From an uncultured bacterium (lineage in GTDB: Bacteria > Cyanobacteriota > Vampirovibrionia > Gastranaerophilales > Gastranaerophilaceae), in contig CADBUY010000006.1 of the NCBI GenBank assembly GCA_902797965.1, forward strand, positions 1-64,000: 64,000 nucleotides of DNA, in the 5' to 3' direction. A program made the translations under genes and the position numbers. The notes beneath the pieces were generated by a model. The model worked only from the letters and a program-made list of their open reading frames with translations, searched no databases and had not been told where the DNA came from. Positions 1 to 64,000 of the stretch are shown piece after piece (position 1 is the stretch's first letter; every line of letters starts with the position of its first letter).

Positions 1-240
1 GATGTGGTGAGGTTTATTCTTTCCCTCCCTTTTGGGACTCTGCCGAAAGAAAGGTGACTAAATGTCACGTTTCTTGAGAGGTAGGTTAGGGTGGGGGATT
101 TTTCCCCTCGCCCTTGAGGGGGGAGGGATTAGGGGTGAGGTAATGGTTAAATATCCCCCTCTTAAATTCTCCCCCGAGGGAAGAACATAGGTCTGTTTTA
201 GAAGAGTAGGTCAGGCACTGCCTGACAACATTAATATCGA
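1..240. repeat. Modular intergenic repeat block
   Basis: Downstream of tsaD and non-coding. It joins several modules seen elsewhere in the window: a hairpin element (36-97) with GTGAC/GTCAC arms that recurs near 11080, 27090, 33728 and 35927; C-rich/G-rich palindromic arms (CCCTCGCCC.../...GAGGGGGGAGGG); a module with TTAAATATCCCCCTC that recurs near 10637, 14920 and 36009; and a perfect palindrome GTCAGGCA-C-TGCCTGAC at 210-226. No reading frame here looks real. Confidence 0.8.
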
Positions 241-248
241 GCAATTTA

Positions 249-938
249 TTATTTAACTCTCGAAAACACCTCAACATCAATGTTATCGAATGTATTCTCA
301 AAAAAGTATGCGGCTGAAGCAACCATAGAAGCATTATCCGTACAGTATTTCATAGCCGGTGCGTAGACTTTGTATCCTAAATCGGACAGGCTGAATATTT
401 TTTTACGAATTTCACTGTTTGCTGCAACTCCGCCTGCTAAAACTACTTGGTTAAATCCTGTTTGTTCAAGTGCGTGTTTAACTTTTTTATAGAGAGTTGA
501 AGAAACGCATTCCTGAAAACTTGCGCAAATATCATTCAAAGGCAGGGGTAAATTCTTATCGGTAAATGATTTTACCAGCCTAAGAGATGCGGTTTTTAGT
601 CCTGAAAAACTGAAATCGTACTCACCGACTTTTGCTTCAGGTAATTTAAATGCGAACGGATTACCCTCTTGAGCAAGTTTATCTAACTTTGGTCCTCCTG
701 GATACGGCAAACCTATTAAACGAGCGACTTTGTCATACGCTTCACCTACAGCATCATCAATTGTTTCACCAATTATCTGCATATCAGAGTATGAGTTAAC
801 CTTAATAATTTGCGTATGACCACCGCTTACTAAAAGCGCAATAAACGGAGGTTCAAGGTCTGTATCAATAAAGTTAGCAGCAAGGTGAGCGTTTAAGTGA
901 TTAATCCCGATAAACGGTTTATCGAGTTTTAGCTGCAT
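249..938 (-). CDS. tsaD: TsaD, C-terminal part (frameshifted gene)
   Basis: C-terminal two thirds of the tRNA N6-threonylcarbamoyladenosine (t6A37) transferase TsaD/Kae1, an ASKHA-fold protein that transfers the threonylcarbamoyl group to ANN-decoding tRNAs. The frame carries the family motifs [10 protein letters not shown] (metal-binding histidines), [10 protein letters not shown] and [12 protein letters not shown], and has a normal C terminus. It is in a different frame from the N-terminal piece (919-1281). At the junction the N-terminal frame reads ...GLNAAKT then stops, while this frame resumes at [10 protein letters not shown]; about four to five residues normally lying between these are missing. 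This fits a small deletion that shifts the frame (roughly 11 or 14 bases). Because tsaD is nearly universally essential, an assembly or sequencing error is as likely as a real lesion. The apparent ATG at 936-938 is probably not a native start. Confidence 0.85.
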
Positions 939-1281
939 TAAGCCCGACTAAAAGACAACCGACAAGCCCCGGTCCTACAGTTCCCGCAAAAGCACTAATT
1001 TTGTCCCTTTCATTTACCCCCACACCTGCTTGCTTAAAGGCTTCATCTATAACAACATTAATTGCTTCCAAGTGTTCTCTTGCCGCAATCTCAGGAATTA
1101 CGCCGCCGTATTCCTCGTGGATTTTTATTTGAGAAGCTACAACGTTTGATATAACTTCTCTTCCGCCTTTTACTATTGCACAAGCCGTTTCATCACAACT
1201 CGATTCAATCGCCATAATTAGCGAATTATTATCAATTGTAACAGGCTTATTACTAAATAATGTATTTTTTACCTTGCTCAT
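919..1281 (-). CDS. tsaD: TsaD, N-terminal part (frameshifted gene)
   Basis: N-terminal third of TsaD. The phosphate-binding start [15 protein letters not shown], the segment [15 protein letters not shown] (family HxxxxP-type region) and [16 protein letters not shown] are all present, after which the frame ends in TAA at 919-921. Two starts are possible: ATG at 1281, giving a 22-residue extension, or ATG at 1215, matching the usual family start. Neither has a clear Shine-Dalgarno sequence. A TATAAT-like hexamer lies just upstream of 1281, which would make the longer form nearly leaderless, so the 1215 start is attractive. The segment contains one copy of the octamer GGGGTAAA (1013-1020), encoding Gly-Val-Asn in a loop where TsaD proteins vary. 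Confidence 0.85.
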
Positions 1282-1305
1282 AAAAATATTATAATACAAA
1301 TACTG

Positions 1306-1785
1306 TTACTCGGTATTTATTAGTTTATTTTTTTCTCTGTGTTTCATTATTTTTTCATAAAATTCAGGCTGTGTTTGTTTAACAATGTCGCTAAAATTTA
1401 CAGGAGGCTCATCTTTTTTATTGAATAATTCAGTTTTAACTTTTGGTTTAAATAGTGAAAATAACGATTTTGCAGGAGTGGAATCGGAAACTTTTTTAGT
1501 TTCATTATCATCTTTACTCTTATTTAAAGGAGGGCGTCCTCCCTTTTTGCCGTTTTGACTCATTTTTTCACGTTTTTCTTCATATTTTTCGGCATTACGG
1601 TCAAGCATTTGCCTTATTGTAATAAATGCCATTTTACTCATACCCGTAAACTCAGGAAGTATACCTGTTTTAACATAATCAAAAATACCTTTAATAAGCT
1701 CTCCTGCCTGTTCGTTAGAGAGTTCCTGAAATAGTTCTATCTGTTCTGTATACAATATAAAGCTGTCTTTCGTGTTGTTGGTCAT
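1306..1785 (-). CDS. DUF6291-like protein
   Basis: 159 aa, starting at an ATG preceded by GGAG (around 1790); the frame runs further upstream but without a ribosome site. The N-terminal half reads KDSFILYTEQIELFQELSNE, followed by a short stretch with QAGELIKGIFDYVKTG and a helix with MAFITIRQMLDRNAEKYEEK, ending in a GKKGGRPP linker. This matches the layout of DUF6291 proteins, common in phages and phage-derived islands next to replication genes, where the basic GKKGGRP tail is typical. The C-terminal half is charged and low in complexity. No other phage gene is nearby, so this is a solitary or domesticated copy. Function unknown. Confidence 0.6.
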   Translation of the reverse strand: MTNNTKDSFILYTEQIELFQELSNEQAGELIKGIFDYVKTGILPEFTGMSKMAFITIRQMLDRNAEKYEEKREKMSQNGKKGGRPPLNKSKDDNETKKVSDSTPAKSLFSLFKPKVKTELFNKKDEPPVNFSDIVKQTQPEFYEKIMKHREKNKLINTE

Positions 1786-2050
1786 AATTCTCCTCAAGTC
1801 TTTTGTGATAGTTGTACTTACGTTTGCGCGCGGGGCGGAAAACCTGCTTTTGATTTTAAAATACAAGGTCAGCAAACTATTTGTATTATACACTTTTAGT
1901 GATTTTCACCCTTAATTGTTAAGAAAAATTTACATCTTAACCCAGAGTTCAATAGAATTAGGGTTTATCTCTCTATCTCTTATCCTCAAATCAAGCTGTC
2001 AAGCTAATTTAAAGTTGTTATTAAAAAATATTCTCTACATTTTTAGAGAG

Positions 2051-2106
2051 AACATTAACATTAACATTTACATTTACATAAACATATACATTAACATATA
2101 CATATA
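2051..2106. repeat. Degenerate ACATTA/ACATTT/ACATAT tandem repeat
   Basis: About nine hexamer-like units (AACATT, AACATT, TACATT, TACATA and similar) in tandem, in the 460-bp gap between the DUF6291-like gene and obg. Pure A/T/C on the plus strand. The short frame that reads through it encodes only Asn/Ile/Tyr and is not a gene. Confidence 0.7.
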
Positions 2107-2116
2107 GGCTTTTTTT

Positions 2117-2142
2117 GCTTTTTTTAAAAAACCAAAAAAAGC
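2117..2142. terminator. Weak A/T hairpin, possible terminator
   Basis: Inverted repeat GCTTTTTTT / AAAAAAAGC with an 8-nt loop, T-rich on both sides. It has only two G-C pairs, so it may be a weak bidirectional terminator or simply A/T-rich sequence in the obg leader region. Confidence 0.3.
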
Positions 2143-2250
2143 AATTGCTTTTTATAATTACCTTAAATTATTATCAATTGTAACGGGTTGCACGCATATA
2201 ATGTATTTTAATTTTTGTTCATAATATCATTATATTAAGGAATTAAAATA

Positions 2251-3543
2251 ATGGTAAAATTTTTAGATAAAGCTAAAATAAGAGTTATCTCAGGTCATGG
2301 CGGAAACGGTATGGTCGCTTGGCGCAGAGAAAAATATGTTGACAAAGGCGGCCCCGCTGGCGGTGACGGCGGCAGAGGCGGTGACATATATTTTGTTGCT
2401 GATGAAAATATGTCAACATTATTAGACTTTAAAATCAAATCCGTTTACAAAGCTAAATCAGGCGAAAATGGCGGTATAAAAGGAATGCATGGTGCAGGTG
2501 CTAAAGATTTATTTATCAGAGTTCCTCTGGGAACAATTGTTAAAGACACAAAAACAGGCAACATTATTGCAGATTTTACCGAAAATGAACAAAAAGTTTT
2601 AATTGCAAAAGGCGGAAGAGGCGGAAGAGGAAATGCTCGTTTTGCTACTGCCCAAAAGAAAGCACCTCAGTTTTGCGAACCCGGAGAACCCGGAATTGAA
2701 AGAATTTTGGAATTAGAACTTAAACTTATAGCGGATGTTGGATTGTTAGGTATGCCTAATGCTGGTAAATCAACATTTATTAGTGCTGTAAGTTCAGCTA
2801 AACCTAAAATTGCTGATTATCCGTTTACGACACTTGTTCCTAATCTTGGAGTTGTTCCTAAATCAGATGGCGGTTCTTATGTTATTGCAGATATCCCCGG
2901 TTTAATTGAGGGGGCGTCTGATGGTGTTGGACTCGGACACGAATTTTTAAGGCATGTTGAAAGATGCAGATTCTTAATTCACATTGTTGATTTGACGGCT
3001 GAAAATCCTGTTGAAAACTATAAGATTATTAATAACGAATTAAAAAAACACTCCGAACATTTGGGAAATCTTTATCAAATCCTTGTTCTTAACAAAATCG
3101 ATTCAGTTCTGAAAGAGGATTTAGATAAGTATATAGAAGAATTTAAGCAATTTAATCCCGATATTTTCCCTATATCTGCGGTAACAAGAGATGGTGTAAA
3201 AGAATTATTGCATTTTGTTGATACTAAAGTTGATGAAATTCCTAAACCTGTATTTGATATACAAATAGAAGAAGATTTAGGCGCCTATGATAATGACGAC
3301 AGTGCATTCGAGATAAATAAAATTGCCAAAGATGCGTTTGTTATTGATGGCGGGAAAATTAACCGTCTTGCTAAAGTTACTGATTCAAGAAACACAGAGC
3401 AAGTAATAAGGCTTCAAAATATTCTGAAGGGTATGGGAGTGTTTGATGAGCTTAAAAAATACGGACTTAAAAACGGTGATGTTGTAATTTTAGGCGGTCT
3501 TGAGTTAGCATATTATGATGACGAGTTCTGGGGTGAGGGGTAA
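2251..3543 (+). CDS. obg: GTPase Obg/CgtA
   Basis: 430 aa, the usual length for Obg, the essential GTPase that binds the 50S subunit and links ribosome maturation to ppGpp. Residues 1-158 form the glycine-rich Obg fold (GGRGGRGNARF near 121). The G domain follows, with G1 GMPNAGKST (167-175), G3 DIPGLIEGA and G4 NKID. The last 90 residues match the OCT C-terminal domain (NRLAKVTDSRNTEQVIRLQN). The start has AAGGAATTAAAATA before ATG. It is the first gene of a plus-strand run obg-tadA-TIGR02757-TPR-pheA. The stop codon is embedded in a GGGGTAAA octamer. Confidence 0.97.
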   Translation: MVKFLDKAKIRVISGHGGNGMVAWRREKYVDKGGPAGGDGGRGGDIYFVADENMSTLLDFKIKSVYKAKSGENGGIKGMHGAGAKDLFIRVPLGTIVKDTKTGNIIADFTENEQKVLIAKGGRGGRGNARFATAQKKAPQFCEPGEPGIERILELELKLIADVGLLGMPNAGKSTFISAVSSAKPKIADYPFTTLVPNLGVVPKSDGGSYVIADIPGLIEGASDGVGLGHEFLRHVERCRFLIHIVDLTAENPVENYKIINNELKKHSEHLGNLYQILVLNKIDSVLKEDLDKYIEEFKQFNPDIFPISAVTRDGVKELLHFVDTKVDEIPKPVFDIQIEEDLGAYDNDDSAFEINKIAKDAFVIDGGKINRLAKVTDSRNTEQVIRLQNILKGMGVFDELKKYGLKNGDVVILGGLELAYYDDEFWGEG

Positions 3544-3578
3544 ATATCAGGAGTAAATTTTAGGGGTAAATATTCTTT

Positions 3579-3998
3579 ATGCTTGATGCAATAAATGAAG
3601 CAAAAAAATGTAATATTGATGTGCCGATTGGCTGTATTATAAAGCATAACGGCGATATTATTGCATCTGCTCACAATCTAAGAGAAAAAAATAATGATAT
3701 TACCGCTCATGCTGAACTTCTTGCAATACAAAAAGCTCAACAAATTCTAAAATCTTCGAGACTTACAGATTCTGAGATGTATGTAACGCTTGAGCCTTGT
3801 CCAATGTGCGCCTGGGCAATAATTCAATCAGGAATAAAAGCATTATATTTTGGCTCTTATAACACGCAATATGGCGCAATGGGGAGTGTTTTAAATCTTC
3901 CTGAACTTGCAAATTCTAAAATTAAAGTCTATGGTGGAATTGAAGAAGAGAAATGTAATATATTATTAGAAGAATTTTGGAGTAAAGTCAGAAAATGA
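3579..3998 (+). CDS. tadA: tRNA-specific adenosine deaminase TadA
   Basis: 139 aa zinc deaminase that converts A34 to inosine in tRNA-Arg(ACG). The zinc and catalytic residues are visible: H44-A-E46 and P-C74-P-M-C77. The N terminus starts right at the first helix (MLDAINEAKK), slightly shorter than most family members. In-frame upstream codons are ATA-TTC-TTT after a stop, so no longer ATG form exists. An AGGGG ribosome site lies 12 nt upstream, inside a GGGGTAAA octamer (3563-3570). The stop overlaps the next gene by 4 bp (ATGA). Confidence 0.93.
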   Translation: MLDAINEAKKCNIDVPIGCIIKHNGDIIASAHNLREKNNDITAHAELLAIQKAQQILKSSRLTDSEMYVTLEPCPMCAWAIIQSGIKALYFGSYNTQYGAMGSVLNLPELANSKIKVYGGIEEEKCNILLEEFWSKVRK

Positions 3999-4765
3999 TT
4001 ACAAAATCTGAATTAGATAGTTTAGCCGAAAAGTATGAAACGCAAGATTTTATAAAAGATGACCCTGTTCAGTTTATTCATCGTTTTAAAGATAAAGAGG
4101 ACATTGAGCTTGCAGGATTTATTGCTTCGCTATTTGCTTATGGTAATAGAAAAATGTTTATTGCAAAACTAAATAATCTATTTAATCGTGCAGACAATGA
4201 TATATCTAATTATATTAAAAACGGTGATTTTACCGGCTTAAAAGGCATTGAATACCGCTTTTCAAAAGACTATGACATTATTCCTGTATTCAAAATATTA
4301 AATACATTATACAAAGAGTCAAAAGGCTTGGAAGAGTTGTTTTCATATTCATTTACCCCTGATAGAGGTGAAAAGTATGATGAATTTTTGCAGGGTGCTA
4401 TTGATTATTTTTATGCACGCGCGCCAAAAGAAGCAAAGCAGGGATTTTATCACATGCTGCCAAATCCAAAAAATGACGGTGCAATGAAACGAATGAATAT
4501 GTTTCTTCGCTGGATGGTCAGAAAATCGCCTGTAGATGTTGGTATTTGGTCATTTATGAAGCCTTGTGACTTATATATTCCGCTTGATGTTCATGTTGCC
4601 AGACAATCAAGAGAAATGGGTTTGCTAACCAGAAAAAGTAATGATTATCAGGCTGTAAGAGAGTTAACTTTTAAATTAAAAGAATTTTGCAAAGAAGATC
4701 CTGTAAAATATGATTTCGCAATGTTTGCTTTTGGTGTAGAATCTAAAATGAGAGTTAACAAATAA
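3995..4765 (+). CDS. TIGR02757 family (DUF2400) protein
   Basis: 256 aa, overlapping tadA by 4 bp and so probably translationally coupled. It has the family's conserved blocks: DPVQFIHRF near the N terminus, ELAGFIASLFAYGNRKMFIAKL, KRMNMFLRWMVRKSPVDVGIW, PLDVHVARQSREMGLLTRKSNDY and a C-terminal KYDFAMFAFG. The helix pattern resembles the helix-hairpin-helix/DNA glycosylase-like fold proposed for the family, but no activity is established. It carries one TTTACCCC octamer in the coding sense. Confidence 0.88.
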   Translation: MITKSELDSLAEKYETQDFIKDDPVQFIHRFKDKEDIELAGFIASLFAYGNRKMFIAKLNNLFNRADNDISNYIKNGDFTGLKGIEYRFSKDYDIIPVFKILNTLYKESKGLEELFSYSFTPDRGEKYDEFLQGAIDYFYARAPKEAKQGFYHMLPNPKNDGAMKRMNMFLRWMVRKSPVDVGIWSFMKPCDLYIPLDVHVARQSREMGLLTRKSNDYQAVRELTFKLKEFCKEDPVKYDFAMFAFGVESKMRVNK

Positions 4766-4782
4766 CATAATTTGGAGAATTT

Positions 4783-5472
4783 ATGAATAATACATTTGAT
4801 TTTAATTCAAAAAAATACATGATTTTATTAGGTTTAATTTGCTTAGTTTTTGCAATATTTATTATAAAAGCTTTTGACTATCTTCCGGACAATGATGTTG
4901 ATACTAATGATACTGAAGTAGAAAATATTAATACACCAGCTTCTAATACAAATACAACACCTGTTACTATAAATGAAAAACAGCAAAAAGTACAAAAAAG
5001 CGGTGTGTTATACAGAAGCTCTGATAGTTATGATAATGAGCAGTCAAATCAAAATTATTCGCAAATAGATGAAATTGATGCGCCTTTAGGAGTAGGAGAA
5101 GATACAATACCAAATTCGAATATTGAAAATCAGAATACACAACTTTCTCCTGACCTAATTGCTATGCAATCTGTAATCAAAGCAAAGGACTTAGCTTCAA
5201 ACGGAAATGACACAGCTGCACTTGAAGAATATAAAAAAGCGCTCAACAATGCCGCTAATAACCAGATTAAGGCTGACGCTTATGAGGGTATTTCTATTAT
5301 TTATGCAAAAAATAAAAAATACGGAACGGCTCTTTCTTTTGCTTCAAAAGCGTACGGAACGGCTCCGTCTTATACAAGAGAATTATTGATAGCAAAGATT
5401 TATTATTCTGCAGGTCAAACTGATACCGCAATATCAAGAATTAATGATATTCTTAAAAAAGGTTTTAATTAA
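4783..5472 (+). CDS. Membrane-anchored TPR protein
   Basis: 229 aa, preceded by GGAG. One hydrophobic segment at about residues 12-31 (MILLGLICLVFAIFIIKAF) acts as signal anchor. A polar Asn/Thr/Gln-rich linker of about 100 residues follows, then two to three TPR-like helical pairs from about residue 130 (AKDLASNGNDTAALEEYKKAL; SIIYAKNKKYGTALSFASKA; IAKIYYSAGQTDTAISRIND). This suggests a periplasm-facing protein-interaction module. It sits between the TIGR02757 gene and pheA. Specific role unknown. Confidence 0.75.
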   Translation: MNNTFDFNSKKYMILLGLICLVFAIFIIKAFDYLPDNDVDTNDTEVENINTPASNTNTTPVTINEKQQKVQKSGVLYRSSDSYDNEQSNQNYSQIDEIDAPLGVGEDTIPNSNIENQNTQLSPDLIAMQSVIKAKDLASNGNDTAALEEYKKALNNAANNQIKADAYEGISIIYAKNKKYGTALSFASKAYGTAPSYTRELLIAKIYYSAGQTDTAISRINDILKKGFN

Positions 5473-5487
5473 TATAGAGGAACATAT

Positions 5488-6354
5488 ATGGAACAAGAAA
5501 TTTTAGATGTATCAAAAGTCAGAAAATTATTATTTTTAGGGCCGAATGGTTCCTATAGTGATTTTGCGAAAGATAAGTTTATTGATGCATTTAAGTTTAA
5601 TTGCGTAAGTACCAATCTAAAGTCAATTTCTTCTGTAATCAAAGCCTTAAAGGATGAAAATTCGGAAGATATTATTGCTGTTATTCCTATAGAGAATTCA
5701 ATAGAAGGTATCGTTCGTGAAACGTTAGATAATTTATCTTCTCTAAAGAAAGAGGGAATAAAAATAATATCAGAAACGACTATGAACGTAGAACACGCGT
5801 TAGTCGGTTATGGCAAAATGAAAGATATTAAAGTAATTCGCTCACATCCGCAAGCATTAGCACAATGTAAACAGTTCATTAATGCTAATTTCCCCGATAC
5901 GTTAATTGAAGAAGCTACGTTATCAACATCAGCCGGTATAAAATCATTGTCAGAAAATGATAAATCAATTGCTGCTATCGGTAGTGTCGAATGCGCTCGT
6001 ATGTATAATGCGCCGATAATTAAAACAAATATTAATGATGAAGCGAATAATAAAACAAGATTTATTTTACTCGGGAAATATCTTGCTCCTCAAACAGGTA
6101 AGGATAAAACAAGTATTACTTTTTCTACCGAAAATAAAGCAGGTGCGCTAAGTAAAATACTTACAATACTGGATTCGTATAATATTAATATGTCTTATAT
6201 AGATTCTCGCCCATCTAAGAAAGAATTGGGTGAATATGTATTCTATATTGATTTTGAAGGACATATTCAAGATGAAAAAGTACAAATGGCATTTGCAGAT
6301 ATTAAACCGTTAGTTAAAATGTTTTATGTAATAGGTTCATATAGCGCTGTTTAA
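5488..6354 (+). CDS. pheA: Prephenate dehydratase
   Basis: 288 aa, monofunctional (no chorismate mutase domain); converts prephenate to phenylpyruvate in phenylalanine synthesis. The catalytic domain begins at LFLGPNGSYSDFAKDKF and includes IPIENSIEGIVRETLDNL and the NNKTRFILLGK motif whose Thr-Arg-Phe is catalytic. A C-terminal ACT domain (SITFSTENKAGALSKILTIL then ESRP-like DSRPSKK) would bind phenylalanine for feedback control. Start preceded by AGAGGA. The stop TAA interlocks with the dnaE stop on the other strand (TTAA at 6351-6354). Confidence 0.95.
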   Translation: MEQEILDVSKVRKLLFLGPNGSYSDFAKDKFIDAFKFNCVSTNLKSISSVIKALKDENSEDIIAVIPIENSIEGIVRETLDNLSSLKKEGIKIISETTMNVEHALVGYGKMKDIKVIRSHPQALAQCKQFINANFPDTLIEEATLSTSAGIKSLSENDKSIAAIGSVECARMYNAPIIKTNINDEANNKTRFILLGKYLAPQTGKDKTSITFSTENKAGALSKILTILDSYNINMSYIDSRPSKKELGEYVFYIDFEGHIQDEKVQMAFADIKPLVKMFYVIGSYSAV

Positions 6355-9300
6355 GCATTTGCTGTTTCAAGCGGCTGGTCGAGTGAACGAATTGATATAT
6401 CAACTTCGTTAGGGAATACGCTTTCCATGTGATGAACAAAGTCGTTGGTTGAACTAACCCAGAATATAGGCGAAGTCAGAATTCTTGTACTATACCCGTT
6501 AACAGGCGGCAACTTAAACATTACAGGGTCATCACCATGGTGTTTTGCCAGAATGTTCTTTATTCCGCATAACTCTTCATATTTTACGTCTCTTTTTAGG
6601 CTGACAGTAACAATATTAGAATTATCGACAGATTTAACAGAGTCTATTAAAACGGATATTGAGTCTTCGCCTCTGTGTTGAACTTTTCCCGTAATAATAA
6701 CTTTTTCATCCTGAACCAAAATTTCACCATACTCCTGAAGTTTCTTGTGGAAACAAACACAATCGACTTTACCTGTTAAATCTTCCAGCGTAATAAAACG
6801 CAGGAATTTAGACGGATCTTTCTTGGTAGGAATTTGTCTTGTGGCTGTAATTAATCCGCAGATTGTAACTTCCGCTTCTTCTTTTTGTTCTGCAAGTTCA
6901 GATATATTATGCGTTTTGAGGAACTGCATCTTATCTCTTATTGAAAACAGAGGGTGTGATGTAACGTAAAATCCTAAAAACTCTTTCTCAAGAAGCTGAA
7001 TTTCTTTATCAGTATATTCTTCATCACTTCCATGAAGCTGATACTGAGCGTTAGCAAATCCATCATCTTCTCCTAATGCTGAAAATAAGCTGACTTGTCC
7101 CATAGCTTTATCTTTAGCTTCTTTAGAAGTTACATCCAAAATATACTCAATATTTTCGAATAATTGTTTTCTGCTTTTTTCAATATTTGAAAATGCGCCC
7201 GACTTAATTAACCCCTCTAACGACTTTTTATTAACATATTTGGCATCTACTCTCTTGCAGAAATCAAATATATTTTTAAATTCGCCGTTTTCTTCTCTTT
7301 CTTTAATAATAGCTTCAACAACAGGAGCGCCTACACCTTTTATTGCTGCCATACCAAAACGAATGTCATTACCGTCAGGAGCGTACTCAAGATATGATTT
7401 ATTAATATCCGGTGCAAGAACTTTGCTGCCATACTTTTGCGCTTCCTCGATATATAATTGGGTTTGGTCTTTGTTATCAGAAACACTTGAAAGCAGAGCT
7501 GAGAAATATTCAACAGGATAATGGCATTTTAAGTATGCAGTTTGATAAGCTACAAATGCGTACGCTGCTGAGTGCGACCTGTTAAAACAGTATGAAGCAA
7601 ACGCAAGAATTTGGTTAAATAATTTCTCTGCATCTTCCTTTTTCATATCGTGTTTAGCGGATGCTTCAATAAATTTGCCTCTTTGCTCTTCCATTGTTTT
7701 AAGGTCTTTTTTACCCATCATACGTCTGACCTGATCTGCTTGACCCAGAGAATAATCGGCAAGAACCTGGAACACCTGCATAATTTGTTCCTGATAAACA
7801 ATCGTTCCATAAGTATCTTTTAACACAGGTTCAAGTAACGGATGAGCATAAGTAATTTTTTGCAACCCATGTTTTCTGGCAACGAAGTCATCAACCATTC
7901 CTGAACCCAAAGGCCCCGGACGGAAAAGAGCTACAAGAGCGCCCAAATCTTCAAATACGTCAGGTTTAAGCCGCTTAACCAAGTTCATCATACCTTGTGA
8001 TTCAAGCTGGAATACGCCAATTGTTTCACCTTTTACAAGCATGTCGTATGTTGGCTTATCATCAAGCGGTATGTGATTAATGTCTACATCTATTCCGCGG
8101 TAATGTTTTATCATTTTAACCGTTTTTGTAATCATTGTAAGGTTTCTTAAACCCAAGAAGTCCATTTTCAAAAGGTCTAAAACCTCTGTTGCTTCGTGTT
8201 TCGGATACCCTGTTTGAACAATACCGTCTTTTGACGGCTGAACAGGTAAAATTGTGTCTAAAGGCGCGTGAGATATGATTACACCTGCTGCATGAGTACC
8301 TGTTCCGCATTTTAACCCCTCAATAGCAATTGCCATATCAACCCAGCGTTTAAAACTAATTACTTTACCTGTATCAGGGTTCGTTATTTGAAAATCTTCT
8401 TCATATAACTGCTTAAATTCGGAATTTCCCTCAGTATTAATAATATCTTTTAACCATTCAGCTTTTTCAAAAGTAGCTTTTGCTACATCAAGAGCCGGTT
8501 CAATTAATCCTGTTAATCTGTTACTTTCAGCAAACGGTACTTGGAGAACTCTGCCTACACCTTTAAATGCTGCTTTAGGTGCATAAGTTGAAAAAGTAAT
8601 AATTTGGCAGACTTTATCCTCACCGTATTTTTGAGTAACATAGTCAATAACATCACCACGTTTTTCAATACAAAAGTCGATATCAATATCAGGCATTGTA
8701 AAACGCTCAGGGTTTAAAAATCTTTCAAACAAGAGTTTGTGATAAATAGGGTCAATATCTGTAATCTCTAATGCATACGCAACTACAGAACCCGCAGCAG
8801 AACCTCTGCCCGGACCTACGGGAATATCATGAGTTTTAGCGAAGTGAATAAAGTCCCAGGTTATCATAAAGTATGCAGGGAACCCCATTTGGTTAATAAC
8901 ACCAAGTTCATATTTTGCACGCTCTATGATAGATTCGGGAACAGGGTCTCCATATCTCTTTTTAAGCCCTTCCATTACTATATGCTCAAGGTAATTTTCT
9001 ATTCCCTGAATATATTTTGCTTCTTCTAAAACATCTTCCCTTTTATCGGTTTTATTTTTCTTTTTAAGTCTTTCTATGATTTTTTCATCAACGTCATCTG
9101 ACGTATAAATAAATTCATCAGGAACATCATAATGCGGAAGCGGTGCGTTATGAAGCTCAATCTCAACGTGGCATTTGTTACATACTTCTTCTGTGTTTGC
9201 ACAGCACTCTTCAAAAGTTTCATCATCCATCCAGGAGAATGCCTGACGCATTTCTTCTTTTGATTTTACATAGAATTCATTATTGGGGAATGAAAAACGC

Positions 9301-9995
9301 TTTTCATCATCTTTGTTAGCATTTGTCTGCAAGCATAATAAAGTATCCTGCGCATCTGCATCTTCTTTTCTCAGATAGTGAGAATCGTTTGTGATAATCA
9401 TTTTTATGCCTAATTCTTTTGAAAGCTTCATAAGCATAGGATTTGTTCTTTTTTGTTCAGGCAGATTGTGATCCTGAAGTTCTATATAATAATCATCTCC
9501 AAACAGTTCTTTATATCTTTTTGCAGTTTCATAAGCTTCTTCTTTTTCATCTTTCAGAAAGTGCTGTAAAACTTCACCGCCTAGACAAGCTGAGGCGCAA
9601 ATTAGTCCTTCATGATGTTCTTTTAATAACTGAAAATTTATTCTTGGTTTATAATAAAATCCCTCACACCACGCTGTTGAAACAAGTTTTATAAGATTTT
9701 TATATCCTTTGTCATCTTTAGCTATCAGGATTAAGTGATATAAAGGATTATTGGCAGGGTCATGCATTTTTATATCACCTGTATGAACATAAAATTCACA
9801 CCCTATAAGCGGGTTGATATGATACTTTTCAGCCAGTTCATAAAACTCAATTGCCGAATACATAACACCATGGTCAGTAATAGCAATCCCCGGCAGCTCA
9901 TTTTCTGCCGCATATTTAACTAAATCTCCGACCCTAATCATCCCGTCAAGCAGGGAGTACTCAGTGTGAATGTGTAGTGGAACAAACTTTGACAT
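6351..9995 (-). CDS. dnaE: DNA polymerase III subunit alpha
   Basis: 1214 aa, full length for DnaE-type replicative polymerase. Order: PHP domain from residue 4 (PLHIHTEYSLLDG; ITDHGVMYSAIEF), palm with the catalytic PDIDIDFC and GRGSAAGS motifs, fingers, helix-hairpin-helix region (IKGVGAPVVEAII) and an OB fold near the C terminus (VTICGLITATRQIPTKKDPS). The gene is continuous: there is no split intein, unlike the trans-spliced DnaE of many photosynthetic cyanobacteria. It is monocistronic and convergent with pheA, with interlocking stop codons. Confidence 0.97.
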   Translation of the reverse strand: MSKFVPLHIHTEYSLLDGMIRVGDLVKYAAENELPGIAITDHGVMYSAIEFYELAEKYHINPLIGCEFYVHTGDIKMHDPANNPLYHLILIAKDDKGYKNLIKLVSTAWCEGFYYKPRINFQLLKEHHEGLICASACLGGEVLQHFLKDEKEEAYETAKRYKELFGDDYYIELQDHNLPEQKRTNPMLMKLSKELGIKMIITNDSHYLRKEDADAQDTLLCLQTNANKDDEKRFSFPNNEFYVKSKEEMRQAFSWMDDETFEECCANTEEVCNKCHVEIELHNAPLPHYDVPDEFIYTSDDVDEKIIERLKKKNKTDKREDVLEEAKYIQGIENYLEHIVMEGLKKRYGDPVPESIIERAKYELGVINQMGFPAYFMITWDFIHFAKTHDIPVGPGRGSAAGSVVAYALEITDIDPIYHKLLFERFLNPERFTMPDIDIDFCIEKRGDVIDYVTQKYGEDKVCQIITFSTYAPKAAFKGVGRVLQVPFAESNRLTGLIEPALDVAKATFEKAEWLKDIINTEGNSEFKQLYEEDFQITNPDTGKVISFKRWVDMAIAIEGLKCGTGTHAAGVIISHAPLDTILPVQPSKDGIVQTGYPKHEATEVLDLLKMDFLGLRNLTMITKTVKMIKHYRGIDVDINHIPLDDKPTYDMLVKGETIGVFQLESQGMMNLVKRLKPDVFEDLGALVALFRPGPLGSGMVDDFVARKHGLQKITYAHPLLEPVLKDTYGTIVYQEQIMQVFQVLADYSLGQADQVRRMMGKKDLKTMEEQRGKFIEASAKHDMKKEDAEKLFNQILAFASYCFNRSHSAAYAFVAYQTAYLKCHYPVEYFSALLSSVSDNKDQTQLYIEEAQKYGSKVLAPDINKSYLEYAPDGNDIRFGMAAIKGVGAPVVEAIIKEREENGEFKNIFDFCKRVDAKYVNKKSLEGLIKSGAFSNIEKSRKQLFENIEYILDVTSKEAKDKAMGQVSLFSALGEDDGFANAQYQLHGSDEEYTDKEIQLLEKEFLGFYVTSHPLFSIRDKMQFLKTHNISELAEQKEEAEVTICGLITATRQIPTKKDPSKFLRFITLEDLTGKVDCVCFHKKLQEYGEILVQDEKVIITGKVQHRGEDSISVLIDSVKSVDNSNIVTVSLKRDVKYEELCGIKNILAKHHGDDPVMFKLPPVNGYSTRILTSPIFWVSSTNDFVHHMESVFPNEVDISIRSLDQPLETANA

Positions 9996-10045
9996 AACTT
10001 TATAATAACATAAAGTATTATATAAAAAGCGATTGTTAACGTTTG

Positions 10046-10381
10046 TTATTCATCATATTTTACAAAAATATTATCGCCTTTTTGCATTAATTTATTAAAA
10101 TTATTTTCCATCTCTTTGTATTTTTCTTTTTCAGAGATAAATACTGCATGCTTCTGTATATTTCTGTTATTTTTAATTACGTTATCTGCGTATTTATTAC
10201 TTACGCTGTGTTTTTCAGTATTTCCGGTTCTAATTTCTTTATATAATTCTTCAATTTCTTTTTGCTCAGTATTTTTAGGGTATACAATATTTTTGTTATT
10301 AAGTATTACAGAATTTTTATTCTTATGTTTTGTGTTATCATTACCTTTTGAATTATTAAATATCAGTTCCCAAATAGACAT
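10046..10381 (-). CDS. Hypothetical 111-aa protein
   Basis: Not recognised. It starts MSIWELIFNN and is otherwise rich in Lys, Asn and Glu, with a helical C-terminal half (KEKYKEMENNFNKLMQKGD). No signal peptide or membrane segment. ATG is preceded by AGGGG. The upstream region holds the shared bipartite promoter-like motif seen before other orphan genes in this window (10407-10443), which supports it as a real transcription unit. An antisense frame over the same bases is less plausible, as it lacks a ribosome site. Confidence 0.6.
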   Translation of the reverse strand: MSIWELIFNNSKGNDNTKHKNKNSVILNNKNIVYPKNTEQKEIEELYKEIRTGNTEKHSVSNKYADNVIKNNRNIQKHAVFISEKEKYKEMENNFNKLMQKGDNIFVKYDE

Positions 10382-10406
10382 ATAAAACCCCTATCACAGT
10401 AATCTT

Positions 10407-10443
10407 CTATATTAATAAAGTATTTTAATTAAGAAAAATTGAC
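10407..10443 (-). promoter_or_regulatory. Shared bipartite promoter-like motif (orphan-gene type)
   Basis: On the minus strand GTCAAT, 15 nt, then TACTTTATTAATATA, ending about 25 nt before the ATG at 10381. The same arrangement with the same 15-nt spacer precedes the genes starting at 17760, 34998 (downstream box only strong), 35504, 52000 and 55930. Confidence 0.55.
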
Positions 10444-10473
10444 AAATTATAAAGAAATTTTTACAAATAACGA

Positions 10474-11345
10474 TTGTTCCCTCTCCTTTTAGGAGAGGGT
10501 TAGGGTGAGGTTTATTTTTTCCCTCGCCCTTGAGGGAGAGGCTAGGAAATTGTTTAAAACATTTCCCTCGCCCACAGTATCCATTTGGTGGGAGAGGGTG
10601 TCCGAAGGACGGGTGAGGGAAGGGGGTGAGGTGATGGTTAAATATCCCCCTCTTAAATTCTCCCCCGAGGGGAGAACATAGGTCTGTTTTAGTCTGACAA
10701 AATAATTATGCGTTTTATCATTACGAGCCTCTCAATGACAATATTAGCTCCCTCCCCTCGGGGGAGGGATTAAGGGAGGGGGATGATTTTTTGTTTTCCC
10801 TCCCTTATTAGGGAGGGGAAGGGAGGGTGTTAATTATGATTGAATAAGTTTTAATACACACCCCACCGACCCTCCCCTAACTAGGGGAGGTACAAAACTA
10901 CTACTATCGAGCCTCACAATGACCGTTTTCCCTCCCTAAGTAGGGAGGTTTGGGGAGGGTGTTAATTTTGATTGAATAAGTTTTAATACACACCCCACCG
11001 ACCCTCCCCTACTAAGGGGAGGTACAAAACTACTACTATCGAGCCTCTCAATGACAACAGTTGCTCCCTCTCCCTTTGGGACTCTGCCGAAAGAAAGGTG
11101 ACGAAATGTCACGTTTCTTGAGAGGTAGGTTAGGGGGGGGGTTATTCTTCTCCCCTCCCCTCGGGGGAGGGATTAAGGGAGGGGGATGATTTTTTTTCCC
11201 CCTCCCTAGTTAGGGAGGGCAAGGGAGGGTGTTAATGAGTTTTGATTGAATAAGTTTTAATACACACCCCACCTAACCTCCCCTATTGAGGGGAGGAATT
11301 TATTGTGATAGTTTTATTAACTTGCTCCCTCCCCTACTGAGGAGA
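10474..11345. repeat. Intergenic block of modular palindromic repeats
   Basis: About 870 bp without a gene. It holds at least three copies of a roughly 125-bp module (10798-10923, 10930-11056, 11198-11299). Each has CCCTCCC...GGGAGGG arms, a core GTGTTAATTATGATTGAATA, then ACACACCCC and CTCCCC...GGGGAGG arms, and usually ends in ACAAAACTACTACTATCGAG plus CCTCACAATGAC. It also carries the GTGAC/GTCAC hairpin element at 11080-11140 and the ATATCCCCCTC module near 10637. No transposase and no credible frame. Confidence 0.85.
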
Positions 11346-11389
11346 GGTACAAAACACCCTCTACCATAGTAGAGGGATTAAGATAACAG

Positions 11390-12625
11390 TTACTTTAGTT
11401 CTCTTTGAATAAAATTAATAACAAAATCTAAAGCGCCCTGCTGGGATTTGAATACTTCATTCCCTGCTTTAGAAGTATTTTCGTAAAACTTCGGTTCAGA
11501 GAGCAATTTATCTGCCACTTTGTAAAATTCATTTTGTGTTTTTACGACAAAACCTGCTTTAGCATTTTGAATAATTGCATATATATCTTTAAAATTATGA
11601 ATTGACGGGCCTGAGATTACAGGCTTTGAAAATATGATTGATTCAAGAGGGTTGTGACCGCCTGTTTTGTTAAAACTTCCTCCAATAAACGATATATCTG
11701 AATAAGCAAACATTTTACTCAATTCACCCATTGTATCAAGTATCATAATATCTATATCAGACATAGAACTTATGTTTTCACTTCTGAAACCGTAGGTAAA
11801 ACCGCTTTCACCAACAAGAGTTTCTACCTCATCTTTTCTTGTCAAATGGCGTGGTGCAATTATCAGTTTTAAATCATCATGTTTAGCTTTAAGCTCTTTA
11901 TAAACATTAAGAACAATCGCGTCTTCTCCCGAGTGCGTAGATGCAGCAAGAAGAACTTTTCCGCATTTATCAAAATCAAAAGTAATCTCAGGAGCCGTTA
12001 TATCAAATTTAAGATTATTCATCCTGATTGTTGTATCAGGATTTGTTCCTAATGACAAAAACTTATCCAAGTCCTCAGTACTTTGGGTTAGAATGCCTGA
12101 ATAAAAGTTCAAAAGCGGTTTAAAGAAAAATTTTAGCTTTTTATAAGAATTATAGGTTCTATCTGATATCCTGCCATTTATTATGCAAAGCTTTATGCCT
12201 CTGTTTTTACATTCTATAGCAATATTTGGCCAAATCTCAGTTTCTGCAATAAGGATTAAATCAGGTTTAATGTTATCTAAAAACTTTTTTACGCATGATG
12301 GAGTGTCGAAAGGGAAATAAGTTATTAAATCAACAACATTATCAAGTTTTTTGTGTGCGATTTCTTGTCCGGTATTTGTGCCTGTTGTTACAACAATCTT
12401 AATATCGGGAAATGTTTCTCTGGTCTTTTTTATCAGTTTTTCTATAGCGTTAATTTCACCTACAGAAACTCCATGAAACATAATAACTTTGGTGTTATTT
12501 TTATCAAATTTTACGTTGCCTTTTTTTAAATTTATTGCTTCATCAGAATAATTACCGTACTTGTGAAATACCAATAATAACGGATAAATAAGTCTAAATA
12601 TTATTTCACTAATCAATCCAATCAT
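11390..12625 (-). CDS. waaA: 3-deoxy-D-manno-octulosonic acid (Kdo) transferase
   Basis: 411 aa GT30 glycosyltransferase that adds Kdo to the lipid A precursor at the inner membrane. An N-terminal hydrophobic anchor (ISEIIFRLIYPLLLVF) is followed by the catalytic segment HGVSVGE with Glu57. The C-terminal nucleotide-sugar domain has LLAASTHSGED, IIAPRHLTR and SFIGGSFNKTGGHNPLE, the classic WaaA signature. It overlaps the upstream ArnT-like gene by 4 bp (ATGA), so the two are co-transcribed and both act on lipid A. It implies an LPS-type outer membrane. Confidence 0.94.
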   Translation of the reverse strand: MIGLISEIIFRLIYPLLLVFHKYGNYSDEAINLKKGNVKFDKNNTKVIMFHGVSVGEINAIEKLIKKTRETFPDIKIVVTTGTNTGQEIAHKKLDNVVDLITYFPFDTPSCVKKFLDNIKPDLILIAETEIWPNIAIECKNRGIKLCIINGRISDRTYNSYKKLKFFFKPLLNFYSGILTQSTEDLDKFLSLGTNPDTTIRMNNLKFDITAPEITFDFDKCGKVLLAASTHSGEDAIVLNVYKELKAKHDDLKLIIAPRHLTRKDEVETLVGESGFTYGFRSENISSMSDIDIMILDTMGELSKMFAYSDISFIGGSFNKTGGHNPLESIIFSKPVISGPSIHNFKDIYAIIQNAKAGFVVKTQNEFYKVADKLLSEPKFYENTSKAGNEVFKSQQGALDFVINFIQRELK

Positions 12626-14271
12626 TTTATACCCTCAACTAAAACATATCTTCTTCCGCTGTCTATTATATTATATTTTAGTTTCTCAATATCGTCATCA
12701 ATTTGTTTTTTCTTAATAATTACATAGTTATTGTCTTTGTTAAGTTCACGCTTCAAATCTTCAATATTAAACTCTTTTCCGTAAACTATCGGCTCATTTC
12801 CATCTCTGTAGTATATTAGAGAATACTTATGAGAAAATCTGTAACAAGTAATTGTTTTATTATTTTCTTTAGCAATTTGAGCAAATTTCATTAAGTCATT
12901 TTGACCGAATTTATAGTCAATGTTAAAGAATAAACCTGTACCAAATGCACTCAATAAAAGCATAAATATTACATAAGATGCAAATATATTTGCATATCGT
13001 TTTATTTTAGCAAAATACACTGTTGCAATACCGGTAATTAACAATAATGCAATACACAAAGGCTTTGCATCAGATATATCAGAGTTTAATTCCTGCGGTA
13101 AATATAATGGCGTAAATAAAGCTGCTATTCCTGCGATAATAAATATTCCGCCAATTATATAAACTGTTATATTTATTGTAGAAGAATATTCATTATTTTT
13201 AATATATTTGTTCCATATATATCCGCCAAGAAGAGCTAAAATCGGATAAATTGGTAAAATATATGTGATTAATTTAGTTTTTGATGAAGAGAAGAATAAT
13301 AATGTAAATAAAGTTATTATTCCTGCAAAAACCATTAGCTTTTGTGTGTTATTCTCCGCTTTAAATATAAAATCTTTTTTTATGATTTTATGAATAAATA
13401 CAGATAAAACAGAGAGTATCCATGGGAAAAATCCCCATAATATTGTTAATAAATAAAAATAAAACGGCTGTTGTCTGCCAATTTCATTTGAACCCAAAAA
13501 TCTTGCAACATGATGCTTCATAATGTATTCATTAAAAAACAGCGGGTCGTGAATATTAAGCATTATGATATGCCATGGTAAAGTTATACCAAAGAATAAT
13601 AAGAAACCTACAATAAAATATTGCGGCTTAAATAATTCTTTAAAATTTTTTGAATATATAGATATAAAAAACATAGAGCCGAACGGAATTACAAACCCCG
13701 GAATTCCCTTAGCTAAAACTGCCAGCCCTGAAAATATGTAAAATAACCACCACATATATTTTTTGTTGTTTTCTTTAACAAAATATGTCAGTATTCCAAA
13801 ACATAACGCACATGTAACACATGAGGCTAAAACTATATCAAGAATTGCAAATTTAGCCAGAATTAAAAATTCAAGAGAAGTTGCAAGAATTAATGAAGAT
13901 ATTACGCCATAAGTTCTTGAAATGATTTTTCTTCCCAGTATATAAATCATAAAACAGCTTAATGTCCCATATAATGCGACAGGAAATCTTGCCGTAGCTT
14001 CGGTTATTTTGCTCCATAGTGCAAAAGATAAGCATTCACTCCAGAAATAGAGCGGAGGTTTTTCAAAGAAAAATTCTTTATTCAGATAAAGAGTAAGAAA
14101 ATCCTTAGAATTGAACATATCTTTTGACATTGACACATATCTTGATTCATCAACATCCATCAGGGCATAAGACCAGATGTTATGAAAAAATAAGAAATAA
14201 AATAAAATACATAAACCTAATACAGTAAACCATTCAGCATGATTTTGTATAAATACTTTTACTTTTTGCAT
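12622..14271 (-). CDS. ArnT-like glycosyltransferase (GT83/PMT family)
   Basis: 549 aa from the ATG at 14271, which has a GGGGGAG ribosome site at ideal spacing; a GTG seven codons upstream is less likely. About 11-13 membrane segments. The first periplasmic loop has MDVDESRYVSMSKDMF with the Asp-x-Asp-Glu metal-binding motif (residues 39-42) and FEKPPLYFW, as in ArnT and other lipid-linked sugar transferases. ArnT adds aminoarabinose to lipid A, but related proteins transfer other sugars, so the substrate is uncertain. The overlap with waaA supports lipid A or core modification. Confidence 0.85.
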   Translation of the reverse strand: MQKVKVFIQNHAEWFTVLGLCILFYFLFFHNIWSYALMDVDESRYVSMSKDMFNSKDFLTLYLNKEFFFEKPPLYFWSECLSFALWSKITEATARFPVALYGTLSCFMIYILGRKIISRTYGVISSLILATSLEFLILAKFAILDIVLASCVTCALCFGILTYFVKENNKKYMWWLFYIFSGLAVLAKGIPGFVIPFGSMFFISIYSKNFKELFKPQYFIVGFLLFFGITLPWHIIMLNIHDPLFFNEYIMKHHVARFLGSNEIGRQQPFYFYLLTILWGFFPWILSVLSVFIHKIIKKDFIFKAENNTQKLMVFAGIITLFTLLFFSSSKTKLITYILPIYPILALLGGYIWNKYIKNNEYSSTINITVYIIGGIFIIAGIAALFTPLYLPQELNSDISDAKPLCIALLLITGIATVYFAKIKRYANIFASYVIFMLLLSAFGTGLFFNIDYKFGQNDLMKFAQIAKENNKTITCYRFSHKYSLIYYRDGNEPIVYGKEFNIEDLKRELNKDNNYVIIKKKQIDDDIEKLKYNIIDSGRRYVLVEGIK

Positions 14272-14332
14272 TATACTCCCCCTAAAAAACACAATAATCT
14301 TACCATAAACATATATGAAAAGATAATATGTC

Positions 14333-15475
14333 AGGTTTTAACCCGACAATGTTTGTTTTCCTCCCCTCTGCGGAGGGATTAAGGAAGAGGGTGATGATTA
14401 AATAATGTGGTTTGCCACGCATTGTCATTCCGAGGCATTGTTTGCGGGAATGAGTTGCTACGCAACTCCCGCTCCCGCATCCGAGGAATCCAGCCTATTA
14501 TTAACTATTTTCATTTGGTCAAATGCAAGATATACATGCTTAAATATAAATAGCTGGATTGCCACGCGTCTCAAGCCTTTGAGCCGCTCGCAATGACAAG
14601 ACTTGTTTTCCCTCCCTAGTTAGGGAGGGTTGGGGAGGGTGTTAATTATGATTGAATAAGTTTCAATACACACCCCACCTAACCTCCCCTACTGAGGGGA
14701 GGTACAAAACTACTACTACAGAGCCTCACAATGACAAAAATCTGTTCCCTCCCTAGTTAGGGAGGGCAAGGGAGGGTGTTAATTATGATTGGATAAATTC
14801 CAATACACACCCCTCCTAACCTCCCCTATTAAGGGGAGGTACAAAACTACTACTAACGAGCCTCTCAATGACAAAGTTGCTCCCTCTCCTTTTGAGGAGA
14901 GGGTTGGGGTGAGGTAATTGTTAAATATCCCCCTCTTAAATTCTCCCCCGAGGGGAGAACATTGGTCTGTTTTAGTCTGACAAAATAATTATGTGTTTTA
15001 TCATTACGAGCCTCACAATGACAAAAATCTGTTCCCTCCCTACTTAGGGAGGGCAAGGGAGGGTGTTAATTATGATTGGATAAATTCCAATATACACCCC
15101 TCCTAACCTCCCCTCAATAGGGGAGGTACAAAACTACTACTAACGAGCCTCACAATGACAAAGTTGCTCCCTCTCCTTTTGAGGAGAGGGTTGGGGTGAG
15201 GTTTATTCTTTCCCTCCCTTATTAGGGAGGAAAAGGGAGGGTGTTAATTATGATTGAATAAGCTTTAATACACACCCCTCCTAACCTCCCCTATTGAGGG
15301 GAGGTACAAAACTACTACTAACGAGCCTCACAATGACAAAAATCTGTTCCCTCCCTTATTAGGGAGGGAAAGGGAGGGTGTTAATTATGATTGAATAAGT
15401 TTCAATACACACCCCACCTAACCTCCCCTACTGAGGGGAGGAACATAACTACTACTATCGAGCCTCACAATGACA
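14333..15475. repeat. Intergenic block of modular palindromic repeats
   Basis: About 1.1 kb without a gene. Five near-identical copies of the GTGTTAATTATGATTG module lie here (starting about 14609, 14747, 15033, 15210, 15350), separated by CAATGACA-type linkers and by CTCTCC...GGAGAGGG hairpins followed by GGGTGAGG. Sequence identity among copies is high, so assembly collapse or expansion is possible. A partial GTCAGGTT/AACCCGAC hairpin lies at the start (about 14333). Short frames through it are repeat-derived. Confidence 0.85.
14409..14600. repeat. 192-bp element with TTGTCATTnCGAG inverted ends
   Basis: A single-copy element within the block. Its left end has TTGTCATTCCGAG (14422-14434) and its right end the inverse CTCGCAATGACAA (14587-14599). 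It contains an inner palindrome GAGTTGC-TAC-GCAACTC, and TTGCCACGC occurs twice in direct orientation, outside the left end and inside the right end. It resembles non-autonomous intergenic repeats with TGTCATTGCGAG ends seen in many bacteria. It encodes no protein. Confidence 0.6.
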
Positions 15476-15489
15476 ATATTTATGTAAAA

Positions 15490-15517
15490 AGTTACCCTCT
15501 CAATTGAGAAGGTAACT
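15490..15517 (-). terminator. Terminator of the 725-aa coiled-coil gene
   Basis: Stem AGTTACC-TCTC / GAGA-GGTAACT around an AATT loop, followed on the minus strand by TTTTTAC. It lies about 65 bp past the stop of the gene at 15583-17760. Confidence 0.65.
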
Positions 15518-15582
15518 GATTGTAAAATATTTGAGTTAACTAGTCAGGGGAATTTGCCCCGTCCCCTAAGCCGGGGATTTTA

Positions 15583-17760
15583 TTAACCATTATTTTTTGG
15601 AGCGAATGCGCTTGCAATTGCGCCGACAACTGCTGCGCCTACAACACCTGCGGTTGCTAATTTAACGTTAGTATGTTCAGCAAAGCCCCATTTTCTTTCT
15701 AACCAAGATTTGAAATCTTTTTTGAATGTTGACTTAGCATCTTCTACAGCTTTGTTTACATAATCTGTTTTTTCACCATGTTCCTTTATGTATTCAGCTT
15801 TCAGTACTTCAGGAGTTTTTGCTTCACCTTTCGGCAGCTTATTTCTTGCGTCTTCTAATGCTTTAATTTCATCAGCCAAATCTTTTTCAACTTGTTCTTT
15901 TGCCATTTGAACGATTTGTTCATCAGTATATTGAGTAGCATTAGGCATATTTGCTTTTAATTTATTGATAGTATTTTCAAGTTTTGTAACATAAGCATCT
16001 GATACAGGAGCTGAAACTTCTAAAGGAAGTTTAAATGCAGTTGTTGGACTGAATTTAGTTTTTCCGTCAGCTAAAATGATTTCACCTGCTGCATTAAATC
16101 TTGCACCTTTACCTGCAATTGCTTCGACTTCTTTATTGATATCTTTGATAGTTTTTTGAGCTTTTGCTCTGTCAGTTATTGCCTTGTTTAGTGTATCAAC
16201 TTCGCCTTGTAATTTTTTAACTTCAGCATCTGCGTTAGCAATTGTAGTTCTTCTTGCATCATTAACTAACTTATCAAATTCAGCTTCTGCTTTTGCTGCA
16301 TCTCCACCATTAGCAGCTTTTAGGTCTTCTTTTACTTGTTTTAATCTTTCACCAATTTCTTGTAATTCACTGTTTTCAGCCGCATTCAAGTATCTTGGCG
16401 GAATACCTAACCATTCACCGATTTTGAATCCTATTTTCTGCCAAGCATTTCTTGTTCTGCCATTATTAGTGTTAATTAATTCTTCAGATCTCAAAATGTC
16501 TTTGTAAATATTTTGAGTGTTTAAATCTTTTGTTTTTGCAGCAATATCACTATGCATTAATGTATTATAGTGACCGGTAATTGATTGTTCAAGATTTGCT
16601 TGAATTCGTCTAAGGTCAGCAATTTTTGTTTTATCTTTTACCGGATCTAAGGCACTAATTTCAGCTTCAAAATCTCTTGTTGTATATGTTGCAAAATCTT
16701 TAGCAATTTTTGAATCTTTTGGAGCTTTCTTTGCTGCATCGCCAACAACTCTTGTTATTTCTGCTTTGTTGTTTAAAGTTGCTTCTGCATTTACTAATTC
16801 AGTGTGTTGTTTAGCGATATGTGCTTTTCTTGCGTCAATGCTGTCACCAATTGCTCTTGCATTTTGTATAGCTTCAACACCGTCATTCATTAATGCAGTT
16901 CTTAATTCAGCATCTTTAACACCTGGGAATATTGAATTAAGTAAAGTATTATATTGTTTATTAAAATATTGTTTTGCTAATTTTAATTCATGTGCATCTT
17001 GTGGAACACGTGTAACTAATTTACCTTTATCCGGTCCTTTGTCAGGAATGAATTGAAGTTCTGAACCTTTTTTGAATTTTTTATCTTTAAGATGTTCTTC
17101 AATACTGTCGTACATAGTTTCAAATGATTTTTTTACTTGTGCAATTTGTTCAACTGTATTACCTTCAGCTTTAATTTTTTTGCCAAATTCTGTGTATGTA
17201 TATGATTTAGCAGGTTTAAGTAATTCTTTATTAAATGCATCAATTGCCTTTTGTCTATCAGCAATATATTTTGATTTTGTGCTTTCAATACCTTTGATTT
17301 TATTATTTAAAGTTTCCTGAACTTTCTTCTGAGCATCAGTTAATTCGCCGGTATTATTTGCTCTTAATTTTTCTTCAGCTTTAGTTTGTGCAGCTTTCTT
17401 TTTGTTTTCTAAATCTTGTGCTTGTTTTTTGAAGTCTTCACTTTCTTGAGGAACGCCTTCTTTATGATCGTTGATGTATTTTTCTAAATTCTGATCATAT
17501 TCAGTACCTGCTGCAGCTTCTTTACCTGCTAACTCCTTAGCAGCTGTTAAAAATTCTTTTTCTTTTCCTTCTGCTTTTTCAATTTTTGATGAAAAATCAG
17601 TAGAATCTTTTGCTTCTCTTATGATGTCATCATAAGAACCGTATTTCGGCTTTGTTAAATAATGTGCACCAAGTCCGCCTCCAATAGCACCTATTGTAGC
17701 TCCGGTAAAAGCATAAGGTGTTGAACTTGAACCTTGTTGAATTTGTAATTCATCTGCCAT
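15583..17760 (-). CDS. Large coiled-coil protein with glycine-zipper ends
   Basis: 725 aa, not matched to a named family. Residues about 17-35 (AFTGATIGAIGGGLGAHYL) and about 703-720 (LATAGVVGAAVVGAIASAFA) are small-residue, GxxxG-rich hydrophobic segments that could insert in or associate with membrane. Between them lie about 650 highly charged residues rich in Ala, Lys and Glu with heptad-like spacing, predicted as long coiled coils. There is no classical signal peptide. Start preceded by GGAG. It has its own shared-type promoter motif (17829-17866) and terminator, so it is a monocistronic, probably well-expressed orphan. A scaffold or tether role is only a guess. Confidence 0.75.
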   Translation of the reverse strand: MADELQIQQGSSSTPYAFTGATIGAIGGGLGAHYLTKPKYGSYDDIIREAKDSTDFSSKIEKAEGKEKEFLTAAKELAGKEAAAGTEYDQNLEKYINDHKEGVPQESEDFKKQAQDLENKKKAAQTKAEEKLRANNTGELTDAQKKVQETLNNKIKGIESTKSKYIADRQKAIDAFNKELLKPAKSYTYTEFGKKIKAEGNTVEQIAQVKKSFETMYDSIEEHLKDKKFKKGSELQFIPDKGPDKGKLVTRVPQDAHELKLAKQYFNKQYNTLLNSIFPGVKDAELRTALMNDGVEAIQNARAIGDSIDARKAHIAKQHTELVNAEATLNNKAEITRVVGDAAKKAPKDSKIAKDFATYTTRDFEAEISALDPVKDKTKIADLRRIQANLEQSITGHYNTLMHSDIAAKTKDLNTQNIYKDILRSEELINTNNGRTRNAWQKIGFKIGEWLGIPPRYLNAAENSELQEIGERLKQVKEDLKAANGGDAAKAEAEFDKLVNDARRTTIANADAEVKKLQGEVDTLNKAITDRAKAQKTIKDINKEVEAIAGKGARFNAAGEIILADGKTKFSPTTAFKLPLEVSAPVSDAYVTKLENTINKLKANMPNATQYTDEQIVQMAKEQVEKDLADEIKALEDARNKLPKGEAKTPEVLKAEYIKEHGEKTDYVNKAVEDAKSTFKKDFKSWLERKWGFAEHTNVKLATAGVVGAAVVGAIASAFAPKNNG

Positions 17761-17828
17761 AACTAATTACTCCTATATTTTACAACTTACTAATTGTCGT
17801 TTGAAATTAATCCCTATTTACATTACAT

Positions 17829-17866
17829 CTTATATACATAAACGCCAGTAAATCTTAGAAATTGCC
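17829..17866 (-). promoter_or_regulatory. Shared bipartite promoter-like motif (orphan-gene type)
   Basis: Minus strand GGCAAT, 15 nt, GCGTTTATGTATATA, about 70 nt before the ATG at 17760. The stretch AAAAAGGCAATTT is identical to that before the RHH gene at 52000. The rest of the 310-bp gap to gpmI is A/T-rich and shows no gene. Confidence 0.5.
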
Positions 17867-18071
17867 TTTTTGTGAAAAATTTAATTTTCTGAAAATATTA
17901 TTAATTCCCAAAAACATTATATTTACTGAATTATAGCTTGTAAATACATCTTTACAAATCTTAATAATTATTGTTTTACTCTGTATAACATAAATACTTA
18001 ACCTCTTTACTTTTACCCCTGTTTGTTATAAACTTTTCTAGTTAAACAGTAGACATTGAGGAGATTATAAT

Positions 18072-19616
18072 ATGACAAACAGAGTTTTATTATGCATAAT
18101 GGACGGTTGGGGAATCGGCGGAAATAACAACGATAAATATGACGCTACAAAACTATGCAATGCAGTAAATGTACCGGAACTTATAAAAGATTATCCGTCG
18201 ACTAAAATACATGCTGATGGTGAATATGTTGGACTTCCTGCCGGTCAAATGGGCAACAGCGAAGTAGGACACCTGAATTTAGGCGCAGGAAGAATTGTTT
18301 ATCAGGATTTATCGAAAATTAACAATGCTATAAAAGATGGTTCGTTCTTTAAAAATGAAAAATTCTTGGAAGCTATTAACCATGCTAAAGCGAACAATTC
18401 ATCACTTCATATATACGGTTTGGTTTCAACAGGCGGTGTCCATTCATCTTTAGATCATTTATTGGCGTTAATTAAACTTGCTTCCGACAGCGGATTAACT
18501 AAGGTTTATGTTCACGCGTTTCTTGATGGTCGTGATACTCCTCCGTCAAGTGCATGTGAATATTTACAAATTGTAGAGGATGAATTAAAGAAATACAACT
18601 TACCGCAAATTGCATCAGTTGTGGGTCGTTATTACATAATGGATCGTGACAACAGATGGGAAAGAGTTGAAAAAGGTTATAATTGCTTACTGTTTGGAGA
18701 AGGTAACAAAGCCTCATCTGCAGTTGAGGGTGTTAAAGCATCTTATGCAGAGGGTGTAACAGATGAATTTGTTCTTCCTATAGTTGTAGGCGGTGAAGAA
18801 TCAAGAATTCATGATAACGATGCAATAATCTTCTTTAACTACAGACCTGACAGAGCAAGAGAAATATCAAAAGCTATAAACTTCAAAGAGTTTGACGGTT
18901 TTGAAAGAAAGAAAGTTTTATCTAATATTTATTACTGCACTATGACAAGCTATGATGTAACATTTACATTCCCTGTAGCATTCCCGAAAACTAAGCCTGT
19001 AAATATTTTAGGTGATGTTTTGGAAGCAAACGGGATAAATCAGTTCAGAACCGCTGAAACAGAAAAATATGCTCACGTTACATTCTTCTTTAACGGCGGA
19101 GTTGACGAGCCGCAGCCTCATGAATCAAGAGTATTGGTACCATCTCCAAAGGTTCCTACTTATGATTTACAGCCTGAAATGAGCGCTCCTGAGGTTTGTG
19201 AAAATGTATTATCAGCTATTGAAAATAAAGATTACGGCTTTATTCTTGTAAACTTTGCCAACCCTGATATGGTCGGTCATACAGGTGTTCTGGAAGCGGC
19301 TGAAAAGGCTTGCAAAACGGTTGATACCTGCGTTGGAAAAATTGCCGACAAATGTAAAGAATATGGTGTAACAATGGTTCTGACAGCTGACCACGGTAAT
19401 GCAGAAGTTATGTTTAATGATGAAACAGGAAAACCGCATACTGCACATACAACTAATGTTGTTCCGTTTGTTGTAATTAATGCACCTTATGAAGTCGAAC
19501 TTCGTGAGGGTGGTGCTTTATGTGATGTTGCTCCTACCGTTCTTCAACTGATGGGAATTGACCAGCCTGTTGAGATGACAGGAAAAAGCATGTTAAAGGT
19601 TGTTTCTAAAGTTTAA
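18072..19616 (+). CDS. gpmI: 2,3-bisphosphoglycerate-independent phosphoglycerate mutase
   Basis: 514 aa, the standard GpmI length; a Mn-dependent alkaline-phosphatase-fold enzyme interconverting 3- and 2-phosphoglycerate in glycolysis. MDGWGIG holds the first metal Asp, and QMGNSEVGHLNLGAGR carries the phosphorylated Ser63. HAFLDGRDTPP, FFNYRPDRAREI, and the C-terminal metal ligands in NPDMVGHTG and LTADHGNAE are all present. The start has TGAGGAG upstream. It is a single gene transcribed away from the coiled-coil gene. Confidence 0.97.
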   Translation: MTNRVLLCIMDGWGIGGNNNDKYDATKLCNAVNVPELIKDYPSTKIHADGEYVGLPAGQMGNSEVGHLNLGAGRIVYQDLSKINNAIKDGSFFKNEKFLEAINHAKANNSSLHIYGLVSTGGVHSSLDHLLALIKLASDSGLTKVYVHAFLDGRDTPPSSACEYLQIVEDELKKYNLPQIASVVGRYYIMDRDNRWERVEKGYNCLLFGEGNKASSAVEGVKASYAEGVTDEFVLPIVVGGEESRIHDNDAIIFFNYRPDRAREISKAINFKEFDGFERKKVLSNIYYCTMTSYDVTFTFPVAFPKTKPVNILGDVLEANGINQFRTAETEKYAHVTFFFNGGVDEPQPHESRVLVPSPKVPTYDLQPEMSAPEVCENVLSAIENKDYGFILVNFANPDMVGHTGVLEAAEKACKTVDTCVGKIADKCKEYGVTMVLTADHGNAEVMFNDETGKPHTAHTTNVVPFVVINAPYEVELREGGALCDVAPTVLQLMGIDQPVEMTGKSMLKVVSKV

Positions 19617-19625
19617 TTGTGTTGC

Positions 19626-19732
19626 GGTGCGTCAAACGACGCACCCTACAAATTTAATATTACAAGGCAGGTAGGTTGGGCATACTTGCCCAACGGCAAT
19701 AAGCACAGATATGGGTCGGGTTTTAACCCGAC
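19626..19732. repeat. Three consecutive intergenic hairpins
   Basis: Downstream of gpmI: GGTGCGTC-AAAC-GACGCACC (19626-19645), GTTGGGCA-TACT-TGCCCAAC (19675-19694) and GTCGGGTT-TT-AACCCGAC (19715-19732). All three stems are perfect 8-mers. Variants of the third occur near 14333, 42008 and 56979. The first may act as a terminator for gpmI, but no T-run follows. Confidence 0.7.
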
Positions 19733-19769
19733 AAAATAACAAACCAAGCGGGTGGACACCTCACCCCAG

Positions 19770-19794
19770 CCCTCTCCTCAAGGAGAGGGAGGAG
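19770..19794 (+). promoter_or_regulatory. Repeat-derived hairpin abutting the SNF2 ribosome-binding site
   Basis: CCCTCTCC-TCAA-GGAGAGGG stem (19770-19789) immediately followed by the AGGAG Shine-Dalgarno (19790-19794), 7 nt before ATG 19802. The hairpin is a member of the dispersed CTCTCC/GGAGAG repeat family. A similar arrangement precedes korC. Confidence 0.55.
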
Positions 19795-19801
19795 AATTTA
19801 A

Positions 19802-22801
19802 ATGACAGAAGAAACAAAAGCATTAGACATTGATTTATCACTAAAGAAAAATAACGTAGATGAGTTTTTCTACAACTTAAGCGAAAACCCAAACGGGTTC
19901 AAAAACAAAGACTTCAGATATACTTTAAGTCTTATATATCAGCTTGTTGAAGATGAGTTTGAGGGGATATTTTTGTCGCCAAACTCACCTGTCAGAAATA
20001 CTGACTTTTTCTTAATTAATGATGGTACTGCGGCTAATCCTAAGCTTAGTTTCTTTGTCACTCCTACAAATAACTTCCAGTTTTACTTAAAATCAAAAGG
20101 TTCAATGTTCAGATTTACTTCTAAAGAAGTAGAAGGAGAAATCGGATATGTAATGCCTCTTGATTTAGTTTTAGACTATTTTGGCGGATTTGGAGAGATT
20201 GTCGATTTTTCTTCTCTAACTCCAACTTTTGCATATTTTAATAAACTCACTCATTTTGTTATGAAGCTCATAGAAAAGCTATATTTTGTGCCGACTGTGC
20301 ATAAGCGAGACAGCGTGGCAGGCGGAATGTTCAGAATAGTTTATGAGCCGATAGTTTCTAATAAGGAATCTGCTCGTATTATAAATGAGTTAGAAAATAA
20401 TTTACCGCAAAATTTGTTTATAAAAGGCGATAAACCTAAAAACTTTGTCGAAAGATTCACTAGAGAATACTTGAATTACCTTATTTATAAATTTCTTGGT
20501 ATTAAAGCATACAGATTCAAAGATATAAAATCAGGTCACTATATGGTTAAGGACCTTGAGCAAAAATGCCTGTTAAAAGGAAAAGACGTTGCAGAAAATA
20601 TTTCACAATGGTTTGATGAACTTTATCTGGGCAAATATGATTTAATCCCATTCTTTAAACTTAATAAGCTAAGTGAAGATGAGTTTGAACTAAAAATCCA
20701 TATTAAAAACAGAAAGACAAATGAAACAATCCTTCTTGATGACTTGTATCATAATGAAGAGATTTGGGGATTAAATACTAAGGATATCGGTAAAATTATT
20801 GAAAAACAGTTAAATTACGCTGTCAGATACATGCCTGAACTTGAAGCTCTGTTTGAGGATGAAGATACTCTTGCACTGCACCTGAATTTAAATGAAGTAT
20901 ATAAAATAATTGCGCAGACTGCATATTACCTGCAAAAAGCTCAAATTGAGGTAATATTGCCGGAAGAACTAACCAACATAATTGTTCCGAGAGCTTCAAT
21001 TAACGCTAAGGTTAAAGCCTCACGTTCTGCTGAACTTATGCAGATATTTAATACTGTTTCATCCAGTGCAATATCTTTAGATGATATCTTGGAATTTTCT
21101 TATGAAGTTTCTTTAGGAGATGAAAAAATATCTCTTGAAGAATTTGAAAAACTTGTTGGTGAAAGTAATGGCTTAATTCAGTATAAAGGCAAATATATTC
21201 TGGTTGATAAAGCAGAGGGTCTTAAACTTGTTGACCAAATAAAGAACGCTAACCATAAGAAAATGACAAGACTTGAGCTTATTCACGCCTCAATGTCAGG
21301 TCAGCTGCAAAACTATGAGTTTAATTATGACGAAGCTTATGCAAACGTTATCAAAGACTTTGCAAAACCTGTTGAAGTAACTCAACCCGACACATTAACA
21401 GGTGATTTAAGACCATACCAAAAAACAGGATTAAAATGGCTATGGACAAATATTTCCAAAGGTTTTGGATGCTGTATGGCAGATGATATGGGGTTAGGTA
21501 AAACTATTCAGGTAATTGCATTAATCCTTAAATTAAAAGAAGAGAATAAGCTAAAGAATCCTGTTCTTGTAATATGCCCTACAACTCTTATGGGTAACTG
21601 GATGAAAGAACTTCAAATGTTCGGTCCTACTTTATCCGTAACAACATACCATGGACTTGACAGAAAGCTGGAGCTTAAATCTGATATTATTCTTACAACT
21701 TATGCAATAATGCGTATAGATGTTGAAGAAATGAAGAAAAATACTTGGGGAATGGTTGTTGTTGATGAAGCTCAAAATATTAAAAATCCTGACACAGCGC
21801 AGACTTTAGCTATAAAATCCATGAAATCAGATATAAAAATAGCAATGACAGGTACACCTGTAGAAAACAGATTAACTGAGCTTTGGAGTATATTTGATTT
21901 TATTAATAAAGGCTACTTAGGCTCATTAAAAGACTTTCAAAAAAGTTATGCAGTTCCGATTGAACGCTTTAAAGAACATACAAGAGCTTCAAAGCTAAAA
22001 TTATCAGTATCACCCTTTGTATTAAGAAGGTTAAAAACAGATAAATCTGTAATATCAGATTTGCCTGATAAAATGATTATCAATGATTACTGCTATTTAG
22101 CTAAGCCTCAGGCTATACTTTACGAAAAAACTCTTAATGAAATGATGGATAAAATCAGCGGATTTACAGGAGTAAACAGAAGAGGTAACATCTTTAAACT
22201 TATTACTGCCCTCAAACAAATCTGTAATCACCCTTATCAGTTCCTTAAAAGTGGTGATATGGCAAAAGAATTATCAGGAAAAGCAGAAAAATGCGTTGAC
22301 CTCGTTAATTCAATAATTGAAAACAATGAAAAAATGCTAATATTTACTCAGTATAAAGAAATGGGTGACATATTGACTAAAATCCTGACTGAGGAATGTA
22401 ATACCGAACCTACATTTTTCCATGGTTCTTTAACGGTTCCACAGCGTGAACATTTAATCGAAGATTTCCAAAATAATGAAGATAGAAAAGTTATGATTCT
22501 TTCTTTAAAAGCCGGCGGAACGGGTCTTAACTTAACAAGTGCAACAAATGTTATTCACTATGATTTATGGTGGAATCCTGCTGTTGAAGAACAAGCAACT
22601 GACCGTACATACCGTATCGGACAAGACAAAAATGTTATGGTACACCGTATGATTACGCTTGGAACTTTTGAAGAAAAAATAGATGAAATGCTTAAATCTA
22701 AAAAAGAGCTCGCAGATTTAGCAGTTTATGAAGGTGAAAAAATTATTACAGAACTGACAGATGAAGAAATATATGATATATTTTCATTATCTGCCGGTTA
22801 A
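19802..22801 (+). CDS. SNF2-family helicase/ATPase
   Basis: 999 aa. The C-terminal half is a complete SNF2 motor: Walker A DDMGLGKT (about 561-568), VICPTTLMGNW (Ia), VVDEAQNIKNP (motif II, DEAQ rather than DEAH, about 654), AMTGTPVENRLTELWSIFDF (III), then the RecA2 lobe with LSLKAGGTGLNLT and ATDRTYRIGQ (VI, about 931). The 530-residue N-terminal part has the bacterial SNF2-associated layout and no zinc-binding SWIM motif that I can see. Likely an ATP-dependent DNA translocase acting on chromatin, transcription or repair; the exact role is unknown. The histidine kinase gene follows 12 bp later. Confidence 0.9.
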   Translation: MTEETKALDIDLSLKKNNVDEFFYNLSENPNGFKNKDFRYTLSLIYQLVEDEFEGIFLSPNSPVRNTDFFLINDGTAANPKLSFFVTPTNNFQFYLKSKGSMFRFTSKEVEGEIGYVMPLDLVLDYFGGFGEIVDFSSLTPTFAYFNKLTHFVMKLIEKLYFVPTVHKRDSVAGGMFRIVYEPIVSNKESARIINELENNLPQNLFIKGDKPKNFVERFTREYLNYLIYKFLGIKAYRFKDIKSGHYMVKDLEQKCLLKGKDVAENISQWFDELYLGKYDLIPFFKLNKLSEDEFELKIHIKNRKTNETILLDDLYHNEEIWGLNTKDIGKIIEKQLNYAVRYMPELEALFEDEDTLALHLNLNEVYKIIAQTAYYLQKAQIEVILPEELTNIIVPRASINAKVKASRSAELMQIFNTVSSSAISLDDILEFSYEVSLGDEKISLEEFEKLVGESNGLIQYKGKYILVDKAEGLKLVDQIKNANHKKMTRLELIHASMSGQLQNYEFNYDEAYANVIKDFAKPVEVTQPDTLTGDLRPYQKTGLKWLWTNISKGFGCCMADDMGLGKTIQVIALILKLKEENKLKNPVLVICPTTLMGNWMKELQMFGPTLSVTTYHGLDRKLELKSDIILTTYAIMRIDVEEMKKNTWGMVVVDEAQNIKNPDTAQTLAIKSMKSDIKIAMTGTPVENRLTELWSIFDFINKGYLGSLKDFQKSYAVPIERFKEHTRASKLKLSVSPFVLRRLKTDKSVISDLPDKMIINDYCYLAKPQAILYEKTLNEMMDKISGFTGVNRRGNIFKLITALKQICNHPYQFLKSGDMAKELSGKAEKCVDLVNSIIENNEKMLIFTQYKEMGDILTKILTEECNTEPTFFHGSLTVPQREHLIEDFQNNEDRKVMILSLKAGGTGLNLTSATNVIHYDLWWNPAVEEQATDRTYRIGQDKNVMVHRMITLGTFEEKIDEMLKSKKELADLAVYEGEKIITELTDEEIYDIFSLSAG

Positions 22802-22813
22802 GGATTGATTATA

Positions 22814-24058
22814 ATGGCTTTATTATCTACAGAAAAATTTATTAAATATATTCCTGAACTCTTTACTACAAATGTTCAGGGAGAAATTGATATTTTTAAA
22901 AAGTTAGAGAAGATTCTATCATTTGATTATGGATATATATACTTTGTTAATCCGGACAGTATTCAGCTAAAATATTGCTATAAAAATGATTGTAAGCCTG
23001 ACACAGTATATAATATTACAAATGATATTAAAAACTTTATTTTTAATAATGAAGGAGCAATTCTTAATGATGATGACAAGTTGTCGCATGTATTAGAATT
23101 AACTTCAGACTCAAAAAAATCGTTTATAATATCAAAATTAATGATAAAATCAACAGTATTCGGGCTTATCGTTCTTGCAAAAAAAGAAAGCAAATTTTAT
23201 AAGAATGATGACCTTGATGTATTAAATGCTGCATCATCCATAATCTCTTATATTCTAAAAGATAAAGAGCTGTCTAATGTATTCAAAATTCAGCTAAAAG
23301 CATTGAAAGACGGCATTGTAGAAAAGAATAACGCATATAAAACAATAAAAGAGCAGAATGAAAAAATATTAGAAGCAGATAAGATTAAAAATGAGTTTTT
23401 AGCTAATATATCACACGAATTAAGAACCCCATTAAACTCAATTATTGGTTTTGCTGATATTTTAAGCACTCAGCTTTACGGAAATCTTAATACTAAACAG
23501 GATGAGTATATAAATGATATAAAAGTTTCAGGCACACATTTATTGGGAATGATTAATGAAATCCTTGATATGTCTAAAATTGAAGCCAATGCGATGAAAA
23601 TTGTCAAAAGCAGATTTTGGATATCAAGAGCCATAAATGAAGCCTCAAACATCCTGATGCCGCTTGCTAATAAAAAAGGAGTTAAAATTGAAGTTAAGCT
23701 AAGTGATGACTTTGAAGTTTTTGCTGATTATCAGAAAATTCAACAAATTCTTTATAATTTAACAAGTAATGCAATAAAATTTTCTCCGAATAATGATATA
23801 GTAGAAATTAATGTATACGCAGATGATGAGTGTTTTACAATAGAAGTGCACGATAACGGCATAGGAATTGACCCCAAATATCATGGAAAAATCTTTGCAA
23901 AATTCGTACAGCTTGATAGTGCCTATACTAAAAAAGAAAGTTCAACCGGCTTGGGATTAACAATCACCAAAGAACTTGTAGAACTTCATGAGGGTAAAAT
24001 TTCACTTATTAGTGAAGTAAATAATGGTTCTACATTCATTGTAACAATTCCGTTTTAG
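22814..24058 (+). CDS. Sensor histidine kinase with GAF-like domain
   Basis: 414 aa from ATG 22814 (AAGGA upstream); a TTG three codons earlier is less likely. It is soluble: no membrane segment. Residues about 20-150 look like a GAF sensor domain. A short coiled coil follows, then HisKA with ISHELRTPLNSIIGF (phospho-His about 200) and a HATPase_c domain with NLTSNAIKF (N box), HDNGIGIDPK (G1), and STGLGLTITKELVELHEGKI (G2). No response regulator is adjacent, so it is an orphan kinase. It is probably co-transcribed with the SNF2 gene. Confidence 0.9.
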   Translation: MALLSTEKFIKYIPELFTTNVQGEIDIFKKLEKILSFDYGYIYFVNPDSIQLKYCYKNDCKPDTVYNITNDIKNFIFNNEGAILNDDDKLSHVLELTSDSKKSFIISKLMIKSTVFGLIVLAKKESKFYKNDDLDVLNAASSIISYILKDKELSNVFKIQLKALKDGIVEKNNAYKTIKEQNEKILEADKIKNEFLANISHELRTPLNSIIGFADILSTQLYGNLNTKQDEYINDIKVSGTHLLGMINEILDMSKIEANAMKIVKSRFWISRAINEASNILMPLANKKGVKIEVKLSDDFEVFADYQKIQQILYNLTSNAIKFSPNNDIVEINVYADDECFTIEVHDNGIGIDPKYHGKIFAKFVQLDSAYTKKESSTGLGLTITKELVELHEGKISLISEVNNGSTFIVTIPF

Positions 24059-24060
24059 AT

Positions 24061-25323
24061 TTACTTAAATACATTCTTAGCCAAATATTTAGCAAGTCCT
24101 TCGCCCATAGAGAAGCAGGATGGTATAATTCTTAATGCTGCCTGTGCTTCAAAATCAGCAGAAATACAGCGGCCTATAACATAAAGATTGTCTTTAACGA
24201 TTAATGATTCAACCGGTAATTGATACTCTTGCATTGTTGTCTGCAAAACAGACTCATTCTTATCTTTAGAGTGTATATCAATAGGGTAATTTGATATCAC
24301 AACAGGATTTTTAAACTTTTTACCTGAAATTAAATCATCCTTAGTATAGATATATCTGCATTTAACACGAGTAGAAACTCTAACACCAAGAGTATTTGCT
24401 ATTGACGATATATATGCGTTTTCAAAACCCGGAAAATACTTTTTACAGAACTGAGATAAGCGTAAAATACTTGCTCTGCCTTTAATATATGCTTCAGTTC
24501 CTGATAATGAATTATCCAATATTCTGGGACAGTTAAAAGCAATGGAATCGCCTGTTCCGGCTACTGAAAACAGCTGAAAATAGTTAGAATCTTCTTCTGT
24601 AATAACGCCGTCAGCTATACCTTGCTTAAATATTGGACGTAATGCCCAGTCTTTATCTGTATCCCAGGTGTAGGCTGTAGATAGCATAGTATTATTGTTA
24701 ACTATACATGAAGTCGTAACATCTCTGTTTTTGTCAAAATCCATTAACCAATCTGAAAATTGACTAATATTTATGCCTGACATAATAAAACGTAAATTAA
24801 CAGGCTGAGATTTATTTTCATTTTCTAAAATTTCACAATTTAACATTTTACAAATTTTTGCATCACCAGTTGCATCTACAATTAACTTCGTTTCGATACA
24901 TGACAATAAACTTTTGTTGGCAACAATATTGTTATGATTACATATCGTTACGATATATGATGATAATTTTTCTTCAATTTTTTCTATATTAGATTCAAAT
25001 AAAATATCTACATGCACTTCTTGCATCATTTTATCCAATACAATTTTAAGAAGCTCAGGGTTAAACCAACCTTTATTACCGTCAGAATAAGTTATAGCAC
25101 CATTAACCTCATATAATTCCTGATATAATTTATTAAAAAAATCATTATTAATCGAGTTATCGGAGGTTTTCATACATGGAATCACAAGAGATGATGTCAT
25201 AGACCCGCCTAAAAATGAGTTTTGCTCAATTAATAATACTTTTAATCCGTATTTGCCGGCTGTATAAGCGCATGCACAACCTGCAGTACCTCCTCCAACT
25301 ATTATCAAATCATAACTATTCAT
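24061..25323 (-). CDS. FAD-dependent oxidoreductase (FAD_oxidored-like)
   Basis: 420 aa. The N-terminal dinucleotide-binding motif IIVGGGTAGCACAYTAGKYG is followed by LLIEQNSFLGG; the C-terminal block GRCISADFEAQAALRIIPSC is typical of the pfam12831 FAD_oxidored group. Substrate unknown. It starts 8 bp inside the end of the upstream MnmC-like methyltransferase gene, so the two are translationally coupled. In MnmC of proteobacteria, a methyltransferase and an FAD oxidoreductase are fused for tRNA wobble-uridine modification; here the oxidoreductase looks like a different subfamily, so shared function is only a hypothesis. Convergent with the histidine kinase, 2-bp gap. Confidence 0.8.
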   Translation of the reverse strand: MNSYDLIIVGGGTAGCACAYTAGKYGLKVLLIEQNSFLGGSMTSSLVIPCMKTSDNSINNDFFNKLYQELYEVNGAITYSDGNKGWFNPELLKIVLDKMMQEVHVDILFESNIEKIEEKLSSYIVTICNHNNIVANKSLLSCIETKLIVDATGDAKICKMLNCEILENENKSQPVNLRFIMSGINISQFSDWLMDFDKNRDVTTSCIVNNNTMLSTAYTWDTDKDWALRPIFKQGIADGVITEEDSNYFQLFSVAGTGDSIAFNCPRILDNSLSGTEAYIKGRASILRLSQFCKKYFPGFENAYISSIANTLGVRVSTRVKCRYIYTKDDLISGKKFKNPVVISNYPIDIHSKDKNESVLQTTMQEYQLPVESLIVKDNLYVIGRCISADFEAQAALRIIPSCFSMGEGLAKYLAKNVFK

Positions 25324-26719
25324 TAGAACTCCTTAAAGACCTTAATTTCATATATTTTGAAGAACTTATAAGATTGCTGTGTAGAAATTCATATTCTCTT
25401 AATTCCAAAATTTCTTTATTAGAAAAGGATAAATTCGGATCATGATATGGTATTCCTGCTTTTGTATTACATAACCCTATTTCGTAATTATTAAGAGGAT
25501 AATCAATTTTTGATTTATCTTTAGAAGCAATAGTTCCTATAAAAGTTCCTGTACGTTTATTAAATATTTTTCCTACATAAAGTTTATTTTCTAATAACGT
25601 ATTTCTAACCTGTGAAGAATTAGAATAAGTTAATAATACTCCGCGCTCATTTAAGCGTTTATAAAGTTCAGCAATAAATTCAACTGACCATAATTGAGGT
25701 GCTTTAGTATATGCAAAAGCGTCCAGAAATATTAAGTCATAAAGCTTGTTAATTTTTAAAATACTCTTTCTTGCGTCATTTATAAAGAAATTAATGTTAA
25801 ACAGGCTCTCAGCAGCCTTAAAATTGATATTTTTATCACGCTTCGATATGGTATCATAATATATATTATGTAACAAGGTCGATAAATTCCCCTTAGAGGA
25901 TAAATAATACCCTAAATTATGATTAAATTTAGCATAATTTATCATATTTTTATCCAGAAATCTTAAATTCTTTTTATCAGTAACAATTTTTTTAAATTCT
26001 TTGTTGAAATATTCTTCACCATATCGAGAGTAAAGAACATTTAATAATATATAGTTAACAATATTATCTATCTTATACTCTTTATCAATATGCATATTTT
26101 TAAATTTTAAATCAAGTAAGTCTTTTATATATTTACTGTTCTTTGGATAAAATTTTGATGCAGCATTCTCGAATAGTGATTTAAGTTTATAATAAGTATC
26201 AAAGCATGATAAAAAATCCGGAATAATCTCAGAATATATTTCACCCGGAGTTTTTATCGTTTTAAATAATGGTGATAATTTTACAAGTTCTTCATTTATA
26301 TCTAAACAATCTATAATAATTTTTTCGGTAAGAATTTTATCATTATTTTCACATATCGTATCGTTATATGGCAATAAATTCTCGTTTCTTTTATCTTTAT
26401 TTTTATTGGTATGTATCGAAACGATGTTTGGTATATTTGATAAAATTTTTTTTAAAAAATTTTTCTTTAATAATTTTTCTTTTTTACAATTTAAAACAAA
26501 ACTTATTAATGCTTTGGTGTTATACCCAATTCCGTAACATACATCTAATACTTTAACTTCAGACTGTTTATCAATAAGTTTATCAATATTAGAAGGTATA
26601 ACAAACTTTTCCCACGCCTCAGTTAGAGCGCCAAACTTAGAGTGAAAAACGTCTTTTTCAGCATGTGAATAAAGCCCAATTGAGCCATCTTCAGTATAAT
26701 ATGGTTCATAATCCCTCAT
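25316..26719 (-). CDS. MnmC-like SAM-dependent methyltransferase
   Basis: 467 aa from ATG 26719 (a TTG two codons upstream is possible; no clear ribosome site for either). The N terminus DYEPYYTEDGSIGLYSHAEK, the segment VFHSKFGALTEAWEKFV and the SAM-binding VLDVCYGIGYNTKALI match the MnmC methyltransferase/Methyltransf_30 family. The C-terminal part has LYDLIFLDAFAYTKAPQLWS, ERGVLLTYSNSSQVRNTL and KRTGTFIGTIASK. Between these halves lies an insertion of roughly 250 Lys/Asn-rich residues that standard family members lack. Known relatives make the 5-methylaminomethyl group of U34 in tRNA. Overlaps the FAD oxidoreductase gene by 8 bp. Confidence 0.75.
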   Translation of the reverse strand: MRDYEPYYTEDGSIGLYSHAEKDVFHSKFGALTEAWEKFVIPSNIDKLIDKQSEVKVLDVCYGIGYNTKALISFVLNCKKEKLLKKNFLKKILSNIPNIVSIHTNKNKDKRNENLLPYNDTICENNDKILTEKIIIDCLDINEELVKLSPLFKTIKTPGEIYSEIIPDFLSCFDTYYKLKSLFENAASKFYPKNSKYIKDLLDLKFKNMHIDKEYKIDNIVNYILLNVLYSRYGEEYFNKEFKKIVTDKKNLRFLDKNMINYAKFNHNLGYYLSSKGNLSTLLHNIYYDTISKRDKNINFKAAESLFNINFFINDARKSILKINKLYDLIFLDAFAYTKAPQLWSVEFIAELYKRLNERGVLLTYSNSSQVRNTLLENKLYVGKIFNKRTGTFIGTIASKDKSKIDYPLNNYEIGLCNTKAGIPYHDPNLSFSNKEILELREYEFLHSNLISSSKYMKLRSLRSSNE

Positions 26720-26781
26720 AGTCAATATTTTAGCAATTTTTAGTCATAATAGCAAGCATTTTACTTAATTTTTATTATTAC

Positions 26782-27172
26782 CTCACCCCACCCCTCTCCT
26801 TAAAAGGAGAGGGGTAAATGTTGTCATTGTGAGGCTCTAGTAGTTTTGTACCTCCCCTCAATAGGGGAGGTTAGGAGGGGTGTGCATTGAAACTTATCCA
26901 ATAATAATTAACACCCTCCCTTTCCCTCCCTAATAAGGGAGGGGAAACGGTCATTGTGAGGCTTGTTAGTAGTAGTTTTGTACCTCCCCTCAGTAGGGGA
27001 GGTTAGGAGGGGTGTATATTGAAACTTATTCAATCATAATTAACACTCTCCCTTTCCCTCCCTAATAAGGGAGGGGAAACAAAAAATCATCCCCCACCCT
27101 CACCTACCTCTCAAGAAACGTGACATTTAGTCACCTTTCTTTCGGCAGAGTCCCAAAGGGAGGGAAACAAAA
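26782..27172. repeat. Repeat block in the divergent mnmC-like/thiL gap
   Basis: Same modules as the 10.5 and 14.5 kb blocks but in inverted orientation: two GTGTTAATTATGATTG modules (about 26821-26955 and 26958-27079) and the GTGAC/GTCAC hairpin element (27090-27152). It also holds a GGGGTAAA octamer at 26811-26818. Because the flanking genes diverge, these repeats sit in or next to both promoters. Confidence 0.8.
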
Positions 27173-27266
27173 TAAACTTAACTGTTTTCTTTGGTCAAAA
27201 CAAGGTAGTAGAGTAGACTTTAGTCTACCATTTACATTTAAAAATAGCTTAATATATAATAGCTTT

Positions 27267-28154
27267 ATGAATGAAATTGAACTTATTGACACAATTAAAA
27301 ATATAATTGGCACAGAATTTATCGGGGATGACTGCGCATATCTGAAAGACTTAGGCATAGTTATTACCCAAGACAGTTTGGTTGAAAATATTCACTTTAA
27401 AAGAGATTGGTGTACTCCGTATCAATTAGGATATAAGTCAATCGCAGTAAATATAAGCGACATCCTTGCATCAGGTGCGGAGCCTAAATATATCACAATT
27501 GCATTATCTCTGCCAAAATCTGTTGGCAGTAATTTTGTTGAAGAATTTTATAAAGGTGCATCTTCAGCTTTAAATGGAGCAAAAATCGTTGGTGGCGATA
27601 TTACAGGCTCTGATAAAGATATAATTGTATCAGTAACTGCAATCGGCTCAACTAAAGGCAGAAATATATCGTCAAGAGCAAATGCAAAGGAAGGATATAT
27701 TGTTATTACTAAAGGTAATCATGGCAGCAGTGCATTAGGTCTGAATGAATTAATAAATAACAGGAATAATTCTGAGTTAATAAAAGAACATTTAGAACCT
27801 AAATTAGACATTAATTTTGCAAACAGATTAGCAACATCAATTATTGAAAATTTCGCCATGATGGACTCTTCTGACGGGCTTGCGGATGCTTTATTTAAGA
27901 TTGCAGAAGCGAGCAACGTAAAAATTATTTCAGATTATAATAAAATACCTCATTTAGATATTGCTTCTTACGAGCAGGTAATGTTTGGCGGAGAAGACTA
28001 TAAACTAGTAGCAGCAATTCCTGAAAAATATAAAGATTTATTTTCAGATGCTTCAATTATAGGAAAAGTCGTAAAATATGACGGAACAAGACTAGATGTT
28101 TCAGGTCATAAATATTCGACAATAAGCGAGTTGAATACATTTAATCATTTTTAA
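27267..28154 (+). CDS. thiL: Thiamine-monophosphate kinase
   Basis: 295 aa from ATG 27267 (MNEIELIDTIK). The frame extends 49 codons upstream, but that part is translated repeat DNA. ThiL phosphorylates TMP to thiamine diphosphate. Motifs: FIGDDCAYL near the N terminus (Mg and ATP binding), VNISDILASGAEPKYITIAL, VGGDITGSDKDIIVSVTAIG, MDSSDGLADALFKIAE, and FGGEDYKLVAAI. Slightly shorter than most ThiL proteins. No other thiamine gene is nearby; appears monocistronic. Confidence 0.93.
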   Translation: MNEIELIDTIKNIIGTEFIGDDCAYLKDLGIVITQDSLVENIHFKRDWCTPYQLGYKSIAVNISDILASGAEPKYITIALSLPKSVGSNFVEEFYKGASSALNGAKIVGGDITGSDKDIIVSVTAIGSTKGRNISSRANAKEGYIVITKGNHGSSALGLNELINNRNNSELIKEHLEPKLDINFANRLATSIIENFAMMDSSDGLADALFKIAEASNVKIISDYNKIPHLDIASYEQVMFGGEDYKLVAAIPEKYKDLFSDASIIGKVVKYDGTRLDVSGHKYSTISELNTFNHF

Positions 28155-28322
28155 TTCTGTTATATTTACACAATTAAACTAGTTGGAATTACTTATTAAA
28201 AATAAAATTTACCCGATTATCTTAGCACTTTAAAGCTGTTTTGATGTGCGTAATATTACGGTTAACGGCTCAATAGATACTCTTTATAAATAAATTTATA
28301 GTACTACTGAGGCGGTAATACT

Positions 28323-29231
28323 ATGACATTTTTTGTAATTAAAAAAATTAAATATATTCTTGCAGTTATTATTATAAGCTCCACAATGCTTTGTGTACCT
28401 GTATCGGCATCAAACAATGATATATTATCAAAGATTGAGAACGATATTTTTGGGTTTGATTATTCTAAAGATTCAAATCAAAACAGAGTTTCAAGATTAG
28501 AAAAAACCATATACGGAAAAGCCTCTAATGGTGATATAAACAATAGAATAAAACGCTTGTCAGGAGATATTTCAGCCGATGTAATAGGGCTTGAGATACC
28601 GGCATCTAAAGATACATTTTTAGCAGAAGAAGAAAAAGCTGATTCTACTGTTAATTATCCTATTGTAGACGAAATTGAACAAAAATTATTCAAAAGAACT
28701 TATAAAGATAGAGATTTACACACAAGGATAGTAACAATTGAAAAAAAACTGTTCGGAAAAATCTATGATATAGATGATTATTCCGTAAGAATGGATAGAA
28801 TAAAATCAAAAATTATGCCCGAAGCACTTGCAAAACAAGAAGATTTTGAATATGAAAACGAAAGACGTTTTAGCGATAGTTCCATTAATTCCGCTGATAT
28901 TGGAGGAACTGCATTTAGCAGATTTTCTATGCCTTTCGGGCAGAAAAATTACACAAGACCTTACGCAAATTACGGTAATTACGGCTTAGCAAACGAGCAA
29001 ACAAATGAGAGTCCTAATAACCTTAATGATGATTTATCACAATTGGAATACGAGATGTTTGGTACGGAATTCTCTAATGAAGACACTCATACAAGAATTA
29101 AACGTCTTAATAGTGTTAACAAAGCAAAAAAATCATCACACAAATATGATTCACAAAAATTTAGCCAGCACATGTCGACAGCGATGGAAATCGGTGCAAT
29201 GATTCTTATGATACTTGCTATGGTTCTATAA
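28323..29231 (+). CDS. Secreted/anchored protein with five repeats of an LExxxFG..RIxRLE motif
   Basis: 302 aa, start preceded by GAGG. It has an N-terminal signal-like segment (YILAVIIISSTMLCVPVSA) and a C-terminal hydrophobic helix (AMEIGAMILMILAMVL). Between them are five copies of a roughly 24-residue unit: IENDIFGFDY...RVSRLE, LEKTIYGKAS...RIKRLS, IEQKLFKRTY...RIVTIE, IEKKLFGKIY...RMDRIK and LEYEMFGTEF...RIKRLN. The pattern is [IL]E-x2-[ILM]-[FY]-[GK], an aromatic residue, then R[IVM]xR[LI]. I do not recognise a named domain. Likely located at the cell envelope. Convergent with the Tic20-like gene with no gap. Confidence 0.7.
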   Translation: MTFFVIKKIKYILAVIIISSTMLCVPVSASNNDILSKIENDIFGFDYSKDSNQNRVSRLEKTIYGKASNGDINNRIKRLSGDISADVIGLEIPASKDTFLAEEEKADSTVNYPIVDEIEQKLFKRTYKDRDLHTRIVTIEKKLFGKIYDIDDYSVRMDRIKSKIMPEALAKQEDFEYENERRFSDSSINSADIGGTAFSRFSMPFGQKNYTRPYANYGNYGLANEQTNESPNNLNDDLSQLEYEMFGTEFSNEDTHTRIKRLNSVNKAKKSSHKYDSQKFSQHMSTAMEIGAMILMILAMVL

Positions 29232-29660
29232 TTACTTTCTTCCGGTATTTGAATTAATGATGTCTGATACCCAGGGAATATATGTAAACTGACCTAGGAA
29301 TGAAGTGATTGCAAGATAAAGAATCACAGCAGATGTGAATGCCTGCAGCAATGATAACCCGTATAATAATGCCAGAGGTGAGTTAATTACATTATTAAAC
29401 ATAAACATTATTGTATTAAAAATAGGGATTTTAGAAACTATAATAAATACAAGTTTATACAGCTCAAAGAACAAAAAATAAGCAATATACAGAAATATTG
29501 ATTGAAATGTATGATACATTATAAATTGTGTAGGGCGTTTTTTAAGCAATGCTGCCAAAATTAGCCATACAAAACCTGCCATACCTGCTGTTAAATATGT
29601 TGCAGCGGAGATAACTCTTTCTATAAAATGTACTGAATTATACTGCCTCAAGTAAATCAT
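29232..29660 (-). CDS. Probable Tic20-like membrane protein
   Basis: 142 aa with about four hydrophobic helices. The spacing and motifs resemble cyanobacterial/plastid Tic20: ERVISAATYLTAGMAG near the start, then FIMYHTFQSIFLYIAYFLFF, equivalent to the family's FxRFNTMQAILL segment, and a C-terminal AVILYLAITSFLGQFTYIP. Tic20 forms part of the plastid import channel; its role in cyanobacterial relatives is unknown. The gene overlaps the end of the TPR gene by 23 bp. The ATG has almost no space after AAAGG; the TTG three codons later is better spaced, so the start is uncertain. Confidence 0.5.
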   Translation of the reverse strand: MIYLRQYNSVHFIERVISAATYLTAGMAGFVWLILAALLKKRPTQFIMYHTFQSIFLYIAYFLFFELYKLVFIIVSKIPIFNTIMFMFNNVINSPLALLYGLSLLQAFTSAVILYLAITSFLGQFTYIPWVSDIINSNTGRK

Positions 29661-30708
29661 CCTTTCTAGCTTCTGCTATATAATCTTCAAGAACCTGAAT
29701 AAATACAAGCTTATATTCATCATTTTCGGGACGCATATTAACTGCGGCTCTATAAGTATTAATAGCTCTTTCAACCTGATTATTCATATAGAATACGTTT
29801 GCAATAAGAACATAAATACTCGGGTCAAGCTTGTTAATTTTAAGTGCTTCTTTATACTGTTCTTCAGCTTCTTCATATTTCTTAAGATTTGAATACAAGT
29901 TGCCTGCAAGTATATAGGCATTTGCCTCATTCGGATTAATTTCAATTGCTTTTTTATATAGACTAATTGCATCATCATAATCTTTAAAATCAGATTTTGC
30001 AATCGCATAACAAATATAAGCCTTATAGTTGTCACCATCAAGTGCAATTGCCTTATCAAAGTACTCATAACACTTTTCTTTGTCTTTAGACACAGCAAGA
30101 GTATTTGCTATACACAAAGCAACTGTTTTATTATTTGGTGCAAGCTCAAATACTTTGTAATAATACTCTAATGCATTTTTATAATCATACAGTTTAAAGC
30201 ATACATTACCTAAATCGACCAGAGCTGTGAGATTATTTGGATCAATAGATAATGATTTTTCATAATAGGCTCTGGCTTCAACATAATCTTCAAAATCATG
30301 ATACAAAAGTGCAATTGCATTATAAATTTCAGGATCCTGAGAATTAAAATCAAGAGTTCTGTTATAAAAATGTAATGCTCTTGCAAAATTCTTCATCTCA
30401 GCATAAGTGTTAGCAATATTGTAGTATACAAGATAATTGCTTGGATTAACCATCATTGCCTGATTAAAGTATTTAAGAGCTTTTTTGTATTCTTTTGAAT
30501 AGAACCAAATGCTGCCTAAATTAAGAAGCGTTTGAATATCTTTAGGATCAATTTCCAAAAGGCTTTCATATACAGAAATAACTTTTTCATACTGGTTATC
30601 CATTGCATATAATTTAGCTAATTCATGATAATGATCAGTATTTTTAGGCTCAATTGCCATTTTTAATACAGTTTTTTCTATCGCTTTGTTTAATTCTTGT
30701 TTTTCCAT
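29638..30708 (-). CDS. Soluble TPR-repeat protein
   Basis: 356 aa made almost entirely of about nine tandem 34-residue TPR units (for example AIALYYHDFEDY-like and LGNVCFKLYDYKNALEYYYK), with the classical W/L/G/Y/A/F/A/P positions. No signal peptide or membrane segment, so a cytoplasmic scaffold. It starts within the stop of rsfS (TAATG-type junction at 30708) and overlaps the Tic20-like gene downstream. The operon is rpiB-rsfS-TPR-Tic20-like. Confidence 0.9.
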   Translation of the reverse strand: MEKQELNKAIEKTVLKMAIEPKNTDHYHELAKLYAMDNQYEKVISVYESLLEIDPKDIQTLLNLGSIWFYSKEYKKALKYFNQAMMVNPSNYLVYYNIANTYAEMKNFARALHFYNRTLDFNSQDPEIYNAIALLYHDFEDYVEARAYYEKSLSIDPNNLTALVDLGNVCFKLYDYKNALEYYYKVFELAPNNKTVALCIANTLAVSKDKEKCYEYFDKAIALDGDNYKAYICYAIAKSDFKDYDDAISLYKKAIEINPNEANAYILAGNLYSNLKKYEEAEEQYKEALKINKLDPSIYVLIANVFYMNNQVERAINTYRAAVNMRPENDEYKLVFIQVLEDYIAEARKDDLLEAV

Positions 30709-31115
30709 TATTTCTCTACACTTTCATATTCTGAATATTCTACAGATTCCTTTAACCAAGTTTCACGAGGTATGCTGAACGCATGGCTCCAGAATTTTTC
30801 AATTGCATAAGTCGAACGTTCATCGTCCTGCAAAATATGCACAACTACATCACCATAGTCAATTAAGTTCCACCTGTTTTTTGCATCATTTTCTTTACCA
30901 AGAGGTAATCTGGAAAACGTATTTTTTATTTTTTCTGATAAATTTTCGGTTAAAGATTTAACCTGTGTACTTGTTTGAGCCGAACAAATTACAAAATAAT
31001 CAGCAAATGATGATACATTGCTAATATTTAGTATTGATATGTTGCTGGCAATTTTTTCATCCAATATTCTCGCTATTACACAAGCAAATTTATATGATGT
31101 TAATTCTTCTGTCAT
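30708..31115 (-). CDS. rsfS: Ribosomal silencing factor RsfS
   Basis: 135 aa. RsfS binds ribosomal protein L14 (uL14) and blocks subunit joining in stationary phase. Typical motifs: ILDEKIASNISILNI, FADYFVICSAQTSTQVKSL, and WNLIDYGDVVVHILQDDERS then the final YAIEKFWS. It sits 9 bp downstream of rpiB and overlaps the TPR gene start. Confidence 0.95.
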   Translation of the reverse strand: MTEELTSYKFACVIARILDEKIASNISILNISNVSSFADYFVICSAQTSTQVKSLTENLSEKIKNTFSRLPLGKENDAKNRWNLIDYGDVVVHILQDDERSTYAIEKFWSHAFSIPRETWLKESVEYSEYESVEK

Positions 31116-31124
31116 TTATTAATC

Positions 31125-31580
31125 CTATATCATGTCTATTCTTTTTTTATGCCTGCCGCCTTCAAACGGCGTATTTAACCAAATGTCTACAATATCAAGC
31201 GCAAGTCCGCTTCCCGTAATTCTTTCTCCAAGACATAAAATATTTGAATCATTGTGCATTCTTGTCATTCTTGCAGAAAATGTATCAGTACAATGAGAAG
31301 CACGTATACCTTTGTATCTGTTTGCAGCGATTGACATACCAATCCCTGTTCCGCAAACCAGTATACCTTTTACCCCATCATTTACACCATCATTTACCCC
31401 ATTATTTACCCCACCTGCTACACGTTCAGCAACAATTTTTGCATAAACAGGATAGTCGCAGGACTCAGTATTATAGCAGCCAAAATCTTCAATATCGAGA
31501 CCTTGTCCTTTTAAATGATTAATTATTTCATTTTTTAGCTTGAATCCGCCGTGATCTGAGGCTATTAAAATCTTTGTCAT
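31125..31580 (-). CDS. rpiB: Ribose-5-phosphate isomerase B with repeat-expanded loop
   Basis: 151 aa RpiB/LacAB isomerase of the pentose phosphate pathway (ribose-5-P to ribulose-5-P). ASDHGGFKLKNEI binds phosphate; GILVCGTGIGMSIAANR has the catalytic Cys; DTFSARMTRMHNDSNILCLG and FEGGRHKKRID are family signatures. Just before the catalytic motif the usual short turn is replaced by a run reading GGVNNGVNDGVNDGVKG, about nine residues longer than standard. It is encoded by 3.75 copies of a 12-bp unit (31369-31412). First gene of the rpiB-rsfS-TPR-Tic20-like operon; start has AGAGGAG. Confidence 0.96.
   Translation of the reverse strand: MTKILIASDHGGFKLKNEIINHLKGQGLDIEDFGCYNTESCDYPVYAKIVAERVAGGVNNGVNDGVNDGVKGILVCGTGIGMSIAANRYKGIRASHCTDTFSARMTRMHNDSNILCLGERITGSGLALDIVDIWLNTPFEGGRHKKRIDMI
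31369..31412 (-). repeat. 12-bp minisatellite (GGGGTAAATRAT) inside rpiB
   Basis: On the minus strand: GGGGTAAATAAT, GGGGTAAATGAT, GGTGTAAATGAT, GGGGTAAA. In-frame, encoding G-V-N-N/D repeats. Three of the four units contain the octamer that is overrepresented across the window. Confidence 0.9.
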
Positions 31581-31658
31581 AAGCTCCTCTACTTAGTAAA
31601 TTGTAACATTTTTGAAACAATTTAGCAATATTTATTAGTTTTCGATTTTAATAAATGT

Positions 31659-32426
31659 ATGAAGTGTAATTTTAATAGTGTGAATATAGGATTCAAAGCT
31701 GCGATAACAGATAAAGAAATTGACTCTTTTAAAACAACACAGCAGCATTTTAGCGACTGCTATATTATGACAAGCCTGGAATCTTTATCACATACAGAAA
31801 ACGGCAGAAGAATTTTAAAGAAGCATATTGAGCATGATGATAAAAACCCCATGCTCATAAATTGCTACCTATACACCCCGACAGGTCTGCTTGAAAAGTA
31901 CCCGATACCGACAAATGCTGTAGTACGCGGATATGAAAAGCTTTATGAAACGCAAGACAACGAAATTATCAGAAGCATGGATATTTCAGTAGGTGAATAC
32001 GAAAAACGATATAAGGCTAAACCATGGATATGCAGATTTACTGATGATTTCAAGACTTATACATTTGAAAACGGCATTCCGTCACACTTTATGGAAATAT
32101 TAACAGGCAGAGAACCAACGGTTAATATTGCAGAAACAGACTTTAATATTGACCTGACATCAAAAAAAGACGAGGTTATGGAACTGTTCAAGCGTATGGA
32201 TAAAGATAAAAATTACAGTTTAGTAATTGGTACCGGTATTAAAATGCTTGACGGAAGAACATGGCATGTATACGTTCTGGAAGATGTAGATTTGAATAAT
32301 AATACAATAACAGTAAAAAATAAACGCGGTAACATTACAAAAACAATGAATATTGATACTGCACTTAATACATTTAAATTCATTGTCGGATATTTTAACG
32401 AAGATCTTAAACCTAAATTCCAGTAA
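31659..32426 (+). CDS. Possible calpain-like (C2) cysteine peptidase
   Basis: 255 aa, no certain family. QHFSDCYIMTSLESLSHTEN resembles the calpain active-site segment (Gln, then Asp-Cys-aromatic followed by a Ser/Ala-Leu helix). TWHVYVLEDVDLNNNTITVKNKRG resembles the later His-x-Tyr...Asn-x-x-Gly block that carries the catalytic His and Asn. The Trp after the Cys is Tyr here, so activity is not assured. The N terminus (MKCNFNSVNIGFKA) has no signal peptide but shares an Asn-rich NxGF/NxNF element with the 56-aa gene at 45237. ATG lacks a clear ribosome site. Divergent from rpiB, 78-bp gap. Confidence 0.5.
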   Translation: MKCNFNSVNIGFKAAITDKEIDSFKTTQQHFSDCYIMTSLESLSHTENGRRILKKHIEHDDKNPMLINCYLYTPTGLLEKYPIPTNAVVRGYEKLYETQDNEIIRSMDISVGEYEKRYKAKPWICRFTDDFKTYTFENGIPSHFMEILTGREPTVNIAETDFNIDLTSKKDEVMELFKRMDKDKNYSLVIGTGIKMLDGRTWHVYVLEDVDLNNNTITVKNKRGNITKTMNIDTALNTFKFIVGYFNEDLKPKFQ

Positions 32427-32447
32427 TATTAGCAAAAATACAGATAA

Positions 32448-32603
32448 GGTGTTATCCAAAAAGACAAAAATTACGATTAATTTTCCTTACGGGATAAAAC
32501 CCATCCCCACCCCTCCCTAATTAGGGAGGGGGTAGCTCTTGACTTTTGCTTGCAAAAGCTTAGAGATACGGGAGGGTGTCAATTATTTGACTTTTTGGTC
32601 ACC
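32448..32603. repeat. Degenerate element with GGTGTCCAAAAAGTCAAAA-type inverted ends
   Basis: Left end (32448-32472) GGTGTTATCCAAAAAGACAA and right end (32580-32603) TTTGACTTTTTGGTCACC are imperfect inverses and match the ends of the better-preserved element at 48783-48927. The interior differs and contains a CCCTCCCTAATTAGGGAGGG palindrome. Lies between the convergent calpain-like and uridine kinase genes. The remaining bases to 32697 hold two TTTACCCC octamers (32607 and 32685) and no gene. Confidence 0.55.
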
Positions 32604-32697
32604 ATCTTTACCCCTAATATACTACTGAACTTACTACTAAAAAAATCCCACCTAGGATTTACCCACAATACTTACTCCTCAATATTTACCCCCCCCC

Positions 32698-33582
32698 TTA
32701 GGACTCAAAATTGTTGGTAATAGTATAAATATACTCTAAGATTTGGGCAAAATAATTCAAATTAGAAGCACCGTTAATTATAATATCTGCATCCGTTCTA
32801 TATGGTTTAACGTACTTTTCACCGGCAATTGATATGTATTTCCAATGTTTTTTTGCGTTATCCAAATCCTGATTACGTTCAGTACATGCTCTGTTCATAA
32901 ACCATTTTTCACGCAGCTCATTATCGGTTTCAACATAAATTTTTATATCAAAAATATCACTGTTATTGCCATACATAGATGCCATACCTTCGACTACAAC
33001 AATTTTTCTTGATAAAACAGGTATAGAATTAGGAACAGAAACTCCTGTACCATTGGGTAAATACTGCGGTGAACGTATATCTTCACCCTTAGAGATTTTA
33101 TCTAAATCGTTCTTTAATACATCAAGCTGAAAACTGTTTGGGGAATCAACATCATAACCGTTATCTCTCAGTGCATCAAATGAACCAAATTGAGCTATTA
33201 AAGATGAAATGTCATTAAAATAATTATCAGTGTTAATGATAGATACAGGCATTTCAAACTGTTTAATTACTTCTTTAATTTTATTACAGATAGTAGATTT
33301 TCCGGAAGCAGACTCTCCTGTAATACCTATCATTATCCTTTTTTCGGGATTATGAATAAGCCGTTTAGAAAATTTTTGAATAAAATCATATTTAACTTCT
33401 TTGAATATTGGTTGAGGTAATTTGCTATCATAAGCCAATATTTGCTTAAATTTAGATTGCAAATAAAACGCAAGAAACTCTCTTCCTGTTTTTTGGTTGA
33501 AATCAGGTTTTAATATTTTGTCGTCAGAATCAAGTTCTTTCTTTATTAAATGGCTAATGCCTATGTTTGTATCTTCGTTCAT
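32698..33582 (-). CDS. Uridine kinase-like / phosphoribulokinase-family P-loop kinase
   Basis: 294 aa. P-loop IGITGESASGKSTI lies after about 80 N-terminal residues; later blocks SIINTDNYFNDIS (substrate Asp), SPNSFQLDVLKNDL, KIVVVEGMASMYG and WFMNRACTERNQDLDNAKKHW fit the uridine kinase/PRK family. The 80-residue N-terminal extension is not typical of Udk, so the acceptor could differ from uridine. Monocistronic. Its 3' end runs into the C-rich tract at 32690. Confidence 0.75.
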   Translation of the reverse strand: MNEDTNIGISHLIKKELDSDDKILKPDFNQKTGREFLAFYLQSKFKQILAYDSKLPQPIFKEVKYDFIQKFSKRLIHNPEKRIMIGITGESASGKSTICNKIKEVIKQFEMPVSIINTDNYFNDISSLIAQFGSFDALRDNGYDVDSPNSFQLDVLKNDLDKISKGEDIRSPQYLPNGTGVSVPNSIPVLSRKIVVVEGMASMYGNNSDIFDIKIYVETDNELREKWFMNRACTERNQDLDNAKKHWKYISIAGEKYVKPYRTDADIIINGASNLNYFAQILEYIYTITNNFES

Positions 33583-33662
33583 ACTATTATTCTATAATTA
33601 TACCCGCAAGAAATTAATTTTCAACAATGGTAAATTAAATCGTTAAACTTATCCTCGAATTG

Positions 33663-34130
33663 CTCTTTTTCCCAGTTGAATGAGAGGGATTAAGTGAAGG
33701 GAGTATTCTTTTTTCCCCTCCCCTCTGGACTCTGCCGAAAGAAAGGTGACTAAATGTCACGTTTCTTGAGAGGTAGGTTAGGGCGGGGGATGATTTTTTG
33801 TTTCCCCTCCCTTATTAGGGAGGGCAAGGGAGGGTAATAATTATGATTGAATAAGTTTTAATATACACCCCTCCTAACCTCACCTAAAAAGGGGAGGAAC
33901 ATAACTACTACTATCAAGCCTCACAATGACAATAATTTGTTCCCTCTCCTATTGAGGAGAGGGTTAGGGTGAGGTTTATTTTCTTTTCCCTTCCCTCTGG
34001 GGAGGGTTAGGGTGGGGGATGATTTTTTGTTTCCCCTCCCTTATTAGGGAGGGCAAGGGAGGGTGTTAATTATGATTGAATAAGTTTTAATATACACCCC
34101 ACCTTACCTCCCCTAAAAAGGGGAGGAAAA
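33663..34130. repeat. Intergenic block of modular palindromic repeats
   Basis: Two GTGTTAATTATGATTG-type modules (about 33800-33930 and 34042-34130; the first lacks the GTGTT part), the GTGAC/GTCAC hairpin element (33728-33789) and a CTCTCC...GGAGAGG hairpin with GGGTGAGG. No gene is visible between udk and 34249. Confidence 0.8.
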
Positions 34131-34143
34131 ATTAATACTACAA

Positions 34144-34167
34144 AGCCTTCGTTTATTAACGAAGGCT
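34144..34167 (-). terminator. Terminator-like hairpin
   Basis: Perfect stem AGCCTTCGTT-TATT-AACGAAGGCT, followed on the minus strand by TTTGTAG...TTTTTCC. It lies about 80 bp past the stop of the 249-aa gene at 34249. Confidence 0.65.
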
Positions 34168-34248
34168 CGATGTTGATTGATATAAAAATATTTTTTCTGG
34201 TGAGGATTAGCTCCCACCCTATCCCTCCCCCGTGTGGAGGGAATATTA

Positions 34249-34998
34249 TTATGCAAGTCCGAATTTTGGTGCTGCGTCTTTGATAGATGAACCAAGTTCC
34301 TGTTCGATAGATTCTTTTCTTTGTTTTACAAGCTCGAGTTCTGCTGCGATTGATTCTTTATCTGCTTCGTAATCTGCCTGTTCTTCTGCAAGTAGATCCA
34401 TTTCCCATTCTTTTTGACCGTCTAATTGTTCTTTCATTGCTTCTAACCAATCATCAACTTGTTGTGCATATTGTGTCTTAAAATTATTAACTTGTTGAGT
34501 TATTTGGCTTTGATATTGCTGAACAAATCTTGCAGCCTGAATGACTTTAGAATAACCATTTTTATCAAGTGGTGTTCCAGTATATCCATCGGCGGTATAT
34601 TTTGGATCATCATCTGTTGAATCCTTTGTTTTGCTAAATGCTACACTATTTTGCATATATAATGCTAATGCACTTTCATCGCAACCAGTCTGTTGTATAG
34701 CTGCTTGCATAGCTTGTGTTAGTACGCCATTTGTACCATAAGCACCGGCTCCGGCATAAATACCGCTAGGATCGAAACCACAAGTAAAGATACTGTTTGC
34801 ATTATTTGTTGCATAATTTTTATAAGCTTGTGCTTGTCGCTCGAGTTGTTTTTCTAATTTTGAGTAATATTTTTCGCGTTTCTTAACCTTACTTTCCATT
34901 CTTGAAAGTAGGGTTCCATTATGAAGCTGTTTTAGCGTAAGCTTGTTCTGCTTACGTTGCAGCCTCATTTTTTCATGTAGTAACATTAGAAACGCCAT
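34249..34998 (-). CDS. Coiled-coil orphan protein
   Basis: 249 aa from ATG 34998; the frame is open 71 codons further up but runs through a hairpin cluster. Residues 1-60 are a basic amphipathic helix/coiled coil (MRLQRKQNKLTLKQL...KYYSKLEKQLERQAQ). A Gly-rich middle (GIYAGAGAYGTNG) and Gln-rich helices follow (IQAARFVQQYQSQITQQVNN), then an acidic coiled coil (LAEEQADYEADKESIAAELE). Ends in FGLA. Not recognised. The heptads and lack of signal peptide suggest a structural or secretion-related protein, but that is a guess. Shared-type promoter box at 35034-35069. Confidence 0.65.
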   Translation of the reverse strand: MAFLMLLHEKMRLQRKQNKLTLKQLHNGTLLSRMESKVKKREKYYSKLEKQLERQAQAYKNYATNNANSIFTCGFDPSGIYAGAGAYGTNGVLTQAMQAAIQQTGCDESALALYMQNSVAFSKTKDSTDDDPKYTADGYTGTPLDKNGYSKVIQAARFVQQYQSQITQQVNNFKTQYAQQVDDWLEAMKEQLDGQKEWEMDLLAEEQADYEADKESIAAELELVKQRKESIEQELGSSIKDAAPKFGLA

Positions 34999-35033
34999 CT
35001 TTAATCTTGCTCCGTATAAATTTTTTATACTCT

Positions 35034-35069
35034 TATATATATAAAGTATATTTAGCCCAATAAATTTCA
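35034..35069 (-). promoter_or_regulatory. Shared promoter-like motif (downstream box perfect)
   Basis: Minus strand TGAAAT, 15 nt, TACTTTATATATATA. The downstream box is identical over 15 nt to that before the RHH gene (51943); the upstream box is degenerate. An alternative GTCAAT lies 9 nt further upstream. About 36 nt to ATG 34998. Confidence 0.45.
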
Positions 35070-35108
35070 ATAATTGACAAATTTTGTTACAATTCTTTAC
35101 AAAAAAGA

Positions 35109-35312
35109 GTGTGCGGAAAAAGTCGAAAAATGACAATTTTTCGAACTTTTTCAAACACGACCTAAAGTGTGTGAAATGCGGGTTGTGTGCTATCCCGCAC
35201 ACAACCCGCATTGAAACCGTTCTATGGAACTTGCGAAAAAAATTAAAATTTTCCGCAAGCTCATATTGTTACAAAATTTAAAATGGGCAAAATTGCTATG
35301 TCAATTTTGCCC
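35109..35312. other. Cluster of four strong stem-loops
   Basis: In 200 bp: (1) 35109-35158, about 17 paired bases with one bulge (GAAAAAGT-CGAAAAAT arms); (2) 35175-35212, a perfect 16-bp stem AATGCGGGTTGTGTGC with a 6-nt loop; (3) 35230-35259, CTTGCG/CGCAAG with A/T arms; (4) 35285-35312, a perfect 11-bp stem GGGCAAAATTG with a 6-nt loop. Hairpin 4 lies 40 bp past the 50-aa gene and probably terminates it (minus strand). The others lie upstream of the 249-aa gene. No convincing reading frame crosses it. Confidence 0.8.
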
Positions 35313-35351
35313 AATGATAATCTTGTTTTACCACCCCAAATCAGCAATAAC

Positions 35352-35504
35352 TTAAGCAAGACCCAATGCTTTTCGGTACCAAGAGAAAGACTCAACTTCC
35401 AAACCGTTGAAAGTTGTTTTTACCTGTTGTTTTTTCAGATAGTTTTCAAACTCATCATTGAATGCGGACTTAACTGTTTTTGAATCCTTAGAAATTACTT
35501 TCAT
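35352..35504 (-). CDS. Small orphan protein (50 aa)
   Basis: 50 aa from ATG 35504 with GGAG 8-11 nt upstream; ten further in-frame codons upstream are unlikely to be used. Starts MKVISKDSKTVKSAFNDEF and ends WYRKALGLA; basic, no membrane segment. Not recognised. It shares the promoter motif type with other orphan genes and ends in GLA like the 249-aa neighbour. A hairpin terminator follows at 35285-35312. Confidence 0.6.
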   Translation of the reverse strand: MKVISKDSKTVKSAFNDEFENYLKKQQVKTTFNGLEVESFSWYRKALGLA

Positions 35505-35578
35505 ATTTTCTACTCCTATATTAGTAACACACATTTTATATTTATATTTATATTTGCATACAGTTAATATCTACACTT

Positions 35579-35614
35579 TATATATTTATATTACAATATT
35601 TTAAAATATTTGAC
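35579..35614 (-). promoter_or_regulatory. Shared bipartite promoter-like motif (orphan-gene type)
   Basis: Minus strand GTCAAA, 15 nt, TAATATAAATATATA, about 75 nt before ATG 35504. Upstream of it, TTACAAATCTTTACATT is nearly identical to TTACAAATCTTCACATT before the 53-aa gene at 55930. Confidence 0.5.
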
Positions 35615-35774
35615 AATTACAATGTAAAGATTTGTAAGGGAATTTGTCAAAAATCATTCTTTAGAATAATATGGTGTATAATTATTTTTAACTAATTTTG
35701 CAATTAAATACTATGCAAATAGTAGTAGAAATAAATATAAGTGTATCAAAGAAATAAAAAACACACCGTCAATG

Positions 35775-36045
35775 ACAGTTCCCCTCGCCCTTGAGGGGAG
35801 AGGGGTGAGGGTGTTAATTATGATTGAATAAATTCCAATACACACCCCACCTAACCTCCCCTATTGAGGGGAGGTACAAAACTACTACTAACGAGCCTTA
35901 CAATGACCGTTTTCCCTCCCTTGCGGGACTCTGCCGAAAGAAAGGTGACTAAATGTCACGTTTCTTGAGAGGTAGGTCAGGGTGGGGGATGATTATATAT
36001 TAATAAAAACTATCCCCCTCTTTAATTCTCCCCCGAGGGGAGATA
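35775..36045. repeat. Modular repeat block in a divergent promoter region
   Basis: One GTGTTAATTATGATTG module (about 35790-35910), one GTGAC/GTCAC hairpin element (35927-35988) and one TATCCCCCTC...CTCCCCCGAGGGGAG module (36009-36042). Lies between the divergent 50-aa gene and the secreted 167-aa protein; no gene inside. Confidence 0.8.
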
Positions 36046-36131
36046 AAAATATAAATATCGATTCACGATTCATAATTCACGACAAAGAAAATTATATAGA
36101 TTTTTAGTAAAATATTGTTATAATTAAAGGT

Positions 36132-36635
36132 ATGAAAAAACTTTTTTTATTACTTTTAATATCATATATATTAGTTTTAACAAATGTTTTCGCATCTGAT
36201 GATAACATGACATTATCCGCAGGAATTTCCGTTAATCAGGTTCCTAAGGCATTGTACGGCAATTGGAGAATTGAAGCAAAACTGGAAAATGCAAGTAATT
36301 ATGGAATATTTAAACCTCAAAGCGCTGACATGTGGACTCTATCAAGAATAGGGGATACCATAAAACTTTCAAATCCGTTTACAGGCGCAAATGCTGAAAT
36401 AGAACTTAAAACAGTCGAAGGAAATTTAATTGTATTTTCTAAGAAAGCACCTTATGATAATAAAATGCTGACTGACACAGTATCAATAAGGCTCAATAAA
36501 AATACATTCTCAGGCATTAATACCCTAACTCTTGAGTCATTTTCACTTGTTGACGGTCATCTTTTAAAATCAGAGACCGCAAGATATTTAATAAAAGGCG
36601 AAAAGATATCAGGCGATAATATTTTATCCGAGTAA
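36132..36635 (+). CDS. Secreted hypothetical protein (167 aa)
   Basis: Clear signal peptide (KKLFLLLLISYILVLTNVFA, cleavage after Ala near residue 22). The mature part is about 145 residues, beta-rich by pattern (ALYGNWRIEAKLENAS, DMWTLSRIGDTIKLSNP, SVRLN-like strands), suggesting a small periplasmic or outer-membrane-associated lipocalin-like or beta-sandwich protein, but no family is recognised. No Cys for lipidation. Convergent with the DUF3536 gene. Confidence 0.7.
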   Translation: MKKLFLLLLISYILVLTNVFASDDNMTLSAGISVNQVPKALYGNWRIEAKLENASNYGIFKPQSADMWTLSRIGDTIKLSNPFTGANAEIELKTVEGNLIVFSKKAPYDNKMLTDTVSIRLNKNTFSGINTLTLESFSLVDGHLLKSETARYLIKGEKISGDNILSE

Positions 36636-36641
36636 GATGTT

Positions 36642-39149
36642 CTATTTCTTTGAAACAAGCGCCCTATCAAATGCGTTTTTATAATAATCCATATTTATAT
36701 TCAGATTTTCACCTATCTCAAAAAGCATTGTTAGCAAATCTCTGTCTGCCTGACAAGTAATATTCTGAATCATTTCTTCAAAGTTGGTAACAATTTTTGA
36801 GAAGAAATAACTTTGAGCCTCGGCAATATCTACTTTTAATTCCAATTTTGAGATACAGTCTAAGAGTTCCAAAGTAGCATCAACCTGCTGAATATCAAGG
36901 GCATAAGACAAACGATTGATATTTTGAGCTATTTTTTTACTAAATACTTTAGCAGTAGGGAGCTTATCAATTTCTACACCAATTCTCTTTGCTTCAAAAT
37001 TAATATCAGAAGCCTGCTGAATTATATCAGCATCTATAAAACCTTTTGAATTTCTGAACAACTCATTAAATTGCTTTGTAAGCACATATTGAGCAGAAAT
37101 TTTAAACTCTTCAGGAATTGCAAGCCCAAGTCCCTGCATTTGATAAATAGAGCCTTTACCCTCGTTGTACATTGATTCATAAGTATTAGAGAATATTTGT
37201 AACTTACCTTTAAGCATTGTTTTAAGAATTTTTCTTCTTTCCTCAATAAATATATCTTTTAGTGTAAAGTATTCAGTTCCAAAGTAACTGTCTATTTTAC
37301 GAATAATTTCAGTTAGAGGAGAAACTAAGAAAGTTCTGATTAATTCCTTCTTAATTTCAACAAAATCCGAACCGTATTCTTTTATAGCACAATGGAAATC
37401 TCCGCCGGAGAATTGTAGCAAAGTAAATATCATATTAGATTTTTCAAGTGTAACCATAGATTCAATTTCTATATGACCTATTATTAATTTTGAATCCCCT
37501 TTTTTTACTTCTTTAAATGATTTTTTCTTAATTTTATAGCAATATACATTTTCTTCTTCGTCTATATCCGAATATAATGACGATATTGCCCAAAGACAAA
37601 CAATTTGTTTAGGAGTAACAATTGACGGCTTAACGAACCTTTCGTATACATCTTTTCCGGTACCAAATTCAGGAATATTGCTTTTTGCTTCACTTAAAAT
37701 ATCAAGAAATTGTGTTTCCAAATCTTTTTTTATGAATGATTTTGCAAGCTGCATAACTCTTGCGGCATATTTCATAATTTGTACTGTTTCTATGCCTGAT
37801 ATCTCGGAGAAGAACCAACCGCAGCTTGTATACATTAGCATTGCTTGGCGCTGAATTTCCAGAAGTTCCATAGCTTTAACTTTTTGTTCATCAGTCAGTT
37901 CCGGCAAGAAAAATTCATCCTGAAAGTTTTTTACAGATACAGAGCTTCTGTCGAGAATAACATTTATATAATTATTCCTTGCATCTTCAGGATTTAAGAA
38001 GTATTTTTTAGCTTGCTTTGAGTAAACTGAAACCATTTCATCACGCAAAAAGTCTAGAGCTTGTCTTAAAGGTTTTCTCCATTTTTGGTTCCACCCCGGA
38101 TGACCGCCTGTTGAACATCCGCAGTCATCACTCCAACGACCAACACCGTGGAAACAGCTCCAAGATGAAACAGGTTTTATATCAACTTCCCAGTCACTTC
38201 TGTATTTATCCAGATACTCTGCATAGTTTGTTATAATAAACCCTGAATCTTTTACTTTTAACTTAACGGCATAAGAAAGTGCCATATCGCCGAACTTTGT
38301 ATGATGTCCGTAGCTTTCGCCATCTGTAGCAATATTAACTAACTGCGGATAATTTCTGTCTTTTGAAATACCATCTTTCAGCCTGTTTACGAATTTATTT
38401 CCGTCTTTCAAAAGTTCATCAAATGCAACAGAACGTGAGATTGCACCATCATAAAAGAACAAGTCAATATATTTTCCGGGGGCAGATTTTATATAATATC
38501 TGTATGAACGTGCAGGATCAATATTTCCCCAGCTAACATCCTGCCAAGATGTTTCACCTTCTTTACGAATACTTTGAGCCTGATAAGGTGAAAGTACTGT
38601 GAACTTAATTTCATTTTCTACAAGAACTCTCAAAGTATCATCATCAACTGCAGTTTCAGCAAGCCAAATTCCTTCAGGCTTACGTCCGAATCTGTATTCA
38701 AAGTCTTTTATACCCCATTTTACCTGTGTTTGTTTGTCACGTTCGCTTGCAAGCGGCATAATCATGTGATTGTAAACCTGAGCAATAGCATTTCCATGAC
38801 CGCCATGCATTTTTCTGGAATTAATATCAGCCTTAATAACACGCTCATAAGCTAAAGGTGCAAAATCTTCCATCCAGGATAACAGAGTAGGACCAAAGTT
38901 GTAACTTATATATTCATAGTTATTAACAACATTAAGTATCTGATTATCATTAGTAACAATTTTTGAAACGGAATTAGGATTATAGCATTCTGCATTAATT
39001 CTCTCGTTCCAATCATGGAAAGGATGAGCGCTGTCTTGTTCCTCAATTGCCTCAAGCCAAGGATTTTCTCTTGGCGGTTGATAAAAGTGACCATGGATGG
39101 TTAAAAATACTTTATCTTTATCTTTATCATTATTAGCTAATTCCGTCAT
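36642..39149 (-). CDS. GH57-fold glycoside hydrolase with DUF3536 domain
   Basis: 835 aa. The N-terminal GH57 (seven-stranded barrel) domain starts FLTIHGHFYQPPRENPWLEA; later TAVDDDTLRVL, PEGIWLAETA (equivalent to the nucleophile region) and ATDGESYGHHTKFGD. The DUF3536 region follows with SSWSCFHGVGRWSDDCGCSTGGHPGWNQKWRKPLR. Family members are alpha-amylases, glucanotransferases or branching-type enzymes of glycogen metabolism; this subfamily's substrate is unproven. Cytoplasmic (no signal). Separate transcription unit. Confidence 0.88.
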   Translation of the reverse strand: MTELANNDKDKDKVFLTIHGHFYQPPRENPWLEAIEEQDSAHPFHDWNERINAECYNPNSVSKIVTNDNQILNVVNNYEYISYNFGPTLLSWMEDFAPLAYERVIKADINSRKMHGGHGNAIAQVYNHMIMPLASERDKQTQVKWGIKDFEYRFGRKPEGIWLAETAVDDDTLRVLVENEIKFTVLSPYQAQSIRKEGETSWQDVSWGNIDPARSYRYYIKSAPGKYIDLFFYDGAISRSVAFDELLKDGNKFVNRLKDGISKDRNYPQLVNIATDGESYGHHTKFGDMALSYAVKLKVKDSGFIITNYAEYLDKYRSDWEVDIKPVSSWSCFHGVGRWSDDCGCSTGGHPGWNQKWRKPLRQALDFLRDEMVSVYSKQAKKYFLNPEDARNNYINVILDRSSVSVKNFQDEFFLPELTDEQKVKAMELLEIQRQAMLMYTSCGWFFSEISGIETVQIMKYAARVMQLAKSFIKKDLETQFLDILSEAKSNIPEFGTGKDVYERFVKPSIVTPKQIVCLWAISSLYSDIDEEENVYCYKIKKKSFKEVKKGDSKLIIGHIEIESMVTLEKSNMIFTLLQFSGGDFHCAIKEYGSDFVEIKKELIRTFLVSPLTEIIRKIDSYFGTEYFTLKDIFIEERRKILKTMLKGKLQIFSNTYESMYNEGKGSIYQMQGLGLAIPEEFKISAQYVLTKQFNELFRNSKGFIDADIIQQASDINFEAKRIGVEIDKLPTAKVFSKKIAQNINRLSYALDIQQVDATLELLDCISKLELKVDIAEAQSYFFSKIVTNFEEMIQNITCQADRDLLTMLFEIGENLNINMDYYKNAFDRALVSKK

Positions 39150-39199
39150 TATAAATTCCTTTAAAAATTAATTCACACTAACTAAAATTTAAATGTATA

Positions 39200-39700
39200 C
39201 TATGATTTCTTTTCTTCAGGTGCTTTTTTAGTAATTTTCAGTTCATTAACTTCAATCCACGCATCACCCAAAGCATCAGAGAATACAACACCTGTTATCT
39301 CAACTTCATCATCTGTTTTTAAATCAATAAATTTTTCAGCAGTATCACGCTTTAAAAACAGCTTCATTTCCGAAAGCGGAATGTTAAAACTTGTATCATC
39401 ACGCTTTATTAAAAAAGAAATATACTTCTCAGACGAACGATATGCAACTTTATAATCTAACCCTAAAGTTGAAAATTTATCGAATTTAGCGTCCATAATA
39501 ATAGTTTTATTCAAATAAGTTTTCGGTGAATTAACAACTGTTAACGGTTTTACTCTTATTCCCTGCTGAACTTGCGCCTGCTTAACAGCTGTAAAAGCTG
39601 CCGGTTGGGCATTTACATTATAAAACAAGCCTCCTGCTGCGATTAATCCTGCTGTAACAGCCATAATAAACAATGATTTTAAATATAATTTAATCTTCAT
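39200..39700 (-). CDS. Exported hypothetical protein, probable OB-like fold
   Basis: 166 aa with an N-terminal signal/anchor (LKSLFIMAVTAGLIAAGGLFYNVNA). The mature domain has NSPKTYLNKTIIMDAKFDKFSTL, followed by YISFLIKRDD, and TDDEVEITGVVFSDALGDAWIEVNEL, a pattern like small OB-fold proteins that end with EITGxVxS...WIxVxxL. Ends in a Lys/Glu tail. Start has GAGGGAAT upstream. Function unknown; 50 bp downstream of the DUF3536 start, probably a separate unit on the same strand. Confidence 0.65.
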   Translation of the reverse strand: MKIKLYLKSLFIMAVTAGLIAAGGLFYNVNAQPAAFTAVKQAQVQQGIRVKPLTVVNSPKTYLNKTIIMDAKFDKFSTLGLDYKVAYRSSEKYISFLIKRDDTSFNIPLSEMKLFLKRDTAEKFIDLKTDDEVEITGVVFSDALGDAWIEVNELKITKKAPEEKKS

Positions 39701-39814
39701 AATATTCCCTCTTCAATTACATTCTATCATATACAACATACTAAGACAATAATTTGAATATATTGTTTGCGAATAAAGTTGCATTTACTCTGTATTTTAG
39801 TTATATTATAGTAT

Positions 39815-40456
39815 ATGAGAGATTTAAATTCTATTAACAAAGAGAGGGAAGACAGGGCTAATCTTTCTCAATATAAAGAGCTAATCGAAACTGTATCAAA
39901 AGTTGAGTATAAGAAGTTTTCGACTTTAGGATTAATTGAACTGTCTGAAGTAATTGCACTGGCTAATTATACTGTTTATTACCTTACAACTAACAATAAA
40001 AAAAATAGTGACGTCTACAATACGGCATATTTGACAAAAGCTATAAAATGGGCTATCAGAAATGAAATGCGCCGCAGATATAAGTGGTATGTAATGAAAA
40101 ATGATACACTATCTGAAAAAGAACAAATTAAAGATGCTGTTTATAAAACAATTCTATCAATAGACGAGATGGAAGATGCGGAAAATCCTACTCAAATAAA
40201 AGATTATCACAGAACTCCAGATGAAAAAGCCGAAGTTATCGAACTAAAAAAGCGTATTTGCGAGCAAATGAAAAATCTTTCGCAAAGAGAACAAGATTTA
40301 ATTGAAGCTAAATACTTTTATGATAAAAAATTAAAAGATATTTCTGCTGAATTTAATATTTCACAATCAAGAATTTCAAGAATTATTCAAAATGCATTAG
40401 ATAAGGTCAAAAAAGAGTTATTAAAACAGGAAAGAATAAATGAAGACAATATTTGA
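39815..40456 (+). CDS. Sigma-70 family RNA polymerase sigma factor
   Basis: 213 aa. Region 2 is represented by AYLTKAIKWAIRNEMRRRYKWYV (2.2-2.4-like), and region 4 by LSQREQDLIEAKYFYDKKLKDISAEFNISQSRISRIIQNALDKVKKEL (helix-turn-helix for -35 recognition). Region 1 is absent and region 3 is reduced, as in small alternative sigmas. No anti-sigma gene is adjacent. ATG lacks a strong ribosome site. Its last 17 bp overlap gcvPB, an unexpected coupling. It is a candidate reader of the shared promoter motif, with no direct evidence. Confidence 0.8.
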   Translation: MRDLNSINKEREDRANLSQYKELIETVSKVEYKKFSTLGLIELSEVIALANYTVYYLTTNNKKNSDVYNTAYLTKAIKWAIRNEMRRRYKWYVMKNDTLSEKEQIKDAVYKTILSIDEMEDAENPTQIKDYHRTPDEKAEVIELKKRICEQMKNLSQREQDLIEAKYFYDKKLKDISAEFNISQSRISRIIQNALDKVKKELLKQERINEDNI

Positions 40457-41870
40457 AAAGACCAGCGGTGTTGATGGTGTCGGGATATGTTATGATGACG
40501 AATTAAAACTGAATGGGGTAATACCAAAAGAATTATTGAGAAATGACAATATTGGCTTGCCGCAATTAAGCGAACTTGAAGTTATGCGCCATTATAAAGA
40601 ATTAAGCGACAGAAACTTTTGTATTGAAAAAGGATTTTATCCGTTAGGTTCCTGCACTATGAAATACAATCCTAAAGTAAACGAGCTTTTAGCGTCTTTA
40701 GAAAATTTCTGTAATCTTCACCCTGCACAGTCTGACAGTGACTCGCAAGGTGCTTTGGAACTAATGTACAAATTACAGGAATCATTAAAATATTTAACAG
40801 GCATGGATGAGGTTACATTGCAGCCTGCTGCGGGCGCTCATGGTGAGCTTACCGGAATGATGATTATTAAAAAATATTTTGAAACAAAAAGTGAAACCAA
40901 CAGAAAAAAAGTTATTGTTCCTGATTCAGCCCATGGCACAAATCCTGCAAGTGCTAAAATGTGCGGATTTGACATTGTTGAAGTTAAATCAAACGCCAAA
41001 GGACAGGTTGATATTGAAGCTCTAAAATCATTATTAGACTCGGATGTCGCCGCAATAATGATGACAAATCCAAACACTCTCGGAATTTTTGAAGAACATG
41101 TATTAGAAATAACTGATTTGATGCATAAAAACGGCTCACTTTGTTATTATGACGGAGCAAACTTTAATGCAATAATGGGATGGACAAATCCGCGTATTAT
41201 GGGATTTGACGTAGTTCACCTTAATCTTCATAAAACATTTTCGACCCCTCATGGCGGAGGCGGTCCCGGTGCAGGACCTGTATGCGTAACCGAACAGTTA
41301 AAAGAGTTCTTGCCGGCTCCAATAGTAAAATTTGACGGTAAGAATTATATAAGAGAATACAACATACAGCATTCTATTGGTAAAGTGAGAAGTTTTTACG
41401 GCAACTTTGGAGTTTTAGTAAGAGCTTATGCTTATATTTTAATGATGGGTAAAAATCTTAAACTTGCAAGTGCAGATGCGGTTTTGAATGCAAACTATAT
41501 AAAAGAAAAACTTAAAGGCGTATATGATTTACCTTATGATGAACCTTGCATGCATGAGTTTGTTATTTCAGGAGAGAAACAGCATCAACAGGGCGTGTCA
41601 ACTTTAGGTATAGCAAAGCGATTAATGGATTCAAATTGTCATCCGCCAACGATTTACTTCCCGTTAATTGTTCATGAAGCAATAATGATTGAACCTACGG
41701 AATCCGAATCAAAAGAAGTTTTGGATAACTTTATTGATATTATGCTAAAAATTGCTAAAGAAATTGAAGAAAATCCTGAAGAGGTTTTAAAATCACCACA
41801 GAAAACTCCTATAAAAAAGGTTGATGAGACTCTTGCTGCAAGAAAACCGGACTTAGCTGAAAAAGTTTAA
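40440..41870 (+). CDS. gcvPB: Glycine dehydrogenase (decarboxylating) subunit 2
   Basis: 476 aa, P2 subunit of the two-subunit P-protein of the glycine cleavage system. PLP site LHKTFSTPHGGGGPGAGPV (Lys about 265), the N-terminal FYPLGSCTMKYNPKVNE and TLQPAAGAHGEL are family-specific. A partner gcvPA is not in the window. The gene begins inside the sigma-factor gene, so the two are probably coupled, even though their functions are unrelated. Followed by repeats and the flagellin terminator. Confidence 0.95.
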   Translation: MKTIFEKTSGVDGVGICYDDELKLNGVIPKELLRNDNIGLPQLSELEVMRHYKELSDRNFCIEKGFYPLGSCTMKYNPKVNELLASLENFCNLHPAQSDSDSQGALELMYKLQESLKYLTGMDEVTLQPAAGAHGELTGMMIIKKYFETKSETNRKKVIVPDSAHGTNPASAKMCGFDIVEVKSNAKGQVDIEALKSLLDSDVAAIMMTNPNTLGIFEEHVLEITDLMHKNGSLCYYDGANFNAIMGWTNPRIMGFDVVHLNLHKTFSTPHGGGGPGAGPVCVTEQLKEFLPAPIVKFDGKNYIREYNIQHSIGKVRSFYGNFGVLVRAYAYILMMGKNLKLASADAVLNANYIKEKLKGVYDLPYDEPCMHEFVISGEKQHQQGVSTLGIAKRLMDSNCHPPTIYFPLIVHEAIMIEPTESESKEVLDNFIDIMLKIAKEIEENPEEVLKSPQKTPIKKVDETLAARKPDLAEKV

Positions 41871-42042
41871 GCATTTAAATATAAAGTTACACAATACCAT
41901 GTCTAAAAATAGTTATATTGAGCCTATAGGCGAAATATCTCAATGGTTTGGGATTCTTCGGCAAAAAGCCTCAGAATGACGCCATTTTATCTTAACATAG
42001 ATTACAGGCTGGGTTTTAACCCGACAAAAATTATTTAAAAAG
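41871..42042. repeat. Short intergenic repeats past gcvPB
   Basis: Contains GGGATTCTTCGGCAAAAAGC-CTCAGAATGACG (about 41950-41981), a common dispersed bacterial intergenic sequence, and a GGGTTTTAACCC variant of the GTCGGGTT hairpin (about 42010-42023). No gene. Confidence 0.55.
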
Positions 42043-42072
42043 AAGCAGCCAAATCTTTTGATTTGGCTGCTT
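42043..42072 (-). terminator. Flagellin terminator
   Basis: Perfect 13-bp stem AAGCAGCCAAATC / GATTTGGCTGCTT with a TTTT/AAAA loop, followed on the minus strand by TTTTTAAATAATTTTT. About 24 bp past the flagellin stop. Confidence 0.85.
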
Positions 42073-42095
42073 TAGTAAATATTTTAAACAAAATA

Positions 42096-42977
42096 TTATA
42101 ACAAGTTCAAAGCAATACTTGGAGATTGGTTTGCTGTTGAAAGTAGCGTTGCAGATGCTTGTTGAAGAATTTGAGCTTTGATGTAGTTAGAAGATTCAGT
42201 TGCAACATCAGCATCACGTAATGTTGATAATGAAGAAGTGATGTTTTCTGACTGAACGCCAATTGATTCAATAGCTGATTCAATTCTGTTTTGCGCAGCA
42301 CCTAATGTAGTAATACGATTTGATATTGCGTTAATTACTGTATCAATTTTAGCAAGTTGTTCTTGCGCAGAGTTACCGTCAGTAGTGTCTAAGCCTGCAC
42401 ATCTTTTTGCTAAATCTGTTTTATCAACAAATAAACCTTCAACACTTCCGTTTGCAAATAAATCTTTATCAAGATGAATTCTGCTTTTGTCTTTATTGCC
42501 ATCTATACCAACTTGAATATCAAGACCATCTTTTCCGGGTTTGCCATCAACATTTTCACCCTTCATAAGGTTGATTCCGTTGAATTCGCAGTTAGCAGCG
42601 ATACGGTCTACTTCATCAAGTCTTGCTTGAATTTCAGCTTGAATTGCTTTTTTAGATTGTTCACCATAAGTACCGTTTGAAGCTTGTTCTGTCAAATCTC
42701 TTACACGTTGAATGTGAGAAGAAATAAGAGCATAGTTGTCTTCAAGAGTAGCTAACATATCAGCGCCTGTAGCAGCGTTGTCTGCAGCAACATCTAAAGA
42801 ACCTAGCTGAGCTTCCCAGTTTCTTGCAATTGAATAACCTGCAGCATTGTCTGATGCGTGGTTAATTTTGTAACCTGTGGTCATTCTTTCAATTGCTGAG
42901 TTTAATTGATTAGTCGCACTGTTCAAATTCTTTTGAACTACCATTGACTGTAAATTTGTGTTAATTGTGATTGCCAT
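42096..42977 (-). CDS. fliC: Flagellin
   Basis: 293 aa, short for flagellin. The conserved N-terminal D0/D1 (MAITINTNLQSMVVQKNLNS, then RMTTGYKINHASDNAAGYSI) and C-terminal D1/D0 (SNYIKAQILQQASATLLSTA, ending ALNLL) are intact, with only a brief middle domain of about 100 residues. It would polymerise to the flagellar filament and be exported by the flagellar type III system. Strong AAAGGAG ribosome site and strong terminator suggest high expression. No other flagellar gene or flaG is in the window. Confidence 0.95.
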   Translation of the reverse strand: MAITINTNLQSMVVQKNLNSATNQLNSAIERMTTGYKINHASDNAAGYSIARNWEAQLGSLDVAADNAATGADMLATLEDNYALISSHIQRVRDLTEQASNGTYGEQSKKAIQAEIQARLDEVDRIAANCEFNGINLMKGENVDGKPGKDGLDIQVGIDGNKDKSRIHLDKDLFANGSVEGLFVDKTDLAKRCAGLDTTDGNSAQEQLAKIDTVINAISNRITTLGAAQNRIESAIESIGVQSENITSSLSTLRDADVATESSNYIKAQILQQASATLLSTANQSPSIALNLL

Positions 42978-43152
42978 GTGATACTCCTTTCTATGGCTGC
43001 TGTATAAATATACATCCTTGCATACTTTTTATATTTTTTTAGTTCCACATATTTTGCCTTAAGTAACATTTACTTTTTCTTTTGTTACAAAACTTAATAA
43101 AAACAGTCCAGAAATATTGTTTTTGCTATACTTTTAATTGATAGGAGAAGCG

Positions 43153-43365
43153 ATGGGGAAAATAGTTATAGATAATAATCGTTGCAAATCATGTTATATT
43201 TGCACAGAAACTTGTCCGAAAAAATTAATAAGGAAAAGTGAAAAAACAAATCGTTTAGGTGATTATATGGTAGAATTCAATGATCCTAAAGGTGAATGTA
43301 TAGGTTGTGCAATGTGTGCAAAACGTTGTCCGGATATGGCAATAACAGAAGTTTGGAGGGGGTAA
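43153..43365 (+). CDS. korD: 2-oxoacid:ferredoxin oxidoreductase, delta (ferredoxin) subunit
   Basis: 70 aa from ATG 43153 (AGGAG upstream). Two [4Fe-4S] motifs: CKSCYICTETCP and CIGCAMCAKRCP (CxxCxxCxxxCP). It carries electrons from the alpha/beta catalytic core to ferredoxin. First gene of a five-gene operon, korD-korA-korB-56aa-korC. The stop TAA is part of a GGGGTAAA octamer. Confidence 0.92.
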   Translation: MGKIVIDNNRCKSCYICTETCPKKLIRKSEKTNRLGDYMVEFNDPKGECIGCAMCAKRCPDMAITEVWRG

Positions 43366-43427
43366 ATATATCTTTTGAGAGTTTGACACTTTAAGTGCGT
43401 ATTAATAAAAGGTATAAAGAGGTAATT

Positions 43428-44504
43428 ATGAATAACGATAAAGTTTTAATCAAAGGGAATTATGCAATTGCACAGGCTGCTGTTAATGCAGGTTGTCAAT
43501 GTTATTTTGGTTATCCGATTACACCGCAAACTGAAATTGGTGAATATTTAAGCGGAAAAATGCAGGAGCTTGGCAGAGGATATGTTTGTGCAGAAAGCGA
43601 ACTTGCTGCTATCAATATGGTTATAGGTGCTGTTTCAACTGGTGTAAAGGCTATGACATCATCTTCTTCATGTGCGGTAGCATTAATGCAGGAAGCACTA
43701 TCTTATGCATGCGGTGACGAACTCCCTGTTGTTCTTGTGAACGTTATGAGAGCAGGTCCGGGATTAGGATATATTTATCCTGCTCAAGGCGATTACAATC
43801 AGTCTGTTTATGGCGGCGGTAATGGTGATTATGAGATTATAGTAATAGCTCCTTCTACTGTTCAGGAATGTATTGATTATACATACAGAGCTTTTTATAT
43901 GGCGCATAAATACAGAAATCCTGTTATACTTCTGGCAGACGGTTTATTAGGACAAATGATGGAACCTGCAACTCTCGGAAAATATCCTTATCCCGAAATA
44001 GATAATTCTTCTTGGGCGCTAACAGGTGCAAAAAATAGAGAAGCCAGAGCCATATATTCTTTAGGACCAATTGAAAGTAAGCAAATTCAAAGAATCGAAA
44101 GACTATATCAAAAATTTGAATTGATTGCTCAAAATGAAACAGATTGGGAAGAATTTGAAACAGAGGATGCTGATATTATTTTAACTGCATTTGGTTCTAT
44201 GACAAGAAATATTAAAGCTGCAATGAAAGAATTGAGAAATAAAGGTATAAAAGCCGGATGCTTCAGACCTATTACATTAAATCCGTTCCCTCATAAGAGA
44301 ATATACGAACTTGCAAGCAAAGGAAAGGATTTTGTTGTAGTAGAAATGAATATGGGACAAATGTTTAAAGATGTTAAATATGCAATAAACGGAAAATCTA
44401 ATGCTCATCTTATAAACAGACCGGTAGGTGAATGGTTGAGAGTAGAAGAAATCGTTTCCGGCGTTGAAAAGATTATGGAGAAAAATTATGCAACAAGTGT
44501 TTAG
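43428..44504 (+). CDS. korA: 2-oxoacid:ferredoxin oxidoreductase, alpha subunit
   Basis: 358 aa from ATG 43428 (AGAGG upstream; eleven earlier codons are unlikely). It starts KGNYAIAQAAVNAGCQCYFG, then YPITPQTEIGEYL (the pyrimidine-binding loop), and SSSSCAVALMQEALSYACGDELPVV. The C-terminal part forms a transketolase-C-like domain (DIILTAFGSMTRNIKAAM). Together with KorB it decarboxylates a 2-oxoacid (2-oxoglutarate or branched-chain) and makes acyl-CoA under anaerobic conditions. Substrate cannot be fixed from sequence alone. Overlaps korB by 17 bp. Confidence 0.92.
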   Translation: MNNDKVLIKGNYAIAQAAVNAGCQCYFGYPITPQTEIGEYLSGKMQELGRGYVCAESELAAINMVIGAVSTGVKAMTSSSSCAVALMQEALSYACGDELPVVLVNVMRAGPGLGYIYPAQGDYNQSVYGGGNGDYEIIVIAPSTVQECIDYTYRAFYMAHKYRNPVILLADGLLGQMMEPATLGKYPYPEIDNSSWALTGAKNREARAIYSLGPIESKQIQRIERLYQKFELIAQNETDWEEFETEDADIILTAFGSMTRNIKAAMKELRNKGIKAGCFRPITLNPFPHKRIYELASKGKDFVVVEMNMGQMFKDVKYAINGKSNAHLINRPVGEWLRVEEIVSGVEKIMEKNYATSV

Positions 44505-45237
44505 TATTCCAAAATCAATGAAAAAAGACTTTAAATACACTTTTTGTCCGGGATGTGACCATGGTATTGCAATAAGACTTCTCTGTGAAGTGATAGATGA
44601 ACTTGGTATACAAGATAAGTCTATTTGTGCTACATCAATAGGGTGCTCTGTATTTTTATACGATTTTATTGAAGTAGATTGTATCGAAGCTCCGCATGGA
44701 AGAGCTTTAGCAGAAGCAACAGGTGTAAAAAGAGCCTGCCCTGATAAAGTTGTCTTTACATATCAGGGGGATGGTGATTTCGCTTCAATTGGGCTTGCTG
44801 AATCAATGCATGCAGCATTTCGTGGTGAAAGAGTCACTGCTTTAATGTTAAATAATACAACTTATGGTATGACCGGCGGTCAACATGGTCCAACAACGAT
44901 GATGGGACAGATTACTACAACATCACCTACAGGAAGAAATAGAGAATACTATGGATATCCTGCAAGAATGGCTGAACAATTAGCTTTAGCAGACGGTTGT
45001 GCTTATTCAGCTCGTGTTGCTCTGGATTCTATACCGCATATTAATGAAGCTAAGAAGGCTATAAAAAAAGCGTTTCAAGTTCAGTTAGACGGAATAGGAC
45101 TCGGTTTTGTAGAAATACTTTCTACTTGCCCTACAAACTGGCATATGACTCCCGAACAAGCTCATGAAAGAGTAAGAAATGATATGGTTAAAACATTTCC
45201 GCTAGGCGTATTTAAAGATTTATCGGAGAATAAATAA
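44488..45237 (+). CDS. korB: 2-oxoacid:ferredoxin oxidoreductase, beta (TPP) subunit
   Basis: 249 aa from ATG 44488 (GGAG upstream), starting inside korA. It has FCPGCDHGIAIRLLCEV at the N terminus, the TPP site YQGDGDFASIGLAE followed by NNTTYGMTGGQHGPTT, and ends FKDLSENK. The stop overlaps the start of the next small gene (TAATG). Confidence 0.93.
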   Translation: MQQVFSIPKSMKKDFKYTFCPGCDHGIAIRLLCEVIDELGIQDKSICATSIGCSVFLYDFIEVDCIEAPHGRALAEATGVKRACPDKVVFTYQGDGDFASIGLAESMHAAFRGERVTALMLNNTTYGMTGGQHGPTTMMGQITTTSPTGRNREYYGYPARMAEQLALADGCAYSARVALDSIPHINEAKKAIKKAFQVQLDGIGLGFVEILSTCPTNWHMTPEQAHERVRNDMVKTFPLGVFKDLSENK

Positions 45238-45407
45238 TGCGTGTTGAATCAATTAATAATACAAATTTTACGTCAAGGAAAATTACAACTTGCAAAGATT
45301 TGTGGAGGTTAAGTCATGATCCACAGTTTACAAATATAAAACCAATTAAAAACTATACTCAATATCTAAGAGAATATGGATTAGATTTAAAATCGAGAAA
45401 GAAATAA
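45237..45407 (+). CDS. 56-aa protein encoded within the kor operon
   Basis: Starts MRVESINNTNFTSRKITTCK and ends YLREYGLDLKSRKK. ATG overlaps the korB stop (TAATG) and has GGAG 8 nt upstream, so it should be translated by coupling. Basic C terminus, one Cys, no membrane segment. The N-terminal INNTNF element resembles NxGF in the calpain-like protein (31659). Not recognised; it is not a standard Kor subunit. A repeat-derived hairpin separates it from korC. Confidence 0.6.
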   Translation: MRVESINNTNFTSRKITTCKDLWRLSHDPQFTNIKPIKNYTQYLREYGLDLKSRKK

Positions 45408-45445
45408 TAATGTAAAATATCGGGGTGGTTAACACTTCACCCCAG

Positions 45446-45470
45446 ACCTCTTCGATGGAGAGGCGGAGGT
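45446..45470 (+). promoter_or_regulatory. Repeat-derived hairpin overlapping the korC ribosome site
   Basis: ACCTC at 45446-45450 can pair with AGAGG (45459-45463) or, alternatively, with GAGGT (45466-45470), which is part of the GGAGG Shine-Dalgarno 8 nt before ATG 45478. Belongs to the CTCTCC/GGAGAG dispersed family, as before the SNF2 gene. Confidence 0.45.
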
Positions 45471-45477
45471 TATAAAA

Positions 45478-46023
45478 ATGGAAAAAAATTTTATATTAGC
45501 AGGATTTGGCGGACAGGGAATATTGTTAGCAGGTACTATATTAGCTAATGCTTTTATGATTGATGACAAGAACGTAACTTGGTATCCTTGTTACGGTGCT
45601 GAAATGAGAGGCGGAACCGTTAACTGTGAAGTAGTTGTTTCTGATTCGGAAGTAAGTTCTGTCCATAAACGTGAATGTGATTATGCACTTGTACTTAATC
45701 AACAGTCTTTTGACAGATTTGTAAAAAATGTAAGAACGGGTGGAACCATTATCGCTAATTCAACCTTGGTAACAGAGTCAAAACCAAGAGATGATATCCA
45801 TTATGTATTTGCTCCAATGGGGAAAATAGCAAATGATTTAGGTACTAATAAAGTTACTAATGTTGTTTCTTTAGGTGTCTTAGCATCTGTTGTTGATATA
45901 ATCTCATGTGACGCTTTAAAATTAGCAATTGAAAAAGTTTTAGGAGCTAAGAAAAAAGATTTGTTACCATTAAATATGAAAGCGCTTAAAGCAGGAGCAG
46001 GATTAATAAAACTTACTGTATAA
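45478..46023 (+). CDS. korC: 2-oxoacid:ferredoxin oxidoreductase, gamma subunit
   Basis: 181 aa. Typical gamma-subunit start NFILAGFGGQGILLAGTILA, then PCYGAEMRGGTVNCEVVVSD and a C-terminal NMKALKAGAGL. Completes the DABC Kor/Vor set. Separated from the 56-aa gene by a 70-bp gap holding a repeat element, but probably the same transcript. Convergent with polA, 43 bp apart. Confidence 0.93.
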   Translation: MEKNFILAGFGGQGILLAGTILANAFMIDDKNVTWYPCYGAEMRGGTVNCEVVVSDSEVSSVHKRECDYALVLNQQSFDRFVKNVRTGGTIIANSTLVTESKPRDDIHYVFAPMGKIANDLGTNKVTNVVSLGVLASVVDIISCDALKLAIEKVLGAKKKDLLPLNMKALKAGAGLIKLTV

Positions 46024-46066
46024 GCTATTATTTAGTATTAAATATATCCATCCGCTAATTGTAACC

Positions 46067-48760
46067 CTAACCCTCTTTCCAAGAGCTACCATAGTTTATG
46101 TCAACATCAAGCGGCACTCTTAAAGGTTGTCCGAGTTCCATTGATTTTAGCACTAACTCTTTTACCCCCTCAAGTTCTTCTTTTGGAACTTCAAATATAA
46201 GTTCATCATGAACCTGCATTATCATTTTTGTTTTGTAATTACCATCTTTTAACTTCTTGTCGACATCAATCATTGCCATTTTGATTAAGTCTGCAGCAGT
46301 TCCCTGAAGCGGTTGATTTATAGCTGCGCGCTGAGCAAATTCTCTGATTTGATAATTTGGACTTGCAAGTTCCGTTGCTAAGTATCTTTTTCTTCCAAAA
46401 ATTGTTTCTACATAACCATGGGTATTAACAAATTCTATTTCATTCAGCATATAATCTTTTACCCCAGGGTATGTTTCAAAATATTTATCAATGAACTCCT
46501 GTGCTTCATTATTTGATATTCCAATGCTTTTAGCCAATCCGTATTTTGATTGACCATAAACTATGCCAAAATTAACAGCTTTAGCTTTTCTTCGCATATC
46601 TTTTGTTACTTCATCCACTTTGACTCCAAACACCTTTGCTGCTGTCATAGTGTGAACATCCTCTCCTGACGTAAATGCTTGAATAAGGTGTTCATCTTCA
46701 GACACATGTGCTAAAAGCCGAAGTTCTATTTGAGAATAATCTGCACTTAAAATAAGCCAATTTTCTTTATCTGCTGCACAAAATGCCGAACGAATTTTAT
46801 TACCCTCTTCTGAACGAATAGGGATGTTTTGTAAATTCGGATTTGATGATGACAGTCTGCCTGTAACCGTTAATGCCTGATTGTATGTTGTATGAATACG
46901 GTTATCACGCTTGCTAATCAGTGTCGGCAAAACATCTGTATAAGTAGATTTAAGTTTGGAAAATTTTCTGTGTTCTAATATGTATTCACATATTTCATAC
47001 TCCTGAGCAAGTTCTTCAAGAACTTCCGCGCTTGTGGAACGTGATTTTTTCTTTTTTGCTTTAAGCCCCAATTTATCAAAAAGAACTTCTGCAACTTGTT
47101 TTGGTGAATTTATGTTAAAACTTTCACCTGCAAGCTGGAATATTAAATCTTCAAGTTCTGCAAGTTTTTCTGTCATATATGAAGATAGTTCTTTTAAATA
47201 ATCAACGTCAATTGAAACTCCTGTATGCTCCATTTTTGCAAGAACTACCGTAAGCGGCATCTCAATATCTTTAACAAGTTTTTGTTCATCTTCATCAAGA
47301 TTATTTTGCCAGTATTCATATAATTTATAAATCGTGTACGCTTCATCACAGGCATATTTTTCAACTTCTGTATGCTGACACATTATGTGGTTTAGAAAAT
47401 CAAGTGCCTGAGCATCAAGTGTATGTTTTCTATTTGGATCTTTTACATAACTTGCAAGCAATACATCATACTCTAAGCCTTTTGGCGCATAAGAATTATT
47501 TAGTAATAAATGGTAATCAGATTTAACGTCATACCCAAGTTTTTTTATATTTGTATTCTCTATAACAGGCTTTAAATCAGTTATATATCTACCCTCAAAA
47601 TAATATGATTTTTCACCGTCCGATATTGAGATTGCATTAATTTGTTCATCTTTTGCATAATATCTTATAGCCAGTCTTTCTTTCTGATTAAGTTTTTCAA
47701 TTATGCTTATATCAGAAACGATTTCAAACTCAAAATCATTATCATCAATATTTTCTTTTATTGCCTGACTGAACAAACCCTGTTGTACAGGAGCAAATGA
47801 ATCTTGCTTAGAATTTGTATTTACCCCCTGTGCAAATATACTTAAATTTTCGGGTTCAACTTTTTCGCCATTAAACGAACCTAAAATTTTATCAATATTT
47901 TTAATGAATGTATAAAATTGCATTCTTCTGAGGAACTCAGATACTTTATCAAGACTTGGAAGCGTAACGGATGCTGTATTAATATCAAAATTTACGTCAA
48001 CATCACGAATAATTGTTGCTAAGTCTTTTGACAGAACAGCCATTTCCTTACCGTCACAAATTTTTTGTTTAACTGCTTTTTCCGGGATGTTTTCGCAATC
48101 TTCCAAAACTGCTTCTAAATTCGGATATCGATTAAGAAGTTTTTGTGCAGTCTTTTCACCAATACCTTTAATACCCGGAATATTATCTGATGTATCGCCT
48201 CTAAGTCCTTTATAGTCTGTGATTTGATTTGGATATACTCCTAATTTTTCATAAACCTTGTTCCAGTCATACTCAATAAGTTCGCCTTTTGACGGAATAA
48301 GAACTTTAACAGTTCCCTCTTTATCAATAAGCTGAAAACTGTCCTGATCGCCTGTCAAAATAAGAGTATTATTTCCGCTTTCAGAAGCTATTCTTGAAAT
48401 GGTTCCAATTACATCATCTGCTTCAAACCCTTCTTTTGTATATATAGGAATATCAAAAGCCTGCAATCCTTCACATATAACTCCTATCTGAGAACGTAAT
48501 GTGTCCGGCATAGCTTCACGTTGAGCTTTGTATTCTTCGTATTTTTCGACTCTGAATGTCTGACGACCTACATCAAATGCTACTGCTATAAAATCAGGAT
48601 GAATTTTAGCCAATAAGTCAAAAATAGCTTTAAAAAAACCATATACTGCCCACGTTGGCTGATTTTCCGAGTTTTTCATTCCGGTTCTTTCCAGCGCAAA
48701 AAACTGTCTAAAAGCTAATGCATGACCATCTATTAATATCAAAGTCTTTTTATGAGACAT
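46067..48760 (-). CDS. polA: DNA polymerase I
   Basis: 897 aa. The 5'-3' exonuclease domain (1-290) has LILIDGHALAFRQFFA, LTGDQDSFQLI and DTSDNIPGIKGIG. The central 3'-5' exonuclease-like domain keeps GYDVKSDYHLL and LEYDVLLASYV, but the first motif (DxE) is replaced by LAIRYYAKDE, so proofreading is probably lost, as in Taq- and Bacillus-type Pol I. The polymerase domain (about 530-897) has ILSADYSQIELRLLAH, RRKAKAVNFGIVYG and MQVHDELIFEVP. Functions in Okazaki fragment processing and repair. Contains three GGGGTAAA octamers. Confidence 0.96.
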   Translation of the reverse strand: MSHKKTLILIDGHALAFRQFFALERTGMKNSENQPTWAVYGFFKAIFDLLAKIHPDFIAVAFDVGRQTFRVEKYEEYKAQREAMPDTLRSQIGVICEGLQAFDIPIYTKEGFEADDVIGTISRIASESGNNTLILTGDQDSFQLIDKEGTVKVLIPSKGELIEYDWNKVYEKLGVYPNQITDYKGLRGDTSDNIPGIKGIGEKTAQKLLNRYPNLEAVLEDCENIPEKAVKQKICDGKEMAVLSKDLATIIRDVDVNFDINTASVTLPSLDKVSEFLRRMQFYTFIKNIDKILGSFNGEKVEPENLSIFAQGVNTNSKQDSFAPVQQGLFSQAIKENIDDNDFEFEIVSDISIIEKLNQKERLAIRYYAKDEQINAISISDGEKSYYFEGRYITDLKPVIENTNIKKLGYDVKSDYHLLLNNSYAPKGLEYDVLLASYVKDPNRKHTLDAQALDFLNHIMCQHTEVEKYACDEAYTIYKLYEYWQNNLDEDEQKLVKDIEMPLTVVLAKMEHTGVSIDVDYLKELSSYMTEKLAELEDLIFQLAGESFNINSPKQVAEVLFDKLGLKAKKKKSRSTSAEVLEELAQEYEICEYILEHRKFSKLKSTYTDVLPTLISKRDNRIHTTYNQALTVTGRLSSSNPNLQNIPIRSEEGNKIRSAFCAADKENWLILSADYSQIELRLLAHVSEDEHLIQAFTSGEDVHTMTAAKVFGVKVDEVTKDMRRKAKAVNFGIVYGQSKYGLAKSIGISNNEAQEFIDKYFETYPGVKDYMLNEIEFVNTHGYVETIFGRKRYLATELASPNYQIREFAQRAAINQPLQGTAADLIKMAMIDVDKKLKDGNYKTKMIMQVHDELIFEVPKEELEGVKELVLKSMELGQPLRVPLDVDINYGSSWKEG

Positions 48761-48782
48761 ATAAACTCCCTACTTACATAAA

Positions 48783-48927
48783 GAGGGTGTCCAAAAGTCA
48801 AAATTCGTTTAATGTTGGTGGGTTCGCCATTTTAAGACAATATGCTAAAACTACGACTATTGCAGGCTTAACCCACCCTACGGTGTTCATCTGTTTTATA
48901 AATAATTTTGACTTTTTGGACACCCTC
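48783..48927. repeat. 145-bp element with 22-23 bp terminal inverted repeats
   Basis: Ends GAGGGTGTCCAAAA(A)GTCAAA are inverted (48783-48805 and 48904-48927), differing by one A. Inside is a second inverted pair, GTTGGTGGGTT / AACCCACC. No frame. Size and structure are like a miniature inverted-repeat element (MITE). It lies upstream of polA. A degenerate relative is at 32448-32603. Confidence 0.7.
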
Positions 48928-48954
48928 CTTAAATTATAATTTTTATTATTTAAT

Positions 48955-50031
48955 TTATTTATTTACAAATAATGATTCACAGATGTTTGTTTGCGGGACG
49001 TAGTCATATTCTTTCATCTCTACATCAGCTAATATTTTTGAGCGTTTTTTACGGAACAACATATCAATAAAGGCTTCTATTCTTGTGATAAATCCTGCCT
49101 CGCCTGTTTGCTCATCGATTGTTAGGACAAGAAGCGGTTTACCGTATTCTTTAGCTTTTCTTGTAATTCTGTCAACCATTAATGAATCCGGTCCGCATCC
49201 GAATGCATTAATTGATATTATTCCGTCAATTTTGTTATCTTTCATATAATGTCCGGCAGTACCGGTCATTTCATGCTCATTTGCCCAATATTTCTTTTGT
49301 CCGAATGATGCAATACCCTCTTCCATTTGCTCATCTGTCAGCTGAAGTGAAGTAAATACTTTAACATCCATTTTCTCTAATTTATCAAAAATCTTCATGG
49401 TAGCACGTTCATCATACATGTTATAACCATGCGATATTAGAGCAACATTAATCGGAGCTTCTTTTTTATTTTCTTGTTCTTCTATAAATACTTTACCGCT
49501 CAATGCATAATGCATAGCTTTTTTATAGCTCATCCCGGAACGGGCCATTACCAAAAAGTTGTTATATACTTTCCAACCCTGTTTAGAAGCTTTTTTTATT
49601 TCATTAAAATCTGTTATTCCAAATGGTTTAACAGATTCTTTTAAGAATTCATATAAACCTTGTTTTTTTGCGGATTTGTCCAATGTTGGCTCAATGATAT
49701 TAACATCAGCTTTTATAACGTTCCTTACTAAATCAGGAAGTCCTCTTATTTTAGAACAGTTATATATCTTTGGTCCAATAGACTGCAAAGACGGAACAAA
49801 TATATTTTTAACGCCTTTTGATATTAAGTTTAATATATGTCCTAAATATATTTTAATAGGCAAACAGGTTTCTGTTACAACTAATGCTGCTCCATCTGAC
49901 ATTGTTTGTTTTGTAGTCGGATCAGACAGTATGATTTTGATGCCTAATGCACTAAAAAAACCATGCCAAAACGGATAATTGTTATAAAATGACATTCCTC
50001 TCGGAATACCTATAGTCTTTTCATTTTCCAT
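48955..50031 (-). CDS. DUF2229 protein, 2-hydroxyacyl-CoA dehydratase activase-related
   Basis: 358 aa from ATG 50031. Starts KTIGIPRGMSFYNNYPFWHG, then VTETCLPIKIYLGH and FVPSLQSIGPKIYNCSKIRG; ends with NAFGCGPDSLMVDRITRKA and EQTGEAGFITRIEAFIDML. This matches DUF2229, which usually follows BcrAD/BadFG activase domains in large proteins; here it stands alone, without the ATPase. The conserved Cys residues (in ETC, NCS and FGCG) suggest an iron-sulfur cluster. Substrate unknown. Confidence 0.8.
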   Translation of the reverse strand: MENEKTIGIPRGMSFYNNYPFWHGFFSALGIKIILSDPTTKQTMSDGAALVVTETCLPIKIYLGHILNLISKGVKNIFVPSLQSIGPKIYNCSKIRGLPDLVRNVIKADVNIIEPTLDKSAKKQGLYEFLKESVKPFGITDFNEIKKASKQGWKVYNNFLVMARSGMSYKKAMHYALSGKVFIEEQENKKEAPINVALISHGYNMYDERATMKIFDKLEKMDVKVFTSLQLTDEQMEEGIASFGQKKYWANEHEMTGTAGHYMKDNKIDGIISINAFGCGPDSLMVDRITRKAKEYGKPLLVLTIDEQTGEAGFITRIEAFIDMLFRKKRSKILADVEMKEYDYVPQTNICESLFVNK

Positions 50032-50145
50032 TAAAATATAATCCCTTTCGTATGCTATCAATATAATGCTACATCAAAAGGGGGTAAATGTATAGTAAAT
50101 ATAACAATTATTGTAATATTGTTAAGTAATTGATATAATTTTCTT

Positions 50146-50616
50146 ATGAAGATATTAGGAATTGACCCTGGCATGGCAATTGTGGGGTACGGTTTAATTA
50201 GCTATAGTGGAGAAAAACCTGAACTGCTTGCTTCAGGCTCTATTCAAACCGGTAAAAATTTGACTGATTCTAAACGATTGCTTGAAATATTTAATGATTT
50301 GTCAACTATAGTTGATAAATATAAACCTGATTGTGCATCTGTCGAAAATCTGTTTTTCTTTAAAAATCAAAAAACTGTTATTCCTGTTGCTGAAGCAAGA
50401 GGCGTAATTTTGACGGTGCTTGAAAAATTTAATATTCCTACATACAGTTATACGCCTATGGAAGTTAAACAGGTTTTGACAGGGTATGGAAGAGCAGAAA
50501 AAAAGGAAGTGGAACAAATGGTTAAAATTGCTCTGAATACTGATACACTTCCTAAACTTGATGATACAGTTGATGCAATTGCAATAGCAATTTGTCACTC
50601 AAGAAGTATGATTTAA
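50146..50616 (+). CDS. ruvC: Holliday junction resolvase RuvC
   Basis: 156 aa. Acidic catalytic residues visible: Asp7 in LGIDPGMAIVGYG, Glu67 in ASVENLFFFKNQKT, and Asp residues near the C-terminal KLDDTVDAIAIAICH. It resolves Holliday junctions with RuvAB, which are not in the window. Preceded 20 bp from ATG by TAAGTAATTGATATAAT, likely a -10. A GGGGTAAA octamer lies at 50081. Followed 22 bp later by the PurD-like gene. Confidence 0.95.
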   Translation: MKILGIDPGMAIVGYGLISYSGEKPELLASGSIQTGKNLTDSKRLLEIFNDLSTIVDKYKPDCASVENLFFFKNQKTVIPVAEARGVILTVLEKFNIPTYSYTPMEVKQVLTGYGRAEKKEVEQMVKIALNTDTLPKLDDTVDAIAIAICHSRSMI

Positions 50617-50638
50617 ATTTATAAGGTATAATAATTTT

Positions 50639-51877
50639 ATGAAAAAGAAAATTTTAATTATTGGAAATGGCGCAAATGCGTATGCTTTAGCAAAGAACTT
50701 GTCAAGTAAACATGAAATTTATGTTGCTCCCTCAAGTGACACAATTGCAGAATTTGCAACTTGTTTAGATATAAGAGAAGACAATGTGAATGAATTATTG
50801 GAATTTGTTATGGAAAATGGAATTGATATGACAATTCCTGTTTCGCAAATTGCAATTAATGCTGATATATCAACAATATTTTCTAATAACAAACAGTCTG
50901 TATTTGCTCCGAGTGCAAAAGCAAATGAAATTGTTTCTAATAAAACATTAGCTAAAAAAGTTCTGTATAAATTAAGAATAAAAACTCCTAAGTTCGGAAT
51001 ATTTGAAAAACAAAATCTGGCTTTTGAATATATTAAAAATCAGCCGGTACCTTTTGTTATAAAAACAAATGATTCAAATAGTGCAGCTGTTATGACGTCA
51101 GCAATGTCTGCAAAGAATATAATTGATTCTACTGTTATTGATAAAAATAAACGTCTTATAATAGAAGACTATATTCATGGAACTCCGTTTTCATTCTATG
51201 CAATTACTGATGGATATAAAGCTCTGCCGTTAGGTAGTTCAATTACTTATAAGCATTCGCTGGAAGGTGACGGTGGGCAGCTCACAGGAGGAATGGGTGC
51301 GTGTGTACCAAATTATAAACTTTCTATAGATGATGAATATTTCATAATGGATAATGTTATTTATCCGTTGTTAGATTATATGGAAATATCCGGAAATACT
51401 TATCTCGGCATATTAGGTGTTAACGGTATATTATCAGATGACAATCAAATTTTTATCCTTGGATGGAATTCTTTTATGCAGGATTGTGATGCAGCTCCTA
51501 TTCTTTGTAGTATTGATGATGATTTATATTCGCTTTTTGAATCTTGTATAATAGGTTCTTTCAGTGATGAAATCGATAATATAAAACTAAAAGATGAAGC
51601 TTATGTTTCTGTAGTATTAAACTGCAAAAATAAAAATAATGCCGAAAATGTTATAAACGGATTAGATAACATTGATGAAAGTACTATACTTACGTTTTAT
51701 CCGACTGTTAAAAAGAATAAATACCTTGAATTTGAAGCCTCTTATGGTTCAGTCTTATCTGTAACAGGCTCCGCGTCAACCTTATCAAAATCATCTTCAT
51801 TAGCTTATAGTGAAGCAGAGGATATTGATTTTGTAGGAAAGTCGTATAGAAAAGATATATGCAAAATAAATCAATAA
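50639..51877 (+). CDS. Divergent PurD-like ATP-grasp protein
   Basis: 412 aa with the PurD (phosphoribosylamine-glycine ligase) layout: N domain KILIIGNGANAYALAKNL, B/ATP-grasp domain with FVIKTNDSN, IEDYIHGTPFSFYAITDG and GDGGQLTGGMGACVPNY. The usual metal-binding block EFNARFGDPE is replaced by ILGWNSFMQDCDAAPIL: the Glu, Arg and GDPE are gone and only the Asn remains. It may be inactive or have another substrate. No other purine genes are adjacent. Follows ruvC on the same strand. Confidence 0.7.
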   Translation: MKKKILIIGNGANAYALAKNLSSKHEIYVAPSSDTIAEFATCLDIREDNVNELLEFVMENGIDMTIPVSQIAINADISTIFSNNKQSVFAPSAKANEIVSNKTLAKKVLYKLRIKTPKFGIFEKQNLAFEYIKNQPVPFVIKTNDSNSAAVMTSAMSAKNIIDSTVIDKNKRLIIEDYIHGTPFSFYAITDGYKALPLGSSITYKHSLEGDGGQLTGGMGACVPNYKLSIDDEYFIMDNVIYPLLDYMEISGNTYLGILGVNGILSDDNQIFILGWNSFMQDCDAAPILCSIDDDLYSLFESCIIGSFSDEIDNIKLKDEAYVSVVLNCKNKNNAENVINGLDNIDESTILTFYPTVKKNKYLEFEASYGSVLSVTGSASTLSKSSSLAYSEAEDIDFVGKSYRKDICKINQ

Positions 51878-51921
51878 AATATAAAATTAACTTAACAAAA
51901 CTTAACATTTGATTATAAAAA

Positions 51922-51958
51922 GGCAATTTTTTAAAAAGTAGATACTTTATATATATAT
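51922..51958 (+). promoter_or_regulatory. Shared bipartite promoter-like motif (orphan-gene type)
   Basis: GGCAAT (51922-51927), 15 nt, TACTTTATATATATA (51943-51957), about 42 nt before ATG 52000. The best-conserved copy together with 55837-55872. Confidence 0.6.
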
Positions 51959-51999
51959 CCGAGTAAAATGTAATAGACACAGTAAAAAAGGAGTACTAC

Positions 52000-52188
52000 A
52001 TGGCAAGAGTATTAATTTCAATGCCCGAAAGCTTTCTTGGAAAAATTGATGAAGTAGCTGAGAATGAAAGTCGTTCTCGTTCAGAATTAATCAGGGAAGC
52101 GTTAAGAAGTTACATTACACGCTCACAAGTCAGACAAAATACTTTGGCTGATAAAAATGCAAGAATTTTGGAAGCGCTATTAGATTAA
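52000..52188 (+). CDS. Ribbon-helix-helix (CopG-like) DNA-binding protein
   Basis: 62 aa. ARVLISMPESFLGKIDEVAE (beta strand plus helix A) and ESRSRSELIREALRSYITR (helix B) are a standard RHH fold, which binds DNA as a dimer. No toxin partner gene follows (the next gene is a transporter 190 bp away), so it is more likely a stand-alone regulator than an antitoxin. Strong AAGGAG site. Shared-type promoter at 51922. Confidence 0.85.
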   Translation: MARVLISMPESFLGKIDEVAENESRSRSELIREALRSYITRSQVRQNTLADKNARILEALLD

Positions 52189-52301
52189 TAAGTGCAAGCG
52201 GTGATTGGCGGAAATTGGGAAAGAGATGGCAGAAAACCTGTCAAAAATGGGTAAATTTCGTGGGGGTAATACACGAGATATTAGTAAAGAAAAATAAAGA
52301 A
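52189..52301 (+). other. Structured leader-like/small RNA region, possible 23-aa ORF
   Basis: Between the RHH stop and its terminator. A small frame 52226-52297 (MAENLSKMGKFRGGNTRDIS, then KEK) has GGGAAAGAG just before ATG. The region can also form GGCAG/CTGTC and CGTG/CACG stems. It may be the RHH mRNA 3' tail, a small RNA, or a tiny protein; composition is richer in G than the surroundings. Confidence 0.35.
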
Positions 52302-52329
52302 AAGAATCGATTAATCGGTTCTTTTTTTT
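52302..52329 (+). terminator. Rho-independent terminator after the RHH gene
   Basis: AAGAATCGA-TTAA-TCGGTTCTT stem with two G-T pairs, followed by a run of eight T. Confidence 0.85.
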
Positions 52330-52380
52330 ATATATGCATTCTTTACTTTTACTTATGTTCGGTGTAAGTTTGCATTCGGT

Positions 52381-53628
52381 ATGAGTATCAGTAAGAAAAA
52401 TTTTTATATTACAAATTTTGTATTAATTTTAATTGGGACATTATTTTATTTCTTTGCTAATTTCCATAGAATTCTTGTCCCCGGAACGGTTTTTGATATA
52501 TTAGAGCAGGAACTGCATGTGTCTGCACCATATATTACAACATTTGGTGCAATTTATATGTATGTTTATGCTTGTCAGCAACTAATTAATGGTGTATTGG
52601 TAGACAGATTCGGCGGTTTTAGAGTTATGCTTGGAGGCGGAATAGTTTTGGCAATTGGCTCATTATTATTTCCAATTTCGTCTAATCTCTTTATTATGTA
52701 TCTTTCAAGAGGATTAATCGGGCTTGGCAGCAGTACTTTTTATTTAAGTATTATAAAAGAACTCAGAGAAGTTGTTTCGGATAAAAACTTTGGAATGGCT
52801 ATTTCCGTAATGTTGTTTATAGGATATGCAGGAGGTATTTTTGCAAATGCTCCATTTGTCTATGCAATGAGGTATGCTTCATGGCGTGAAATTCTGGTTG
52901 TTTTGGCTTGTATTCTAATAATTGCAGCTGTAATTTTTGCATTAATTTTACCAACTGTTAAACTTCCAAAAATTAATAAATCCGTAAAATTTAGAGCGCT
53001 TCCTTTCCGTTTGGTATTACATAAAAGACACAACAGAAATTTATTCAGTTTTGCTTGTTGTAATTTTGCTATAACCTATACAATCCAAACGGTTATCGGT
53101 AAAAAATTCTTAGAAGATTTCTGCCTGATGCCTGTAAAAAATGCTGCACTTGTCCTTTCCGGCATGGCAATTATTGCCGCCGTTTTTAATATTGTTAATG
53201 CTTATGTTTGCAGGTTAACTCACAATCATCGAGTAAGATTCTTAAAAAATGCGTCTGTTATTACATTCTGCTCTTTATTTTTAATTTGTATAGCATTAAT
53301 ATTTAACATTAGAACCTATTTTATTGCTTGTATATTTTGTGTTCTTGCTGCAAATGCGAGTCTGTCCTCCATACTTGTTCCTATTTTGCACTTAACAAAC
53401 AGAAAAATGATATCGGGAACGGCTGTAAGTATTATGAATTTCTGCTTCTTTACTCTTGTCGGTATATTAGGTACGGTAACAGGATTTTTGTTAAATATAT
53501 TTGAACCGATTAAACGAGGTAACGTCACTGTTTATACAAATCAATCATATCTGTTGGTTTTTGGATTATTCTTTATTTTAAGTGTATTTGAAATGCATAA
53601 AGCTATGAAGTTATCTAACAAGTATTAA
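52381..53628 (+). CDS. MFS transporter
   Basis: 415 aa, about 12 membrane helices. Between TM2 and TM3 lies the MFS motif A variant GVLVDRFGGFRVML; RGLIGLGSSTFYLSIIKELR follows in TM4. A charged central loop (LPKINKSVKFRALPFRLVLHKRHNRN) separates the two halves. The N terminus resembles the NNP/OFA or glycerol-3-phosphate-like groups only loosely; substrate unknown. No clear ribosome site at ATG 52381. Stop interlocks with the coaE stop (TTAA 53625-53628). Confidence 0.85.
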   Translation: MSISKKNFYITNFVLILIGTLFYFFANFHRILVPGTVFDILEQELHVSAPYITTFGAIYMYVYACQQLINGVLVDRFGGFRVMLGGGIVLAIGSLLFPISSNLFIMYLSRGLIGLGSSTFYLSIIKELREVVSDKNFGMAISVMLFIGYAGGIFANAPFVYAMRYASWREILVVLACILIIAAVIFALILPTVKLPKINKSVKFRALPFRLVLHKRHNRNLFSFACCNFAITYTIQTVIGKKFLEDFCLMPVKNAALVLSGMAIIAAVFNIVNAYVCRLTHNHRVRFLKNASVITFCSLFLICIALIFNIRTYFIACIFCVLAANASLSSILVPILHLTNRKMISGTAVSIMNFCFFTLVGILGTVTGFLLNIFEPIKRGNVTVYTNQSYLLVFGLFFILSVFEMHKAMKLSNKY

Positions 53629-54197
53629 TTTTGTTTTAAATAGTTGATAAATTTATTAACTTTAGACTGCAATTCAGATAAAGAAGAATTGTTTTCAATA
53701 ACATAATCAGCTTTTTTTATTTTTTCTGATTGTGCTTCTTGTGCATTTATTCTTTTTAGAGCATCATTTTCTGTTAAGTTATTCCGGCTCATTAAACGTT
53801 TGAGTTGAATATTTTTATCTGATGTAATAATCAGAACTTTATCGAAAATGCCGTCAAATCCGGCTTCATATAATAGTGGTACTGATACAAAAATAAATTC
53901 ATCATTTTTGTGATTATTAAACAAATTCAAAATCTCAGCTTTAATTTTAGGATGAGTTAAATCTTCAAGTTTTTTCTTTATATCAGGATTTGAAAAAACA
54001 AGATTACCCAGCTTCTTCCTGTCAATTTTTCCGTCGGTAAATACGTCTAATCCGTAAAATTCAGTGATTTCTTCAAGAACTTTATGGGCGATTTTATCAG
54101 AATCATAAACGGGATAACCTAATTCTGATATAAATTTTTCGACCTGTGATTTTCCTGATGCTATATTCCCTGTTATTGCAATTCTAAGCATTTTCAC
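53625..54197 (-). CDS. coaE: Dephospho-CoA kinase
   Basis: 190 aa; last step of CoA synthesis. P-loop ITGNIASGKSQVEKFISELG, then VYDSDKIAHKVL (substrate Asp), LEDLTHPKI, and VSVPLLYEAGFDGIFDKVLII. Overlaps rluB by 14 bp. The operon is thioesterase-rluB-coaE. Confidence 0.95.
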   Translation of the reverse strand: MKMLRIAITGNIASGKSQVEKFISELGYPVYDSDKIAHKVLEEITEFYGLDVFTDGKIDRKKLGNLVFSNPDIKKKLEDLTHPKIKAEILNLFNNHKNDEFIFVSVPLLYEAGFDGIFDKVLIITSDKNIQLKRLMSRNNLTENDALKRINAQEAQSEKIKKADYVIENNSSLSELQSKVNKFINYLKQN

Positions 54198-54933
54198 TAT
54201 CTTTCATTATTTTTGTCAGGTATGATTGTAATTGTTTAACTTGTTTAGGTTTCATAGCTTTAATTTGACCCTTTTTTAGTCCTTCAAGTGTAATTATAGC
54301 GTGTTGTATTCTTTTTAAAACTTTTACTTCAAAACCAAGTTTTGCAAACATTTTACGAATTTGTCTGTTAATTCCCTGATAAAGTACAACCTGAATAACA
54401 GATGATTTATTTGTAACTTCAATCGGTACGGTTTCAGCAAATGCTATTTTCTTTTCATTTGTGTCTGTAATTATTTCAATTCCGTCAAACATTTCTTTTG
54501 CATGATTTTCTGTAAATCTTCCGTTTATTGTAACCATGTAAACTTTTGGAACTTTTATAGACGGATGAGTCATTTGATTGATAAGCTCTCCATCGTTAGT
54601 CATAATTAATAATCCTGTAGAGTCTTTATCCAGCCTTCCAACAGGTTTTAGATGTTTTAATTCAGCAGGTATTAAGTCGTATATCGTTTTTCTGCCTTTT
54701 TCATCATTTTGTGTTGTTATATATCCTGCAGGTTTATAGAAACGATAATATTCTAATGCTTGCGGTTTTACTGTATTTCCATCAACAGTTACTTTGTCTT
54801 TTTCGCGAACATAAAAACCAAGTTCTGTGATTATTTTACCGTTAACGCTGACTTTACCGTCTGTAATCAGCTCATCTGCTTTTCTTCGTGAGCATATTCC
54901 CGTTGATGCTATATATTTATTTAATCTGGGCAT
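54184..54933 (-). CDS. 16S/23S rRNA pseudouridine synthase (RsuA/RluB family)
   Basis: 249 aa. N-terminal S4 RNA-binding domain (RLNKYIASTGICSRRKADEL) and the catalytic GRLDKDSTGLLIMTNDG with the essential Asp; C-terminal QGINRQIRKMFAKLG. Closest layout is RluB (U2605 of 23S rRNA) but RsuA-type specificity cannot be excluded. Starts 2 bp after the thioesterase stop. Confidence 0.92.
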   Translation of the reverse strand: MPRLNKYIASTGICSRRKADELITDGKVSVNGKIITELGFYVREKDKVTVDGNTVKPQALEYYRFYKPAGYITTQNDEKGRKTIYDLIPAELKHLKPVGRLDKDSTGLLIMTNDGELINQMTHPSIKVPKVYMVTINGRFTENHAKEMFDGIEIITDTNEKKIAFAETVPIEVTNKSSVIQVVLYQGINRQIRKMFAKLGFEVKVLKRIQHAIITLEGLKKGQIKAMKPKQVKQLQSYLTKIMKDSENA

Positions 54934-54935
54934 AA

Positions 54936-55346
54936 TTAATCCGCCATTCCTTTTTCACAAGCTAATTTTAATACTTCCGGCATTCTTCTGTATATTCTGC
55001 CCTCACCGTTTACGGCGACTACTTCCACATCTGCATTCGTAAATATTTTATTCGTTTCTTTTTCTTTAATGATTTGATTAAAAGTTACGGTTAGCGGTGA
55101 AATTTTTATAATTTGAGTTTCTACAATTACAGTATTATCTAATTTCGCTGAAGCTTTGTATCTGATATTAATATTTGTAACCGGTATTACAACATCATTT
55201 TCTTTCATAGATACGAGATCAATTCCGAGTTCTCTGCAAAATTCAACTCTAGCCTGCTCCATCCATCTTAAATATGTTCCATGCCATACAACACCGTATG
55301 AATCGGTGTCTGCATAGTATACAGTTTGTTCTAATACATGTTTCAT
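54936..55346 (-). CDS. Hotdog-fold acyl-CoA thioesterase (YbgC/4HBT family)
   Basis: 136 aa. YYADTDSYGVVWHGTYLRWM carries the catalytic Asp and the family's DxxGHVxxxxY-like block (here GVVWHGTYL), followed by EQARVEFCRELGID and VPVTNINIRYKASAKLDNTV. Hydrolyses short acyl- or hydroxybenzoyl-CoA esters. First gene of a three-gene minus-strand operon with rluB and coaE. Confidence 0.9.
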   Translation of the reverse strand: MKHVLEQTVYYADTDSYGVVWHGTYLRWMEQARVEFCRELGIDLVSMKENDVVIPVTNINIRYKASAKLDNTVIVETQIIKISPLTVTFNQIIKEKETNKIFTNADVEVVAVNGEGRIYRRMPEVLKLACEKGMAD

Positions 55347-55418
55347 AAATTAGTTTCCTTATTCTTATAACTAAATTATTATAACATGGTAGAATATTTA
55401 TAATAGGAGGTATTTAAT

Positions 55419-55802
55419 ATGAAATTTTTACATACAATGATAAGGGTTAAAAATATAGATGATTCATTAAAGTTTTATACAGAACTCATGGATATGCATA
55501 TTGTTGAAAAAAGGCGTTTAGATGATTGCTGGCTTTATTTTTTGTCAGATGAAGAAAATACTTGTCAGTTAGAACTTACATATAATGATGAAACACCTGA
55601 TAACGGTTATGATATTGGAACCGGTTTTGGCCATCTTGCTTATCATGTAGATTCATTTGATGAATTTTCTGAAAAACTTTATAAACTAGGATATAAGTAC
55701 CTTTATGAGCCGTTTGATTTGACAGGAAAAGGTTCTATGATAGCTTTTATAAATGATCCTGACGGATATGAAATAGAACTTATTCAAAGTGTTGTCTGGT
55801 AG
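55419..55802 (+). CDS. VOC-family protein, lactoylglutathione lyase-like
   Basis: 127 aa glyoxalase I fold: FLHTMIRVKNIDDSLKFYTEL (metal His), QLELTYN (Glu), FGHLAYHVDSFDEF (His), DPDGYEIELIQ (Glu), so all four metal ligands are present. Good AGGAGG site. GloA detoxifies methylglyoxal with glutathione or another thiol; thiol use in this organism is unknown. Followed by the promoter of the 53-aa gene. Confidence 0.88.
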   Translation: MKFLHTMIRVKNIDDSLKFYTELMDMHIVEKRRLDDCWLYFLSDEENTCQLELTYNDETPDNGYDIGTGFGHLAYHVDSFDEFSEKLYKLGYKYLYEPFDLTGKGSMIAFINDPDGYEIELIQSVVW

Positions 55803-55836
55803 ATATAAAATTTATTTTTACAAATCTTCACATTAC

Positions 55837-55872
55837 ATCAATTTTTTATAAATTAATGACTTTATATATATG
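55837..55872 (+). promoter_or_regulatory. Shared bipartite promoter-like motif (orphan-gene type)
   Basis: ATCAAT (55837-55842), 15 nt, GACTTTATATATATG (55858-55872), about 57 nt before ATG 55930. Preceded by TTACAAATCTTCACATT, which resembles the sequence before 35504. Confidence 0.6.
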
Positions 55873-55929
55873 TAAGCATTTATATATGGGGAATTTATAT
55901 AGGAAAATTTAAGTAAGGAGATTAAGAAA

Positions 55930-56091
55930 ATGAATTTGACGTATCGTAAGTTGGCAATGCTTGAAAAAGATTTTATTGCTAAAGAAGAAGCTGCAAAAAT
56001 CGAAGGATTTTATGCTAGCCCGGTTGACAAGGATTTGCAAGATAGAGTTTCTTTTTTACTTAATCAGGTAAGAACTCAGACTATCGTCTAG
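55930..56091 (+). CDS. Small orphan protein (53 aa)
   Basis: Starts MNLTYRKLAMLEKDFIAKEE and ends NQVRTQTIV. Strong AAGGAG 11 nt upstream, own promoter motif, and own terminator (56119-56152), so very likely a real monocistronic gene. Charged helical N-terminal half with alternating Lys/Glu; no membrane segment. Not recognised. Confidence 0.75.
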   Translation: MNLTYRKLAMLEKDFIAKEEAAKIEGFYASPVDKDLQDRVSFLLNQVRTQTIV

Positions 56092-56118
56092 ATCGTTTGA
56101 TGTAATATGATATTATTA

Positions 56119-56152
56119 AAAGCTATACAGTTTTATCACTGCATAGCTTTTG
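56119..56152 (+). terminator. Terminator of the 53-aa gene
   Basis: AAAGCTAT-A-CAG / CTG-C-ATAGCTTTT stem with one internal mismatch and an 8-nt loop, ending in TTTTG. Confidence 0.75.
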
Positions 56153-56243
56153 TCGTGCAAAAGCTTAAAAAAATGTTAAGCACTAATTTTATTCCAAGTT
56201 ATGTGTTATAATATCTACAGTATATAAGAAGAGGAGAGTATAT

Positions 56244-56972
56244 ATGTCAAATCCTATTTTGAATGAGAAAAATTTTAACGAACAGGAACGTGTATATGAT
56301 GGTTTGCCAATGACAATTAACGGAACAATTCAAGTATCGTTATTTCTTGGTTTGTTACTAGTTTGTGCTGCTTCTTTTGTTTGGACAAGATATAGTGCAG
56401 GTATGACTGATATGGCAATGATGTTGACAGGCGGCGGAGCTATACTTGGTTTTATTCTTGCTTTGATAATTTCATTTACAAGAATAAAATACTTGGTTCC
56501 GGTTTATGCTGCTTGTGAAGGTTGTGCAATAGGTGGTATTTCTGCAATTTTTGAAACACAAATGCCCGGTATTGTTATTCAGGCAGTTGCAGGTACTTTT
56601 GCAGCTTTGTTTGCAATGCTTCTTCTTTATAGAACGAGAATTATAACAGTTACTGAGAAGTTTAGAAGTGTTATATTTATCACTACGGCATCTATAGCAG
56701 GTGTTTATCTTGTTGATATAATCGGCAGATGGTTATTCCATATGCATGTGCCTCTTATTAATTCTGCTTCACCTGCAGGTATTTTAGTTAGCGTAATTAT
56801 TGTTGCGGTTGCAGCATTAAATCTGATATTAGATTTTGAGTATATTGAAAAAGGCGAACAAATGATGCTTCCAAAAGATTATGAATGGTTTGCATCATTT
56901 GGACTTATGGTTACATTAGTTTGGTTGTATTTAGAAATACTAAAACTACTTGCTAAGATTAATAAAAAATAG
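56244..56972 (+). CDS. Bax inhibitor-1/YccA-like membrane protein
   Basis: 242 aa with six to seven hydrophobic helices. Starts with a soluble tail (NEKNFNEQERVYDGLPMTING) and then segments such as LFLGLLLVCAASFVW and PVYAACEGCAIGGISAIFE, typical of the bacterial BaxI_1 (YccA-like) group, including the EGxxxGxxS motif. Members are ion- or pH-related membrane proteins of unclear role. Strong GAGGAG site. Confidence 0.8.
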   Translation: MSNPILNEKNFNEQERVYDGLPMTINGTIQVSLFLGLLLVCAASFVWTRYSAGMTDMAMMLTGGGAILGFILALIISFTRIKYLVPVYAACEGCAIGGISAIFETQMPGIVIQAVAGTFAALFAMLLLYRTRIITVTEKFRSVIFITTASIAGVYLVDIIGRWLFHMHVPLINSASPAGILVSVIIVAVAALNLILDFEYIEKGEQMMLPKDYEWFASFGLMVTLVWLYLEILKLLAKINKK

Positions 56973-56978
56973 TCATTT

Positions 56979-56999
56979 AGGGTCGGGTTTATCCTGACC
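56979..56999 (+). terminator. Hairpin after the BaxI-like gene
   Basis: GGGTCGGG-TTTAT-CCTGACCC, 8-bp stem with one G-T pair, 6 bp past the stop; only a weak T-run follows. Belongs to the GTCGGGTT/AACCCGAC hairpin family. Confidence 0.5.
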
Positions 57000-57023
57000 C
57001 GTTGTTTAATAAATGAGGATTAG

Positions 57024-58160
57024 ATGGAAAGTTATATTGTGTATCTCTCTTGTTTTTTTATGGGTGCTGTGACATCATGTGTAATTCTGATATTATTTTT
57101 TAACAAAATAAAATCAATTATTAATAATGATTTTATTAAACTGGCAAATAATGCTGTTAAAAGTGAACAAGAGGATATGCGTAAGCAAAACAGAGAAGCA
57201 CTTGCTGAAAAATTGGAACCTCTTTCTAAAGAATTATCCGAGGTTAAGTCAAAGGTTGAAACATTCAATATCTCAGGAGTAGAGAATACAGCGAAAATAG
57301 TTGAACAACTTAATATATTAGCTAAAAATAATAAATCTATAGAACAAGAAGCTAAGAATTTAACGAATGCTTTAACAAAGAACCAAAACATTAAAGGTGC
57401 TTATGGAGAAGGTATTCTCGATACAATTCTCCAAAATTGCGGAATGCAGGAAGGAATACATTATTTTAAACAATATTCAGCTTATTCTGAAAATTTAAAT
57501 GATGATACTACACATAAAATCAGACCTGATATAGTTATTAATCTTCCACGCGGACGCCATTTAATTGTTGATTCAAAAGTTACTTTAAAAAGTTATTTAG
57601 ATTATATTAATGATAATTCAAGGTTAAAAGAATTTAAAGCAGAAGTTAAGAAACGTATAAATGATTTGGCTCAAAAAAACTATAGTCAAGCAGAAGGAAT
57701 TGAGCAGCCTGATTTTGTGTTAATGTATATTCCGATAGAATCTTCGTTAAATATTTTGTATGAGGACTCAGATATAATTAATTATGCTTACAAGTCAAAT
57801 ATTATAATTGTCGGAACCGCTTCTCTTCTTGTTGCTATAAGGTTAGTAAATCAGCTATTTGCTCAGCAGAAACAGAATGATAATCTTAAACAAATTGTAA
57901 AAGCGGGAACTAATTTGTATGAAACGTTTTCTCAGTTATGCGAAGAACTTATACAAATTCAAAAAGATTTTGATGAACTTTCTCAGCAATTTACAACAGC
58001 TATTAATAGATTTCGGCGCTCTAATAAAAATAAACCGAGTATTTTTTCTCAGGTTAATGAATTAAAAAATTTAGGGATTTCAAGTCAAAAAGAGATTCCT
58101 GCAAATTTATTAGAAGATTTTGACAATGATTTTAAACATGAGGTTACAATAAATGACTAA
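57024..58160 (+). CDS. rmuC: DNA recombination protein RmuC
   Basis: 378 aa. N-terminal membrane anchor (LSCFFMGAVTSCVILILFF), a coiled coil to about residue 120, then the nuclease-like RmuC domain with KGAYGEGILDTILQNCGM, RPDIVINLPRGRHLIVDSKV and FVLMYIPIESSLNILYED. Restrains DNA rearrangements in E. coli. Overlaps the response regulator gene by 8 bp. Confidence 0.93.
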   Translation: MESYIVYLSCFFMGAVTSCVILILFFNKIKSIINNDFIKLANNAVKSEQEDMRKQNREALAEKLEPLSKELSEVKSKVETFNISGVENTAKIVEQLNILAKNNKSIEQEAKNLTNALTKNQNIKGAYGEGILDTILQNCGMQEGIHYFKQYSAYSENLNDDTTHKIRPDIVINLPRGRHLIVDSKVTLKSYLDYINDNSRLKEFKAEVKKRINDLAQKNYSQAEGIEQPDFVLMYIPIESSLNILYEDSDIINYAYKSNIIIVGTASLLVAIRLVNQLFAQQKQNDNLKQIVKAGTNLYETFSQLCEELIQIQKDFDELSQQFTTAINRFRRSNKNKPSIFSQVNELKNLGISSQKEIPANLLEDFDNDFKHEVTIND

Positions 58161-58848
58161 AATTTTGGTAATAGATGATGACAGTGCAATAAATGAATTA
58201 ATTAAAATTAACCTTGAATTACAAGGGTATGAAGTAACACAAGCATTTAATGGTATTGAGGGGTTTGCAAAAGCTAAGCAGGAAGTGCCGGCTCTAATAG
58301 TTCTAGATGTTATGATGCCGGAGGTCGATGGTTTTACAGTCGCTCAAAGAATCAGACAATGTCCTGAAATATCTGAAACCCCAATAATTATGCTTACAGC
58401 GCTTTCTCATTTAAATGATAAAGTGAACGGATTCAACATAGGTGTTGACGATTATTTAACTAAACCGTTTGAGGTTGATGAACTCATTGTGCGAGTAAGA
58501 GCTCTTTTGAAACGTACTAAACAAATTCCTAAATCATCTGCAGTCAGAGAACTTTTAACATATAAAGAGATTACTCTAATTCCGGAAGCATATAGTGTTA
58601 AGATAAATGATAAAATCCAAAAATTAACTCCTATTGAATTTGATATTTTTAATCTCTTATTCCAAAACCATGGGAATATGGTCTCAGGAGAAAAACTGTT
58701 AAAAGAAATTTGGGGATATGAACCGGATGATAATGTAGAAACAATAAGAGTCCATATTCGACATTTACGTTCAAAAATTGATAAAATATCTGATGGGAAA
58801 AAATATATAGAAACCATCTATGGTGGTGGTTATAAGTTAAATGTATAG
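58153..58848 (+). CDS. OmpR-type response regulator
   Basis: 231 aa. Receiver domain with ILVIDDDSAINELI (acidic pocket), phospho-acceptor Asp52 in LIVLDVMMPEVDGF, TALSH and TKPFEVDELIVRV (Lys). Winged-helix output with SGEKLLKEIWGYEPDDNVETIRVHIRHLRSKI. Resembles cyanobacterial RpaA/RpaB in general layout. No kinase is adjacent; the histidine kinase at 22814 is a possible but unproven partner. Translationally coupled to rmuC. Confidence 0.93.
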   Translation: MTKILVIDDDSAINELIKINLELQGYEVTQAFNGIEGFAKAKQEVPALIVLDVMMPEVDGFTVAQRIRQCPEISETPIIMLTALSHLNDKVNGFNIGVDDYLTKPFEVDELIVRVRALLKRTKQIPKSSAVRELLTYKEITLIPEAYSVKINDKIQKLTPIEFDIFNLLFQNHGNMVSGEKLLKEIWGYEPDDNVETIRVHIRHLRSKIDKISDGKKYIETIYGGGYKLNV

Positions 58849-58941
58849 TTTTGTAACAAAAAATGTTAAGTTTGAAATTATCTTTGCTTTAAATTGTTTA
58901 TTATATTAGAGAGTATTTGTACTTAAAATGGAGTATAATAA

Positions 58942-59877
58942 ATGGATCAGGACTATCTGTGTATAAGCATACCTACAGAGTTGCAGCAATATACAAAAAT
59001 AGTTTCTAATATAAATGATAATACAGAACATCCAATTAAGGAAGTTAATACAGATTTTGGCGTTAAGTTGATAAAAGATGATAAAGGAAACTTAATTCAT
59101 GCAGCTTACTATTCCGAATCAGGTGAACTTCTGAAGAAAATATTTTATGATGGCCCCACAGTATCTTCAATTGAACATTACAGGTATAATTTGTTATGTT
59201 CTATTGAAAAATATAATAACGGAAAAATTACCAGAAAAACAAAATTTAATCGATTTAGAAAGCCTATATGTATTGTTAATTATGAATATAACCGTAAAGA
59301 CCAAATAACAGCTATTCGAAAATTTGCTAATGATAACAGATATGAAGTTGAATATGGTTATGATGAATTAATGCGCGTGAATAGCAGGATTATAAAAGTT
59401 AATAATAATATTGTGGCAGAGCAAAGATACAGGTACGACATACTTGACAGAATTGTTGAGTATAAGGATGAAAATCAAACAATAACAGTAAAAAAATTAA
59501 ATCCTAAAAATGAGTTATTAAGTTATTCTATTACTGATAAAGTCGGAAATACTATAATGATTATTAACAAGTATTTATGTTCTGACTATATAGGTACTGA
59601 AATAGAGCTTAATGGGCATAAAACAACAGTATGTGATAAAAGTTACGTTGATAATATAATGCTTAAAAAACCCTTTACAAGTGAGGACGACTTAGATTTG
59701 GTAATGTCGAAAATGATTTATAAAAATAATCATGAACGAACATCAAATATTGCTCCAATAACAAAAAGAACGAGTAATACGGATATTACCAATGTTGTAA
59801 TTAATGAAAATATAAATATATCAACAAAACCGTTGCCAATATCTATGCGAAAATTACGGTTGCTTCAAATAGCATAA
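58942..59877 (+). CDS. Cytoplasmic protein with RHS/YD-like repeats
   Basis: 311 aa, GGAG upstream. Residues about 45-200 contain a run of YD-type repeats: YSESGELLKKIFYDG, then YRYNLLCSIEKYNNGKITRK, YEYNRKDQITAIRKF, VEYGYDELMRVNSR and YRYDILDRIVEYKD. RHS/YD repeats normally occur in large secreted shells; here the protein is short, has no signal peptide and no toxin C terminus, so it is not a typical RHS toxin. The C-terminal third is unique. Terminator follows directly. Confidence 0.65.
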   Translation: MDQDYLCISIPTELQQYTKIVSNINDNTEHPIKEVNTDFGVKLIKDDKGNLIHAAYYSESGELLKKIFYDGPTVSSIEHYRYNLLCSIEKYNNGKITRKTKFNRFRKPICIVNYEYNRKDQITAIRKFANDNRYEVEYGYDELMRVNSRIIKVNNNIVAEQRYRYDILDRIVEYKDENQTITVKKLNPKNELLSYSITDKVGNTIMIINKYLCSDYIGTEIELNGHKTTVCDKSYVDNIMLKKPFTSEDDLDLVMSKMIYKNNHERTSNIAPITKRTSNTDITNVVINENINISTKPLPISMRKLRLLQIA

Positions 59878-59880
59878 ATA

Positions 59881-59913
59881 AAAGGGTAAGTTAACAAGAT
59901 AACTTACCCTTTT
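59881..59913 (+). terminator. Terminator after the YD-repeat gene
   Basis: AAAGGGTAAGTTA-ACAAGA-TAACTTACCCTTTT, a perfect 13-bp stem with a T-run. Confidence 0.9.
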
Positions 59914-59971
59914 ACAAATATTAAATTCTATAGTATAATTAACCTGTTAGCAATAGTTATCAGGAGGGTCT

Positions 59972-60370
59972 ATGAAGGAAGAGTTTAGTACAAATGCAAG
60001 ACGTTGGTATGATAAGGATCCTGTATTGTCATCTGCTATGAAAACGTTGGAAGAATCTGATGATGAAACACAGATTAAAGTAGCGTTAAATTTAATAAAA
60101 ATTATTACTGAGCATCACTTGTCCAGTACAGAATATGAATCTGTTGAAGATATTGTTTCTGCAACAGAAGATGTTTTGGATGATTCAAAACATGGCCGCT
60201 GGTATGACTTAGATGGTACATTAAGAACAGCAATAAGTTTGTTGCAGAATTGTCCTGAATCTACAAGAAAAGTTATCGCTAAAGAAATGGCTAAAAATGT
60301 TATTGAAACTATCAAGAAAGAAGATCAAGATGATGTCGATGATGTTGAGATAGAAATTCCTAACGAATAG
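59972..60370 (+). CDS. Hypothetical protein with internal duplication
   Basis: 132 aa, AGGAGG upstream. Two halves share a motif: ARRWYDKDPVLSSAMKTLEE (from about residue 9) and HGRWYDLDGTLRTAISLLQN (from about residue 76), each followed by a helical stretch (VALNLIKIITEH; IAKEMAKNVIETI). The conserved pattern is RWYDxDxxLxxAxxxL. Acidic C-terminal tail. No known family. A shared terminator separates it from mutS2 on the other strand. Confidence 0.7.
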   Translation: MKEEFSTNARRWYDKDPVLSSAMKTLEESDDETQIKVALNLIKIITEHHLSSTEYESVEDIVSATEDVLDDSKHGRWYDLDGTLRTAISLLQNCPESTRKVIAKEMAKNVIETIKKEDQDDVDDVEIEIPNE

Positions 60371-60394
60371 GCGTTTATAAAAGCTATAATAGAT

Positions 60395-60422
60395 AAAAGA
60401 CGGATAATAAAATCCGTCTTTT
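60395..60422. terminator. Bidirectional terminator between the duplicated-motif gene and mutS2
   Basis: AAAAGACGGAT / ATCCGTCTTTT, an 11-bp perfect stem with an AATAAA loop; T-runs on both strands. It overlaps the last bases of mutS2. Confidence 0.85.
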
Positions 60423-62787
60423 ATTTTATATCTACTACGCTAACTCCGTCTCCACCTTCAGCTTCTTCTCCTACTCTGAATTTTGCTACATAAGGTGATG
60501 TTGAAATAAATTCTCTGATTGCTGATTTCAACGCACCGGTTCCATGTCCATGTATAATATAAACCGGACTTAAGTTTGCTAAACTTGCCTTATCAAAATA
60601 GTATTCAAGTTCATCCAGTGCTTCTTCGACTCGATGTCCTCTAAGGTCAATTGTATTTGATATATTTACTCTTTTTAGGCTGAAACTTTCTGTATTTTTT
60701 ACAGCTCCAACCGGTAAATTTACTTTCTTCGTCATATTAGGATCAAATACTGCTAATTTATTTTTGTTAATTTTAGTTTTAATCATACCCATCTGTATAT
60801 AAAGCGAGTCATTTTTATCCGGTAATGAAAGTACTATTACAGGTTGATTAAGCTCTTTTATCATAACTTTATCTTTTGGCTGAACAATTGACCAATCAAG
60901 TTCCAGATACTGTTCTTTTTCTTCAACTTGCTTCATATCATCTCTGAAACCTTGCTCAAGTTTTGCCAGTCTTGCATAAGAACGTCTTGCTATTTTTTCG
61001 GATTTTTCTTTCCTAAGTTCTGTTAAAATCTCTTTTATTGTATCTTTTGCATTTTCTAATTGTCCTTCAAATTTATCTTTAATAATTTTAAGGCTTTTTT
61101 TCTTTTCTTTTTTCTGCTCATTAAGTTCTTTTTCATAATACTTCTTTAATTCAGCGGCTTCAGTGTTAAGATTTTCTGCTTCTTTTAAATTTGTGTCAAG
61201 TTTTTGCTGTGTATCCTGTAATTTTTCAACTACTATGCTTGAACTATCTCTTTGTGTTATAAGCAGTTCTTTAGCTTCCCATACTAAATCTTTATCCAAA
61301 CCTAAATTTGCAGCTATAGATATAGCATTGCTTAATCCAGGGATGCCAATTACGAGTTTATACGTAGGAGAAAGTGATTCAGTGTCAAATTCTACCGAAG
61401 CATTTTTAAAATACGGATTAGTGTATTCTAATGTTTTCAATTCTCCATAGTGCGTTGTTATAACAGATTGTGCTTGTTTTTTTACAAGTTCTTTTAAGAT
61501 TACTTCTGCCAGAACTGCTCCCTCTTGAGGATCAGTGCCCGCACATAATTCATCAATCAATACAAATGTATCAGAGTCAGCCAGACTGAGTATTTCAATT
61601 ACATTTTTCATGTGCGATGAAAATGTTGACAAGTTTTGCAAAATACTTTGTTCATCACCAATATCGGCAAGTACTTTTTCGAATGGGTAAATATGAGCTT
61701 CTGCGCACGGTAAGAAAAGTCCTGATTTCATCATTAAGATAAACAGACCGACTGTTTTTAGCGTAACTGTTTTCCCTCCGGTGTTAGAACCTGTAATAAT
61801 GATTGACTTATATCCTTTGCCAATCTCAAAATCATTTTCAACAATTTTATTGACTCTTCCAATCAAAAGAGGATGACGCATTAAATCAATTTTAATCATC
61901 TTATCTAATGATATATTAGGTTCAATTGCTTGAATTTTTATTGCATATCTTGCTTTTGCAAAATGAAAATCAATCTCGGCAAGCATCTTTTCCATGCTTA
62001 TAAGATTGTCCATCTCACTGCGTACTTCTTTGCTTAGTTCAGTTAATATTCTAATTATTTCGGCGTATATTTTTGATTTTAATTCTCTGATTTTATTGTT
62101 TAGAGGTACGATTGAAGCCGGCTCAATATAAAATGTTCTGTTAGTAGCGGATACGTCATGAACAATGCCGCCAACTTTGCTTTTAGAAGATGCTTTTACC
62201 TGAAATACTATTCTGTCATCTCTAAGCGTGTAAATATTTTCCTGTAAATGCTTTTGAAATTCAGGCGAATTCATTAAACCCTGAACAGATTTTTTCAGGT
62301 TAGTTTCTGTATCTTTTAATGATGAATATAAGCCTTTTAATTCTTTATTTGCATTTTGCTTAACCATCATATTGTCATCAAATGTATCAAAAATTTTATT
62401 TTCAAGTTCTTTATTTGTGTATAAATTTTCTGCTAAACGACTCATCTGTGTATCAAAAGGTAAATTTTCTTTTAGAAAATTCCTAACGACTCTTGATGTC
62501 TGAAGCGATTTTGCTACATCAATTAATTCTTCTTCGACAAAGTATTCACTTTTTTCTCTTAATTTAGAAAAGTTTTCAATTTTATCTATCGGAATATCTC
62601 TTGATAAATCTAATAAATCTTTAGCCTCTCTTGTAAGTACAATTTGATTATGAATATCTTCCTGCTTAACAAAAGGTGTTAAATCCAGACATAACCTTCT
62701 TGATTGCTCTGTTTTAGCAAATTTAGAAAGTTCAGCCAGTATTTTATCATATTCTAGTGCTATTTGTGATTTTTGGATAATTGACAT
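60421..62787 (-). CDS. mutS2: MutS2 (endonuclease MutS2/ribosome rescue ATPase)
   Basis: 788 aa. N-terminal MutS core; Walker A ITGSNTGGKTVTLKTVG, then DIGDEQSILQNLSTFSSHM (Walker B region) and DELCAGTDPQEGAVLAEV; long coiled coil about 520-640; C-terminal Smr domain with DLRGHRVEEALDELE and YIIHGHGTGALKSAIR. MutS2 suppresses homologous recombination, and in Bacillus it also splits collided ribosomes. The nuclease DLR motif is intact. Monocistronic, terminator shared with the convergent gene. Confidence 0.96.
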   Translation of the reverse strand: MSIIQKSQIALEYDKILAELSKFAKTEQSRRLCLDLTPFVKQEDIHNQIVLTREAKDLLDLSRDIPIDKIENFSKLREKSEYFVEEELIDVAKSLQTSRVVRNFLKENLPFDTQMSRLAENLYTNKELENKIFDTFDDNMMVKQNANKELKGLYSSLKDTETNLKKSVQGLMNSPEFQKHLQENIYTLRDDRIVFQVKASSKSKVGGIVHDVSATNRTFYIEPASIVPLNNKIRELKSKIYAEIIRILTELSKEVRSEMDNLISMEKMLAEIDFHFAKARYAIKIQAIEPNISLDKMIKIDLMRHPLLIGRVNKIVENDFEIGKGYKSIIITGSNTGGKTVTLKTVGLFILMMKSGLFLPCAEAHIYPFEKVLADIGDEQSILQNLSTFSSHMKNVIEILSLADSDTFVLIDELCAGTDPQEGAVLAEVILKELVKKQAQSVITTHYGELKTLEYTNPYFKNASVEFDTESLSPTYKLVIGIPGLSNAISIAANLGLDKDLVWEAKELLITQRDSSSIVVEKLQDTQQKLDTNLKEAENLNTEAAELKKYYEKELNEQKKEKKKSLKIIKDKFEGQLENAKDTIKEILTELRKEKSEKIARRSYARLAKLEQGFRDDMKQVEEKEQYLELDWSIVQPKDKVMIKELNQPVIVLSLPDKNDSLYIQMGMIKTKINKNKLAVFDPNMTKKVNLPVGAVKNTESFSLKRVNISNTIDLRGHRVEEALDELEYYFDKASLANLSPVYIIHGHGTGALKSAIREFISTSPYVAKFRVGEEAEGGDGVSVVDIK

Positions 62788-62959
62788 TGTACCTAGATTA
62801 TAGGTAAAAAAGATTTTTGCCGCAAGTATTTTGCAGAATGTTTTTATAATAGTTATTATTCTAGTACATAAAGTGTAATTATTTGTTAGTATACCTTTAC
62901 ATTTACCCCTAAAAATAGTAAAATAATTAAGTTATAACTATTTAAAGAGAGGATTTTAT

Positions 62960-64000
62960 ATGAAATTTTATATGCAGGTGCTTATTGCGCTTGGTTTGGG
63001 TTTAAAGCGTAACTGGCATATTTTCGCGGGCTTAGTTCTGGGTGTTTTGGTTGGTATATGGATGCATCATCACCCTCATACTGTTTTAATGAATACATTA
63101 ACATTTGTAGGACAAGTTTTTATAAGATTAATTCAAATGGTTGTTATTCCGTTGGTTATATCTGCAATAGTTATTGGCATAACAAGTGTTGGAGATAGCA
63201 AACAAATAGGTAAACTCGGTTCTAAAATGGTCTTGTATTACGGAATTATTACCGTTGCAGCCGTTTCTATTGGTGCAGCGCTTGCACTTTTAATGCAGCC
63301 CGGATTAGGTGCTGCTCATTATATTAATGCTGATGTTGCAGGTGATATTCAGGCTAAGGTTGCAGCTACAATAGAATCTCAAAAAGGAAATTTACTCAAT
63401 ATTATATTAGGTTTTATTCCTAAAAATCCTGTTGAAGTATTTGCAAAAGGTGACATGGTTCCAATTATTGTTTTTGCGTTAATGTTTTCGATTGCGCTGG
63501 CAAAAGTCGGTGAAATAAACAGACCGCTCGTTAGTTTCTTTGAGTCAGTTTTTGCAGCAACAATGAAAGTAACTGATTGGATTATGTGTTTTGCAGCTCC
63601 CGGTGTTTTTGCATTAACTGCGATTGCAGTTTCTTCTTTTGGTGTTGATATTTTTGCCAGTATATCTAAGTATTTAGCAGTGTTAGCAATTGGTTTCTCT
63701 ATTCAGTTTTTCTTAGTATATCCGATATTTTTAAAAATATTTTCTAAAGTTCCTGTTCTTATGTTATATGCAGCGATAGCAGAAGCTATGATGGTTGCAT
63801 TTGGGACAGCGAGTTCTTCTGCAACTTTACCGTTAACAATAGCTTGTTGTGAAAAAAGAGGTATTTCTCATAAAGTTTCAAGTTTTGTGTTGCCATTAGG
63901 TGCAACGCTCAATATGGATGGTACTGCACTGTTACAAACTGTAGCTGTAATCTTCCTTGCACAAGCCTATGGAATTCCTCTTGGTCCATTTTTAGTTGTT
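62960..64000 (+). CDS. Dicarboxylate/amino-acid:cation symporter (truncated by window end)
   Basis: 347 residues visible, starting MKFYMQVLIALGLGLKRNWH with AGAGAGGA before ATG; the gene continues past the window. DAACS (SLC1) family: IRLIQMVVIPLVISAIVIGI in TM3, the re-entrant loop FGTASSSATLPLTI (serine-rich HP1), and the TM7 motif LPLGATLNMDGTAL, which matches NMDGT, a Na/cation and substrate site. Transports glutamate, aspartate or C4-dicarboxylates; substrate cannot be fixed here. A TTTACCCC octamer lies upstream at 62902. Confidence 0.93.
   Translation, partial: MKFYMQVLIALGLGLKRNWHIFAGLVLGVLVGIWMHHHPHTVLMNTLTFVGQVFIRLIQMVVIPLVISAIVIGITSVGDSKQIGKLGSKMVLYYGIITVAAVSIGAALALLMQPGLGAAHYINADVAGDIQAKVAATIESQKGNLLNIILGFIPKNPVEVFAKGDMVPIIVFALMFSIALAKVGEINRPLVSFFESVFAATMKVTDWIMCFAAPGVFALTAIAVSSFGVDIFASISKYLAVLAIGFSIQFFLVYPIFLKIFSKVPVLMLYAAIAEAMMVAFGTASSSATLPLTIACCEKRGISHKVSSFVLPLGATLNMDGTALLQTVAVIFLAQAYGIPLGPFLVV

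Follow-up and report, generated by a model that had tools for sequence, protein, structure and literature searches.

A run of strong hairpins in a Gastranaerophilales genome very probably includes a copy of a non-autonomous transposable DNA element

Introduction

The window analysed in this study, a stretch of 64,000 nucleotides from an uncultured gut relative of cyanobacteria of the family Gastranaerophilaceae, carries four strong stem-loops at 35107–35313. The original prediction presented these as a single run between two orphan genes and suggested a structured RNA, a replication or recombination site or a protein-binding array. The question raised by this locus is what these hairpins are, and what keeps their arms paired. 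Here, the stem-loops, their copies and the flanks of these copies are analysed computationally.

Results

The four stem-loops are two separate features

All four stem-loops were confirmed to be present. Folding of the region 35060–35330 yielded −90.5 kcal/mol on the plus strand and −97.9 kcal/mol on the minus strand, as against −47.7 and −50.1 kcal/mol for shuffled sequences (z −9.98 and −10.95, respectively), and none of 200 shuffles folded as well; by this measure the four strong stems, including the perfect 16-bp stem, are real and well beyond chance. They do not, however, constitute one array, as stems 1–3 form a single repeated unit and stem 4 stands apart from it. The features of the region are as follows.

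35107–35262, plus strand: element, one complete copy of 156 nt with GAG...CTC ends, its borders sharp in aligned copies
35107–35121, plus strand: left terminal inverted repeat (TIR), GAGTGTGCGGAAAAA, an exact match to the pattern
35248–35262, minus strand: right TIR, GAGCTTGCGGAAAAT, one mismatch to the pattern
35103–35106, unstranded: left flank AAAA, unlike the right flank
35263–35266, unstranded: right flank ATAT, unlike the left flank
35109–35158, unstranded: stem 1, left-end hairpin (arms 35109–35131 and 35136–35158, 78% complementary, interrupted)
35175–35212, unstranded: stem 2 (arms 35175–35190 and 35197–35212, a perfect 16-bp stem with loop TATCCC)
35227–35262, unstranded: stem 3, right-end hairpin, placed from the sequence and the folds
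35284–35313, minus strand: stem 4, terminator-like site of 12 pairs followed by the T-rich tail TTTTAAATTT, outside the element
34249–34998, minus strand: 249-aa gene, with a promoter region between its start and the element
35352–35534, minus strand: candidate small ORF of 60 aa from its first ATG, preceding terminator-like stem 4, no Pfam family
35084–35281: 65-aa ORF that overruns both borders of the element

Stem 4 is probably an ordinary intrinsic terminator of the minus strand, in agreement with the earlier view that one stem was a probable terminator, although its stem comprises 12 pairs and not the perfect 11 bp first described. Two terminator-like sites are present in 34900–35700, against a mean of 0.1 in shuffles. 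The other three stems do lie upstream of the promoter region of the 249-aa gene, as had been stated. The description of that gene as an orphan does not hold within the genus, relatives being present in 19 of 37 genomes (own included), all of them in one of 14 genera; among viral contigs the 249-aa protein has no relatives.

Upstream of the 249-aa gene the window copy sits between two TTGTAACAA motifs (35084–35092 and 35266–35274). The window holds six matches to TTGTAACAA, with 1.7 expected, and none to TTACANNNNTGTAA, and in the relatives of the 249-aa gene the upstream DNA retains a motif resembling TGTAAAG-TTTTGTAACAA and a stretch resembling TATACTTTATATATATAAGAG. The TTGTAACAA and TGTAAAG motifs, which recur upstream of this gene family in relatives (L272–L292), are possible candidates for an operator. 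Inspection by eye also revealed repeat-looking stretches on both sides in the window, at 34000–34240 and 35760–36050, of the GGGAGGGTTAGGGTGGGGGATGA and CTCCCCT...AGGGGAG types.

Stems 1–3 are one copy of a dispersed repeat

A search for copies, one of the checks proposed alongside the original prediction, proved decisive. When 35060–35330 was used as query against its own 2.08-Mb genome (G000), 23 places were matched at E<1e-15, the window included, and the other 22 matches were confined to 35060–35283 with none reaching stem 4. The repeat is a dispersed family of approximately 157 bp extending from GAG to CTC; its covariance model matches the window at 35107–35262 (model positions 1–157, 152.3 bits), in the plus orientation of the element consensus. 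No transposase gene lies inside the element, which at 156 nt is too short to carry one.

Of 38 genomes sampled from the genus, 27 matched the covariance model at E≤0.001, two of these weakly (E about 1e-4); the richest genomes held 51 and 55 matches, and the other 11 of the 38 had none. In a class-wide sample 7 of 146 genomes had matches, all of the same family. Both sets of counts are likely to be low, as only 79 and 20 candidates per genome, respectively, were scored. A motif scan of genome contigs returned at least 110 stretches with the element pattern. Among the 80 matches listed, most were assigned to Candidatus Gastranaerophilales, Cyanobacteria or 'bacterium' and one to an 'uncultured proteobacterium', and their sources were the rumen, horse, chicken and other guts. 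In viral contigs (IMG/VR) the pattern occurred in a single contig (L166), where a copy with an approximately 72-nt module and a normal loop was noted at about 11180–11460.

Copies are flanked by 4-bp duplications

The ends of the element are imperfect 15-bp TIRs, with GAGNNTGCGGAAAAA at both ends. Three of 84 distinct full copies were dropped for want of GA..TC ends; exact 4-bp target-site duplications (TSDs) flank 56 of the 81 retained, compared to a mean of 2.9 and a largest value of 9 when right flanks were shuffled among copies, and duplications of 2, 3 or 5–9 bp displayed no comparable excess. Eleven of the 81 copies occupy one shared, integrase-linked site, none with an exact duplication, and when these are dropped the exact 4-bp TSD is carried by 56 of 70 distinct insertion sites. 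Target preference is weak and mirror-symmetric, with TTACA before and TGTAA after the duplicated 4 bp (mirrored positions at the 56 TSD sites: T 0.73 / A 0.68 and C 0.43 / G 0.43). A hairpin target, in which TTACA-NNNN-TGTAA would fold back on itself and leave the duplicated 4 nt as the loop, was considered in view of PMC5678879 and rejected: across 68 sites the individual flanks are not hairpins and lack site-by-site complementarity, which was equal to that of shuffled flanks (p 0.50–0.96).

Two recombinase loci represent empty sites, the element being present at that place in 11 others. Seventeen relatives of the 249-aa gene have no match to the element at better than E 0.01 within the 330 bp upstream, and in one such relative (L286) an element fragment lies about 1.1 kb upstream. 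The 4-bp TSDs and the empty sites show insertion. The window copy itself is without an intact TSD, given AAAA on its left and ATAT on its right, and its duplication is one that has decayed or never formed.

These data bear directly on the reading of the array as a fixed host feature, repeated by happenstance, with a replication, nucleoid or regulator-binding role. Simple ORF calling showed that the left-side gene points away from the element in 17 of the 23 own-genome copies, 12 of these genes starting 76–133 bp from it, and the element flanks carry TTACAA/TTGTAA motifs, both of which speak for such a feature. In tandem gene settings, however, neither orientation is preferred (6 versus 4), the element is unmatched in 11 of the 38 genomes of the genus, and the TSDs with the empty sites mark insertion; the TSDs largely refute this explanation, which we regard as very improbable. 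The earlier suggestion of a recombination site or protein-binding array was nevertheless the nearest guess, in that the outer stems do hold the TIRs of a transposable element; what it missed was mobility.

Two other modes of movement were weighed against the insertion data. The element's small palindromes, its arrangement of two hairpins about a linker and its many intergenic copies would suit a REP/REPIN-type palindrome moved as a single strand by a Y1 (RAYT) transposase. The element, in contrast, has a TSD of fixed length, and Y1 transposition is not known to generate one. Its ends are GAG/CTC rather than the GTAG or CGTC tag to which the title of PMC3733652 refers, and we accord this reading scant credence.

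The second concerns a 179-aa tyrosine recombinase, whose gene lies about 80 bp after the element at the shared site and which might mobilise it. This site is found upstream of the recombinase gene in 11 loci, but in two other recombinase loci the corresponding place is empty, and the element is present in only 1 of 30 recombinase loci scanned. Moreover, three element-bearing genomes (G006, G028 and G032) with 11–15 element matches each have no recombinase match, and a tyrosine recombinase would not be expected to leave TSDs of fixed length. As a general mobiliser the recombinase is refuted by the empty recombinase loci, and mobilisation by it is barely credible.

The recombinase forms part of a mobile-looking unit with HipA (PF07804, PF13657) and HTH (PF01381) genes, these domains being assigned from L138; its own domain is PF00589. 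This unit is found at different places in different species (L062, L138, L106, L114 and others), and sequence sharing stops no more than a few bases from the stop codon of the recombinase gene. Members of this family of short tyrosine recombinases (L186–L215) were matched in 36 of 57 genomes, own included, with up to 10 matches per genome and sometimes as two neighbouring genes.

A candidate mobiliser

Neither by pattern nor in the loci examined was an autonomous element with the same ends found among the matches listed, the assemblies being fragmented; the absence of a transposase or autonomous copy is weak evidence, since fragmented assemblies lose repeated elements. Domain searches of the 16 element-bearing genomes located PF01609 (DDE_Tnp_1) in two, over the cut-off in one (G017), and PF00665 in four, over the cut-off in two. 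PF05598 (DUF772), a domain of the IS1182 family, was matched in none of the 16, these assemblies being incomplete, and PF13340 (DUF4096) in 3 of 239 family genomes, none over the cut-off.

Fourteen transposase-domain loci were scanned for element ends, and the GAG..CTC end pair was encountered only in two remnants of a relative (G006).

L314, 1668–2016, and L315, 1369–1716: IS1182-family deletion remnants of 348/349 bp, 99% alike

The remaining loci gave scattered weak end matches, those of L317, L318 and L375 being single ones with two mismatches. The remnants retain the last 50 transposase residues only (NF033551, E 7.9e-16, 58 bits versus a cut-off of 270) and have no TSD. Their ends, GAGGGTGTCCAAAAAGTC (or one base different) and GAGGATGACTAAAAAGTA, are each 14/18 like GAGGATGCGGAAAAAGTC and differ from the element in the 3-base core. 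The IS1182 fragment has no relatives among viral contigs. Judged from these sequence likenesses, a transposase of the IS1182/IS5 type is the best lead for the mobiliser, with a chance that we would put a little short of even.

Two candidate longer units were rejected. In G030:C28, 2,189 bp separate two ends; TerC/DUF475 and PolyA_pol-domain genes lie inside and there is no TSD, for which reasons these are taken as two separate ends. The other, of 1,687 bp (L246), has poor ends and is attributed to chance.

Paired stems: RNA or DNA?

The stem alignment was reduced from 81 distinct copies to 31 rows by leaving out sequences more than 93% alike. Of its cells 91.1% pair, and 31 of 54 pairs show a double change, as against 19.5 in shuffles. 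Its covariation score of 0.336 lies far above that of shuffled rows (0.131) and of slid controls. Conservation of the stems had formed part of the test attached to the original prediction, and they are indeed conserved and covary across lineages, although this alone does not prove an RNA.

These findings count in favour of a mobile structured RNA, in which the element would be transcribed into a three-stem RNA with conserved linkers GTGTGTGA and GAAACCGT that would serve the element or its host in trans. The strong fold on both strands is in keeping with this, as are the linkers, which are invariant in the 31-row alignment; this invariance is, however, partly built in, since 21 of the 31 rows came from a search pattern requiring the motifs GTGTGTGA, GGGATAGCA and GAAACCGT, a bias that leaves most stem columns unaffected. 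Against an RNA, Rfam returned no family at gathering score for the window region (the best sub-threshold match being RefA9, E 0.0074, 29.6 of the 49 bits needed) and no match up to E 1 for the elements of five other loci, and no promoter of the sigma-70-like type, the one type sought, was called inside the element.

Base-pair composition provides a further measure. Among the 1573 cells of columns with 60% or more Watson-Crick pairs, 1445 are Watson-Crick, 30 are G-U, 48 are A-C and 50 are others, the G-U/A-C counts being 14/15 in stem 1, 11/12 in stem 2 and 5/21 in stem 3. G-U pairs are thus not preferred, being no commoner than A-C mismatches. Twenty lower-scoring copies gave 28 G-U versus 31 A-C; in 15 of them an ungapped stem 2 retains 13 or fewer of its 16 pairs (compared to 2 of 31 rows in the alignment), which likewise counts against the mobile RNA, and five keep 14–16. 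Three lower-scoring copies have a perfect 16-bp stem 2, all with non-standard loops (TACCTT, GATGCC, TATCCC), like the window. Two diverged copies (L353 and L354) keep a perfect stem 2 despite 2–3 changed linker bases, a point in favour of the RNA, as selection on the stem would also explain it.

Changes private to single copies were counted in the own genome, where 4 of 23 rows (a second subfamily) were left out to give 19 main-subfamily copies. Here all 16 private changes in stem 2 are one-sided, contrary to what the mobile RNA would lead one to expect; without a truncated copy (L033), the 18 others show 10 one-sided and no two-sided changes. Two of these ten mend a C-A mismatch, one of them being the window's.

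Stem 2 of the window reads GGGTTGTGTGC-TATCCC-GCACACAACCC, as compared to GGGTCGTGTGC-GGGATA-GCACACAACCC in the family; reverse-complementing its right arm with the loop yields its left arm with the loop. Such an inverted loop together with a homogenised arm is the mark of template switching. Both arm homogenisation with spacer inversion (PMC8604942) and compensatory changes arising via template switching (PMC8794818) are described in the parts of these papers cited here. Inverted loops are found at stem 2 in 5 of 155 scored regions and at stem 1, with no normal loop present, in 3 of 192 regions; it is cautioned that template switching is seen in few copies.

Taken together, the A-C mismatches that equal or exceed G-U pairs, the one-sided private changes and the inverted loop of the window argue for DNA template switching (or the needs of a mobile lineage) over an RNA, and on balance we favour template switching as a main cause of stem pairing. 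Matched arms could also move by recombination between subfamilies. The mobile RNA is considered unlikely, and the structured RNA of the original prediction, understood as a resident RNA gene, is rejected as the main reading on the lack of an Rfam gathering match, the lack of a G-U excess and the one-sided private changes in stem 2. One observation sits less easily with the transposable element: young copies keep their linkers and stem 2 more than a transposase recognising the ends alone needs, in part an effect of the search pattern.

Size variants and hairpin modules

Variants of 35, 46, 98–99, 132, 175, 203–228 and 267–288 bp have similar ends (three or fewer mismatches) and a 4-bp TSD. Sorting by eye revealed an extra hairpin of approximately 55 nt in the far arm of stem 2 (L293, L294, L300, L301), one of approximately 72 nt in the far arm of stem 1 (L295, L296, L301, L302) and one of 44 nt in the stem-1 loop (L297, L298), in addition to GGGGTAAA-type repeats within stem 1 in G030 and G014. 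These palindromic modules and repeats lie nested at recurrent places in the stems and loops of copies (L293–L302, L333–L352). Stems 1 and 3 resemble free palindromes of 54 bp and 35–36 bp, and a TSD flanks one of these palindromes (L326, 35 bp).

It is tentatively proposed, at rather less than an even chance, that the element is modular and hairpin-built: its ends would be separate palindromes that also exist as units of 35–54 bp, its middle would be exchangeable, and further hairpin modules would lodge time and again in its stems and loops as template switching keeps rewriting the palindromes. If this is so, DNA processes alone would be enough for the family to mimic RNA covariation, and it would offer a natural test of covariation as proof of RNA.

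Discussion

Employing repeat searches, flank analysis and stem alignment, it was possible to arrive at a reading of this locus in which stems 1–3 are, very probably, one copy of a Gastranaerophilales non-autonomous DNA transposable element (MITE). The element is dispersed with fixed borders and TIRs, it is flanked by 4-bp TSDs and missing from empty sites, and it has no room for a transposase. The explanation as a whole, comprising the MITE, its proposed movement and the cause of pairing, is held with good confidence.

With regard to movement, it is likely that a DDE-type transposase acts in trans. Supplied from elsewhere, it would bind both ends and excise or copy the element, which would then be joined to AT-rich DNA cut with a 4-bp stagger, between flanks like TTACA...TGTAA, often about 100 bp upstream of genes; that this transposase is of the IS1182/IS5 type is a weaker supposition. 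During replication, template switching may copy arm onto arm and sometimes flip a loop. The three hairpins would stay paired because of this switching and because movement continues only in lineages whose ends are intact, and copies, once inserted, would decay.

A striking hairpin array is thereby accounted for by a mobile element, one that is abundant in a genus of uncultured gut bacteria related to cyanobacteria. The locus also exposes a practical trap, as strong covariation, usually taken as proof of a structured RNA, is here found without a G-U preference and is accompanied by one-sided private changes and a visible template-switch event.

The literature search, in which few subscription journals were covered, retrieved no description of a MITE in Gastranaerophilales. 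The element is a real MITE family, undescribed in the literature searched, with an unusual three-hairpin body. Bacterial MITEs, among them Correia/NEMIS, RUP and ERIC, are reviewed in PMC2229807, and in the portion of that review cited here they share with the element a length of 100–200 bp, TIRs, a TSD, many copies, strong stem-loops and the lack of a transposase of their own. Most of the MITEs tabulated there have 5'-TA-3' termini, in contrast to the GAG/CTC ends and 4-bp TSD of the element, and a single stem joins their 5' and 3' ends, whereas each end of the element forms its own hairpin with a third between them. In its two long inverted repeats, two arms with a linker and intergenic position the element is like CIR of Caulobacter and Brucella, although in the same tabulation CIR is listed without a TIR and with its TSD unknown; the element has both, and a third stem in its linker.

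Among Tn3-derived elements, TIMEs are similarly non-autonomous, with shared ends, AT-rich insertion and mosaic derivatives, but the part of PMC4133298 cited here gives them 38-bp IRs, duplications of 5–6 bp and lengths of 262 bp and more, unlike the element. Likeness to the IS1182 family resides in the 14/18 agreement of the G006 remnant ends with GAGGATGCGGAAAAAGTC of the element. According to the cited part of PMC5678879, new insertions of IS1272, a member of that family, are directed to inverted repeats, which they replace without generating a TSD; the element differs from such stem-loop replacement in that it leaves a 4-bp TSD and its targets are not hairpins.
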